Shown in pieces: positions 1 to 44,243 of a stretch of DNA of 44,243 bases. The DNA is from Herpetosiphonaceae bacterium (lineage in GTDB: Bacteria > Chloroflexota > Chloroflexia > Chloroflexales > Kallotenuaceae): assembly GCA_036374795.1 (NCBI GenBank), contig DASUTC010000270.1, positions 1 to 44,243 of the forward strand, in the 5' to 3' direction. The first letter of the stretch is position 1. Each line of letters begins with the position of its first letter. The notes under the pieces were generated by a model. The model saw nothing but the letters and a program-made list of their open reading frames with translations. It ran no database searches and was not told where the DNA came from. The translations under genes were made by a program, and so were the position numbers.

Positions 1-521
1 AGATCGGCACGTCGTTCGACTACAACCGCGCGGCGCTGCTGGCATCGGTCGGGCAGACGGCGCGGCAGGTCGTCAGCACCTACGATCGCGAGGCCGAGGC
101 CAATGAGCTGGCGCAGAGCGTGCAGAGCGCCATGACCGCCACCGCCGTCGTCGAGGTGGGCGCGGTTGGATTAGGCGGCATTCTGCTGGCCGTTCTGCAT
201 GGCGCGCTGCTGGATGCTACCGGCATTCTGGCCTCGCTGGCAATCGCCGGGATGGGCCTGTACATCATTCCCAACAAGCGGCGGCAGGCCAAGCGCGACT
301 TTCACCAGAAGGTCAGCGACCTGCGCGACCAGCTTGCGCGCTCCGTCACGCGGCAGGTCAACAGCGAGCTAGAGGCGTCGGCGGCGCGGATTCGTGAGGC
401 GATCGGGCCGTACACCCGCTTTGTGCGGGCACAGCGCGATCAGCTCAGCGGCCTGAGCGAGGAGCTGGCCGCGATCGACGGCGTGCTTGGGCGTCTGCGC
501 GGCGAGATCAACAGCGTGTAG
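1..521 (+). CDS. Dynamin-family GTPase, C-terminal part (5' end outside window)
   Basis: The frame is open from the left edge (codon phase begins at base 3) to the TAG at 519-521, so this is the tail of a longer gene. The visible part has two adjacent hydrophobic stretches (about bases 150-270) with a short loop. A basic segment (PNKRRQAKRDF) and a long amphipathic helical region follow, with a motif close to IGPYTRFVRAQRDQL. A paired membrane hairpin followed by a helical trunk/GED-like tail is the usual C-terminus of bacterial dynamin-like proteins, which remodel membranes using GTP. The GTPase domain lies outside the window, so the family call rests on the tail alone. An internal GTG at 120 could start a shorter ORF, but nothing favours it. 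A GAAC-rich tract follows the stop. Confidence 0.6.
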   Translation, partial: IGTSFDYNRAALLASVGQTARQVVSTYDREAEANELAQSVQSAMTATAVVEVGAVGLGGILLAVLHGALLDATGILASLAIAGMGLYIIPNKRRQAKRDFHQKVSDLRDQLARSVTRQVNSELEASAARIREAIGPYTRFVRAQRDQLSGLSEELAAIDGVLGRLRGEINSV

Positions 522-887
522 CGCGGGGCAAGAACTAAAGAACAAACGGAGAATCAAGACGCCCGGAGGGCGCCCTGAACCGAGAACCGAGAACCAACTG
601 CTTCCCTCTCGTATGGCCGCGAAGGCGGAGGCCCGCGTGATCGTGGGGCAGGGCGGGTATCCTCTGGGCGTGGTGAGGGCCACAACCCAAAACGTTGAAC
701 TCGAAACCCGGCCCCTGCCCCGGACCGCTGATTCCTGAACTCAGAGCTCAAAACTTTCAACGCTACACCAGGGCTGGTGCGTACTTTACGAAGTGTGCCC
801 GGTCATGTTAACCTTGCATCACAGAATCGAACACAGCAGGTTTCGAGCAGCACCGAGAGTAAGCATCGTTCTCAAGGAGCGGCCAGC
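522..887. other. Intergenic region with composite GAAC repeat
   Basis: No convincing gene is seen here. Bases 530-598 hold an A-rich tract built of AAGAAC/GAACCGAGAACC units on the plus strand. A G-rich piece at 651-671 reads GGGCGGGTATCCTCTGGGCG, and a GAACTCGAAAC piece lies at 697-707. The same three parts in the same order occur on the minus strand at 33825-33690. The motif GTACTTTA at 781-788 resembles the element downstream of the two consensus promoters at 11.2 and 13.5 kb, but here I see no good -10/-35 pair in front of it. Confidence 0.6.
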
Positions 888-1727
888 ATGACCGGTGGGT
901 TTCAACCAAGCGGCATTGTGACACTGACAACCGACTTCGGGCTGGAAGATACGTATGTCGGGATCATGAAGGGCGTGATCTTGAGCATCACCCGCCAGAC
1001 ACAGATCATCGACTACACGCACGGCATCAGGCCGGGCAACATCGTCGAGGGCGCGTATCTGCTCAGCACGGGCTACCGCTACTTTCCGCGCGGCACGGTG
1101 CATGTCGCGGTTGTCGATCCCGGCGTTGGCAGCAGCCGCCGCGCGATTGCTTTTCAAACACCGGATGTCGCCTTCGTCGGTCCCGACAACGGGTTGTTCG
1201 GGCTGGTGATCGAGGACCTGTACCGCGAGTGGGGCGGCGACGTGCGGATCATCGAGCTGACCGAGGCGCGCTTCTGGCTGCCGCATATCAGCGCCACGTT
1301 TCATGGCCGCGATATTTTCGCTCCGGTAGCCGCGCATATCGTCGCGGGCGTGCCGCTGGCCGCGCTTGGCAGGCCGATCGATGGGCTGACGCCCGCGCAG
1401 TTGATGACGCCGCAGCCGTACGCCAGACAGATCCTCCAGGGGCATATCATCCACGTCGATCGCTTCGGCAACTGCATCACCAACGTGACGCAGAGCCACC
1501 TGCGCGATCACGGCATCGGCGGGCGGATTGTCGTCGAGATCATCGATCAGCAGCTTGCGGGCCTCTTCCGCACCTACTCGGACGGTCCAACGGGCGTACC
1601 GATGTGCTTAATCGGCAGCAGCGGGCATGTCGAAATTTCCGTGCGCAACGGTAACGCGGCGCGGTTGCTCGGCGTTGATATAGGCGACCGCTTTCGTATC
1701 CGTGGCATTGACGATAGCAGAATGTAG
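888..1727 (+). CDS. S-adenosyl-L-methionine hydrolase (adenosine-forming), DUF62 family
   Basis: This is a 279-residue protein of the SAM hydroxide adenosyltransferase family, which splits SAM to adenosine and methionine using an activated water. Family landmarks in order are TTDFG with D16, THGIRPGNIVEGAYLL, VVDPGVGSSRRAI (R84/R85), VGPDNGLFG, FHGRDIFAPVAAH and VDRFGNCITNV. Together these cover the N-terminal catalytic domain and the start of the C-terminal barrel. The ATG at 888 is chosen because AAGGAG lies at 874-879, eight bases upstream. An open frame extends back to 777 but lacks family sequence. The next gene begins five bases after the stop, so the two are probably cotranscribed. Confidence 0.92.
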   Translation: MTGGFQPSGIVTLTTDFGLEDTYVGIMKGVILSITRQTQIIDYTHGIRPGNIVEGAYLLSTGYRYFPRGTVHVAVVDPGVGSSRRAIAFQTPDVAFVGPDNGLFGLVIEDLYREWGGDVRIIELTEARFWLPHISATFHGRDIFAPVAAHIVAGVPLAALGRPIDGLTPAQLMTPQPYARQILQGHIIHVDRFGNCITNVTQSHLRDHGIGGRIVVEIIDQQLAGLFRTYSDGPTGVPMCLIGSSGHVEISVRNGNAARLLGVDIGDRFRIRGIDDSRM

Positions 1728-1732
1728 GTATC

Positions 1733-2323
1733 ATGATCGATCCGCATGCTCCACCCCTTCGAGTCGTGCTGGTCGTCGATAGTGAGCCGACGATCGCAGC
1801 CGTGGCGATTCCGCTGACCGAGGCCGGTCATGCGGTTGCTATGGTGCAAACCGCGCGCGAGGTATTCAAGCTGATCGAAGCGCAGCCGTGGGATGCCGTC
1901 GTCATCGATCTGTCGCCGATCGAGAGCGCGCTCGATCTGGCCCGGCGGATCCACCAGCGCCACTCCAACCTCTCGATTATTTTACTCAGCGAGCCGCCGC
2001 CGCCCCAAGTCATCGACACCGGCCTCAGCCTGGGCGTGTACGACTGGCTCTTCAAGCCGGGCGCGCTGTCGCTGGTGATGGCCGCGCTCCACCGCGCCCG
2101 CGAGCGGCGGATGTTCCAGCAGAGCGCCGCGCAGCCTGGCGAGGCCAGCGATCGGGGCGGAGCGAGACACGAGATCAACAACCAGCTCGCGGGCATCATC
2201 GGGCTGGTCCAGCTTCACCTCGTCGATGAAACGCTGCCCGCCGAATTGCGGCAAGATCTGACCCTGGTGCTGAAGCATGCGCAGCAGCTACGCGATCTGC
2301 TGCGCGCAAAACGCTCGAAGTAG
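1733..2323 (+). CDS. Receiver domain fused to a lone DHp-like H-box, no kinase domain
   Basis: The protein has 196 residues. Residues 9-122 form a CheY-like receiver with probable phosphoacceptor D59 (VVIDLSP) and conserved K108 (FKPG). The acidic pocket is reduced: D16 and E18 stand where a DD/DE pair is usual. After a linker, residues 145-188 contain RHEINNQLAGIIGLVQL, which looks like the H-box of a histidine kinase dimerisation domain (H146, E147, N150). There is no ATP-binding domain after it and the protein ends at 196. It could act as a phosphotransfer adaptor or a dimeric receiver. It starts five bases after the SAM hydrolase stop, which suggests coupling. The receiver is clear; the DHp reading comes from motif resemblance. 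Confidence 0.75.
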   Translation: MIDPHAPPLRVVLVVDSEPTIAAVAIPLTEAGHAVAMVQTAREVFKLIEAQPWDAVVIDLSPIESALDLARRIHQRHSNLSIILLSEPPPPQVIDTGLSLGVYDWLFKPGALSLVMAALHRARERRMFQQSAAQPGEASDRGGARHEINNQLAGIIGLVQLHLVDETLPAELRQDLTLVLKHAQQLRDLLRAKRSK

Positions 2324-2385
2324 CGCGTGGTCTATCAGGCCCGCGTACGCGATCGGCGGGCAGGACATGGTACTATACCCGCGCT

Positions 2386-4341
2386 ATGCGACGACCGACA
2401 CATTCACAGCTACTCTATCCTGACCTGAATGCGGAGCAGCGCCAGGCGGTAATCTCGCCGATCGGGCCGGTGCTGGTGCGCGCCGGAGCAGGCAGCGGCA
2501 AAACCCGCGTTCTGACGCTACGCATCCACTATCTGATCACCGCGCATCAGATCGCGCCGTCGTCGATCCTCGCCGTCACCTTCACCAACAAAGCCGCGAC
2601 TGAGCTGCGCGGACGGCTGCGCGAGCTGCTGAAAGAGCGCAGCCGTGGCCTCACCACAGGCACATTCCACAGCGTCGGCCTGCGCATCCTGCGCGAGTCG
2701 CTGGCCGGACGGCTCAAAGGCTACACCAAAGATTTCTCGATCTACGGCGAAGAGGAGCAGCGCCAGCTCGCCCAGTCGGCGCTTGAGTCGTGGCGGGGCA
2801 GGCCGCCGCTCATGCTGGAGCCGGAGCAGGTGCTCAGACGGATCTCGCGGCTCAAAAGTCGGCTGCTCACGCCGCAGCTTGCGCTGCGCATGGCTGGCGG
2901 CGACCAGCAGGCGGCGTACGTGGCGGGGCTGTACGACAGCTACCAGCGCAGCCTGCGCAAGCACAACGCGATCGACTTCGACGACTGTATTTTGCTGCCC
3001 TACCGCCTGCTCAGCGACGATCCCGATCTGCTGGCCGAGCATCAGGCGCGCTGGCAGCATGTGCTGGTGGACGAGTACCAGGACACCGATCGGGCGCAGC
3101 ATGGCCTCGTCACGCTGCTGACGATGACGCAGCCGCGCTCGCTGTTTGTCGTGGGCGACGCGCAGCAGAGCATCTACGGCTTCCGCAACGCGGATCATAC
3201 GATCATCAGCCAGTTCGGCAAGGACTTTCCCCAAGCGCATGTGGTCGAGCTGATCACCAACTATCGCTCGCGGCAGCAGGTGCTCGACGCGGCCCATGCG
3301 GTGATCCGCCACGCCGAGGCAATCCGTGTGCTGCCGCTCCGCGCCGCGCAGGGGCCGGGCGTGCCGGGCAGCGTGATCAAAATCCATGAGCTGAAAGACA
3401 GCCGCGAAGAATCGGAGTGGGTCGCGCGGCGGATCGGCGAGCTGATCGGCAGCGGTCGACGGCCCCGCGAGATCGCCGTGCTGTTTCGGACGCGGCATAT
3501 GAGCCGTGGCCTGGAGCAGGCGCTACGTCACGCGCGCATTCCCTACAGCGTGCGCGGCACCAGCGGCTTCTACGATCGGCGTGTCGTGCGCGATCTGCTG
3601 GCCTACCTGCGCGCCATCGCCAACCCGGCGGATAGTCTCTCGCTGGCGCGGATCATCAACCTGCCCGCGCGTGGCCTGGGCGGCGTGACGATCGAGCAGT
3701 TCACCACCAACGCGGCGGAGCACGGCCTCGCGCCCGGTATGGCCCTGTTCGACGGACGCTGCTACGCCAATCTCAAGCCCAACGCGGCAACAGCACTGCG
3801 CACATTCGCGCAGATGCTCGGCGGCTGGCGGCAGAAGGCGGAGCGCAGCTACCCGCCCGCGCATCTGATCGCCGATGTGCTGGCGCAGAGCGGCTACGAC
3901 CATTGGATCAAAACCAGCCTGCCCGAAGCCGATCGGCCCGATGCGCTGAGCCATGTGCAGGAGCTACAAACTGCCGCCGAAGAGCACGACTCGCTCTCGT
4001 CGTTCTTGCAGGAGATCGCACTGATGACGGCGGTCGACGACAAAGAGGACGAGCGCGACGCGGTCCAACTGCTGACGGTCCATGCCGCCAAGGGCCTGGA
4101 GTGGCCGATCGTGTTTATCGCGGGGCTGGAAGAAGGCACGCTGCCGCATGAGCGCGCCTTTGCCGAGAGCGGCGGCATCGAGGAGGAGCGGCGGCTCTGT
4201 TATGTCGCCCTGACTCGCGCCCGTGAGCAGGTCTGGCTCTCGTGGGCCGGTGGTCGGCAGCGCGGCCAGATGCTCAAACGCTCGCGCTTTCTGGACGAGA
4301 TCATCGCCTACGGGCAGGAGCGGGCGAGAGAGAAACGATAG
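2386..4341 (+). CDS. ATP-dependent 3'-5' DNA helicase, UvrD/PcrA/Rep type (SF1A)
   Basis: This 651-residue protein has the full set of SF1A motifs. They are the Q motif LNAEQRQAV, Walker A AGAGSGKT (K39), TFTNKAA (Ia), Walker B DEYQDT (229-234), GDAQQSIYGFR (III), TNYRS (IV), LLTVHAAKGLEW (V) and CYVALTRAREQVWL (VI). Such helicases unwind DNA in mismatch and nucleotide-excision repair and displace proteins from DNA. It is shorter than typical PcrA/UvrD (about 720-750 residues) because it stops soon after motif VI and lacks the C-terminal RNA-polymerase-binding tail. There is no clear Shine-Dalgarno. TACTAT ends about ten bases before the ATG, so a leaderless mRNA is possible but unproven. It converges on trpA. 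Confidence 0.92.
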   Translation: MRRPTHSQLLYPDLNAEQRQAVISPIGPVLVRAGAGSGKTRVLTLRIHYLITAHQIAPSSILAVTFTNKAATELRGRLRELLKERSRGLTTGTFHSVGLRILRESLAGRLKGYTKDFSIYGEEEQRQLAQSALESWRGRPPLMLEPEQVLRRISRLKSRLLTPQLALRMAGGDQQAAYVAGLYDSYQRSLRKHNAIDFDDCILLPYRLLSDDPDLLAEHQARWQHVLVDEYQDTDRAQHGLVTLLTMTQPRSLFVVGDAQQSIYGFRNADHTIISQFGKDFPQAHVVELITNYRSRQQVLDAAHAVIRHAEAIRVLPLRAAQGPGVPGSVIKIHELKDSREESEWVARRIGELIGSGRRPREIAVLFRTRHMSRGLEQALRHARIPYSVRGTSGFYDRRVVRDLLAYLRAIANPADSLSLARIINLPARGLGGVTIEQFTTNAAEHGLAPGMALFDGRCYANLKPNAATALRTFAQMLGGWRQKAERSYPPAHLIADVLAQSGYDHWIKTSLPEADRPDALSHVQELQTAAEEHDSLSSFLQEIALMTAVDDKEDERDAVQLLTVHAAKGLEWPIVFIAGLEEGTLPHERAFAESGGIEEERRLCYVALTRAREQVWLSWAGGRQRGQMLKRSRFLDEIIAYGQERAREKR

Positions 4342-4467
4342 AACCAAGGAGCCAAGAACCAAGAACCGGGATCATCAGGCCGGGGGTGTAGGGGACGCAA
4401 GAACAAAAGAACAAAAGAACAAGAGAACAAAGGCTTAAAACGTTTGTTCCCTTGTTCCCTTGTTCCC
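4342..4467. repeat. Convergent GAAC-rich tracts forming a bidirectional stem-loop
   Basis: Between the convergent helicase gene and trpA, AAGAAC/GAACAAAA units run on the plus strand to about 4431. The complementary TTGTTCCC units then run from 4443 to 4468, so each A-rich strand is the coding strand of the gene it follows. Bases 4418-4431 pair with 4443-4456 (14 positions, one mismatch) around an 11-nt loop. This gives a symmetrical hairpin that could act as a two-way 3' end signal. Confidence 0.6.
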
Positions 4468-5256
4468 TTAGAGTGCCTCCGTATCGACTCCCGCACGCAG
4501 GCCGCGCACAAACGCCTCGACATCCTGCGCCTGCTCGACCACGTTCAGCAGCGCCGAGCCGACGACCACGCCATCGGCAACCTGCGCCACCTGCCGCGCG
4601 TGCTCAGGCCGCGAGATACCAAAGCCCACCGCCAGCGGCGTCTGCGTCTGGGCGCGCACCCGCGCCAGAAACGCTGGCAGCTCGGCGGGTAGCTCTGCGC
4701 GCGCGCCGGTTATGCCGGTCAGCGACACACAGTAGATAAAGCCCGATGCCTGCTCGGCGACATGCGCGATCCGCTCCTGGGTCGAGGTGGGCGCGAGAAA
4801 CAGGATCAGATCGAGATCATGGGCGCGACAGGCCGCGTGCAGCTCGGCGGACTCTTCGGGCGGCAGGTCGGGGATGATCAGCCCGTCGACACCCGCCGCC
4901 TGAGCTTCGACGCAGAAGCGCTCCAGGCCGTACTGCAACAGCGGGTTGAGATAGCCCATCAGCAGCAGCGGCACCTGAACGCCGCGCTCGCGCAGCAGCC
5001 GCACCGTTTCGAGGCAGTAGGCGACGTTGACACGGTTCTTGAGCGCCCGCTCCGTGGCCCGCTGCACAGTAGCGCCGTCGGCCAGCGGATCGGAGAAGGG
5101 CACGCCCAGCTCGACCATATCGGCACCTGCGGCGATCAGGCGCGGCACCAGATTAAGCGCCGACTCGCGCTCAGGAAAGCCGACCGTCAGATACAAAATC
5201 AGCGCACGTCGCCGCGCCGCCGCCAACGCTTCCCAGCTTGAACGTATTCGTGACAT
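4468..5256 (-). CDS. trpA: Tryptophan synthase alpha subunit
   Basis: This 262-residue TIM barrel cleaves indole-3-glycerol phosphate to indole and glyceraldehyde 3-phosphate, and passes indole to TrpB. With the start at 5256, the catalytic residues are E49 (MVELGVPFSDP) and D60 (DPLADG), matching classical TrpA numbering. Further landmarks are LLLMGYLNPLLQYG, GLIIPDLPPEES, FLAPTSTQERI, YCVSLTGITGAR and VGFGISRPEHA. The open frame extends upstream. An ATG at 5331 sits one base past the plsY stop, but it would add 25 residues with no TrpA homology, so 5256 is preferred despite a weak Shine-Dalgarno. No other trp gene is nearby. The gene follows plsY on the same strand and is likely cotranscribed with it. 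Confidence 0.93.
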   Translation of the reverse strand: MSRIRSSWEALAAARRRALILYLTVGFPERESALNLVPRLIAAGADMVELGVPFSDPLADGATVQRATERALKNRVNVAYCLETVRLLRERGVQVPLLLMGYLNPLLQYGLERFCVEAQAAGVDGLIIPDLPPEESAELHAACRAHDLDLILFLAPTSTQERIAHVAEQASGFIYCVSLTGITGARAELPAELPAFLARVRAQTQTPLAVGFGISRPEHARQVAQVADGVVVGSALLNVVEQAQDVEAFVRGLRAGVDTEAL

Positions 5257-5332
5257 AGCTTGCTCGATCCTGAGCGCCGTGGGCACCTGCCAGAGCGGAA
5301 TCTGGAACTGGCGCGCGGCGATAATGTCCATA

Positions 5333-5965
5333 TCAGGTCGGTTGATCGACGAAGAATCCTTCGCGCACGTCCGGCAGATGCTTGACAATCACAACAATGC
5401 TGACCAGCAGCACCGCGACCGTCAGCGCCTCGGCGCGCGTCCACCACCAGACCAGCGGCGTCGTGCTGGCGACCGCGATCATCGACGGCCAAGTTTCATC
5501 CTTGCGCAGCAGCAGCAGCGCGACGAAGAAGATCGCGATTATGATCAGCGCCAGCCGCCAATCGATCAGCAGCAGCACCGCCATGCCGGAGGCCAGGCCC
5601 TTGCCGCCCGACCGTCGCAGCCACAGCTTCCAGCCGCTGCCACGCTCGCGCCGCGATGCAAAGATCAGAAACGGCGAGAAGCAATGCCCGGCCACCGTCG
5701 CCGCGCCGCACAGCGCCGCCGCCTCCGGGCCGAGCACGCGCAGGCCAAGATACATCGCCAGAGCAGCCTTCGCGCCATCCAGCAGCGCCACCAGCACACC
5801 AGCCACCGGCCCCACCGAGCGAAAGGTATTCATCGCCCCGGCATTACCGCTGCCGGAGCGCTGGATGTTAACGCCGCGTATCCCCCTGGCAACGACCACC
5901 GCAAACGGCACGGCGCCGATCAAAAAACTAACGATCAGGAGCAGAAGCAGTGTCGGACTGAGCAT
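5333..5965 (-). CDS. plsY: Acyl-phosphate glycerol-3-phosphate acyltransferase PlsY
   Basis: This 210-residue integral membrane enzyme transfers the acyl group of acyl-phosphate to glycerol-3-phosphate, the first step of phospholipid synthesis. The three family motifs are present: SGSGNAGAMNTFRSVG (about 37-52), LLDGAKAALA with AGHCFSPFLIF (about 62-101), and SGGKGLASGMAVLLL (about 118-132). Five or more hydrophobic segments are visible. A cytoplasmic loop around residues 103-117 is longer than usual (ASRRERGSGWKLWLRR), ahead of the GGKG motif. The start at 5965 has GGAGA eight bases upstream. Its stop lies 76 bases before the chosen trpA start. Confidence 0.92.
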   Translation of the reverse strand: MLSPTLLLLLIVSFLIGAVPFAVVVARGIRGVNIQRSGSGNAGAMNTFRSVGPVAGVLVALLDGAKAALAMYLGLRVLGPEAAALCGAATVAGHCFSPFLIFASRRERGSGWKLWLRRSGGKGLASGMAVLLLIDWRLALIIIAIFFVALLLLRKDETWPSMIAVASTTPLVWWWTRAEALTVAVLLVSIVVIVKHLPDVREGFFVDQPT

Positions 5966-6035
5966 GGTAGTTTCTCCATCCTGCGCGGATTGTAGCGAAC
6001 AGGTATCGAGCCGTCAATGATCGCTGGCACGCACA

Positions 6036-6100
6036 GACGGCGGCTGGGAGCATCCCAGCCGCCGTCGCCAAGGCAAGGCTCCTGCGCCATTGCAGGAGCC
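6036..6100 (-). terminator. Tandem hairpins downstream of the S8 protease gene
   Basis: Two perfect inverted repeats lie between the protease stop (6120) and plsY. Bases 6077-6085 pair with 6092-6100 (9 bp, 6-nt loop). Bases 6036-6049 pair with 6053-6066 (14 bp, 3-nt loop). Neither is followed by a clear U-run on the minus strand, so rho-independent termination is likely but not textbook. Confidence 0.55.
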
Positions 6101-6119
6101 GCCGCGTACGCATCGCTGC

Positions 6120-7655
6120 TTATTGCCCCATGTCGTGGAGCACGGCGCGGAGCGCGTTGATCTGCCCATGACCATAGAAGCCGTTGTAGCCCTCGCCGCC
6201 CTGGCACTCGGCCAGGAACGCGCCCGTGCCACCGGGATCGAACGGGTTCTGCGGACAGGCGATCGGATCGGCGGTCTGGTTGATGATCCCCGCAACCTGA
6301 CCGGGCCGCAGCGTGCCATTCTGCGCATTCTGCGCATCGCCAAAGCGGCTGACGACGAGCGCTCCCAGACCCGTGGCGTGCGGCACGGCCATCGACGTAC
6401 CCTGGAGATACGCATAGGTGCCGCACGGGCTGACCGAGCAATCGCGCAGCATCAGCGGCGATGCCGGGTTGTAGCGGCTGGCCGGATAGGTCGAAAGTAT
6501 GCGACCGTTCGGCGCTTCCGGCGTTACCTGGAAGCGGCGGTCGCCGCCTGGAGCCGTCACCTGGATCACACCCACGCCATAATCGGAGTAGTACGCCTTC
6601 TGGCCGAGATTACCCACCGCCGTCACCGTGATCACGCCGGGCAGCTCGGTCGGAATGCGCAGACAGGCATTCGTGATCTCGCGCGAGAGCGGCGTGCCAT
6701 CCGACGGGCTGGTTTCATCGACCGTGGGATGCGCCATGTCGTGGTTATCGTTGCCTGCGGAGGCGAAGATCGTCACGCCGCGCGACTGAGCGAAGCGGAT
6801 CGCGCGCTGCTCGGCCTTCCAGATCGCGCGCTGCGTGGCCTCGTTGCGGCAGTTGTAGAGATACGGATCGGCGAAGTAGCTGTTGTTCACCACGTCAAAG
6901 CCCTGCTGCCCGACCCACATAAACGCGCAGACAACCATGTGCGGGAAGAAGTAGCCCTCGTCGTTGCTGGTCTTGACGGCGGCGATGCGCACGTTTGGCG
7001 CAACGCCCACAATCCCGACGCCGTTGGCTGCCGCAGCGATCGTACCGGCGGTGTGCGTGCCGTGTCCCTGGCGATCGTCCCATGCATTGGGGTCCTGGTT
7101 GGGAGCGCCGCTCTCGCAGGATACGCTCTTGGAGAAATCAATGTTGGGCGCGAGATCGGGGTGGCGATAGTCGAGGCCGGTATCCAGATCGCCGGCCAGC
7201 ACCGCGCGGCTGCCGCCGGTAATAGCATGAGCCTCAGGTGTCTTGATCTGGCGCATATCCCACTGCAAGCCGGAGAGATTATCGCCGTCGGCGGCGGGCA
7301 CGTTGGGCAGATCGCCTGCCGGACCACCCTCGACAGTATCCTCCTGCAGGCGCATGCCAAAGCCGGTTGTCGCCGCCGCATTCTCGATGCGGCTGTCAGC
7401 CAGCAGATGGCTGCGGAACGCGGCGTTGTCGGATCGGGCAATGACCACGCCGATCTCGCCGTAGCTATGAACCAGCTCGCCGCCCGCCCTAGCGATGATC
7501 GCCGCCGCATCGGTGGGAACTGCCTCCGCCTTGTACAGCACGATATAGGTTTGCATCGTCCCGGCAGCCTGAGCCGGTCCGACGCTGAAGGTGGTCGAAA
7601 AAACGCTGGCAAGAACGAGGCCGAGTACTGCTGCGAACCTCAAGACCTGACGCAT
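6120..7655 (-). CDS. Secreted S8 (subtilisin-like) serine protease
   Basis: The protein has 511 residues from the ATG at 7655, which is preceded by GGAGG; an upstream in-frame start would add 22 residues. Residues 1-31 are a Sec signal peptide (MRQVLRF, a hydrophobic core, then AQA-A). An inhibitor I9-like propeptide follows to about residue 130. The catalytic triad is D158 (AGDLDTGLDYRHPDL), H198 (GHGTHTAGT) and S421 (QGTSMAVPHATG), with oxyanion N302 (SAGND). The Asp motif is slightly unusual (GDLDTG, where A-x-x-DTG is typical). The region before the Ser contains several cysteines that could form disulfides. It is the last gene of a block of exported proteins and follows the terminator of the larger S8 protease. 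Confidence 0.9.
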   Translation of the reverse strand: MRQVLRFAAVLGLVLASVFSTTFSVGPAQAAGTMQTYIVLYKAEAVPTDAAAIIARAGGELVHSYGEIGVVIARSDNAAFRSHLLADSRIENAAATTGFGMRLQEDTVEGGPAGDLPNVPAADGDNLSGLQWDMRQIKTPEAHAITGGSRAVLAGDLDTGLDYRHPDLAPNIDFSKSVSCESGAPNQDPNAWDDRQGHGTHTAGTIAAAANGVGIVGVAPNVRIAAVKTSNDEGYFFPHMVVCAFMWVGQQGFDVVNNSYFADPYLYNCRNEATQRAIWKAEQRAIRFAQSRGVTIFASAGNDNHDMAHPTVDETSPSDGTPLSREITNACLRIPTELPGVITVTAVGNLGQKAYYSDYGVGVIQVTAPGGDRRFQVTPEAPNGRILSTYPASRYNPASPLMLRDCSVSPCGTYAYLQGTSMAVPHATGLGALVVSRFGDAQNAQNGTLRPGQVAGIINQTADPIACPQNPFDPGGTGAFLAECQGGEGYNGFYGHGQINALRAVLHDMGQ

Positions 7656-7710
7656 GGGAAGCCTCCGTTGTACGAGGTGCCGGGCGCACACCGGATGTAC
7701 GCCGCGCTTC

Positions 7711-7747
7711 AAAAACAACACCCCCTATCGCCGTTGATAGGGGGTGT
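7711..7747 (-). terminator. Intrinsic terminator of the large S8 protease gene
   Basis: Bases 7718-7729 and 7736-7747 form a perfect 12-bp stem with a 6-nt loop, 19 bases after the stop of the large S8 protease. On the minus strand the stem is followed by TTGTTTTTG, so this is a classical rho-independent terminator. It separates the two S8 protease transcripts, yet I see no strong promoter between it and the downstream protease, so that gene may depend on readthrough. Confidence 0.85.
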
Positions 7748-7765
7748 CGCTGACTACTGGTTGGC

Positions 7766-10700
7766 CTACTCAGTGACGCTCAGCACGCGCACTTCATTCG
7801 AGCCGATCGTAATGCCTTCCGAGCGGACGAGGACGTTGCCGAGCAGGATGCGGCCCGCAGCCGGAGCTGCTTTCGCCGTCACCACCGCCGGAGCGCTCCA
7901 GGTTGCGCCTGCCGGGCGGAGCGCGCTGGCATCCGTCACGGCAATGGTCCCAAACTTAGCGTTAGCGAACACGTCCAGGTAATCGTAGGCCGTGCTGCCA
8001 GCCGGAACCGCGTAGCCATCGATACGGATGGTGTAGGTACCCGACGGGTTGGCAATCGTCACCGCCTCCTCGGAGTCGCCGTCCGACGACTGGCCGAGCA
8101 CCACGCCATTCTTGAGGACGTACAGGTCGAGGTCAGCGTTCGCGTCGGACGGATTGCCGATGCGCGCGGTCAGCGAGGTCGAGCCTGCATCGACCGATAC
8201 CTGATACTCCTGGCGTCCACCGTTGGCGATCGTCGGGCGGGCAATCTGGGCACTGCCCAGGCTCGATCCTGCGGCGTTGCCGGTGAAGGCGCCAAACAGG
8301 TTGGTGAAGGTGTAGCTGCGGCTGACGCCTACGTTGACCTGCGCGCTCTCGATCACATCCGGGTTCGGCGAGACTGTCGCGCCCAGGATCGAGGCCGTCA
8401 GGGTGAAGGGCACCTCAGCGGCATCCGACGTACGGCGCGCATCGACCGTGACTTCCCACACACCCGCCTGCGGATTGGATGTCGTGCGGCTCGTCGCAAT
8501 GCATCCAGCGGCAGCGGCAGGGATGTAGCACGCCGTGCTCGCGTTCGAGTCGATGCCGACGCCGTACGGGTGCCAGCGCAGGAAGCGCGCCTGGCCGGTG
8601 CCAGCAGCACCCGATGGGCCAGAGAAGTCCACCTTGAAGGCAGGAGTGCCAGCCGGGATGCGGAAGAAGTAGCGCAGCGACTGATTGCGACCAACCGTGC
8701 CGGTCTTGGTGATGGTGTAGTTATTGTCGGCGCTGAAGCCCTCAGCCGCGATCACCACGTTCATCGTCTGGTAGTCGATACCGGTGGTCGAGGGATCATC
8801 CAGGTTCAGGATCGCGGCGTGCGAGCCTGCCGAGGCCGGATTGATCGTCACGAGCAGCTTGGCCGCTTTGTTCAGCGGCAGCGCGATCGAGCCAGCCGAG
8901 CTGAAGGTGCCGTCGTTGCCGAGCCAGCTCAGGTTGTAGGTGACGGGAGCCGAGCTACCCTTGGTGCGGGTAAAGGTGTACTCGCGGGTGTAGCTCTGCC
9001 CAATCGTCACGCCCTCGCGGTCGTAGATGCCCTGGCCGTAGCCCGGCGTGCGCAGGAAGCCGCTCAGCAGGGTGTTGACCGGCACCGACGAGGTGATCGC
9101 GGCGGTCTTGATGTTGGTCTTGAGCAGATCCCAGGCCGCGCTGACGTTCACTAGACCATTGCCCTGATCGAAGACCTGGAACCGGCTGGTGTCGAGCAAG
9201 CGAGCCGACGAGGTGAGCGCCTGGCGGAGCTGCGCGGGCTGCGCCTGCACACCTGCCTGCTTGGCCGCGCTGACCAGCAGCGCTGCCGCGCCTGCCGCCT
9301 GAGGTGCTGCCATCGACGTGCCGTTGAACATGGCATAGCCTGGAGGCAGAATGAAGGTGCCTGCAACCGGGCCGCCAAGCTGCCAGGTGGGAACCGTCGA
9401 GACGGCAGAGCCGGGCGCGACGATGTTGGGCTTGAAGCCGCCATCCTCACGCGGGCCGCGCGACGTGAAGTAGTGCAGGTTATCGTCGTAGGCCGAGTCG
9501 GAGCCGTAGTTGCGCTGCCATGTCGCCTTCGAGATGTACGAGCCGACGCTGAGCACGTTGCTGGCAACCGACGGATCGCCGATGGTGTTGATACCAGGGC
9601 CGCTGTTGCCCGCCGAGATGAACATCTGGACGTTGTACTGCTCGATCAGGCGGTTGTAGAGCGTGTTGCGCGCGCTGTTGCCGTCGTTGAGCGCGGGCAG
9701 GCCGCCGATCGACATGTTAATCACATCGACGTTGCCCTGCTTGGCAACCCAGGTCATGCCCTCGATCAGCGCGTGCGCCGTACAGCCGGAGATGAACAGA
9801 CAGACACGCACCGAAACCAGCTTCGCACCAGGAGCCGCGCCGCTCATCTCGCCGCCGAACATGCCGTTGGCCGCGACGATACCGGCGACGTGCGAGCCGT
9901 GCGCGCCCGAAACGATACCGATGTTGACGACCTTATTCTTGCCGTCGGTCTGGACCACGAACGGCATCGCCTCGCGCACTGCGGTCGCCGGATTATCCGT
10001 GCCGAAGGTGCCGATGTCGTTGCGCACGCGGTAGTCGGTCATCGCCTGGTCATCGGCAAAGCTGTTGTTCTGGTTGGTGTCAACATAGACATTGTTGCTG
10101 GCGGTATCCCACAGCACGGCGAAGATACCGCTGCTGCCGGTAGGATTGCCATCGCGGTTGACATCGCTGCCGACCTCGCCGCCGAGACGTGGATCGCGCT
10201 CGTTGAAGCGGCCGATGCGGTAGGAGGCATTGGCCGGTGCGGTGTAGGTCACGCCCTGATAGCTGAACGTGCTGCCGCTGACCTGATCCTGCATATTGAC
10301 CCAGGTCGCATCGTTGTCGGTGAAGGGATCGGTGTACGTGACCCAATCGACAACCTTGCGCTCGCCGGTGGTGGTGGTGCGCAGCGCAGGATGATCGAGG
10401 TCGATACCCGTATCAACGATGCCGACCGTCACGCCACGACCGTCCCAGTTGGGATTGGCGGTCATAAACTGCGCCGCGCCGATGTCGCCAATAGGCATGT
10501 AGGCGTTGATGCGGGGGGTGCTCGCGCCCGGAGCAGGCTGCGGCGTCACGGGAACAGCGCCCTCAGGCCGGGGATCGTCAAGCTGAATGACTTCGTCGAG
10601 GTCAGCCGCTTCCACGCCGTTCAACTGCGCGGCGGCCTGAGCCTGGGCGATAGGAACGTCGGCGCGAATATAGCTGATGTCGTCATCGCGGAAGCGCACG

Positions 10701-10942
10701 ACGCCGCCAAGACCGGCCAGGCCGCTCACAACCGTCTTGTTCGCGCCCGGCTGCGAGGCGATCAGCAGCGTGACCGTCGTCTTGCCTTGCGCCTGAGCTT
10801 CTTGAAGCAGCTCGCGGTTATGCATCGAAAACTGCGGCTTCTGTGATTGCTGAGCAGGGGCAGCGCCAGCAGGAAGGACCAGTGACAGCGCAAGAGCGCA
10901 TGCGGAGATTGAACCAAACAACCGCTTAAAGGGGGTAGACAT
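7766..10942 (-). CDS. Large secreted S8 serine protease with PPC-like C-terminal domain
   Basis: The protein has 1058 residues. A signal peptide covers residues 1-28 and a propeptide-like region follows to about 160. The S8 domain has D177 (GIVDTGIDLDHPAL), H348 (SGAHGSHVAG), oxyanion N446 (SAGNSGPG) and S543 (NGTSMAAPQAAG). About 170 residues separate Asp from His, against about 30-40 in simple subtilisins. This indicates an inserted domain, as in tripeptidyl-peptidase II-like S8 enzymes, and it includes a D/N-rich patch (DVNRDGNPTG) that could bind calcium. The last 350 residues are beta-rich, and the region from about 860 to 990 resembles a bacterial pre-peptidase C-terminal (PPC) domain. 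AGGAGG precedes the ATG. A consensus promoter lies about 260 bases upstream and an intrinsic terminator follows. Confidence 0.9.
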   Translation of the reverse strand: MSTPFKRLFGSISACALALSLVLPAGAAPAQQSQKPQFSMHNRELLQEAQAQGKTTVTLLIASQPGANKTVVSGLAGLGGVVRFRDDDISYIRADVPIAQAQAAAQLNGVEAADLDEVIQLDDPRPEGAVPVTPQPAPGASTPRINAYMPIGDIGAAQFMTANPNWDGRGVTVGIVDTGIDLDHPALRTTTTGERKVVDWVTYTDPFTDNDATWVNMQDQVSGSTFSYQGVTYTAPANASYRIGRFNERDPRLGGEVGSDVNRDGNPTGSSGIFAVLWDTASNNVYVDTNQNNSFADDQAMTDYRVRNDIGTFGTDNPATAVREAMPFVVQTDGKNKVVNIGIVSGAHGSHVAGIVAANGMFGGEMSGAAPGAKLVSVRVCLFISGCTAHALIEGMTWVAKQGNVDVINMSIGGLPALNDGNSARNTLYNRLIEQYNVQMFISAGNSGPGINTIGDPSVASNVLSVGSYISKATWQRNYGSDSAYDDNLHYFTSRGPREDGGFKPNIVAPGSAVSTVPTWQLGGPVAGTFILPPGYAMFNGTSMAAPQAAGAAALLVSAAKQAGVQAQPAQLRQALTSSARLLDTSRFQVFDQGNGLVNVSAAWDLLKTNIKTAAITSSVPVNTLLSGFLRTPGYGQGIYDREGVTIGQSYTREYTFTRTKGSSAPVTYNLSWLGNDGTFSSAGSIALPLNKAAKLLVTINPASAGSHAAILNLDDPSTTGIDYQTMNVVIAAEGFSADNNYTITKTGTVGRNQSLRYFFRIPAGTPAFKVDFSGPSGAAGTGQARFLRWHPYGVGIDSNASTACYIPAAAAGCIATSRTTSNPQAGVWEVTVDARRTSDAAEVPFTLTASILGATVSPNPDVIESAQVNVGVSRSYTFTNLFGAFTGNAAGSSLGSAQIARPTIANGGRQEYQVSVDAGSTSLTARIGNPSDANADLDLYVLKNGVVLGQSSDGDSEEAVTIANPSGTYTIRIDGYAVPAGSTAYDYLDVFANAKFGTIAVTDASALRPAGATWSAPAVVTAKAAPAAGRILLGNVLVRSEGITIGSNEVRVLSVTE

Positions 10943-11175
10943 GAAGGCTCCTCCTCAGGATAGCCAACTGAGAACCGAGATGGAATCCGATACCGAATAA
11001 GCCGATAGTGATGAGAGGTAAGACGATGACGGACTGATACGACAAGGCACGGAAACAACACCATTGATCAGTCGATCAAAGCGAGCGATCGAACGTAATC
11101 AAGCAGTACTGTTACTTATCAAATCAGTCGTAAGTTGTGTGTAAGGAAATTGACGATCCGGTCATGGGTTGTAGC

Positions 11176-11189
11176 GGTACTAAAGTACC
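11176..11189. promoter_or_regulatory. Operator-like palindrome GGTAC-TAAA-GTACC
   Basis: A perfect 5-bp inverted repeat with a 4-base spacer lies 17 bases downstream of the -10 box of the S8 protease promoter, near the first transcribed bases. The half-element TAAAGTACC (GGTACTTTA on the transcribed strand) recurs 13 bases after the -10 box of the propeller gene promoter (13449-13457). This suggests a shared regulator or initial-transcript element. Confidence 0.45.
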
Positions 11190-11206
11190 CGCGCTTGGAT
11201 GACCAA

Positions 11207-11234
11207 ATTATACCGAATGTCCGGCAAATGTCAA
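11207..11234 (-). promoter_or_regulatory. Consensus sigma-70 type promoter of the large S8 protease gene
   Basis: On the minus strand a perfect -35 box TTGACA (11234-11229), a 16-bp spacer and a perfect -10 box TATAAT (11212-11207) predict a start near 11200 and a leader of about 255 nt. The architecture is identical to the promoter at 13471-13498. Confidence 0.8.
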
Positions 11235-11271
11235 ATAGGATGCATACTCGACATTAACCAGTATAAATGTC

Positions 11272-11356
11272 TACTTCTTTTTAGAAAGAAGTATCTTCTC
11301 GCATCCCAAGGAGTACTCCTGCTCGACGTGACGCGGCTGAACACGCCACGTCGAGC
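11272..11356 (-). terminator. Hairpins following the propeller gene
   Basis: Three inverted repeats lie within 110 bases of the propeller gene stop (11381). They are 11347-11356 with 11321-11330 (10 bp, 16-nt loop), the 12-base palindrome AGGAGTACTCCT at 11309-11320, and 11285-11293 with 11272-11280 (9 bp, 4-nt loop). None has a long U-run on the minus strand. They are plausible transcript-end structures that also insulate the next promoter. Confidence 0.45.
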
Positions 11357-11380
11357 TTCAAGCTGCCGCCAGCCGCCGAG

Positions 11381-13072
11381 CTATGGCGTTGGGTCGGCAT
11401 ACGTGCCGCCAAAAATATCGCTATTGCCGAAGGTGGCAGGGCAGACGACCAGCGGCGCGGGTGCCGGGAGCGGGCTGCTGGTCAGGCGCGACTGGCGATA
11501 CTCGTTGATCGCCGCGCAGACCGCGGCCTCGCGCACATCGTTCCAGACCGCAGTGGCGTCGTCGCGCGTCGCAACCACGTAGTTGTAGTCGCCCAGGAAC
11601 TCAGAGGTCAGGCCGTTCGCGCTCGATCCGCGCGCATCGCCGATAGCACCCCGATGGAGCGTCGACCAGCCCGTCAGGCTGCTGCTGGCGTGACGGACTA
11701 CGCCCTGCATACGGCGCGGATCGCTGGTGTTGGTGCGCCACGGATCGAGGAAGGCCATATAGACCAGATAGACATCCTGGCCGTCAGGCGAGATCGCGAC
11801 GGCGGGGAAGTCTGGCCGATCGCTCGGCACCGCGCCATTCACCGGGTTGGACCAGCTCTCGCCGCGATCGTCGGAGTACTGGATCAGCGCCTCTTCATGG
11901 TTGAGGCCGTTGCGGGCATCCGGCCACGCCAGCACGATCCGATCGGTCGCGTCCGCGCCGGTCGGCGCGCCGTTGGCAATATCGACGCTGGGGAAGGATA
12001 TCGTACGCGCGCCAGCGATACCGTCGAAGGTAAAGCGGCCCTGCGCCGGATCGAACGCGCCAACATCGACGACGCGGGCTACAACCTGCGGACGCTCGAA
12101 GCGCTGGCCGCCGTCGAACGAGCGCGCCATGTACTGCACGCCGTCGCGCGTCTGGATCTCGGTGCCGATCCAGAAGACATAGACCACGCCCTCGCTGTCG
12201 GTGCGGATCGCGCAGCCCTGCCGTCCGCCGGTCTGGTTGGTGTTGGTCGCCGCCGAAAGCTGACGGGTATGCCAGGAATCGCCGCCGTCGGACGAGCGCG
12301 CGAAGAGCACCGGCTCTGGAGCGCCGCCCCGCCCGCTGCTGCGGAAGCCGACGTTGCAGACGTAGACGTTGCCGAAGTATGGGCTGGACGCGGCGTTATC
12401 GGCCCAGATCTGCTCCTTGTCGGAGAAGAGCGCCGCGTTTTGCTTCGTGACAATCACCGGATACATCCAGGCGTTCTTATTGCCCGCCGCCGCCGCCGCC
12501 GGATTATCGGTGCGCGAAACGGTGATCGCCTCGAAGCCCTTGAACGCGAATTCCTCGCGCTCGGCGCTAAAGTTGCTGGCAAGACTCGCGTAGTACAGCC
12601 GCGCGCCGTTGCTCCACGAGAACGAGCCGTCCGGGCCGGGGCGCGGCCCGAATGCCAGCGCGGGATCGCCATCGGATGCCAGGCCGCTCTCGTAGAACCA
12701 GGGCAGCGTGCCGATCGGCCCAACCATGGGCGTGCCCGTGCGCGCCGACCAGCCAGTGTAGGTCGGCTGGACCCAGGTCATGCCGCCATCCAGCGAGAAG
12801 TAAATTCCCGAAACACCGACGCCGTCGGTAAAGGGGCAGCTACTGCCATTGCAGGGAGCCAGATCGATATTGTCGTTAGCGCCTGCCGCCAGGATCATCG
12901 GATTAGCGGCGTTAACCGCAACCGCCGGCTCGTTTTGCTTGTTGCGTGGGAAGGGCGTTGAGGGGCTGCCTACTGAAACCTCGGTGTCGCCTGCGGCAAA
13001 CGCGGGCAGCGCCAGCGCCAGCAGCAGCAGCACCGCGATCGAACGCTTCAGGGCTGCGTGTGAGCGGTACAT
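11381..13072 (-). CDS. Exported sialidase-like beta-propeller protein with Asp-box repeats
   Basis: The protein has 563 residues. A Sec signal peptide occupies residues 1-26 ([13 protein letters not shown]). At least four Asp-box (BNR) motifs of the S-x-D-x-G-x-x-W type are visible: [24 protein letters not shown] and SDDRGESW. Each marks a turn in a propeller blade, as in sialidases and related glycosidases or adhesins. I do not see the sialidase RIP motif or a convincing catalytic Arg triad, so enzymatic activity is not claimed. It is most likely a secreted binding or hydrolytic protein. AAGGA precedes the ATG. It has its own consensus promoter and a leader of about 390 nt, and it shares promoter design with the neighbouring S8 protease. 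Confidence 0.8.
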
Positions 13073-13448
13073 AGGCTGTCCTTTCTCACTAAAAAACCAT
13101 ACACCCTCGACGTAAAACCCGTGAGCGATGCGGCGGAAGATCTCGCACGCTCACGTGATCGGCAGCGCTCGCGAGGCATCACCTCCTTGAGGAACTGGCC
13201 GCGCTGGGGCATAGATCGGGAACACCGCTTCCGCTGTCGTAGGCACATGCGGCGCGTCAGAGCATCATGCGATTAAACGGAATAGATGCCGATGAGCCGC
13301 CAACAGGAGATACGCCGTCTATAACTCCGAGCCTTCAGCGGAGCGGTACCGCATCTTTTAGGCGTGGTTGGAGCAGCACCGCTCCGTATTCAATCAGATT
13401 GATATGGGGTGGCATGTCTGGCGACCAGGGGGCATCGTAGGGCGGGAT

Positions 13449-13498
13449 TAAAGTACCAGATCTCTCTTCGATTATAGGCGCCTTAAACTGAATGTCAA
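13449..13498 (-). promoter_or_regulatory. Consensus promoter of the propeller gene with GGTACTTTA element
   Basis: On the minus strand, TTGACA (13498-13493), a 16-bp spacer and TATAAT (13476-13471) are perfect consensus boxes. GGTACTTTA (13457-13449) follows 13 bases after the -10 box. Boxes, spacer length and the downstream element all match the S8 protease promoter 2.3 kb away. Confidence 0.8.
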
Positions 13499-13642
13499 TA
13501 GAAGCATCGTCAAGATGCCCGAATGAACCTGCACGGCTATCACCAGCCTACACCCTATCCCGGCAGTGGCGATCCTGCGCTTGCCGGGCATATGTCCGTA
13601 ATACGTTCTACGCGCCTGTAGATTAATCGGCTACGAGTCTGC

Positions 13643-13648
13643 TATACT
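13643..13648 (+). promoter_or_regulatory. Extended -10 promoter of the LLM oxidoreductase gene
   Basis: TGCTATACT gives an extended -10 box (TG at 13640-13641, TATACT at 13643-13648). There is no good -35 box at 16-18 bases. It predicts a leader of about 205 nt. Confidence 0.4.
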
Positions 13649-13861
13649 GCTTAGCAAGCTGCCGATCGCACCACGGCAGACACCGACGGTCGCGCTAGAG
13701 CTTTACCCTTCCAGTCGGCCTATGCAGCGCGGCGTCGGTCTGCTATCACAGCCAAATTCCACAAGCACATCGCGTCGTCGCGCACCGCAATGCAATGCTG
13801 ATCAGCTCTGCACGTTCCGCGCGTTTCCTACGATCGATCTCATCTACACCAGGAGCAGCAT

Positions 13862-14722
13862 ATGCGTTACGCCATACATCTGCCGATCATCAGCGAGTAC
13901 AGCGATCCGCGTCTTCTCAGCGAACTAGCGCACGAGGCCGAGGCTGCGGGATGGGCCGGTGTTTTTGTCTGGGAGTCTCTCCCGCTCAATCCCGATCATG
14001 TCCCAGCCGTGACCGATCCCTGGATCGCGCTGGCCGCGATTGCGCTGCGTACCAGCCACATCAAGATCGGGCCGCTGGCGATAGCGCTCGATCACCGCCG
14101 CCCATGGAAAGTCGCGCGTGAAATCGTGGCGCTCGATCAGCTTTCGGGCGGGCGCCTGATCCTCGGCGTTGGGCTGGATCAATCAGGGCCAACAGACTCC
14201 GCGCAGTTGGGCGTAGCAGACGAAGCGCAGGCGCGCGCGAGCAAGCTCGATGAGGTGCTGGAGATCGTGTCGGGCCTGTGCAGCGGCGAGCCGTTCGGCT
14301 ACGACGGCGAACATTATCAGCTTCAGGAGATCGTCTTTTTGCCTCGGCCCGTCCAGCAGCGCATCCCGATCTGGGCAGCGGTAGACCAGGCCGACGCCGC
14401 CTCGCTGCGCCGAGCCGCCCGCTGGGACGGCGCGTACTATCTCGCCGAGGCCGACGCCCCAGACTCCACGATAGCCCGCCCCGCGTCGCCGGATGGTGTG
14501 CGGACAATGCTCGAACATATCGATGGGCAGCGCGCGAGAACCGCGCCCTACGATCTGGTGATCAGCCGCTCGCTCTGGCAGGAAGACGCGGCGACAGCCC
14601 AGGAGGCGGTAGCCGCGCTCGCGGCAGCCGGGGCTACCTGGATCGTTCAGGACGTGCTGCCCTGGGAGCTAACACCCGATCAGGCGCGTATGCTGATCCG
14701 GCGCGGGCCGCCAAAAGCATAG
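13862..14722 (+). CDS. LLM-class (luciferase-like) flavin/F420-dependent oxidoreductase
   Basis: This 286-residue protein has the bacterial-luciferase barrel. Landmarks are the N-terminal strand RYAIHLPI, AEAAGWAGVFVWE (about 31-43), DPWIALAAIALRTSHIKIGPLA, the DQLSGGRLILGVG segment (about 97-109) typical of the family, and YDGEHYQLQE (about 138-147). The family uses FMN or F420 to oxidise or reduce small molecules. The substrate cannot be read from the sequence. The start at 13862 follows AGGAG. The protein is slightly shorter than many relatives (about 300-340). A GAAC-rich tract separates it from folD. Confidence 0.85.
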   Translation: MRYAIHLPIISEYSDPRLLSELAHEAEAAGWAGVFVWESLPLNPDHVPAVTDPWIALAAIALRTSHIKIGPLAIALDHRRPWKVAREIVALDQLSGGRLILGVGLDQSGPTDSAQLGVADEAQARASKLDEVLEIVSGLCSGEPFGYDGEHYQLQEIVFLPRPVQQRIPIWAAVDQADAASLRRAARWDGAYYLAEADAPDSTIARPASPDGVRTMLEHIDGQRARTAPYDLVISRSLWQEDAATAQEAVAALAAAGATWIVQDVLPWELTPDQARMLIRRGPPKA

Positions 14723-14730
14723 CGGGGAGC

Positions 14731-14782
14731 GCAAGAACCAGGCACAAAGAACAAAAGATCAAAAGATCAAAGGAACAAAGGT
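14731..14782 (+). repeat. GAAC-rich tract 3' of the LLM oxidoreductase gene
   Basis: Units such as AAGAACC, AAAGAACAAAAG and GATCAAAAGATCAAAGG run on the plus strand, starting nine bases after the stop of the upstream plus-strand gene. The orientation obeys the same rule as every other tract in the window. Confidence 0.6.
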
Positions 14783-14874
14783 TGATCCCCTGTTTCTATT
14801 CATCGTCGCTTTTGACAGCGCCGCCGATTGTTCCTATCATGCTGACGATACGCTTGCAGGAACAGGGACTAACT

Positions 14875-15726
14875 ATGGCACTTATTCTCGACGGCACCGC
14901 TGTCGCCGCCGCACTCCGCGACGAGCTGCGCGCCGATAGAGAGCGGCTCGGCCAGCACAACCTCACGCCCCGGCTGGATGTGGTCCAGATCGCAGGCGAT
15001 GCCGCCTCCGACTGGTACGTTCGCGCGATCAGGCGCGCCTGCCAGCAGGTAGGGATTGCCTTTGAGCTCGTCCAGTTGCCCGCCGATGCCACGCAGCAGG
15101 CGCTCGTGGCGCAGATCCACGCGCTGAACGCGCAGCCGGAGACGCACGGCATCATCGTGCAGGTGCCGCTGCCCAAACACCTCAGCGCCGACGAAGTTAT
15201 CGCTGCGATCGATCCGAGCAAGGACGTGGACGGCCAGCATCCGCTGAGCCTGGGGCGGCTTGCGATGGGCCTGCCCGCGTTCGTGCCCAACACTCCGGCG
15301 GGCGGCATGGAGCTGCTGCGGCGCTACAACATTCCGATCGCAGGCAAACATGCGGTGGTGATCGGGCGCTCGAACATCGTCGGCAAGCCCATGGCGCTGC
15401 TGCTGCTTCAGGAGCATGCGACCGTCACGATCGGCCACTCGCGCACGCCCGATCTGGCCGCGATCTTGCGCGACGCCGACATCGTCGTCGTGGCGGTCGG
15501 CAAGCCCGGTATCGTCCACGGCTCGATGCTCAAGCCCGGCGCGGTGGTGATCGACTTCGGGATCAACGAGGTTGGGCCAAAGACGATCGTCGGCGACGTG
15601 GACTACGCGAGCGCCGTAGAGGTCGCGGGCGCGATCACACCGGTTCCGGGCGGCACCGGCCCTGTCACCAACATGATGCTGCTGCGGAACGTGATCAGCG
15701 CCGCAGAGCAGAGCTTGGGAATGTAG
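14875..15726 (+). CDS. folD: FolD-like methylenetetrahydrofolate dehydrogenase/cyclohydrolase, catalytic Lys replaced
   Basis: The protein has 283 residues, normal for FolD, which interconverts 5,10-methylene-, 5,10-methenyl- and 10-formyl-tetrahydrofolate with NADP. Conserved blocks are Y48 in WYVRAIRRACQQVG, VQVPLPKHLSADEVI, SKDVDGQHPLSLG, the NADP loop GRSNIVGKPMALLLLQEHA, HSRTPDL, VIDFGIN and PVPGGTGPVTNMML. The YxxxK motif, whose lysine is needed for cyclohydrolase activity, reads YVRAI here, so I52 replaces the catalytic Lys. PNTPAGG replaces the usual PCTPxG. The copy may be dehydrogenase-only or a paralogue with another role. The ATG at 14875 has AGGGA upstream. A 12-bp hairpin follows the stop. 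Confidence 0.85.
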   Translation: MALILDGTAVAAALRDELRADRERLGQHNLTPRLDVVQIAGDAASDWYVRAIRRACQQVGIAFELVQLPADATQQALVAQIHALNAQPETHGIIVQVPLPKHLSADEVIAAIDPSKDVDGQHPLSLGRLAMGLPAFVPNTPAGGMELLRRYNIPIAGKHAVVIGRSNIVGKPMALLLLQEHATVTIGHSRTPDLAAILRDADIVVVAVGKPGIVHGSMLKPGAVVIDFGINEVGPKTIVGDVDYASAVEVAGAITPVPGGTGPVTNMMLLRNVISAAEQSLGM

Positions 15727-15744
15727 CGCTAGACTATCGGATAA

Positions 15745-15782
15745 GTTGGACGGCGACAAAAAACTGCTCTTCGCCGTCCAAC
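15745..15782. terminator. Hairpin between folD and the STAS gene
   Basis: Bases 15745-15756 pair perfectly with 15771-15782 (12 bp, 14-nt loop), 18 bases after the folD stop. Downstream on the plus strand the sequence becomes T-rich because it runs into the reversed GAAC tract. The two genes converge, so the hairpin may serve both. Confidence 0.65.
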
Positions 15783-15792
15783 ACGTTACTTG

Positions 15793-15836
15793 ATAGTTGT
15801 TCTCTGTTCTTTGTTTGTTTCTTTGTTCTTTCGTCC
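15793..15836 (-). repeat. GAAC-rich tract 3' of the STAS gene
   Basis: On the minus strand the bases read as GAACAAAG/AACAAACAAAG units, beginning a few bases after the STAS stop (15843). On the plus strand it appears as TTGTTCTTTG. Confidence 0.6.
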
Positions 15837-15842
15837 CTCGGC

Positions 15843-16202
15843 CTAGCCGCTCAGCGCCGCGACGGCCTGCTCCTCAGTCTCGTAGATGTCGGCGTACTGC
15901 GAAAGCCCGACCATCCGAAAGATCTTCTGGAAATGCTCGTTGAGGCCGCTCATCGCCAGCTTTTGCCCATTCCGACCACAGCTCGTCACGATCCGAATCA
16001 GGATCGCGATGCCTGCGCTGTTGATGTAGTTGCTGTGATGAAAATTGAGCACAAGCTGCTGCGCGCCTGCCTCCGTCGCCCCGGTGTATGCCTCAGTAAT
16101 CTTGGCATCGGCGAACGTCGTCACATCGCCTTTGATGTCAATCACTGTTACATTGCCGTGGCGACGACTGGTTACTTCTAACGCATCCTCTAAAAAAGCC
16201 AT
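15843..16202 (-). CDS. STAS-domain anti-sigma factor antagonist
   Basis: The protein has 119 residues from the ATG at 16202, which has AAGGAG upstream; an in-frame codon six residues earlier is less likely. It is a single STAS domain of the SpoIIAA/RsbV type, which binds an anti-sigma factor kinase and is switched by serine phosphorylation. The phospho-site loop is YINSAGIAIL with S62. N61 stands where Asp is more common in D-S-S-G, and A63 replaces the second Ser. No anti-sigma kinase or sigma gene is adjacent, so its partner is elsewhere. It lies downstream of the acyl-CoA carboxylase gene's 3' end on the same strand. Confidence 0.87.
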   Translation of the reverse strand: MAFLEDALEVTSRRHGNVTVIDIKGDVTTFADAKITEAYTGATEAGAQQLVLNFHHSNYINSAGIAILIRIVTSCGRNGQKLAMSGLNEHFQKIFRMVGLSQYADIYETEEQAVAALSG

Positions 16203-16356
16203 AGTGGCTCCTTGCCTCAAGCGTCTTCGTCGTCGTCATGGCGGCACGATCATGCGGTTTCCCGCGCGTGCCTGCCGCCCGATTGACAGCGTAACCTCAT
16301 CCGCACCTCACGACCACGGCTCTGCGGCGCTGATCGTCGCTTGTAGCCGCGAGCGA

Positions 16357-17910
16357 CTACAGCGGAATGTTGCCATGCTTGCGTGGCGGCAGACTTTGCC
16401 GCTTCGTCCGCGACAGCCTGAGCGCCTTGATCAGCGCTGGCCGCGTCTCGCGCGGCTCGATCACCTGATCGATATAGCCGCGCTCCTCGGCGACATACGG
16501 GTTGGCGAAGCGCTGCTGGTAGTCGTCGACCAGCTCCGCCAGCCGGGCCTCAGGGTCGGGCGCGTGGGCCAACTCCTTGCGGAAGATGATCTTAACCGCC
16601 GCGTCCACGCCCATCACCGCGATCTCCGCCGTGGGCCAGGCAAAGTTGAAGTCGGCGCGAATATGCTTCGAGGCCATCACATCGTACGCGCCGCCGTACG
16701 CCTTGCGGGTAATCACCGTCAGCTTCGGCACGGTCGCCTCGCAGTAGGCGTAGAGCAGCTTCGCGCCGTGGCGGATGATCCCGCCGTACTCCTGCTGCGT
16801 GCCCGGCAGAAAGCCCGGCACATCCACGAACGTCACCAGCGGAATATTGAACGCATCGCAGAAGCGGACGAAGCGCGCGCCTTTGATCGAGGCGTCGATG
16901 TCGAGCGTGCCGGCCATCGCCAGCGGCTGATTGCCGACCACGCCGATCACATGTCCATCCAGCCGCGCAAAGCCGATCAGCAGATTTTGCGCCCAGAACG
17001 GCTGCACCTCGCAGAAAAAGCCGTCGTCCACCACGCTGGCGATCACCTGATGCATATCATACGGCTTCTTGGGCGAGTCGGGAACGATCGATTGCAATTC
17101 CTCATCCGTCCGTTCGGGATCGTCCGTGGGCGGCACGTAGGGCGGATCTTCCATGTTGTTGGCGGGCAAGAACGACAGCAGCGTACGCAGCTGGTCGAAG
17201 CACTCGGCCTCGTCCTCGGCGGCGAAGTGCGCGACGCCGGAGCGGCTGTTGTGGGTCATCGCGCCGCCCAGCTCCTCGAAGCCCACCTCCTCGCCGGTGA
17301 CGCTTTTGATCACCTCAGGGCCGGTGATGAACATCTGCGAGGTGCCTTTGACCATCAGGATAAAATCGGTGATCGCGGGCGAGTAGACCGCGCCGCCAGC
17401 GCACGGCCCCGCGATGATCGAGAGCTGCGGGATCACGCCCGACGAGATCACGTTGCGGTAGAAGATCTCGGCGTAGCCGCCCAGCGCGACCACGCCCTCC
17501 TGAATCCGCGCGCCGCCCGAATCGTTGATGCCGATGCAGGGCACGCCCATGCGCAGCGCCAGATCCATCACTTTGACGATCTTTTCGGCAAAGACCTCGC
17601 CGAGCGAGCCGCCGAAGACCGTAAAATCCTGCGAAAAGACACACACCGGGCGTCCATCGATCGTGCCGTGGCCGGTGATCACGCCGTCGCCGAGCGGATG
17701 CACCCGGTTCAGGCCAAAGTTATGCGAGCGATGCACGGCGAGCGCATCCAGCTCGACGAACGAGCCCGGATCGAGCAGCATATCGATCCGCTCGCGGGCG
17801 GTCTGCTTGCCGCGCGCATGTTGCTTCTTGGCAGCCTCAGGGTCGGTCGTGGCCGCAAGCTTGCGCCGCTCCCGAAGCTCTTCAATCTTTTGCTGAGTCG
17901 TCTTGGTCAC
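16357..17910 (-). CDS. Acyl-CoA (propionyl-CoA) carboxylase, carboxyltransferase beta subunit
   Basis: This 517-residue protein begins with GTG at 17910, with AAGGGA upstream. It has the two crotonase-like halves of biotin-dependent carboxyltransferases. The N-half has [45 protein letters not shown] and [12 protein letters not shown]. The C-half has [40 protein letters not shown] and [12 protein letters not shown]. Length and motifs match PccB/AccD5-type subunits, which carboxylate propionyl-, acetyl- or methylcrotonyl-CoA with carboxybiotin. Specificity cannot be settled here. In phototrophic Chloroflexia such enzymes serve the 3-hydroxypropionate bicycle, but that is only context. No biotin carboxylase gene is adjacent. 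The selenoprotein gene ends 92 bases upstream on the same strand and may be cotranscribed. Confidence 0.9.
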
Positions 17911-18002
17911 ACGGCATCCCTTCTACTGAGTATCGAGCGCGGAAGCGCGCCTGGTTCGGGAAACTATGCGGCGCAGCCGATTTTGGCGGCGCTCCGCAGC
18001 GC

Positions 18003-18572
18003 TTATGGCGCTTTGCGCTCCGGGGGCTCCGCGCCAGGCCAGCCCGGCTGCGTAATCTCGACCTGAAGCGCGTCGTTGAAGCGGTTGAAGAAGTTGAACA
18101 TTCCGGCGACCGCCACCAGCTCCATGATCTCAGCGGGATCGAAGAACTGGCTCAGCTCCTCCCACAGCACATCGCCGAAGCGCTTCGCGTCCTGGGTCAC
18201 GTGCTCCGCCAGCCGCAGCACGGCCTGCTCGCGGGGCGAGAACCGCTCACGGGCGGCGGGATCGTCCATCAGATCAATCGTATCCTGGGACACGCCCAGG
18301 TTCCGCAGCAGCGCGGAGTGCGAGGCCAGTCAATAGGCGCAGGTATTGAGCTGGCTGACGCGCACCGCGACCATCTCCTTGAGCCGCAGCTCGACGGTTC
18401 CGGTGCCCAGGATCGCATCCATGCACGCGGCGGTCGCCCGCGCCATGTCGGGACGCAGCGACAGCGTGCGGAACATGTTGGGCACGCTGCCCCGTTTATG
18501 GTAAAACGCCTCCCAGACAGCGTGTGCCTCAGGCGTTATCTCTTCGGCGCGTGGCGGCTCGATACGTGGCAT
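18003..18572 (-). CDS. Predicted selenoprotein: AhpD-like/carboxymuconolactone decarboxylase-family protein with CxxU motif
   Basis: Two abutting same-frame ORFs make one 189-residue protein if the single in-frame UGA (18332-18330) is read as selenocysteine. The ATG at 18572 is preceded by AAGGAGGT six bases away. Before the UGA come LRLKEMVAVRVSQLNTCAY, and after it LASHSALLRNLGVSQDTI. With Sec81 the motif is C78-A-Y-U81-L-A-S-H85, which fits the family's CxxC-xxx-H active site exactly. The family includes AhpD-type thiol reductases that act on peroxides. The second half (EHVTQDAKRF, AVAGMFNFFNRFNDAL) is also normal for the family. Stem-loops directly after the UGA fit bacterial SECIS spacing, and selA lies 5.4 kb away. 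A nonsense mutation is the alternative. AhpD-like selenoproteins are known in other bacteria. Confidence 0.85.
18284..18332 (-). promoter_or_regulatory. Sec UGA codon and candidate bacterial SECIS element
   Basis: The UGA is 18332-18330. On the mRNA, hairpin 1 (18317-18302) is UCCGC-GCUGCU-GCGGA, whose first loop base G lies 17 nt after the UGA. Hairpin 2 (18300-18284) is CCUGGG-CGUGU-CCCAGG, a perfect 6-bp stem with a loop G 36 nt after the UGA. Bacterial SECIS elements need a loop G near the loop start about 16-37 nt from the UGA, so both qualify on spacing. Which one binds SelB cannot be decided by eye. Confidence 0.65.
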
Positions 18573-18593
18573 AGATGACCTCCTTATAGAGCA

Positions 18594-18640
18594 CAAAGAA
18601 CAACCGAGTTCTTTGCTGATCTGTTCTCTCTATCAGGCTT
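18594..18640 (-). repeat. GAAC-containing tract 3' of the alpha/beta hydrolase gene
   Basis: On the minus strand this region reads AGAGAACAGATCAGCAAAGAAC and so on. It is downstream of the hydrolase gene (stop 18684) and upstream of the selenoprotein gene. Bases 18594-18601 pair perfectly with 18608-18615 (CAAAGAAC/GTTCTTTG) around a 6-nt loop, so this copy can form a hairpin. Confidence 0.5.
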
Positions 18641-18683
18641 CATTATCGACGATTCGCGTCGTCTTGTCGAAGCGGCAGCGCCA

Positions 18684-19949
18684 TCAATCCGAGCGCAGCG
18701 TGCGGGCAAAAAAATCGGTCGTCGTGTTGAACAGATCGCCGATCGCGGGCGTGTACTCGGTCGCCAGCAGGTAGTGGCCCATGCCCTCCAAAATACTCAG
18801 CTCATGCGGCTTACCGAGCCGCCGCAGCTCGTCGGCCAGGAGCTGCGACTGGGTGAAGGGCACCACCTCGTCCTCCTTGGAGTGGATCAGCATCAGCGGT
18901 ATGTCGATGTCGCGGGCGTGGTAGCGCGCCGAGTAGCGCCAGTAGCGCTCCGGCACCCTGCTGGGCAGCCCCAGCGCGATCAGCGCCTGATCGAGGCCGA
19001 ACGGCGGCGAGAACGTGCCCGCCTCGAACTGCCGCCGCAGCTCGAAGAGATCGGTCGGCGGGCCGAGCAGCAGCGCCGAGTCGATCGTGCCCGGCGCGCG
19101 CACCGCCAGACGCAGCACATGCAGCCCGCTGTACGAGCCAGCCAGCACACCGATGCGCGAGCCGTCGGCGCGCGGCAGCCGCCCCGCTTTGGCGAGATCG
19201 ATCACCCGCTCCAGATCGTCGACATCGGCTTCGAGATCGAGCGCGTACTCCGGCCCGACCGCGATCACGGCATAGCCCGCCTGCGCCAGCGGCAGCGACA
19301 CGCTCTCCCAGGTGTCGGCGGGGCCGGGATAGACCGCCAGCAGCGTCGGCAGCGGCGTGGTCGCGCCGTCGTCGGGCGTGTACAAGAACGTCAGTTGATT
19401 CGATCGATCATCGGCGCGAAAGCTGATCTGCCGCCGGATCGCGCTGGCGGCCAGCGGCTTTTCGACGTGCCAGCCCTGCGGATCGCCCAGTATGACATCC
19501 GTCGGCGGCGTGACATCGGCAGGCGGTCGCGGACGAAGCGTGAGATCCAGCGGCGTGGTGCTTCCGGCGGCCACGCTGATCCCCAGCAGCGTACGCACAG
19601 CCACGTCCTCGAAGCCGGGAGCGCCCGCGACCGGAATATAGCTGTCGGCGGGGACATCAGCCAGCACATAGCGGCCCTGCGCGTCGCTTTCGGCGGCGAA
19701 GGGCGTGCCGTCGGCGGCGGCAACCAGCACCGTCGCTCCGGCGATCGGCTGGCCGAACGAGGAGCGCACCACGCCGCGCAGCGTGCCGCGCTGTGTGGCG
19801 TCGGGCGGTCGAACCCGGCCAAGGCGCTGGAGCAGCAGGTATTGCGCCGCGTGGCGGTACGGCCAGATACGCGGATGGTCGGTCGTGATCAGGTACGCGC
19901 CCGCAAGGAGCGCCACGCAGACGACGATCAGCAGAATACGACGACGCAT
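18684..19949 (-). CDS. Membrane-anchored or exported alpha/beta hydrolase with N-terminal Ig-like domain
   Basis: The protein has 421 residues from the ATG at 19949. An N-terminal hydrophobic segment (RRRILLIVVCVALLAGAYLI) acts as signal or anchor. Residues about 55-140 look like a carboxypeptidase-regulatory (CarboxypepD_reg) fold: LRGVVRSSFGQPIAGATVLV, then AQGRYVLADVPADSY. The C-terminal 230 residues form an alpha/beta hydrolase. Its nucleophile elbow is AGSYSG (probable Ser272), a degenerate form of the GxSYGG elbow of prolyl-oligopeptidase-like enzymes. Probable acid and base are in HSKEDEVVPF and EGMGHYL. The substrate is unknown. It is transcribed divergently from the small coiled-coil gene. 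Confidence 0.78.
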   Translation of the reverse strand: MRRRILLIVVCVALLAGAYLITTDHPRIWPYRHAAQYLLLQRLGRVRPPDATQRGTLRGVVRSSFGQPIAGATVLVAAADGTPFAAESDAQGRYVLADVPADSYIPVAGAPGFEDVAVRTLLGISVAAGSTTPLDLTLRPRPPADVTPPTDVILGDPQGWHVEKPLAASAIRRQISFRADDRSNQLTFLYTPDDGATTPLPTLLAVYPGPADTWESVSLPLAQAGYAVIAVGPEYALDLEADVDDLERVIDLAKAGRLPRADGSRIGVLAGSYSGLHVLRLAVRAPGTIDSALLLGPPTDLFELRRQFEAGTFSPPFGLDQALIALGLPSRVPERYWRYSARYHARDIDIPLMLIHSKEDEVVPFTQSQLLADELRRLGKPHELSILEGMGHYLLATEYTPAIGDLFNTTTDFFARTLRSD

Positions 19950-20038
19950 CAAGAGCCTTTCACACTACTGAGCGCGGCATCGGGGCGCGACTGGACTGTG
20001 ATGCGATCCAGCCCGGCGAACACACCCACAAAGTGGAT

Positions 20039-20044
20039 TATACT
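20039..20044 (+). promoter_or_regulatory. Probable -10 box of the small coiled-coil gene
   Basis: TATACT lies 36 bases before the ATG at 20080. The -35 region is poor, so confidence is limited. Confidence 0.35.
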
Positions 20045-20079
20045 TGCAAGTACAACGAAGCAGAAAGGAATCGCCGACT

Positions 20080-20346
20080 ATGAGTGACGCATGGTTTACC
20101 GACGTTCACGGCCAGCTGATGGGATCGATCAATTCGTTGCTCGAAGAGGCGCGCTGCAACGCCGCCGATGTCAAAGACGCCGATCGGGTCAATGAATTGC
20201 TGCACCAGGCCGAGCAGCAGTATGCCGCCGCCCAGGCAGCCCTGCGTAGCTTTAGCGAGCAGCGCCACACCTTGCTGCAAACGCTCGACCGGCTCCAGGC
20301 AGAGCTGGCGGTAGCCGGGCGTCCGATCGCCGATGAGATCAGCTAA
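20080..20346 (+). CDS. Small hypothetical coiled-coil protein
   Basis: This is an 88-residue protein I do not recognise. It starts at 20080, preceded by AAAGGAA. It is predicted largely helical with heptad-like repeats (LLHQAEQQYAAAQAALRSFSEQRHTLLQTLDRLQAEL), acidic, with a single Cys and no membrane segment. A possible -10 box TATACT lies 36 bases upstream. It sits between a divergent hydrolase gene and an aminotransferase gene, with no clue to function. Confidence 0.7.
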   Translation: MSDAWFTDVHGQLMGSINSLLEEARCNAADVKDADRVNELLHQAEQQYAAAQAALRSFSEQRHTLLQTLDRLQAELAVAGRPIADEIS

Positions 20347-20374
20347 TATCGGAGCGGGAGACAAGCATTGTCAC

Positions 20375-20403
20375 TTGCTCTCAAGGACGGTGCTGCCCAT
20401 AAT
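20375..20403 (+). promoter_or_regulatory. Possible promoter of the aminotransferase gene
   Basis: TTGCTC (20375-20380), a 17-bp spacer and CATAAT (20398-20403) lie 43 bases before the aminotransferase ATG. The -10 box matches consensus at 5 of 6 positions; the -35 box is weak. Confidence 0.35.
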
Positions 20404-20445
20404 AGGGCTGAATAGAGGCATTGTAGCGTAAAGGAGCTTGATACA

Positions 20446-21609
20446 ATGGCGCTGCTTTCTCAGCGTGTCCAGGCAGTACCGCCGTCCGGTATTCGCCGCT
20501 TTTTTGATATTGCCGCCACGATGAAGGAGGTCATCTCGCTCGGCATCGGCGAGCCCGATTTCGTCACGCCCGACGTGATCCGCGAGGCCGGGATTCGCTC
20601 GATCCAGGAGGGCTACACCGCCTATACCTCGAACTCCGGGCTGCTCGAACTGCGGCAGGCGCTCGCGGCGCATCTCAAGCAGCTCTACGGCGTCGAGTAC
20701 GATCCTGAGCACGAGTTGCTGATCACCGTGGGCGTGAGCGAGGCGATGCAAAACGCGATGCTGGCGCTGATCGATCCCGGCGATGAGGTGATCATCCCTG
20801 AGCCGAGCTTCGTCGCGTACGGCCCCAGCGTGGTCTTTGCCGGCGGCGTGCCGGTGTACGTGCCGACGCGCGTTGAGGATAACTTCCAGGTGACGGGCGC
20901 GACGATCGAGGCCGCGATCACGCCGCGCAGCAAGGGCATTTTGATCGGCTATCCCAACAATCCCACCGGCGCGGTGATGAGCCGCGAGCGGCTGCAAGAG
21001 GTGGCCGAGGTAGCCGCGCGACACGATCTGCTGGTCTTCTCCGACGAGATCTACGATCGGCTGGTCTACGGCGTGCAGCATACCTGCTTTGCCGCGCTGC
21101 CAGGCATGCACGAGCGCACGATCCTGCTGGGCGGCTTCAGCAAAGCCTATGCGATGACCGGCTGGCGGCTGGGCTACCTGGCCGCGCCTGAGACGATCAC
21201 CGCCGCCGTGCGCAAGATCCACCAGTACGCGATCATGTCCGCGCCGACGATGAGCCAGCACGCCGCGCTGGCAGCGTTGCAGATACCGGAGGCCGAGGCC
21301 GAGGTCAAGCGCATGATTGCGGAGTACGATCGACGGCGGCAGGTGATCGTCAGCGGCTTCAACCGCATTGGGCTGCCGACGTTCGAGCCGCAGGGCGCGT
21401 TCTATGCATTTCCACGTGTCGATCACCTGGGACTGACCAGCGAGGAGTTTGCCGAGCGGCTGCTGACCGAGCAGCATGTGGCCGTGATCCCCGGCGATGC
21501 GTTCGGGCCAAGCGGCAGGGGCTTCGTCCGCGCCTGCTACGCCACGTCGATGGATCAGATCGAGGAGGCGCTCGACCGAATCGAGCGCTTTGTCAGCGTG
21601 CTGGCGTAG
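20446..21609 (+). CDS. Class I/II PLP-dependent aminotransferase (AspC/PatA-like)
   Basis: This 387-residue fold-type I aminotransferase has SLGIGEPDFVTPD, EGYTAYTSNSGLLELRQAL, YPNNPTGAVM (N172), FSDEIYDRLVY (D200), GGFSKAYAMTGWRLGY with PLP lysine K233, and a C-terminal substrate-carboxylate Arg in GRGFVRACYA. This pattern is that of aspartate/aromatic aminotransferases of the PatA/AspB subgroup, which move amino groups between amino acids and 2-oxo acids. Exact substrates cannot be read. AAGGAG lies nine bases before the ATG. A 10-bp hairpin follows the stop. It converges on the CBS gene. Confidence 0.92.
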   Translation: MALLSQRVQAVPPSGIRRFFDIAATMKEVISLGIGEPDFVTPDVIREAGIRSIQEGYTAYTSNSGLLELRQALAAHLKQLYGVEYDPEHELLITVGVSEAMQNAMLALIDPGDEVIIPEPSFVAYGPSVVFAGGVPVYVPTRVEDNFQVTGATIEAAITPRSKGILIGYPNNPTGAVMSRERLQEVAEVAARHDLLVFSDEIYDRLVYGVQHTCFAALPGMHERTILLGGFSKAYAMTGWRLGYLAAPETITAAVRKIHQYAIMSAPTMSQHAALAALQIPEAEAEVKRMIAEYDRRRQVIVSGFNRIGLPTFEPQGAFYAFPRVDHLGLTSEEFAERLLTEQHVAVIPGDAFGPSGRGFVRACYATSMDQIEEALDRIERFVSVLA

Positions 21610-21620
21610 CCGTGATGCCG

Positions 21621-21646
21621 GAAGGGGCGTGTCGCTACGCCCCTTC
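21621..21646. terminator. Hairpin shared by convergent aminotransferase and CBS genes
   Basis: Bases 21621-21630 pair perfectly with 21637-21646 (10 bp, GC-rich, 6-nt loop), 12 bases after the aminotransferase stop and 25 bases from the CBS gene stop. There is no U-run on either strand. Confidence 0.6.
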
Positions 21647-21670
21647 GCTCCAGACCGGCGCGCCCGTCGA

Positions 21671-22105
21671 TTAGCCGCCGGTGATGTAGTTCTCAAGCTG
21701 TCCGATCAAAAATTCCTGATTCGAGATAATCTCGCGGACCAGATCGCCGATCGACACGATGCCGATCATCTGGTCGTTCTCGAAGACAGGCAGATGCCGG
21801 ATACGCTTATCGGTCATCAGCGCCATGCCCTCCTCGATCGACTGTTCGGCGCGAATGTAGTAGACCTTGGCGGTCATAATCGCGCTGACCGGGGTATCTC
21901 TGGAGGATTTGCCCTGAAGAATGACCTTGCGCGCATAGTCGCGCTCCGAGATGATCCCAACCAGCTTTCCTGCGTCCACAACGGGCAGCGCGCCAACGCC
22001 TTTGTCGGACATCACCCTGATCGCATCGAAGACTGAGGCAACCGACGTGATCGACCAAACATCGTGTCCTTTGGTCTGCAAAAGCTGCTTGATGGTTTTC
22101 GTCAT
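21671..22105 (-). CDS. Two-CBS-domain protein
   Basis: This 144-residue protein consists of a CBS pair (Bateman module) and nothing else. The first repeat spans about residues 18-63 (SVFDAIRVMSDKGVGALPVVD, LVGIISERDYARKV), the second about 80-130 (SIEEGMALMTDKRIRHLPVFEND, MIGIVSIGDLVREI). Such stand-alone CBS proteins bind adenine nucleotides or SAM and signal energy status to partner enzymes. The partner here is unknown. AGGAGG precedes the ATG. The next upstream minus-strand gene (M20) ends 83 bases away. Confidence 0.9.
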   Translation of the reverse strand: MTKTIKQLLQTKGHDVWSITSVASVFDAIRVMSDKGVGALPVVDAGKLVGIISERDYARKVILQGKSSRDTPVSAIMTAKVYYIRAEQSIEEGMALMTDKRIRHLPVFENDQMIGIVSIGDLVREIISNQEFLIGQLENYITGG

Positions 22106-22188
22106 GCTGCGTTCCTCCTAAACCACCTGTGGGTGTCGGTGCCGAACGTGTGCGGAGAGCGGCACGCTTACCACACTCCGCGCTGGCG

Positions 22189-23547
22189 CTATGCCCTGGC
22201 GAAGCGCTCGACGATCTCGTAGAGCACGCGCGTGCCCCACCGGATCGAGCGCACGCTCACGCGCTCATCGTGGCCGTGAATCCGATTCCACTCGGACGGC
22301 CCTTCGTACAGGCTCGGCGCAAAGCCATAGATTTTGGTGCCAAGGTGCGCGACATGCTTCGCGTCTGTCGCGCCAGTCAGCAGCGTGGGGATCGGCGTCG
22401 CCTCAGGATCGTGCTCCCGCAGGACGGCGGCGATCACATCGAACAGCGGCGATTGCGGATCGGCCTCCAGGGCCGTCTGCGGGTCCAGCCACGCGATCTC
22501 GACCTCATCGCCGACGATTGCGCGCAGCTCTTGCTCGAAGGCTGCGTGGGTCCAGCCCGGCAAAATCCGTCCATCGATCCCGGCCTCGGCCACCGACGGG
22601 ATCACGTTGATCTGCGATCCTGCGCTGAGCATCGTCGGCGAGATCGAGTTACGGATCGTCGCCTTCAGCCGCAGCTTGAACGACTGGTCGAAGGGCAGCG
22701 CATCGATCGCCGCGTCGGCCTGCGCCTCATCGGCGAGCACCGCCCGCAGCGCCTCGGCCACATCCGCAGGTTGCACGCCGGCAACGCCTTCGATGAAGCC
22801 GCGCAGCGAGGCGGTGAAGTGGACCGGCAAGGGCTGGCGGCGCAGCTTGATCAGCGCCTCGGCCAGCTTGAGCACGGCGTTGTCGTCGTGCGGCACGGAG
22901 CCGTGGCCGGGCGTGCCCCGCACCCGCAGCTTGAAGCGCGCCGTGCCTTTTTCGGCGGTCTGCACGGTGTAGTAGCGCCGCCCGTTGATCTCGGTGCCCG
23001 CGCCGCCGCCCTCGTTCAGCGCGTACTCGGCCTGGATCAGATCGGGCCGGTTGCGAACGACCCAGCCCGCCCCCTGATGACCGCCGACCTCCTCGTCCGC
23101 CGCCGCCATGTAGATCACATCGCGCTTGAGCGGCAGGCCCGAACGCTTCAGCAGCAGCATCGTCATCAGCTCCATCGTCACCATGTGCTTCATATCGAGC
23201 GCGCCGCGCGCGTAGATGAAGCCGTCGTCGATGTCGGCGGCAAACGGGTCGTGCGTCCACTTGTCTGGCTCTACCGCCACCACGTCGGTGTGCGACATCA
23301 GCAGCAGCGGCTGCTCCGAGCCATCGCCCTTGAGCCGCGCCACGATCGTCGCCCGATCCGGGCTGGGGCCGACGATCTCGTACGGAATACCCTCCCGATC
23401 CAGCGCATCGCGGATATATTCGGCGGCGCGGATCTCGTTGCCTGGGGGATTGCGGGTATCGAGCCGAAGAAGCGCGCGCAGATGGTCGATCACCTCGTCG
23501 TCGACCGCCTGCCAGTCGATCGTGCCGGGCGCTACAGACTGAGACAT
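22189..23547 (-). CDS. M20 family metallopeptidase
   Basis: This 452-residue protein belongs to the M20 zinc peptidase/deacylase family (ArgE/DapE/CPG2/aminoacylase). Probable metal and catalytic residues are in LLLMSHTDVVAVEPDKW (His and Asp), ARGALDMKH (bridging Asp) and AADEEVGGHQG (catalytic and metal-binding Glu). The later TGATDAKHVA block supplies the second-domain and C-terminal ligands. The lid domain has TVQTAEKGTARFKLRVRG and GTPGHGS. The size suits carboxypeptidase or aminoacylase members. The start at 23547 has AAGGAG upstream; an ATG six codons earlier overlaps that site. A 17-base palindrome lies about 35 bases upstream. Confidence 0.9.
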   Translation of the reverse strand: MSQSVAPGTIDWQAVDDEVIDHLRALLRLDTRNPPGNEIRAAEYIRDALDREGIPYEIVGPSPDRATIVARLKGDGSEQPLLLMSHTDVVAVEPDKWTHDPFAADIDDGFIYARGALDMKHMVTMELMTMLLLKRSGLPLKRDVIYMAAADEEVGGHQGAGWVVRNRPDLIQAEYALNEGGGAGTEINGRRYYTVQTAEKGTARFKLRVRGTPGHGSVPHDDNAVLKLAEALIKLRRQPLPVHFTASLRGFIEGVAGVQPADVAEALRAVLADEAQADAAIDALPFDQSFKLRLKATIRNSISPTMLSAGSQINVIPSVAEAGIDGRILPGWTHAAFEQELRAIVGDEVEIAWLDPQTALEADPQSPLFDVIAAVLREHDPEATPIPTLLTGATDAKHVAHLGTKIYGFAPSLYEGPSEWNRIHGHDERVSVRSIRWGTRVLYEIVERFARA

Positions 23548-23581
23548 CAGGCTCTCCTTGCACATCTAAAAATATGGTTGT

Positions 23582-23598
23582 GATCGTAGTGTACGATC
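23582..23598. promoter_or_regulatory. Operator-like palindrome upstream of the M20 peptidase gene
   Basis: GATCGTA-GTG-TACGATC is a perfect 7-bp inverted repeat with a 3-base centre, 35 bases before the M20 start. A perfect TTGACA lies just upstream on the minus strand (23612-23607), but no -10 box is well spaced from it. The palindrome could bind a dimeric regulator. Confidence 0.35.
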
Positions 23599-23630
23599 TT
23601 GCAGGCTGTCAACTGCGCGGACGACAACAA

Positions 23631-23661
23631 GCCGACCGCTTCCAGCAGGCAGGCGGTCGGC
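23631..23661. terminator. Hairpin in the M20-selA intergenic region
   Basis: Bases 23631-23639 (GCCGACCGC) pair perfectly with 23653-23661 around a 13-nt loop. It lies upstream of the M20 gene on the minus strand and may end a minus-strand transcript or be a remnant of one. Confidence 0.4.
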
Positions 23662-23698
23662 TGATCATTAAGCAAAATAAGCGCGTTCTGGCGTTGAC

Positions 23699-23785
23699 TC
23701 AGGCTGCATCATGGGTATCGACGTAGTTTGTTAACGCCTCCACAGAATCAAATGGCAGCAGCGCGGCTGATTCATTTTTTGCCAT
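23699..23785 (-). pseudogene. Possible CopG-type antitoxin remnant or tiny ORF
   Basis: This 28-codon ORF ends LPFDSVEALTNYVDTHDAA. The tail resembles the start of CopG-like antitoxins of type II toxin-antitoxin systems, which typically carry a FWDTHD-like box, but the protein stops right after it. There is no Shine-Dalgarno and no toxin gene next to it. It may be a degraded fragment or chance. Confidence 0.2.
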
Positions 23786-23948
23786 ACCACAATGATACTC
23801 ACTTGCGCAGCGTGCTACCATATACCGTCGTACGCCGCGATCTTCCCTCTGCCGCGCGGCAGGCTGCGTGTACGCATCTTGCTCAGCCAGACGCGGCGCG
23901 GAGACGCTCGAATAATAGGCGAGATCGAGTAGAAACATAGACACAACC

Positions 23949-25331
23949 ATGAGCAACACAGCACATCGTGCCCTACCATCGGTCGACCGGCTGGTCCGCG
24001 CGGTCGAAGAGCAGATCAATGGGACGCTGCCTCACGCCGAGGTGGTCCAGGTCGCACGGATGGTGCTAGACACGGCCCGCCGCACGATCGCGCAGGGCGA
24101 GGCCGCCCCGTCGTTCGATGAGCTTGCCGGGCAGGTGCGTGAGACAGTCGCGCGCCTGACTCAGCCGAGCCTGCGCCCGCTGATCAACGCGACCGGCGTG
24201 ATCGTGCAGACCAACCTGGGACGCGCGCCGCTGAGCGCGGCGGCGCTATCGGCGATGCAGGCGGTCGGGCGGGGCTACTCTAACCTGGAGTACGATCTGG
24301 CTGCCGGTGCGCGCGGCTCGCGCTACCATCACCTGACCGAGCTGCTGGCGCGGCTGACGGGCGCGGAGGCTGCGCTGGCGGTCAACAATAACGCCGCTGC
24401 CGTGCTGCTGACGTTGACCTGCTTCTGCGCGGGGAAAGAGGTGATCATCTCACGCGGTCAGGCCGTCGAGATCGGCGGCGGCTTCCGCATCCCCGATGTG
24501 CTACGCCAGAGCGGCGCGCGGCTGGTCGAGGTAGGCACGACCAATCGCACCTACACCCACGACTATGCCGCCGCGATCACGCCCGACACGGCGGCGATCC
24601 TCACAGTGCATCGCTCCAACTTCCGCGTCGTGGGCTTTACTCACGAGCCGCACGAGATGGAGCTGCATCATCTTGCGCACGAGGCGGGCGTGCTGTGGAT
24701 CGACGACTGGGGCTCTGGCTCGCTGCTGCGGCCTGAGCACTACGGCCTGGCTGCCGAAGACACGATCCAGGATCGCGTCGCTGCGGGCTGCGATCTCGTC
24801 TGCTTCTCCGGCGATAAGCTGCTGGGCGGGCCGCAGGCTGGCCTGATCGTCGGCGCTGCGGAGCTGATCGGTCGGCTGCGGAAGCATCCGCTGCTGCGCG
24901 CGCTGCGTGTGGACAAGCTGACGATCGCGGCGCTTGAGGCGACGCTGCTAAGCTACCTGCGCGGACGAGCCGAGGAGGAGATTCCGGTCTGGCAGATGAT
25001 CAGCGCGCCGCTCGAATCGCTCCACAGCCGGGCCGTGACGATCGTCGAGCGGCTGCGCGGGCAGGGCCTCGCTGCGGTCGAGGCACGCGCCTGCGAGAGC
25101 GCGGTGGGGGGCGGCTCGCTGCCGGGCGCGACGCTGCCGGGCTGGGCGGTGGCGATCAGCGCGCTGCCAGATCCGCTCCACGCGCGGCTCAGAGGTGGCG
25201 ATCCCGTCGTCGTGGGCCGCATCGCCGACGATCGTCTGCTGCTCGATCTGCGCACGGTCTTGCCTGATCAGGACGATGCGCTGATCCAGGCGCTTCTGGC
25301 AGCCCTGCATGAGGAGTCACGACGCTCATGA
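23949..25331 (+). CDS. selA: L-seryl-tRNA(Sec) selenium transferase (selenocysteine synthase)
   Basis: This 460-residue PLP enzyme converts seryl-tRNA(Sec) to selenocysteinyl-tRNA(Sec) using selenophosphate. The N-terminal helical tRNA-binding part (residues 1-70) starts LPSVDRLVRAVEEQI. The core has LINATGVIVQTNLGRAPLS, YSNLEYDLAAGARGSRYHHL, NNNAAAVLLTL, EIGGGFRIPDV, VEVGTTNRTYTHDY and IDDWGSGSLL. The PLP lysine is K290 in FSGDKLLGGPQAG. These are diagnostic for SelA and distinguish it from its archaeal paralogues. The start lacks a good Shine-Dalgarno. The stop overlaps the LysR start by four bases. selB, selD and the tRNA-Sec gene are not in the window. The likely client is the UGA-containing AhpD-like gene upstream. 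Confidence 0.95.
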   Translation: MSNTAHRALPSVDRLVRAVEEQINGTLPHAEVVQVARMVLDTARRTIAQGEAAPSFDELAGQVRETVARLTQPSLRPLINATGVIVQTNLGRAPLSAAALSAMQAVGRGYSNLEYDLAAGARGSRYHHLTELLARLTGAEAALAVNNNAAAVLLTLTCFCAGKEVIISRGQAVEIGGGFRIPDVLRQSGARLVEVGTTNRTYTHDYAAAITPDTAAILTVHRSNFRVVGFTHEPHEMELHHLAHEAGVLWIDDWGSGSLLRPEHYGLAAEDTIQDRVAAGCDLVCFSGDKLLGGPQAGLIVGAAELIGRLRKHPLLRALRVDKLTIAALEATLLSYLRGRAEEEIPVWQMISAPLESLHSRAVTIVERLRGQGLAAVEARACESAVGGGSLPGATLPGWAVAISALPDPLHARLRGGDPVVVGRIADDRLLLDLRTVLPDQDDALIQALLAALHEESRRS

Positions 25332-26218
25332 TCCTCGATCTGCCGAAGCTGCGCATCTTCGCCGCCGTGGCTCGCACGGGATCATTTACCCGCGCCGCAG
25401 ACGAGCTTGATCTGCGCCAGCCGACGGTTAGCCAGCAGATTCAGGTTTTAGAGCGCAGCCTGCGCACGCCGCTGTTCGAGCGGCTGGGCCGCCGCGTGCA
25501 GTTGACACCCGCCGGAGCCGCGCTGCTGCCCTACGCCGAGCGGCTGCTGGCGCTGGCGACCGAGGCAGAGACGGCCACGCGCGAGGCGGCGGGGCTATCG
25601 GCCCGAACGCTGCGGCTGGGCGCGGGCAACACCTTAGCGACCTACGTCCTGCCCGATCTGCTGGCGCGGCTGCGCTGGGAGCGGCCCGATGTGGTGGTGC
25701 AGGTCCAGGTCGGCAACACCGAGCAACTGATCGCCGCCGTCGTGGACAACCGCGTCGAGCTAGCGGTCGTCGGCGCGCCGCTCAGCCATCCGGCGCTGGA
25801 GATCCATGCGTTTCTCCGCGATGATCTGGTGATGATCATGCCGCCCGACGACGAGTGGGCCGAGCGGCGCGCGATCGGCCTGGCCGAGCTGCAATCGAGG
25901 ACGCTGCTGCTGCGCGAAGAAGGATCGGCGCTTCAGGCTGCCGTAACAGAGCTGCTGCGCGAGCGCGGGATCGTGCCTGAGCGAATGATTACGCTCGGCA
26001 ACCTTGAGGCGATCAAGCGCTGCGTCGAGGCTGGCCTGGGTGTGTCGGTGGTGCCTGAGCTGGCGGTCCGCCGCGAGGTCGCCAACGATATGCTGCGGGC
26101 GCTGCCACTGGCCGATGTTCAGCTTCGGCGGACGTTCAACTACGTCTACAGCCGCGACCGCACGCTCTCGCCCGTGGCGCAGGTCTTTATCGAATTGCTC
26201 GAAAAGCCCTTCGAGTAG
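25328..26218 (+). CDS. LysR-family transcriptional regulator, translationally coupled to selA
   Basis: This 296-residue LysR regulator has an N-terminal winged HTH (residues about 5-65: LRIFAAVARTGSFTRAADELDLRQPTVSQQIQVLE) and a periplasmic-binding-like effector domain from about 90 to 290 (LRLGAGNTLATYVLPDLLARL and so on). Its ATG lies within the selA stop codon (ATGA overlap), so it is translationally coupled. LysR regulators tied to selenium-metabolism genes are a recognised subgroup, which makes a selenium role plausible, but the ligand cannot be inferred from sequence. The DJ-1 family gene converges on it only ten bases after its stop. Confidence 0.9.
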   Translation: MILDLPKLRIFAAVARTGSFTRAADELDLRQPTVSQQIQVLERSLRTPLFERLGRRVQLTPAGAALLPYAERLLALATEAETATREAAGLSARTLRLGAGNTLATYVLPDLLARLRWERPDVVVQVQVGNTEQLIAAVVDNRVELAVVGAPLSHPALEIHAFLRDDLVMIMPPDDEWAERRAIGLAELQSRTLLLREEGSALQAAVTELLRERGIVPERMITLGNLEAIKRCVEAGLGVSVVPELAVRREVANDMLRALPLADVQLRRTFNYVYSRDRTLSPVAQVFIELLEKPFE

Positions 26219-26228
26219 CTCCCCTCGG

Positions 26229-26825
26229 TCATGCATCCGGCTGCCAGCGATATTCCATCTGGCGTGCCGTCTCCTGAGCCGCATCCCGCCCCAGCAGCCG
26301 CGCGACCACATGCAGCGACATATCGATGCCCGCCGAGATCCCGGCTGAGGTGATCACCTTGCCGTTGTCCACAAAGCGCTGATCTTCGCGAACCTCCGTC
26401 TCCGGCGCGGCCTCCCGCAGCAGATCGAACGCGACGTGATGTGTTGTTGCTGTGAGGTTATCCAGCAGCCTGGCTTTTGCCAGCAGCAGCGCGCCCGTAC
26501 ACACCGAAAGCACCAGCTCTGCCGGTGCCGCGCGCTGCCTGATCCACTCGATAAGCGCCGGATTATACATCTCTCTGCGCGCGCCGAGGCCGCCTGGCAC
26601 AATCAGCAGATCCGGCTGCGGGCAATCGGCGATCGAGTAGCGCGGATTGATGCTCAGCCCGTTGCGCGCCAGCACCGGCTCCAGCCGCTCCGCGACGGTA
26701 TACACATTGAAGGGCGCTGCCTCACGCGACCGCCCGGTGACGGCAAAGACCTCGAACGGCCCGCAAAAATCCAAGACCTCGACCTCGTCGAAGATCAATA
26801 TTGCTACGTTGCGTGGCTGACTCAC
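26229..26825 (-). CDS. DJ-1/PfpI family protein (GATase1-like, isonitrile hydratase-like)
   Basis: This 198-residue protein begins with GTG at 26825, with GGAGG eight bases upstream. It is a single DJ-1/PfpI domain with NVAILIFDEVEVLDFCGPFEVF (conserved acidic residue near the N-terminus), LLIVPGGLGAR, nucleophile-elbow Cys in LSVCTGALLLA, and TTHHVAFDLL. The pattern matches the subgroup of cyclohexyl-isocyanide hydratase and of AraC-regulator partner domains. No AraC HTH is attached. The natural substrate is unknown. It is divergent from the DUF305 gene across a 146-bp region with an inverted repeat. Confidence 0.88.
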   Translation of the reverse strand: MSQPRNVAILIFDEVEVLDFCGPFEVFAVTGRSREAAPFNVYTVAERLEPVLARNGLSINPRYSIADCPQPDLLIVPGGLGARREMYNPALIEWIRQRAAPAELVLSVCTGALLLAKARLLDNLTATTHHVAFDLLREAAPETEVREDQRFVDNGKVITSAGISAGIDMSLHVVARLLGRDAAQETARQMEYRWQPDA

Positions 26826-26887
26826 CTGCGATGTCCTCCAAAACTAAATTAAAGGTTAACAATAGGCAAAATGGCTGGTATCATTAG

Positions 26888-26908
26888 GTTGGATTCTCCA
26901 TATCCAAC
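26888..26908. promoter_or_regulatory. Inverted repeat between divergent DJ-1 and DUF305 genes
   Basis: GTTGGAT-TCTCCAT-ATCCAAC is a perfect 7-bp inverted repeat with a 7-base spacer in the middle of the divergent region. A weak -10-like TACACT lies 3' of it on the plus strand. It could be an operator for both genes. Confidence 0.35.
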
Positions 26909-26971
26909 TGCACTGCCTTTATCGTACACTGTTTCGAGGCAGTTCCGGGATTCCATTCGACGAGGAGCTAG

Positions 26972-27616
26972 ATGAACAAGCAACACCGACGATTCTTTTC
27001 CGGCGCACTCCTGGTGCTGGCGCTCAGCGCGTGCGGCCAGCAGGCAGCGCCCGACAGCGGAGCCATCTTCACCACCGGCGGCGGCAATCACGGCCACGGC
27101 GCGGGCAAAGAGGGCGATCATCACGACACCGCGCCACCGCCGCCCGGCTATACCGGCGAGGCCCCGACGCAGGTTGCAGATACATTCGACGCGCAGTTTA
27201 TCGACAGCATGGTAGAGCATCACAACGGCGCGATCCGGATGGCCGAGGAGGCGATCCGCCAGAGCGAGCGCGCCGAGATCAAGCAGCTGGCGCAGAACAT
27301 CATCGACGCGCAGCACAAGGAAATTCAGCAGATGGGAGCCTGGCGCGAGGCGTGGTATCCCGGCTCGCAGGTGACGGGCGGCACCGGCATGCCAATGGGT
27401 CATATGGAGATCAGCGCCGATACCAGCAAGCCCTTCGATCTCCGCTTCATCGAGGCGATGATCTCGCATCACCAGGGCGCGATCGATATGGCGAAGGAGG
27501 CGCAGACCAGGGCCGAGCACGCCGAGATCAAACAGCTTGCCGCCGAGATTATCAAGGCGCAAGAGGCCGAGATCGCCCAGATGAAGTCCTGGCAGCAGCA
27601 GTGGTTTGCCAACTAG
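26972..27616 (+). CDS. DUF305 lipoprotein
   Basis: The protein has 214 residues with a lipoprotein signal (lipobox LSAC, Cys21). A low-complexity linker rich in G, H and P follows (GGGNHGHGAGKEGDHHD), then a DUF305 domain made of two similar ferritin-like halves. Each half has an HH-G-AI-MA motif: VEHHNGAIRMAEEA and ISHHQGAIDMAKEA. Each is followed by an AEIKQLA helix. DUF305 proteins are linked to copper and other metal binding at the cell surface. The paired His residues and the His-rich linker suit metal binding, but the metal is not known. A Shine-Dalgarno (GAGGAG) precedes the ATG. A GAAC-rich tract follows at 27689. Confidence 0.88.
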   Translation: MNKQHRRFFSGALLVLALSACGQQAAPDSGAIFTTGGGNHGHGAGKEGDHHDTAPPPPGYTGEAPTQVADTFDAQFIDSMVEHHNGAIRMAEEAIRQSERAEIKQLAQNIIDAQHKEIQQMGAWREAWYPGSQVTGGTGMPMGHMEISADTSKPFDLRFIEAMISHHQGAIDMAKEAQTRAEHAEIKQLAAEIIKAQEAEIAQMKSWQQQWFAN

Positions 27617-27688
27617 CGCGCTGGCGGCTACAATGAGCATGGCGGGCATGTCGATCGATGTGCCCGCTCATCGTCTTGAGCGTACCAT

Positions 27689-27796
27689 CGCAAAGAACAA
27701 ACGAACAAACGAGCAAGGGGGACAAGAGAACAAAGCGAGAACTCGAAACTCGAAACTTGGAACCTGAAACTTGAAACTTGAAACTTGGAACAGGCC
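27689..27796 (+). repeat. Long GAAC/GAAACTTG tract 3' of the DUF305 gene
   Basis: The first half consists of AAGAACAAACGAACAAACG units. The second half is a tandem array of eight-base GAAACTTG/GAAACTCG units (about six copies from 27740 to 27790). It lies between two plus-strand genes, with the A-rich strand as coding strand. Confidence 0.7.
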
Positions 27797-27801
27797 ACAT
27801 C

Positions 27802-28227
27802 ATGCCCGTCTTGCTGGCATACGCCGGACTATTTTTGTGGAGCTTTCTCGCATCGACGATCCTGCCCCTCAGCTCTGAAGCACCTCTGGCGATCCTTGTA
27901 CGAACCTACCAGCACATCAGCGCGCCCGTGCTGGTCGCGACAACCGGCAACTACCTGGGAGCATGCACCACCTACTGGATTGCGGCGCGTGCCGCCCGCG
28001 TGCTGGGCAGCAACCAGCCGCAGCACACAAGCCGTGAGCGGGCAGCGCGCCTGCTGCGGCGCTACGGCGCTCCAGCGCTGCTGCTCTCGTGGGTGCCGAT
28101 CCTCGGCGATGGCCTGGTGGTCCTGGCCGGAGCGCTGGGCGTGCCGCTCAAGCCCTTCTCGCTCTGGGTGATCCTCGGCAAAGCGCTGCGCTACCTGGCC
28201 GTCGCCTGGCTGGCGGCTGCGCTCTAG
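27802..28227 (+). CDS. Small DedA/YqaA-like (SNARE-associated) membrane protein
   Basis: The protein has 141 residues with about four hydrophobic segments. Family-like features are LSSEAPLAILV near the N-terminus, TGNYLGACTTYWIAARAARVL (the glycine-rich GNxxG segment), RRYGAPALLLSWVPILGDGLVVLAGAL (the RYG...P..D/GD motif of DedA/YqaA proteins), and a final hydrophobic helix. Such proteins move lipids or help keep the proton-motive force. The start at 27802 is chosen because residues upstream come from the repeat tract. The Shine-Dalgarno is weak. Confidence 0.8.
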   Translation: MPVLLAYAGLFLWSFLASTILPLSSEAPLAILVRTYQHISAPVLVATTGNYLGACTTYWIAARAARVLGSNQPQHTSRERAARLLRRYGAPALLLSWVPILGDGLVVLAGALGVPLKPFSLWVILGKALRYLAVAWLAAAL

Positions 28228-28292
28228 GGATCGACCACCTCTACCGCACCATGCGCGATGTCGGAGTACAATACATCCAGCAAGGAGCACGC

Positions 28293-29456
28293 ATGCTACG
28301 GCTGATGCTGGTGATACCTGGACTACTGTGCAGCCTCGGCGCGATCGTGATCACGCTCTGGATCGTCGTGCCCGCGCCGCTGTATCAGCTCTGGCTGGTG
28401 GCAGTGGGCGCGAGCGAGTGGAGTCTCTGGTTTGGCGCGATCGGATTGGCGGGCGCTGGCTTTGGCCTTGCCGCGCTTGCGCTTGGCAGCCGCTGGCCGG
28501 CCTCGATCGCGCTGGTGCTTGGCCTGTCGGCGGCGGCAATTGCGCTGGTGCCCCTGCTTCAGTCGCAGCCCGTCGCGCGTGCGAACGATCTCCAACTGTC
28601 GCTGCGGCGCTATCTGCTCGGCACGCGCGACCTGCCGGAGGGCCAGCCGCAGACGATCGCATTTGCCACTGTCGCGGAGCAGCCCTTGATGCTGGACGTG
28701 TACCAGCCCGCCGCGCCTGCGGCCACGCCCCGACCAGCGGTGATTGTGGTCCACGGCGGCTCGTGGAGCGGCGGCGATAAGAGCGACTTTCCGCGCTGGA
28801 ACTGGTGGCTGACGCAGCACGGCTATGTGGTCTTCGATATTCAATATCGTCTCGCGCCGCAGCCGAACTGGCAGAGCGCGACGGGCGATGTCAAATGTGC
28901 GATCGGCTGGGTCAAGCGTAACGCCGCGCAGTACAACGTCGATCCGCAGCGGCTCGCGCTGCTGGGCCGCTCCGCCGGTGGGCATCTGGCGCTGCTTGCA
29001 GCCTACACGCCGCAGGTGCCAGCGCTGCCGCCGGGCTGCGACGTGCCCGATCCAGACGTGCAGGCGGTCATCTCGCTGTATGGCCCCGCCGATCTTGTCT
29101 GGGGCTACAATAATCCGGCCAATCCTGACGTGATCGACGGGCCGGGCACGCTGCGGCGATTTCTCGGCGGCGATCCGCAGACCGCAGCCGATCGGTTTGC
29201 CATCGCGTCGCCGATCAATCACGTAGCGGCAGACACACCGCCGACGCTGCTGCTGCATGGCGGGCAAGATCAACTGGTAGGCCAGCATCACGCCGAGCTG
29301 CTCGCCGAGCGGCTCCAGGCGGCGAATGTGCCGCATCAGGCGGTGTTCATTCCGTATGCCCAGCACGGCTTCGACTATAACTTCAACGGCTGGGGATCGC
29401 AGATCGCGCAGCCGCTCATGCTCAAGTTTTTAGACACATATGTGACGCAGCGCTGA
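28293..29456 (+). CDS. Membrane-anchored alpha/beta hydrolase (BD-FAE/esterase-like)
   Basis: The protein has 387 residues. Residues 1-90 hold three hydrophobic segments. The rest is an alpha/beta hydrolase of the HGG class: oxyanion motif VVHGGSWSGGDKS (about 153-164), a YRLAPQ segment, nucleophile S227 in LLGRSAGGHLALLAA, probable acid in HGGQDQLVG and base in AQHGFDYNFNG. This resembles lipases/carboxylesterases and the BD-FAE group. Substrates are unknown. AAGGAG lies six bases before the ATG. The membrane part probably faces the hydrolase to the outside. The response regulator starts 32 bases after the stop. Confidence 0.85.
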   Translation: MLRLMLVIPGLLCSLGAIVITLWIVVPAPLYQLWLVAVGASEWSLWFGAIGLAGAGFGLAALALGSRWPASIALVLGLSAAAIALVPLLQSQPVARANDLQLSLRRYLLGTRDLPEGQPQTIAFATVAEQPLMLDVYQPAAPAATPRPAVIVVHGGSWSGGDKSDFPRWNWWLTQHGYVVFDIQYRLAPQPNWQSATGDVKCAIGWVKRNAAQYNVDPQRLALLGRSAGGHLALLAAYTPQVPALPPGCDVPDPDVQAVISLYGPADLVWGYNNPANPDVIDGPGTLRRFLGGDPQTAADRFAIASPINHVAADTPPTLLLHGGQDQLVGQHHAELLAERLQAANVPHQAVFIPYAQHGFDYNFNGWGSQIAQPLMLKFLDTYVTQR

Positions 29457-29488
29457 TCGTTCGATCAGGCGCGTCCGAGGATGCATCC

Positions 29489-30127
29489 ATGGCGATTCGA
29501 GTTGTACTGGCCGACGATCATAGCGTCGTGCGAAAAGGCGTGCGGGAGTTTCTTGAGGAAGAGCCCGACATCGAGGTGATCGGCGAGGCCAGCGATGGCC
29601 TGCAAGCAGTAGCTCTGGCGACCGCGCTTCAGCCCGATGTGATCGTAATGGACATTAAGATGCCGCAGCTCTCCGGCGTGGATGCTACCCGGCGTATCCG
29701 CAGCGCCGCGCCCAAGGTGCGAGTGCTCGCGCTCACCGCCTACGACGATGATCCGTACATCTTCGGGCTGCTGGAGGCCGGAGCCAGCGGCTACGTGCTC
29801 AAAACCGCCGAGTCGAGCGAGATGATCCGGGCCATTCGTACCGTCGCGGCGGGACACTCCGCGCTCGATCCGGCAATCGCGCCCAGGATCATCGCGCGCG
29901 TCGCGCATCCAGCGCAGCCTGCCGAGACGCTGACTGAGCGCGAGCTGGAGGTGCTGCGTCTGGCGGCGCGCGGCCTGACCAACAAGCAGATCGGCCACGA
30001 CCTCGACATCAGCGACCGGACCGTGCAAAATCATCTCGCCAACATCTACGCCAAGCTGGAAGTCGCCTCGCGCACCGAGGCCGTGACGGCTGCGCTGCAA
30101 CGCGGGCTTCTGCGGCTGGGGGAGTGA
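29489..30127 (+). CDS. NarL/LuxR-type response regulator
   Basis: This 212-residue two-domain regulator has a receiver at residues 3-120 with acidic pair D9/D10, phosphoacceptor D55 (VMDIKMP) and K105 (YVLKT). A LuxR HTH occupies about residues 146-208 (LTERELEVLRLAARGLTNKQIGHDLDISDRTVQNHL). The histidine kinase gene next to it on the same strand is its probable partner. The intergenic region to that gene is a GAAC-rich tract. Confidence 0.93.
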   Translation: MAIRVVLADDHSVVRKGVREFLEEEPDIEVIGEASDGLQAVALATALQPDVIVMDIKMPQLSGVDATRRIRSAAPKVRVLALTAYDDDPYIFGLLEAGASGYVLKTAESSEMIRAIRTVAAGHSALDPAIAPRIIARVAHPAQPAETLTERELEVLRLAARGLTNKQIGHDLDISDRTVQNHLANIYAKLEVASRTEAVTAALQRGLLRLGE

Positions 30128-30262
30128 AGCACAAATAACAAAGAGCCGGGTGCCACGCGGGTGCCAGACCGGGCGCCCGGCGCACAAACGGAGAACAAGG
30201 GAACAGGAGAACCAAGAACCAAGAGCAGAGAGCAAGGAAACCTTGAACCTGAAACTCGGAAC
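30128..30262 (+). repeat. GAAC-rich composite tract between response regulator and kinase genes
   Basis: A G-rich part with repeated GGGTGCCA (30149-30181) is followed by GAACAAGGGAACAGGAGAACCAAGAACC units and a CCTTGAACCTGAAACTCGGAAC end. It is on the coding strand of the preceding gene and supplies most of the kinase 5' region, including the weak Shine-Dalgarno. Confidence 0.6.
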
Positions 30263-30263
30263 C

Positions 30264-31256
30264 ATGATGAGACGACGCAAACGATGGCAGCCGCGCGATC
30301 CGCATATCGGGCCGCTCCGCGAGTTGCAGAGCCGCGCCGAGGCAATGACACGCGGCGATTTTAGCTCGCTGGGACAGCCCGTGGGAGGATCACGCGAGGT
30401 CGAGGACCTGCGGCGCGCGATGGATGTGATGGGCGCGCACGTCGAGCAGGCGCAGATCGGGATGCAGGACTATATCGCGGCGCTGACCACGGCGCAAGAG
30501 GCGGAGCGCGGGCGGCTCGCGCGCGAGCTGCACGACGATACCGTCCAGCGTCTCGTCGCGCTGGGCCAGGGCGTCGAGCGGGTGCAGCGCGCGCTGGAAC
30601 GCGATCCGGCGCTAGCCCAGGAGCGGCTCAAAGCGCTGCGCTCCGAGATCACGTCGATGGTGCAGGCCGTCCGCACCATGATCGGCGATCTGCGACCGCC
30701 CGCGCTGGAAGAGCTGGGCTTGCTGCCCGCCGTGGAGCTGCTGCTCAAGCGCAACAGCGACCAAGGGCCGCAGGTCGCGGTGCAGGTGTACGGCTCCGAG
30801 CGACGGCTCGATCCACAAAGCGAGCTGGCGCTCTTCCGCATCATTCAGGAGGCATGGAGCAACATTCGGCATCATGCCCAGGCCCAGCGCGCGACCTTTA
30901 GCTTCACCTATGGGCCGGATATGTTCGACGTGGCGATCGTTGACGATGGGCGCGGCTTCACGCCGCCCAACAGCACGCCCGGCGAAGCGCGCGCGCAGCG
31001 CGGACACTATGGCATTCTCGGCATGCAAGAGCGCGCCATGCTGGTCGGCGGCGCGGTCGAGATCAGCAGCGCGCCGGGCCAGGGCACGCGGCTGCACATC
31101 CACATCCCCTATCCCGGTGTCGACGGTCGCGACCCCATCTGTAACATGCTGGTGGGGCCGGAGGCGTTGAGCGCGACGTATAACGGCCAGCTCTACCGCT
31201 TCTGCTCGCCCGCCTGCCGCGATCTCTTCGTCGCGCAGCCGGAGCGGTACGTTTAG
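30264..31256 (+). CDS. NarL-type sensor histidine kinase with C-terminal YHS domain
   Basis: The protein has 330 residues from the ATG at 30264. Residues 15-65 resemble a HAMP-like coiled region, with no membrane segment. A HisKA_3 dimerisation domain follows with H90 in ERGRLARELHDDTVQRL. The HATPase_c domain has FRIIQEAWSNIRHHAQA (N box), VAIVDDGRGF and GHYGILGMQERA. Residues 290-330 form a YHS domain (DPICNM with C293, then FCSPAC with C314 and C318, ending PERYV). YHS modules bind metal ions, so the kinase may sense metal or redox state. The cognate regulator is immediately upstream. The N-terminal part of the longest frame comes from the repeat tract, so the chosen start is preferred. 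Confidence 0.88.
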   Translation: MMRRRKRWQPRDPHIGPLRELQSRAEAMTRGDFSSLGQPVGGSREVEDLRRAMDVMGAHVEQAQIGMQDYIAALTTAQEAERGRLARELHDDTVQRLVALGQGVERVQRALERDPALAQERLKALRSEITSMVQAVRTMIGDLRPPALEELGLLPAVELLLKRNSDQGPQVAVQVYGSERRLDPQSELALFRIIQEAWSNIRHHAQAQRATFSFTYGPDMFDVAIVDDGRGFTPPNSTPGEARAQRGHYGILGMQERAMLVGGAVEISSAPGQGTRLHIHIPYPGVDGRDPICNMLVGPEALSATYNGQLYRFCSPACRDLFVAQPERYV

Positions 31257-31373
31257 CAGGCGATGCCAGCAACAACTGAGCCCCGGCAGGAGCTACCGAG
31301 GCTCTTCAACCAGACTCCGGCAGATCGGGAGCGGCAGCCGCGCTGCCTGATCCGCTCGTCCATCGCCGCGTGA

Positions 31374-33134
31374 CTATTTGGATTTCTTCCGCGCATGAAA
31401 CCTGCGCTTCGTGGTGGTTGACGGCACCTTCGACCTGCGCTGGAGCCCGATCGATGGGCGGAACTGAGGGGCGCGCCGGAACTTGGTCGCCTGCTCGAAC
31501 GCATACGCCAGCCTGATCAGCGTCGGCTCGCTGAAGGCGCGTCCCATAAAGGTGATCCCGACGGGCAGCCCGGCCACATAGCCCGCCGGAACCGTCACCA
31601 GCGGATACCCGGCCATCGCGGCGGGCGACGAGCTGCCGCCAAGAAAATGATCGCCGTTGATCAGATCGATCGGCCAGGCGGGGCTGCCGGTCGGAGCGAC
31701 AAGCGCATCGAGCTGGTACTTGTCCAGCACGGCATCGAGGCCCTCCTGACGAGATAGGCGGTGGCTCGTCTCAAGCGCTTTCAGATAGTCTGGATCGCTA
31801 AGCGGGCCTTTGGCCTGCGCCATCTCGAAGATCTCCTGGCCGAAGTAGGGCATCTCCACCGCAGCCGTCGCCCGGTTGAACTCGATAAGATCGGCCAGCG
31901 TGCGCATCACGGGGCTGTTCGGATAGCGCGGATTGGGATCGCGTGTGGCAAGATACAGATTCAGATCGGCCTTGAACTCGTAGAGCAGCACCTCGAACTC
32001 GACAGGGCTGGAAGCAATGTCACTGATCGAAGGAATATCAGCGGGATCGACGATCACCGCGCCCATCGCCTGCATGATCCCAAGCGCGGCATTGGTGATC
32101 CGATCGGCGTCCTGGCTCCAGCCAAACAATCCCTGACGCGGCACGCCGATGCGCGCGCCCTTTAGACCGTTGGGATCGAGAAACTGCGTGTAGTCGCTGT
32201 ACGATTTTCCCACGCTGGCCTGCGTGGCGGGATCGCGCGGGTCGACGCCCGTGAGTGCGCCGAGGACAGCCGCAGCATCGGCAACGGTGCGTCCGTGCGG
32301 CCCGACCGTATCCTGGCTATGCGCGATCGGGATCACGCCCGCTCTGCTGACCAGCCCGACCGTCGGCTTGATCCCGACCACGCCACAGGCTGAGGAAGGA
32401 CACACAATCGAGCCGTCGGTTTCGGTGCCAAGGGCGGCGGCTGCAAAATTAGCGGACACTGCCGCGGCGGAGCCGGAGCTGGAGCCGCACGGATTACGAT
32501 CCAGGGCATACGGATTGAGATTCTGCCGCCCGCGTCCGCTCCAGCCGCTTGACGAGCGCGTCGAGCGGAAGTTAGCCCACTCGCTCAGGTTGGTCTTGCC
32601 AAGCAAGATCGCGCCCGCCTCACGCAGCCGCTGCGCAACGAAGGCATCCTGCCGGGGCTTCGACCCGACGAGCGCCAGCGATCCGGCTGTGGTCAGCATG
32701 GTATCCGCCGTATCGATGTTATCTTTGAGCAGAATCGGGATACCGTGGAGCGGGCTACGCGGGCCTTTGGCTTTGCGCTCGGCATCCAGCTCATCGGCGA
32801 GTGCAAGCACGTCAGGATTAACTTCGAGCAGCGAGCGAAGCTGCGGCCCCGACTGATCGAGCGTTTGGATGCGCTGGACGTAGCGCAGGACAAGCTGGCG
32901 CGCGCTCAAGCTGCCCGCCGCCATAGCCGCCTGCAATTCGGCGATCGTCACCTCCTCCAGATCGTTCACTGCTCCTGCCGTGCCAGACGAGATACGAGAG
33001 AGTTCATGGGCGCCTGCCGCCGAGGTTTCTGCCAGGTCCGCTAGGAGCGGCAACGTGGCTGCCGCTGCGCTCCATTTCAGGAAGGTCCTCCGACTGAGCT
33101 TCTGGCTGCTCGGCTCCGGGTCGTGTCCTGACAT
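31374..33134 (-). CDS. Tat-exported amidase-signature enzyme
   Basis: This 586-residue protein has an N-terminal twin-arginine signal (LSRRTFLKWSAAAATLPLL), so it is exported folded. The amidase signature triad is Lys137 (ILLKDNIDT), Ser220 in NPCGSSSGSAAAV (cis-Ser) and Ser242 in GTETDGSIVCPSS (nucleophile). The size is normal for amidases plus signal. It hydrolyses amide bonds; the substrate is unknown. AAGGAGGG precedes the ATG. It converges on the kinase gene; no hairpin is apparent in the short gap between them. Confidence 0.9.
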   Translation of the reverse strand: MSGHDPEPSSQKLSRRTFLKWSAAAATLPLLADLAETSAAGAHELSRISSGTAGAVNDLEEVTIAELQAAMAAGSLSARQLVLRYVQRIQTLDQSGPQLRSLLEVNPDVLALADELDAERKAKGPRSPLHGIPILLKDNIDTADTMLTTAGSLALVGSKPRQDAFVAQRLREAGAILLGKTNLSEWANFRSTRSSSGWSGRGRQNLNPYALDRNPCGSSSGSAAAVSANFAAAALGTETDGSIVCPSSACGVVGIKPTVGLVSRAGVIPIAHSQDTVGPHGRTVADAAAVLGALTGVDPRDPATQASVGKSYSDYTQFLDPNGLKGARIGVPRQGLFGWSQDADRITNAALGIMQAMGAVIVDPADIPSISDIASSPVEFEVLLYEFKADLNLYLATRDPNPRYPNSPVMRTLADLIEFNRATAAVEMPYFGQEIFEMAQAKGPLSDPDYLKALETSHRLSRQEGLDAVLDKYQLDALVAPTGSPAWPIDLINGDHFLGGSSSPAAMAGYPLVTVPAGYVAGLPVGITFMGRAFSEPTLIRLAYAFEQATKFRRAPQFRPSIGLQRRSKVPSTTTKRRFHARKKSK

Positions 33135-33302
33135 GATGGTCCCTCCTTATCCCTCCAAAAAGGACCGATGTGCGAGCCACTGTAGCATAGAATAAGATGG
33201 TTTTACAAGCATCACATTGCGGTATCCAAGCCATGCAAAAGGGACACGCAGCCATGCTCTGGCATACGTGCCCCCGGTATCGATCGAAGCCGCCGAGACG
33301 TG

Positions 33303-33683
33303 TTAGCGTGCCGCGCGCTGCGTAAAAAAGACCGTGCGCACGTTTGGCCGCAGCAGGTAGATCCCGATGCCAAGCAGGAGCAGCAGCCCCGCGTACTGCA
33401 CCACGCCGTCGATCAGCGTGTTCAGCAGCATGAAATAGCCCTGCACCAGCACAAACGAGAGCGTCGCGCCCCAGGCCCAGCGCCGCATCCGCAGCAGACC
33501 ATAGGCCAGCACGCTGGTGATCAGCGCGCCGCTCAGCAGCAGCGAGCGCGGCAAGCCCGCCTCGCTCAATGTGCTCGTCGGGACCAGCAACCCGACTCCG
33601 CCGGTGAAGAACGCGCCGATGATCAGCAATGTGGCGATCAGGATCACGCCACGCGGCGTACGAAGTTGTTTCTGTTCAGTCAT
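33303..33683 (-). CDS. Small four-helix membrane protein
   Basis: This 126-residue protein has about four hydrophobic segments and a basic loop (YGLLRMRRWAWG). I do not recognise the family with certainty; short four-TM proteins of this kind are often annotated as DoxX- or DUF-type. It lies 142 bases downstream of the membrane/spermidine-synthase gene on the same strand, with a GAAC composite repeat between. Its start is at 33683 with no clear Shine-Dalgarno. Confidence 0.6.
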   Translation of the reverse strand: MTEQKQLRTPRGVILIATLLIIGAFFTGGVGLLVPTSTLSEAGLPRSLLLSGALITSVLAYGLLRMRRWAWGATLSFVLVQGYFMLLNTLIDGVVQYAGLLLLLGIGIYLLRPNVRTVFFTQRAAR

Positions 33684-33689
33684 TGCTCT

Positions 33690-33825
33690 TTAGATCGAGT
33701 TTCAAGTTTCAAGTTCAGGCCCGCACCCCAATCGCCGCCCAAAGGGCACCCGCCCACCCCTCTCCCATTGCATAGGCGAGGGGGAGGGGCTGGTTCTCGG
33801 TTCTTGGTTCTTGGTTCTTTCGCCG
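33690..33825 (-). repeat. GAAC composite repeat 3' of the spermidine-synthase-like gene
   Basis: Reading on the minus strand from the stop, AAAGAACCAAGAACCAAGAACCGAG units come first. A G-rich piece follows with GGGCGGGTGCCCTTTGGGCG (33755-33736), and then GAACTTGAAACTTGAAACTCG. This is the same three-part order as on the plus strand at 530-707. Confidence 0.65.
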
Positions 33826-35442
33826 CTACTGTATCCCGCTCTCTGCCGCCCGCAGAATAATGCGATCGATCACCGACTCGACGGGAGCCCAGTCGTCGGT
33901 GAAGGCCAGCACCTCAGCGGCATCCCGCTCGGTCCACTCACGCAGCGGCAGCTTGGGCGGCGCGGAGCCATCCAGCGCCTGCTCCATCACAAAGCGCAGC
34001 ACGGCATCGTCCATACGCTGCATATTCGCCGTGAAGTTCGTCACGCCGTCGCCGACCGGCTGCTTCACGCCGATCACGATGCTGTTGCCGAACGAGGGCA
34101 CGTCGAGGATAAAGACCTGCGGAAAGACCGAGAGCATCGTGCTGGCGAGCGCATGGACCAGCCGATAGTCGGTGCCGGGCTTGCCCGCGTTGACCACCGC
34201 CACGCCATCGGGCGACAGATGCGCGTCGACCTCCTGAAAGAACTCGCGGGTCGTCAGGTGGAACGGAATGTACGGCTGGTGATAGGCGTCCATGCCGATC
34301 ACGTCGTAGGTTTCGCGCGTGCGATTGAGAAAGACTCGTCCATCCTCGGTATAGACGTTATAGTTCGGCAGCGACTCGTCTTCCATCTCGAAATACCTGC
34401 GCCCGACCTTGACGATCTCGGGGTCGATCTCCACGGCGTCGATCCGCACATCCTTGCCGTAGAACGCCACAAACTGCTTCGGGATCGTGCCCGCCGCCGA
34501 GCCGATCATCAGCAGGCTATCGACATCGGCTTTGGCGCGATTGGCATAGACGTACGGCGCGACGTTGAAAAAATCCCACGGGCCGTTCGTCAGCAGATCG
34601 GCGGGATTCTTGGTTTCGGAGTAGCGCGTGTTGTAGATCGAATGGATCGCCTGGCCCTCGTTCAAGATCAGGCCGATCTGCTGCGATCCGCCGGGACCGT
34701 AATTATTTTCGGCCACCTGAATATAGTTGTAGGTGCTCTCCGTCTCGAAGAGCGACGTACAGCCGCGACAGAACGGCTCGCGAATGCCGCGCAGGCCAAG
34801 CTGCATGATCGCCAGCAGGATCACCGCCGGAATCGCCACCAGCGCCACGCGCCGCCGCATACCGAGCGCGCCCAGCACGACCAGCGTCAGCGCAAAGACG
34901 TAAAACGTGAGATTCGTCCCGATCGTCGGGATCAGCAGCAGCACCGGCAGAAACGTGCCAGCGATCGAGCCGATCGTCGAGAGCGCGTACAGCGAGCCAG
35001 CCGTACTGCCCGCAGTTTTCACATCCTGCATGCTCAGCCGGATCGCGAACGGCGAAACCATGCCCAGCAGGATGATCGGGATTGAAAACAGGATCAGCAC
35101 GCCAAAGAACGAGCCGAAGAAGACGCCAACCGAAAACGTGGTAAACGCCGACGCGGACCAGGCCAGGATCGGACGGGCCAGCAGCGGGATCGGCGCAGTG
35201 CTCAGCCCTGCCGCCAGTAAGATCAGCGCCAGCACCGATTGATCGGGTCGGCGATCGGCCAGCCGACCACCCAGGCGATACCCGATCGTGAGATAGATCA
35301 GCGTCAGGCCGATCACATTGGCCCAGATCAACTGCGACGAGCCGAAGAACGGCTGGAGCAGCCGCGACGCGGTTAGCTCGATCCCAAGCGAACAAATGCC
35401 GCCGATTAAGACGGCGGCAATCAAAAAAGCTCGTTGTCGCAC
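33826..35442 (-). CDS. Membrane protein fused to a spermidine-synthase-like domain
   Basis: The protein has 538 residues from GTG at 35442. Residues 1-210 contain about seven hydrophobic segments. The C-terminal part is a methyltransferase-like fold of the polyamine synthase superfamily: LNEGQAIHSIYN, DSLLMIGSAAGTIPKQF, VEIDPEIVKVGRRYFE, VYTEDGRVFLNRT, DVIGMDAYHQPYIPFHLTTREFF. The glycine-rich loop reads GSAAG where spermidine synthases have GGGDG. D in MDAY matches the aminopropyltransferase D-A-Y/D-S-T region, though polyamine binding is uncertain. Fusions of this type are common and mostly uncharacterised. An AGGAG-like site lies rather far upstream. Confidence 0.85.
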   Translation of the reverse strand: MRQRAFLIAAVLIGGICSLGIELTASRLLQPFFGSSQLIWANVIGLTLIYLTIGYRLGGRLADRRPDQSVLALILLAAGLSTAPIPLLARPILAWSASAFTTFSVGVFFGSFFGVLILFSIPIILLGMVSPFAIRLSMQDVKTAGSTAGSLYALSTIGSIAGTFLPVLLLIPTIGTNLTFYVFALTLVVLGALGMRRRVALVAIPAVILLAIMQLGLRGIREPFCRGCTSLFETESTYNYIQVAENNYGPGGSQQIGLILNEGQAIHSIYNTRYSETKNPADLLTNGPWDFFNVAPYVYANRAKADVDSLLMIGSAAGTIPKQFVAFYGKDVRIDAVEIDPEIVKVGRRYFEMEDESLPNYNVYTEDGRVFLNRTRETYDVIGMDAYHQPYIPFHLTTREFFQEVDAHLSPDGVAVVNAGKPGTDYRLVHALASTMLSVFPQVFILDVPSFGNSIVIGVKQPVGDGVTNFTANMQRMDDAVLRFVMEQALDGSAPPKLPLREWTERDAAEVLAFTDDWAPVESVIDRIILRAAESGIQ

Positions 35443-35517
35443 GAAAACGTGTTTCTCCTCGTAGAGCAGATGGTTGCCGGAGCATGGGCCACATCGGCCT
35501 CATGCCGTGATTCTACA

Positions 35518-35772
35518 CTAGAATGCGCTCAGCACTAAGCCGCGCAGCACGCTCAGAAGTAAAATCGCCACCATTGGGCTGAAATCGATGAAGCCGACCG
35601 AGGGAATAATGCGGCGTAGCGGCGCTAAGATCGGCTCCGTAATCTCGTACAAAATCTGGCTAATGCGCATCTGGCCGCTCTGATCGATGAAGCTGAGCAA
35701 AATTCGGCCAATAATTGCGATATAGAGCGCATTAAAGAGCAACTGAAAAAACGTTGCGAAAAATCCGTTCAT
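35518..35772 (-). CDS. YggT family membrane protein
   Basis: The protein has 84 residues from the ATG at 35772, which has AAGGA 11 bases upstream; an ATG four codons earlier would overlap that site. Two hydrophobic segments flank the conserved loop ILYEITEPILAPLRRIIPSVGFIDFSPMVAILLL, which identifies YggT (YlmG) proteins linked to cell division, osmotic response and thylakoid or cell-envelope organisation. It is an isolated gene here, facing away from the regulator gene on its right. Confidence 0.9.
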   Translation of the reverse strand: MNGFFATFFQLLFNALYIAIIGRILLSFIDQSGQMRISQILYEITEPILAPLRRIIPSVGFIDFSPMVAILLLSVLRGLVLSAF

Positions 35773-35892
35773 GTGGTCAGCCATCCTTGCAGCAGCATTG
35801 GCTCATGTCCTGCCGCGCCCGTTGCGCGGCATACGCCTCCATTATAGCATGGCTCGTCTGCCAGAGATCTTCGACAAACTATTTGCAAAGCA

Positions 35893-35920
35893 TTGACACA
35901 CACTGGTCGAATGCTATACT
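35893..35920 (+). promoter_or_regulatory. Promoter of the CarH-like regulator gene
   Basis: TTGACA (35893-35898), a 16-bp spacer and TATACT (35915-35920) predict a start near 35927 and a leader of about 17 nt, with AAGGAG at 35929-35934. CarH-type repressors usually bind such promoters themselves, so autoregulation is possible. I could not define an operator by eye. Confidence 0.7.
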
Positions 35921-35943
35921 AAAACCATAAGGAGCAGATCGAC

Positions 35944-36876
35944 ATGGCTAACTCCTCGCGTTTTTTGCAAAACTATCCGACCACACCGTTATATAACACA
36001 AAACTGGTGGTGAGTGAAACGGGCGTGCCCGCCGATACCTTCCGCGCCTGGGAGCGGCGCTACGGCCTACCCCACCCGCAGCGGGCCGAGGGCGGGCAGC
36101 GGCTCTACTCGGATCGCGATATCGCGACGATTCGCTGGCTGCGCGATCGGACCAGCGAGGGCCTGACGATCAGCCAGGCGATTGCGTTGCTGGAGACGGA
36201 GACGGCAACACCGCTGGTCAGCGATCAGCCGCGCTCGTTCGAGGCGCTACGCCTGGACTTGCGCAATGCGCTCTTGCAGTTCGACGCGCCCGCCGCGGAC
36301 CTCGTCTTAAGCGAGGCCTTCGCGCTGTACCCGCTCGACCATGCCTGCATCAACATCATCCAGCCGACGCTGGTCGACATCGGCGAGATGTGGCATGTGG
36401 GCACGGCCTCGGTCGCGCAGGAGCACTTCTCAAGCCAGTTTTTGCGCCGCAAGCTCCTCGCGCTGCTGAATATCTACGACGTGTCCGAGGGACGCGCCAC
36501 GATCATCGCCGCGTGCGCGCCGGGCGAGCAGCACGATCTCGGCCTGCTGCTGCTGGCACTATTCCTGGTAAGGCGCAACTACAAAGTCGTCTTTCTGGGA
36601 GCGGACGTGCCGATCGAGGCGCTGCAACAAGCGATGGCGCATGTCCATCCTGAGATTGTCTGTATTTCGACGACCACGCCGACCACCGCCGATCACGCGG
36701 TACAGATGGCGCGGCAGATTCAGCAGGCGCATCCACAGACCTTAATCTTCATTGGCGGCAGGGGAGCTGCCGATTCTTCGCTGGAGGAGCAAGCTATTCA
36801 CTTTCTGGATGGCAATGGCGTGGCGGCTGCCGAGCAAATCGGGGCGGTGTTGACCACCAGGCGCAGTGGTAGCTGA
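35944..36876 (+). CDS. CarH-like MerR-family regulator with AdoB12-binding photosensor domain
   Basis: This 310-residue protein has a MerR HTH (residues about 20-86: VVSETGVPADTFRAWERRYGLP) followed by a cobalamin-binding region. The helical cap has W150-H151-(8)-E160-H161 (MWHVGTASVAQEH), the Wx9EH photoreceptor signature. The Rossmann part has lower-ligand His197 in CAPGEQHDLG, with VVFLGADVP and ISTTTPTT. In CarH proteins adenosylcobalamin drives a repressor tetramer in the dark, and light breaks it. The upper-axial His next to the Trp (H151) is present, as in light-responsive CarH, though function is inferred. crtB lies 77 bases downstream, a classical CarH target. Confidence 0.92.
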   Translation: MANSSRFLQNYPTTPLYNTKLVVSETGVPADTFRAWERRYGLPHPQRAEGGQRLYSDRDIATIRWLRDRTSEGLTISQAIALLETETATPLVSDQPRSFEALRLDLRNALLQFDAPAADLVLSEAFALYPLDHACINIIQPTLVDIGEMWHVGTASVAQEHFSSQFLRRKLLALLNIYDVSEGRATIIAACAPGEQHDLGLLLLALFLVRRNYKVVFLGADVPIEALQQAMAHVHPEIVCISTTTPTTADHAVQMARQIQQAHPQTLIFIGGRGAADSSLEEQAIHFLDGNGVAAAEQIGAVLTTRRSGS

Positions 36877-36953
36877 CGATCCGATCTGAAGGTCTTTGCG
36901 CTCTGTTTGGCTCAGATCGACGTGAGGATCATCTCAGGGAGAAAGCAGGTTGT

Positions 36954-37925
36954 ATGGAAGCACCAAAAGAAGCACGGCTAACAATCTATCCGGCGCACTA
37001 CTACCTGGCAGCCCTGCCGAGAACCGCACACTACCACCGCCACCCGACGCCGCGAACGGCCTCCTCGCTCGCCGCCGCCTATCGCGCGTGCCGAGCGCTC
37101 ACCCGCGTTCACTCCAAAAGCTTTTTCCTGGCGTCGCGCCTCTTACCACAGCCCAAGCGCCGGGCGATGGAGGCGCTGTATGCCTTCTGCCGCACCTCGG
37201 ACGACGCAGTCGACACCAATGTCGATGCTGCCAGCGCGCTGGCGCAGTGGGTCGCCAACGTCCAGCACCCGATCCCGCCCCACGACCAGCCGGTGCTGCT
37301 GGCCTGGGCCGATACCTGCGAGCGCTACCAGTTGCCCTGCGATCTGGCGAACGAGCTGCTGGCCGGCGTCGCGATGGATCTTTCGATCCAGCGCTATGAG
37401 ACGTTCGCCGAGCTGTGGGTCTACTGCTACCGCGTCGCGTCCGTGGTGGGCCTGCTCTCGATGCGGATTATCGGGTTCGCGCCCGGAGCCGAGGTCTATG
37501 CGATTCGGCTGGGCATCGCGCTCCAGCTCACGAACATTCTGCGCGATATTGGCGAGGATGCGCGGCGCGGCAGAATTTATCTGCCGCTGGAGGACCTGCG
37601 GCGCTTTGGCCTCAGCGAGGCGGAGATCCTCGACGGCGTGCGCGATGACCGCTTTCGGGCGCTGATGCGCTACGAGATCGAGCGCGCCGGGCAGTTGTAC
37701 CACATGAGCTGGCCCGGCATTGCGCTGCTCGACCACGATGGGCAGATGGCGGTCGCCGCCGCAGCGCTGCTCTACCGTGGCATTCTGCGCAAGATCGTCG
37801 CCAATGACTTCGACGTATTTACGAGACGCGCGCATCTTTCGGCGCTGGAAAAGATCGCCATGCTGCCGACGATTCGCTATCAGGTGCAACGCTTGCGGTC
37901 TGGTCATACCGACCTGCCCTGCTAA
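36954..37925 (+). CDS. crtB: Phytoene synthase (squalene/phytoene synthase family)
   Basis: This 323-residue isoprenyl synthase joins two geranylgeranyl diphosphates into phytoene, the first committed carotenoid step. The Asp-rich motifs are S-D83-D84-A-V-D87 and L-R-D198-I-G-E-D202, binding Mg-diphosphate. Other landmarks are SKSFFLASRLLPQPKRRAMEALYAFCR, AIRLGIALQLTNILRD and GRIYLPLEDL. The N-terminal 40 residues are extra. Squalene synthase (HpnC/D) cannot be excluded by motif alone, but proximity to the CarH-like regulator favours CrtB. AGGGAGA precedes the ATG. The gene is on the same strand as the regulator with no visible terminator between, so an operon is likely. Confidence 0.88.
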   Translation: MEAPKEARLTIYPAHYYLAALPRTAHYHRHPTPRTASSLAAAYRACRALTRVHSKSFFLASRLLPQPKRRAMEALYAFCRTSDDAVDTNVDAASALAQWVANVQHPIPPHDQPVLLAWADTCERYQLPCDLANELLAGVAMDLSIQRYETFAELWVYCYRVASVVGLLSMRIIGFAPGAEVYAIRLGIALQLTNILRDIGEDARRGRIYLPLEDLRRFGLSEAEILDGVRDDRFRALMRYEIERAGQLYHMSWPGIALLDHDGQMAVAAAALLYRGILRKIVANDFDVFTRRAHLSALEKIAMLPTIRYQVQRLRSGHTDLPC

Positions 37926-37962
37926 AAGGCATTCCTGGCGAAGATCCACAGCCGCCAGCGCG

Positions 37963-38706
37963 CTAGCGCAGCCGCGCTCGATCCTGGCGGTATTTTGCGA
38001 CCGCCTCAGCCCGGTTGCGCGCCTGGAGCTTGCGCAGAATATGCTGCACATGCTTTTTGGCCGTCGACTCGGCAATGACCAGCCGATCGGCGATCTGTCG
38101 GTCGGTCGCGCCCTCAGCGAGCAGATCCATCACCTCGATCTCACGATCCGTCAAGCTGGCAACCGGCGAAGCCTCGGCGTGGCTGGCGCGCTGAAAATGA
38201 AACAGCGCCCGCGCCGCTGTCTGCCGCGACATCGCGATTTGCCCATCGATCACACCCGCAATCGCGCGTACCAGTGCATCCGGCTCGATGTCCTTAGTCA
38301 AGAAGCCAAAGGCGCCCGCCCGCACCGCCGCGACGATTAGATCGTCGTTCGCGGCGATCGTGAGGATCACCACGCGCGTTTGAGGTAGCGCCTGCACCAG
38401 CTGTCGCGTGACTGTGATACCATCGATGTCCGGCAGGTTCATGTCCAGCACAACAATGTCGGGCACCAGCTCAAGCGCCAACGAAAGCGCGCCGGTGCCG
38501 TTTGCCGCCTCGCCAACGACGGCAAGCTGCGGATGTTCATCGAGGACATCGCGCACAACCCGGCGGAAGAGACTGTGATCGTCGACGATCAGGACACGGC
38601 TACACAGCTCGGCCTTCATGGGGAATGCGGTATGCTGGTGGATAGGACGAGAGCTGGCCGATGCCTGAATGCTCATGCCAGCCAGGGTAGGGAGGGGGTG
38701 CAGCAT
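37963..38706 (-). CDS. NarL/LuxR-type response regulator
   Basis: This 247-residue protein has its receiver from about residue 36 to 153 (VLIVDDHSLFRR, phosphoacceptor D88 in VVLDMNLPDIDG, K in FLTKDIEPDA). The C-terminal LuxR HTH spans about 182-240 (LTDREIEVMDLLAEGATDRQIADRLVIAESTAKKHVQH). The ATG at 38706 has GAGG five bases upstream. Starting at the internal ATG 38619 would remove 29 residues without known homology and is an equally possible start (D59 then). It converges on crtB with no kinase next to it, so it is an orphan here. Its promoter region faces the isopentenyl phosphate kinase gene. Confidence 0.88.
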   Translation of the reverse strand: MLHPLPTLAGMSIQASASSRPIHQHTAFPMKAELCSRVLIVDDHSLFRRVVRDVLDEHPQLAVVGEAANGTGALSLALELVPDIVVLDMNLPDIDGITVTRQLVQALPQTRVVILTIAANDDLIVAAVRAGAFGFLTKDIEPDALVRAIAGVIDGQIAMSRQTAARALFHFQRASHAEASPVASLTDREIEVMDLLAEGATDRQIADRLVIAESTAKKHVQHILRKLQARNRAEAVAKYRQDRARLR

Positions 38707-38983
38707 AGCAACCTCATTCGGAGCAACGAATACATCAAGGGCCTTCCGTAGTGTGCCATCAGGCCGGGGCGAGTGTCATGCGGGTGTCATGCGGGTGTCA
38801 TGTCGGGTGCCCTCTGGGCATGGCGCCCCACATGATACCCGGCGCGGGCGTCCCCCAAGTATTCCCCGTTCCGATGCAGAATCGGCTGGTTCCCGCACAG
38901 GCTCCTCGAGCCCGCACGAGAAACGAAGGATTCACTTAAAGAAACTGAAAAACATGCTTAACGATACGGCTGGATCTTCAAAT
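38707..38983. repeat. Divergent region with 11-bp tandem repeats and dispersed repeat copy A
   Basis: Bases 38773-38806 carry three near-perfect copies of GTGTCATGCGG (11, 11 and 12 bases). 38803-38820 (TCGGGTGCCCTCTGGGCA) resembles the G-rich part of the GAAC composites. 38850-38900 is copy A of a 50-nt dispersed repeat whose reverse complement is at 43669-43716. No promoter for the kinase gene was recognised. Confidence 0.6.
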
Positions 38984-39793
38984 ATGAGTACAACATGCAT
39001 GTTCATCAAGCTGGGCGGCTCGATCCTTACCGACAAGACGCAGCCCGAAGCACTCGACACCGCCACGCTGCACACCGTCGCGACGACGATCGCGGCCACA
39101 CTGCGGGAGCAGCCCGAGCTGCGGCTCTTGATCGGCCACGGCGGCGGCTCGTTCGGGCATTACTGGGCGCAGCAGTACGGCACGCAGCATGGCGTCCATG
39201 ATGCCCTGGGCTGGCAGGGCGTGGCGCGCGTTGCCGACGCGATGGGCCGCCTCAACCGGATCGTCGTTGCCGCGCTGCTGGAGGCCGGAGTCAGCGCCGT
39301 AGGCGTACAGCCGCTAGCATCGGCGAGCGCGGAGGGCGGCACGCTGCGCGAGCTGGCGCTGCCGGTGATTGAGCGGCTGCTGGACGTGGGGATCGTGCCC
39401 GTGGTGTACGGCGATGTGGTGCTGGATCGTCTTCAGGGCGCGGCGATTATTTCAACCGAGCAGCTCTTCGCCTATCTCGCGCCTCAGATCCAGCCCCGAC
39501 GGATCGTGCTGGTCGGCGAGGCCGGAGTCTACACCGCCGATCCCCGCCATGATCCCACCGCCGTGCGGATCGCGCAGATTAGCGCTGCCAACATCGAGAC
39601 GGTGCTGGAGCAGACGGGCGCGTCGCACGGCACTGATGTCACCGGCGGCATGGCCGCCAAGGTCGCGCAGATGTGGAGCCTGGTACAGTCGGTGCCAGGG
39701 CTGGACGTGCTGCTGATTGGCGTGGAGCCGACGGCCCTGCGGCGCGCGCTGTACGGCGAGGCGATCGACGCGGGCACGCTGATCAGGCGCTAG
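38984..39793 (+). CDS. ipk: Isopentenyl phosphate kinase
   Basis: This 269-residue amino-acid-kinase-fold enzyme phosphorylates isopentenyl phosphate to isopentenyl diphosphate. Landmarks are KLGGSILTDK (K9), LIGHGGGSFGH with catalytic His H59, VPVVYGDVVLDRL, GEAGVYTADPR and DVTGGMAAKV. The GSFGH histidine separates IPKs from other family members. In Chloroflexota, IPK works with a mevalonate-phosphate decarboxylase in an alternative mevalonate route, which I cannot confirm from this window. The ATG at 38984 is favoured; ATGs at 38954 and 38999 are possible and none has a strong Shine-Dalgarno. The product feeds isoprenoids, and hence crtB. A 12-bp hairpin follows. Confidence 0.9.
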   Translation: MSTTCMFIKLGGSILTDKTQPEALDTATLHTVATTIAATLREQPELRLLIGHGGGSFGHYWAQQYGTQHGVHDALGWQGVARVADAMGRLNRIVVAALLEAGVSAVGVQPLASASAEGGTLRELALPVIERLLDVGIVPVVYGDVVLDRLQGAAIISTEQLFAYLAPQIQPRRIVLVGEAGVYTADPRHDPTAVRIAQISAANIETVLEQTGASHGTDVTGGMAAKVAQMWSLVQSVPGLDVLLIGVEPTALRRALYGEAIDAGTLIRR

Positions 39794-39801
39794 GACATAG
39801 C

Positions 39802-39838
39802 CACTGCCAGGGCTGACTATTGCGTCGCCCTGGCAGTG
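39802..39838 (+). terminator. Terminator of the isopentenyl phosphate kinase gene
   Basis: Bases 39802-39813 pair perfectly with 39827-39838 (12 bp, 13-nt loop), eight bases after the stop. CCTTTTTAC follows about 10 bases downstream on the plus strand. The convergent C1 protease gene ends at 39933 and could use it too. Confidence 0.7.
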
Positions 39839-39932
39839 ATTACGCCGCCTTTTTACTCAGGTGCCCACGGCGAAGGCGTCAGACCTCCTTGCCGCAGACG
39901 CTTTAGCGGCTCGTCGCATACAGCGCCGCGAT

Positions 39933-40952
39933 CTAGTCTAGCCCGAACTCGCCCGTGTTCACATACTCCATCGCCAGCATCGACCAGAAATCGATCGCCA
40001 GTCGATTCAACACGTAGTCATACGGCAGCCACCCGTAGCCGTGATCGCCCCAGGTGGTGCCCCAGGAATTGCGCAGCAGGAGCGCGCCCTTGGTTTTAAT
40101 GTTGTGCTGCGTGTTCGTGATCACGAGGGTATCGTCGTAGCCAACCGCAGCGACCGCATGGCCCCAGATGGCGCGCTCGCTCGGACCCGGATAGGGGAAG
40201 CCACCCGTGACATCCGCAGCGCCGAACGACGGGAAGCCGAAGAAGCCGAACATCGAGGGGATTCCTGCGGCGAGATAGCGCTTCACGCTTTCAAGCACCG
40301 CCGCCGGTTGGAGGTTCTGGCCCAGCGGATCGTGGGCAAAATACCTCAGGCACTCGTAGTTTTCGGCCAGTGCATAGACGAACGACGACGGCTCCTCGTC
40401 AAAGGTCCGCTCGTGACTCGGGCCGGGCTGTGTGCGATCGGTATAGGGCCAGTATTTTTCCGGCGGCACGCCGCACAGCCGCAGCGCGCCCATCGTGTAG
40501 CGCAGCCAGCTTCCGGTATCACCTGCGACGCCCATCAGGTTGCGCGTCGTCTTGTACACAAAGAGCCGCGAGCCGTCCAGGTGCTTTCCAAAGGCGCGGC
40601 GCTCGAAGTACTCGACGATCCCGACCGCCGCATGAGCGGTGCATGAGCCGAGCCTGCCCTGGTTTTCGATCGGAGAGCACCACTGGCGCAGATCGACGAT
40701 CGTCGGCAAGGTAGCCAGATTGCCCCGCATCATCGGCGCGATCTTTAGCGCCTGTTGAATCTTGGCAATCTCCGGCTGCTCCGTCGTATAGTCCCGCATA
40801 TCGGGAACCGGGGGCAGCCAGCCCGTGCCGACAACTGCGCCGGTTTCCGGCACCTCGATCTTTGCATTGAAGACGGGCGTGAACGCTGGCGAGGGGAGCG
40901 GCGTTGGTTCTATGCGAAGGTCTTTTTGAGCTGCGACGTCTTGGACGACCAT
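39933..40952 (-). CDS. C1 (papain-like) cysteine protease, intracellular type
   Basis: This 339-residue protein has no signal peptide. The papain-family catalytic machinery is intact: oxyanion Gln98 and nucleophile Cys104 in IENQGRLGSCTAHAA, His265 in WGHAVAAVGYDD, and Asn295 in LLLRNSWGTTWGDHGYGWLPYDY. Residues 1-80 form a short N-terminal extension, not a typical I29 propeptide. A PVPDMRDY motif before the catalytic domain is common in bacterial C1 members. AAGGAGGT precedes the ATG. A chagasin-family inhibitor gene ends 76 bases upstream on the same strand, so the two may be one transcription unit. Confidence 0.92.
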   Translation of the reverse strand: MVVQDVAAQKDLRIEPTPLPSPAFTPVFNAKIEVPETGAVVGTGWLPPVPDMRDYTTEQPEIAKIQQALKIAPMMRGNLATLPTIVDLRQWCSPIENQGRLGSCTAHAAVGIVEYFERRAFGKHLDGSRLFVYKTTRNLMGVAGDTGSWLRYTMGALRLCGVPPEKYWPYTDRTQPGPSHERTFDEEPSSFVYALAENYECLRYFAHDPLGQNLQPAAVLESVKRYLAAGIPSMFGFFGFPSFGAADVTGGFPYPGPSERAIWGHAVAAVGYDDTLVITNTQHNIKTKGALLLRNSWGTTWGDHGYGWLPYDYVLNRLAIDFWSMLAMEYVNTGEFGLD

Positions 40953-41028
40953 AACATACCTCCTTGTATGTTGCCGAAGCTTAAGCCATCAGCTCACGAG
41001 AGGTTAGAATCGGCACCTCCTTTATGTC

Positions 41029-41490
41029 TTACTGGTGAACAACAACAGCAAAGGTCTGTTGCTCGGCAGGCGGCGTTTCTTTTTCCCAGGGCCGGATATA
41101 CTTCAAGGCGATCGAGGTTTCGCCCTGACCAACCGCGCGGAATGTCCACGCCTCTGTGCCGCCTGCTCCGGGCAGCACGGTAGCTGGCGGCTGGTACTCC
41201 GACCCCTCTAGCTTCACGATCGACTCGTCTACCGGCTGGGCTAGCTGCCACTGGTAGCCGGTGCTTGGGTTGGACTCAAGCCTGATTGTGAACACCTGCC
41301 CAAGCGCCACGTCGACCGGCTGTGCCGGATCACGAAATACTGGTACTGGTTCCATAGTTGCCGAACCATGAGGTGATGACTCTGGCGTGTTGCTTGCCGG
41401 GACGAGCTGTTGACTACAGCCTGTCAGCAAGAGGACCAGAGCAATGCGGATCACAAGTGCGCGGACTGACATTCTTATGCGCCAGTTCAT
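41029..41490 (-). CDS. Chagasin-like (I42) cysteine protease inhibitor lipoprotein
   Basis: This 153-residue protein has a lipoprotein signal (lipobox LTGC, C25) and an immunoglobulin-like chagasin domain at about residues 48-153. All three inhibitory loops are present: N74-P-S-T-G-Y-Q-W81 (loop equivalent to NPTTGYxW), G108-A-G-G111, and R133-P-W135. Chagasins block papain-like proteases by wedging these loops into the active-site groove. The gene precedes a C1 protease on the same strand. The start at 41490 is used; the ATG at 41472 keeps the lipobox and is also possible, and neither has a good Shine-Dalgarno. Confidence 0.93.
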   Translation of the reverse strand: MNWRIRMSVRALVIRIALVLLLTGCSQQLVPASNTPESSPHGSATMEPVPVFRDPAQPVDVALGQVFTIRLESNPSTGYQWQLAQPVDESIVKLEGSEYQPPATVLPGAGGTEAWTFRAVGQGETSIALKYIRPWEKETPPAEQQTFAVVVHQ

Positions 41491-41886
41491 ACTGGTAGCA
41501 CGTCCAATCTGTTGGATCGTACCGACATATCATCGAGCCGCCATGCGGCATCTTCGTCGAGCCGTACCGCCACACTAGATCTTCGGCTCATCCGTACGCC
41601 CGATGCTATCGATACATGCGCGTGGCTTTGTCATCGTTTGAACGCCAAACCTGAGAAAGAGCGAAACCACATCATCTGAACTGTGCTGGTGGAGATTCTG
41701 TGCCTGTTTAGGCTACATCAACGATGCCCTGTTGTGCGTAGCGACTCGTTAACGGGCCGGAGAGATCTCGTTACACATGCCGCATCCAAGATCGGGATGC
41801 CTCGTGCTCGATACGGAGCGTTGCTGCCAATACAACAAGGAGCCTGCGAGCGTGCAGGCTCCCTTTCGCTTGTGCTGTACCGGGTT
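41491..41886. other. Intergenic region between inhibitor and zinc-ribbon genes
   Basis: No gene is supported. Bases 41838-41862 hold the terminator of the zinc-ribbon gene. The rest (41491-41830) shows no long ORF, repeat or recognisable RNA. No clear promoter for the inhibitor gene was seen on the minus strand. Confidence 0.5.
41838..41862 (-). terminator. Terminator of the zinc-ribbon YccF gene
   Basis: Bases 41839-41847 pair perfectly with 41854-41862 (9 bp, 6-nt loop), and on the minus strand are followed by TTGTTGTATT. It lies 25 bases after the stop codon. The stem GGAGCCTGC resembles the GGCTCCTGC stem at 6077-6100. Confidence 0.7.
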
Positions 41887-42600
41887 CTAGTGTTCTGCCG
41901 CGAGCGTCGTGATCGTCGGAATGCGGTTCCACATCCAGAACGAGATCGGCATCAAGATGAATGTCAGCGAGAACGCCCAGGCAATAATTGACCAGACCAG
42001 CGAGGCCCACCAGCCGATCAGCACGAACCAGATCGCGCGCAGCGCCAATGGCTGCTGAGGACTCATCGGGCGCGCATAACGATAGGGCTGGCGTCCGGGC
42101 TGATGATGTAACGTTGTTACCTGCGGGATCGCGTTCAACATCATAAGGCCCACCGGCAGCCCAATCAGCGTCAGATTGAAGAGCCAGGCGAAGATCGTCC
42201 AGACCAGGCCAAGCCACCAGCCGATCAGGAAGAACCAGATCGCGCGCAGCAATAGGTTGGTGCTGCTGTCAAGGATAACGCTCAACGGCTGTGGCGGCGT
42301 GTAGTTGACTACGACGTTCGTCGTCATGCCCTGCGCCATCGCGGGCTGCATCGTCGGCACAGAGTACGGCATCGCGGCGGGCTGACTCAGCGGGGAGGCA
42401 CAGTAGACGCAAAAGCGCGCGCCCGCTGGATTGGCTCTCACACATGATGAACAGATCGGGCCAGTCATCGGTGCGTTGGTGAACGTGTACGTCGGCTGCG
42501 GAGCGGCAGGCTGAGCCGCGCGAGCAGAGAATGTCGTACCACAGATTCGACAAAAGCGCGCATTTTCGTCATTGGGGGTATCGCATTTTGTGCAGAGCAT
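41887..42600 (-). CDS. Double zinc-ribbon membrane protein with two YccF-like domains
   Basis: This 237-residue protein starts at 42600, with AAGGAG upstream. Residues 1-22 and 46-68 are zinc ribbons (CTKC...CRIC and CSSC...CVYC). After a proline-rich linker, two similar membrane repeats follow: LLLRAIWFFLIGWWLGLVW...AWLFNLTLIGLP and LALRAIWFVLIGWWASLVW...AWAFSLTFILMP. Each ends IP-x-(I/V)TTL. These are tandem YccF-like units, a family of unknown role that probably has a structural or transport part in the membrane. The internal duplication is obvious by eye. A terminator follows the stop. Confidence 0.9.
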   Translation of the reverse strand: MLCTKCDTPNDENARFCRICGTTFSARAAQPAAPQPTYTFTNAPMTGPICSSCVRANPAGARFCVYCASPLSQPAAMPYSVPTMQPAMAQGMTTNVVVNYTPPQPLSVILDSSTNLLLRAIWFFLIGWWLGLVWTIFAWLFNLTLIGLPVGLMMLNAIPQVTTLHHQPGRQPYRYARPMSPQQPLALRAIWFVLIGWWASLVWSIIAWAFSLTFILMPISFWMWNRIPTITTLAAEH

Positions 42601-42668
42601 AGCGTTAACTCCTTGGTTCCAATCTGCTGCTATGACGCTGCCGGGCACAAATTGTTGCACAGAACGGC

Positions 42669-43472
42669 TCAGAAGAGCTGCGACTGTTCAAGCGACTCCT
42701 GGGGCGCGCTCACCGGCAGATGCAGCCGCGCCTGCATCGCGCGAATCGTCGCCGGCGAGTGTCCCTGATAGTGGTTGTTGGCATAGGCAAACACATGCAG
42801 GCCGCGCTCAAGCATCCGCCCGATCTGACGTGCCCACCAGTCAAGATCGGCGGCGCGCTCAAGTTCAGGCCGCACATAGCTAAAGTCATCGGCGATCATT
42901 CGCCGATCGCCGAGCCAGCGGATATACCCGAAATCCGCCGTAACCGGCGTGGTCCGTGGCATCCACGGCAGATCGACATGCGCCAGCGCCACGTTATGCG
43001 CGCGCAGCAGATCGTAGAGCGGCTCTGATAGCCAGCTCTTATGCCGTAGCTCCACCGCCCAGCGCAGATCCGAGGGCAGCGCGGGCAGCAGCGCGGCCAG
43101 ATCGGCGAAATGCTCGGCGGTAAACGATGGCGCAAACTGAAACAGGAGCGGGCCGCATTTATCGCCTAATTTTCGCATGATCTCGGCGAATGCCTGCACA
43201 TCGGCCTCGACATCGACCAGCTCGCGGTCGTGGGTGATCGAGCGCGGCACTTTCGCGGCAAACACAAAATCGGCGGGCGTGCGCTCGCGCCACGCTTTAA
43301 TCATCGTCAGGCTGGGCGAGCGGTAGAAGGTCGCATCGATCTCGACGGTGTTGAACTGCTGCGCATAGACCGCGAGATACCGGGCGGTGGTCGTGCCCGT
43401 GGGATAGAACGGCCCGACCCAATCGTCATAGCTCCAGCCCGACGTTCCCAGATGAATCAAGCTCTGGCTCAT
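42669..43472 (-). CDS. DUF72 family TIM-barrel protein
   Basis: This 267-residue protein has the DUF72 (YecE) pattern: HLGTSGWSYDDWVGPFYP at the N-terminus, FNTVEIDATFYRSPS, PADFVFAAKVPRSITHDREL, GPLLFQFAPSF, LRWAVELRHKSWL and VFAYANNHYQGHSPATI. DUF72 proteins are predicted barrels related to metal-dependent phosphoesterases or endonuclease-IV-like folds; the reaction is unknown. ATGs at 43478 and 43472 both follow GGAGG; the latter has the better spacing. The longest frame, from 43529, is not needed. Confidence 0.9.
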   Translation of the reverse strand: MSQSLIHLGTSGWSYDDWVGPFYPTGTTTARYLAVYAQQFNTVEIDATFYRSPSLTMIKAWRERTPADFVFAAKVPRSITHDRELVDVEADVQAFAEIMRKLGDKCGPLLFQFAPSFTAEHFADLAALLPALPSDLRWAVELRHKSWLSEPLYDLLRAHNVALAHVDLPWMPRTTPVTADFGYIRWLGDRRMIADDFSYVRPELERAADLDWWARQIGRMLERGLHVFAYANNHYQGHSPATIRAMQARLHLPVSAPQESLEQSQLF

Positions 43473-43880
43473 GATCATGTTCCTCCCTACCACGATCATA
43501 CACGATCCGTGTGACAGCGAGCGCGACACGCCCTACGACGACATGGTATGATAGCCTGATATTGTCCTTGCGCGTGGCCCTATTCTTGCCGCAGAGAACG
43601 TATAGACCGTCACGGCGCGAGTCTTGCTTAGGTAGCAACCTAATTCCAGGTGCAGAATCAGGGCGCATCTGTGGAAAACAGCCGATTCTGCATCAAGGTG
43701 GGGAATGTTGGGGGACTCCCCAAGCCCCAGGCCGGACGGCGCACGGGTACGCCCTCAGTCGAGGGCGCGCACACGTAGGGCCAGGCACCGCGAACCAGGC
43801 TTCCCCCAGGATGACGTTCCGATCTGACATCGAAAGGGGACGAAAAGGTTACGCGACGTTGCACGAGATGATCTGTTGAT
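43473..43880. other. Upstream region of the pseudouridine synthase gene with dispersed repeat copy B
   Basis: Bases 43547-43552 (TATGAT preceded by TGG) form an extended -10 box for the plus strand. The remainder holds copy B of the 50-nt repeat (43669-43716, reverse orientation). Around it lies a 9-bp inverted repeat TGCAGAATC (43651-43659) with GATTCTGCA (43684-43692). No other gene is supported. Confidence 0.5.
43669..43716 (-). repeat. Dispersed repeat copy B (reverse complement of copy A)
   Basis: Read on the minus strand, this is GTCCCCCAA, ATTCCCC, GATGCAGAATCGGCTG and CCACAG. It matches 38850-38900 with about 80% identity over roughly 48-51 bases. The core GATGCAGAATCGGCTG is identical in both. 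Confidence 0.6.
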
Positions 43881-44243
43881 ATGCTTGAACGATTACACAA
43901 AGTATTAGCAAAAGCGGGCGTAGCCGCGTTGCGACCAGCCGAAGATATGATCATGGCCGGGCGAGTCACGGTCAACGGTCGTGTCGTGCGTGAGCTTGGC
44001 GCGCGGGTCGATCCTGAGGCCGATGTGATCGCCGTCGACGGCCAGCTTGTCGAGATGCGCAAGCCGAGCGATCCATATCGCTACCTGATGGTGCATAAGC
44101 CGGTTGGCGTGATCTCGACCGCGCAGGATACCCACGATCGTCCGACCGTCGTCGGGCTGGTGCCAAGCGACCGCCGCCTGTTTCCGGTTGGGCGGCTCGA
44201 CGCGGATAGCGAGGGCCTGATCCTCCTGACCGACGACGGCGAT
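43881..44243 (+). CDS. rRNA pseudouridine synthase (RsuA/RluB family), 3' part outside window
   Basis: The frame is open from ATG 43881 to the window end (121 codons). Residues 1-45 form an S4 RNA-binding domain (LERLHKVLAKAGVAAL, MAGRVTVNGRVV). Next come YLMVHKPVGVISTAQD (KPxG motif) and FPVGRLDADSEGLILLTDDG, where the Asp of GRLD is the catalytic residue. This matches the RsuA/RluB/RluE/RluF family, which makes pseudouridine in 16S or 23S rRNA. No strong Shine-Dalgarno is seen. The missing C-terminus prevents a subfamily call, though an S4 domain favours RluB-type. Confidence 0.9.
   Translation, partial: MLERLHKVLAKAGVAALRPAEDMIMAGRVTVNGRVVRELGARVDPEADVIAVDGQLVEMRKPSDPYRYLMVHKPVGVISTAQDTHDRPTVVGLVPSDRRLFPVGRLDADSEGLILLTDDGD

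Follow-up and report, generated by a model that had tools for sequence, protein, structure and literature searches.

An AhpD-like gene with an in-frame UGA in its CxxC motif: a predicted selenoprotein of a Herpetosiphonaceae bacterium

An AhpD-like gene of a Herpetosiphonaceae bacterium is interrupted by one in-frame UGA, at the second cysteine position of its CxxC redox motif. Judged by comparison with its relatives, it is very probably a selenoprotein gene, in which this UGA would be read as selenocysteine (Sec) rather than as a stop. Standard annotation is expected to cut such a gene at the UGA, leaving an 80-residue fragment and missing a complete redox enzyme; because this is the only CMD-family protein found in the source genome, the loss would hide the whole activity. 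Below, the window is the entire 44,243-nucleotide stretch of DNA analyzed, and its features are collected in Table 1.

The gene and its in-frame UGA

The frame runs on the minus strand from an ATG at 18572 to a terminal TAA ending at 18003, and translation finds a lone internal TGA at the motif, as a preliminary description of this DNA had claimed; the strong ribosome-binding site of that description is also there. The protein matches TIGR01926 (peroxidase-related enzyme) over residues 2-171 (95.4 bits; cut-off 81.8) and the Pfam CMD family over residues 41-123 (69 bits). The latter match spans the UGA, and H85, the motif histidine (18318-18320), is in place; the family sequence does continue beyond the interruption. 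Together with E66 (18375-18377) and the CAYU motif, H85 matches the proton-relay residues of AhpD, and alignment to solved structures of homologues covers the fold.

Table 1. Features of the predicted selenoprotein gene, its candidate SECIS elements and selA, in window coordinates
Feature	Position	Strand	Basis and remarks
AhpD-like (peroxidase-related) gene, predicted selenoprotein	18003..18572	-	189 residues, counting the UGA as Sec; translation, TIGR01926, Pfam CMD
UGA codon 81, predicted Sec, second position of CxxU	18330..18332	-	sole internal stop; the aligned codon is TGC/TGT in Cys homologues, TGA in Sec ones
CAYU redox motif, C78-A79-Y80-U81	18330..18341	-	residues and spacing as in PA0269; alignment to solved structures
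Ribosome-binding site AAGGAGG	18579..18585	-	direct reading; strong; six bases 5' of the ATG
Predicted SECIS hairpin UCCGC-GCUGCU-GCGGA	18302..18317	-	loop 17 nt after the UGA; pair probabilities 0.92-0.98; overlaps the site where other Sec homologues have their conserved hairpin
Second possible hairpin CCUGGG-CGUGU-CCCAGG, alternative SECIS candidate	18284..18300	-	loop 35 nt after the UGA; identical in L021; pair probability 0.22 in the window
selA, L-seryl-tRNA(Sec) selenium transferase, required for making Sec	23949..25331	+	TIGR00474, 554.9 bits (cut-off 268); shares no operon with the AhpD-like gene

Codon 81 among the homologues

If the gene is a selenoprotein gene, how do its relatives encode the same position? 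With the UGA treated as X, the residue aligns with the Cys of AhpD/CMD homologues: in an alignment of 120 homologue entries, a few of them duplicates of the same locus, this residue is encoded by TGC in 67, TGT in 14 and TGA in the remaining 39, while TAA and TAG never occur. Nonsense mutation at random would not produce such a distribution. The nearest homologues in a search of 60 relatives belong to Herpetosiphonaceae (54-61% identity). A metagenome-assembled genome of this family (G027; locus L021/L080) also has UGA here, in a protein 57% identical to that of the window, whereas the codon is TGC or TGT in Herpetosiphon and in a third genus. When species genomes were scanned and the search was widened to the phylum, more UGA forms were found, in Chloroflexota (Chloroflexia and others), Acidobacteriota and Anaerosolibacter (Bacillota).

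On a quick tree of 112 rows, the Sec and Cys states require 6 changes, compared to 31 in shuffles, and at least four of these are forced by well-supported branches. The window's row sits on a long branch whose exact place is uncertain, grouping with Herpetosiphonaceae at 85% support. The distribution of the gene is patchy, since three other genomes of the same genus yielded no close homologue; a viral collection yielded no relatives. Sec/Cys exchange within one order, among genomes most of which retain the Sec machinery, offers a good natural comparison for what selenium contributes to AhpD chemistry. Separately, one genus of the same order has a second, distant AhpD-like group (L041-L048, in G007, G028, G035, G037, G039, G042, G054 and G056), whose motif reads CHYU or CFYU, with UGA at the corresponding position. 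One contig among the homologues, JADDPP010000445.1, is titled 'Rubrobacter sp.' (L086/L162) but is the same stretch as G332, which is placed in the window's class (Chloroflexota); its NCBI name is probably wrong.

Could the gene instead be a pseudogene, in which an ancestral TGC or TGT became a nonsense TGA and the distal half is no longer translated? A single base change would suffice, and near Herpetosiphonaceae relatives (L020 and L022-L027) do have Cys at this position. However, the same codon is UGA in many distant species, with no other stop codon there, the genome has a complete Sec machinery, and the distal half is free of further stops and conserved as much as the proximal half: protein identity to L021 rises from 49% before the UGA to 63% after it, and three other relatives are 55-60% identical before and 50-62% after. 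The distal half is constrained at the protein level, as that of a pseudogene would not be, and we consider this explanation very unlikely.

A sequencing or assembly error, in which TGC or TGT was misread as TGA, might be suspected in a genome assembled into 373 contigs (7.75 Mb). But independently assembled genomes of other species share this UGA, and the synonymous sites that follow it are closer to those of the Sec orthologue than to those of the Cys ones, making such an error exceedingly improbable. Between the window and L021, nucleotide identity is 94% over the 17 codons that begin with the UGA, compared with 57.5% upstream of them and 71% beyond them; shared residues use the same codon in 14 of 16 cases in these 17 codons and in 23 of 39 upstream, small numbers both. 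This pattern is consistent with selection on the RNA. Finally, nothing specific points to decoding of the UGA as another amino acid (e.g., Trp, under genetic code 4) or to general read-through, and the probability of either is next to negligible: in homologues, UGA is exchanged with codons for Cys rather than Trp, the Sec machinery is complete, and the window's ordinary long genes are intact under table 11.

A candidate SECIS element

Sec insertion would need a SECIS hairpin downstream of the UGA, and here the case is comparative, because the window's own hairpin does not stand above codon-shuffled controls (p = 0.18, single sequence). Leaving aside the window and L021, the Sec homologues share a constant site where a hairpin can fold, with a GGC or GUU loop starting 20 nt after the UGA. 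When 26 Sec sequences were aligned, the window and L021 included, this 8-bp helix showed compensatory changes at five of its eight pairs and pairing in 86.5% of cells; its covariation score was reached by none of 500 shuffles, and slid versions of the helix scored lower. No shared hairpin was seen by eye at the same place in the Cys homologues.

At least three pairs of the family hairpin are broken in both the window and L021, and the predicted 5-bp hairpin of the window is shifted by a few bases. It nevertheless falls within the rules given for bacterial SECIS elements, namely a loop of 3-9 nt with G in its first two positions, a stem of 4-16 bp, a spacing of 16-37 nt and an MFE of at most -7.5 kcal/mol (PMC13188914): its 6-nt loop begins with G, its spacing is 17 nt and the MFE over 48 nt is -18.1. 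This agreement supports a SECIS function, short of proof. The source genome's selD, in which a hairpin loop starts 16 nt after the selD UGA, has nearly the same spacing. A second possible hairpin, whose loop lies farther from the UGA, is an alternative candidate that fits the loop-G rule better in L021. Rfam and tRNA scans of the window returned no matches.

Selenocysteine machinery and gene neighborhood

Does the source organism have the means to insert Sec? The preliminary description had suggested looking for selB, selD and tRNA-Sec elsewhere in the genome, and all are present: one tRNA-Sec above the Rfam cut-off (67.7 bits, anticodon TCA, i.e., UCA), SelB (340 bits, in adjoining pieces that are in frame) and SelD (373 bits), whose gene has an in-frame UGA at its own Sec position. 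Two formate-dehydrogenase-like matches of the molybdopterin-oxidoreductase type (G000:C345:15534-16325 and G000:C159:29798-30586) contain one in-frame TGA each and are likely to be further selenoproteins. Taken with SelA, these genes make the genome look like that of an active Sec user with several selenoproteins. With the machinery in place, X aligned with Cys and a SECIS-like hairpin kept in the family, the proposal of Sec at the second CxxC position is supported by every suggested check that computation allows, and none of the findings that had been named in advance as speaking against it was seen.

Some relatives gave weak second matches to the Rfam tRNA-Sec model. The four loci checked (L178-L181) are all tRNA-Ser, which rules out second tRNA-Sec genes there and indicates that the Rfam gathering cut-off passes false positives in this order. 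In the window, a LysR-type regulator gene (25328-26218, plus strand) overlaps the end of selA; its match to the selenium-metabolism LysR model NF040786 (231.6 bits) lies slightly under the cut-off of 250, and it is a possible regulator of selenium genes.

The neighborhood of the AhpD-like gene is another matter. Its distance of 5.4 kb from selA, which had been offered in favor of Sec, is correct, but does not indicate a functional unit: selA lies on the other strand and is not found near the homologues. The downstream neighbor (16357-17910) encodes a carboxyl transferase, and a link between the two genes had been proposed. This link is rejected: the closest Sec orthologue has a different next gene, hydroxyisobutyrate-dehydrogenase-like, and tblastn (E 1e-3; the positive control worked) found no relatives of the carboxyl transferase, selA, the LysR gene or two other neighbors around 35 homologue loci, many of which cover only about 1.5 kb per side, so that linkage at greater distance could escape. 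The window's association with selA and the other neighbors looks incidental.

Predicted function

In the mechanism that we propose, SelA would turn Ser-tRNA(Sec) into Sec-tRNA(Sec) with selenophosphate supplied by SelD, and SelB, held at UGA codon 81 by the SECIS hairpin just downstream, would bring this tRNA, with its UCA anticodon, to the ribosome. Sec81 would then be inserted, and translation would proceed to the TAA. In the product, Sec81 would stand in place of the second Cys of CxxC and Cys78 would act as the resolving residue, with Glu66, Tyr80 and His85 forming a proton relay; the enzyme probably reduces peroxides or other oxidized substrates through a Sec81-Cys78 selenenylsulfide.

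The arrangement of these residues has precedents. E66, C78, Y80, U81 and H85 correspond in kind and spacing to Glu36, Cys48, Tyr50, Cys51 and His55 of PA0269, a CAYC protein that reduces H2O2 with low activity in a published assay; the M. tuberculosis AhpD set is Glu118, Cys130, His132, Cys133 and His137 (PMC3141380). The spacing of the Glu, the CxxC/U motif and the His is the same in the predicted selenoprotein as in both of these proteins. Sec81 occupies the position of AhpD Cys133, which in established AhpD chemistry is the residue activated by the proton relay, and a more reactive selenolate at this position would therefore be sensible. The profile also matches Bmp8, an AhpD-like debrominase.

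A broader proposal, which we put forward tentatively and consider rather doubtful, places the gene in an AhpD-like subfamily of its own, rich in Sec forms and found in Chloroflexota, Acidobacteriota and Anaerosolibacter, with repeated Sec/Cys exchange, a SECIS that has moved to a new register in the window and in the Sec relative closest to it, and a substrate that may not be a simple peroxide.

Comparison with known systems

The Cys orthologues of Herpetosiphon (e.g., H. aurantiacus CP000875) are 54-55% identical to the predicted selenoprotein and share its length and motif region, but have TGT or TGC in place of TGA and no matching hairpin after that codon. PA0269 of Pseudomonas aeruginosa (PDB 2O4D) has the same E-x11-C-A-Y-C/U-x3-H active site, with identical spacing, in a shorter chain and with Cys for Sec. 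Two AhpD-related families that include Sec forms match weakly, and the protein is a member of neither: NF053654 (GroundWater_YciW, YciW-related (seleno)protein; 73.7, cut-off 310) and NF041238 (AhpD_rel_CFYUT; 62.2, cut-off 175).

That AhpD-like selenoproteins form a known class, as the preliminary description had stated, agrees with the literature: CXXU forms were first reported in 2005, from the Sargasso Sea (PMC1088965), and 'AhpD-like protein, TIGR01926, CxxU' is one of the prokaryotic selenoprotein families given in a 2026 review (PMC13188914). The gene described here resembles this family in its above-cut-off match to the model, its CxxU motif, its UGA at the same catalytic position and its widespread Cys homologues; it differs in being a new Chloroflexota sequence and in its predicted SECIS, which is shorter than, and shifted relative to, that of most collected relatives. 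It is thus well supported as a new sequence in an already known selenoprotein family.
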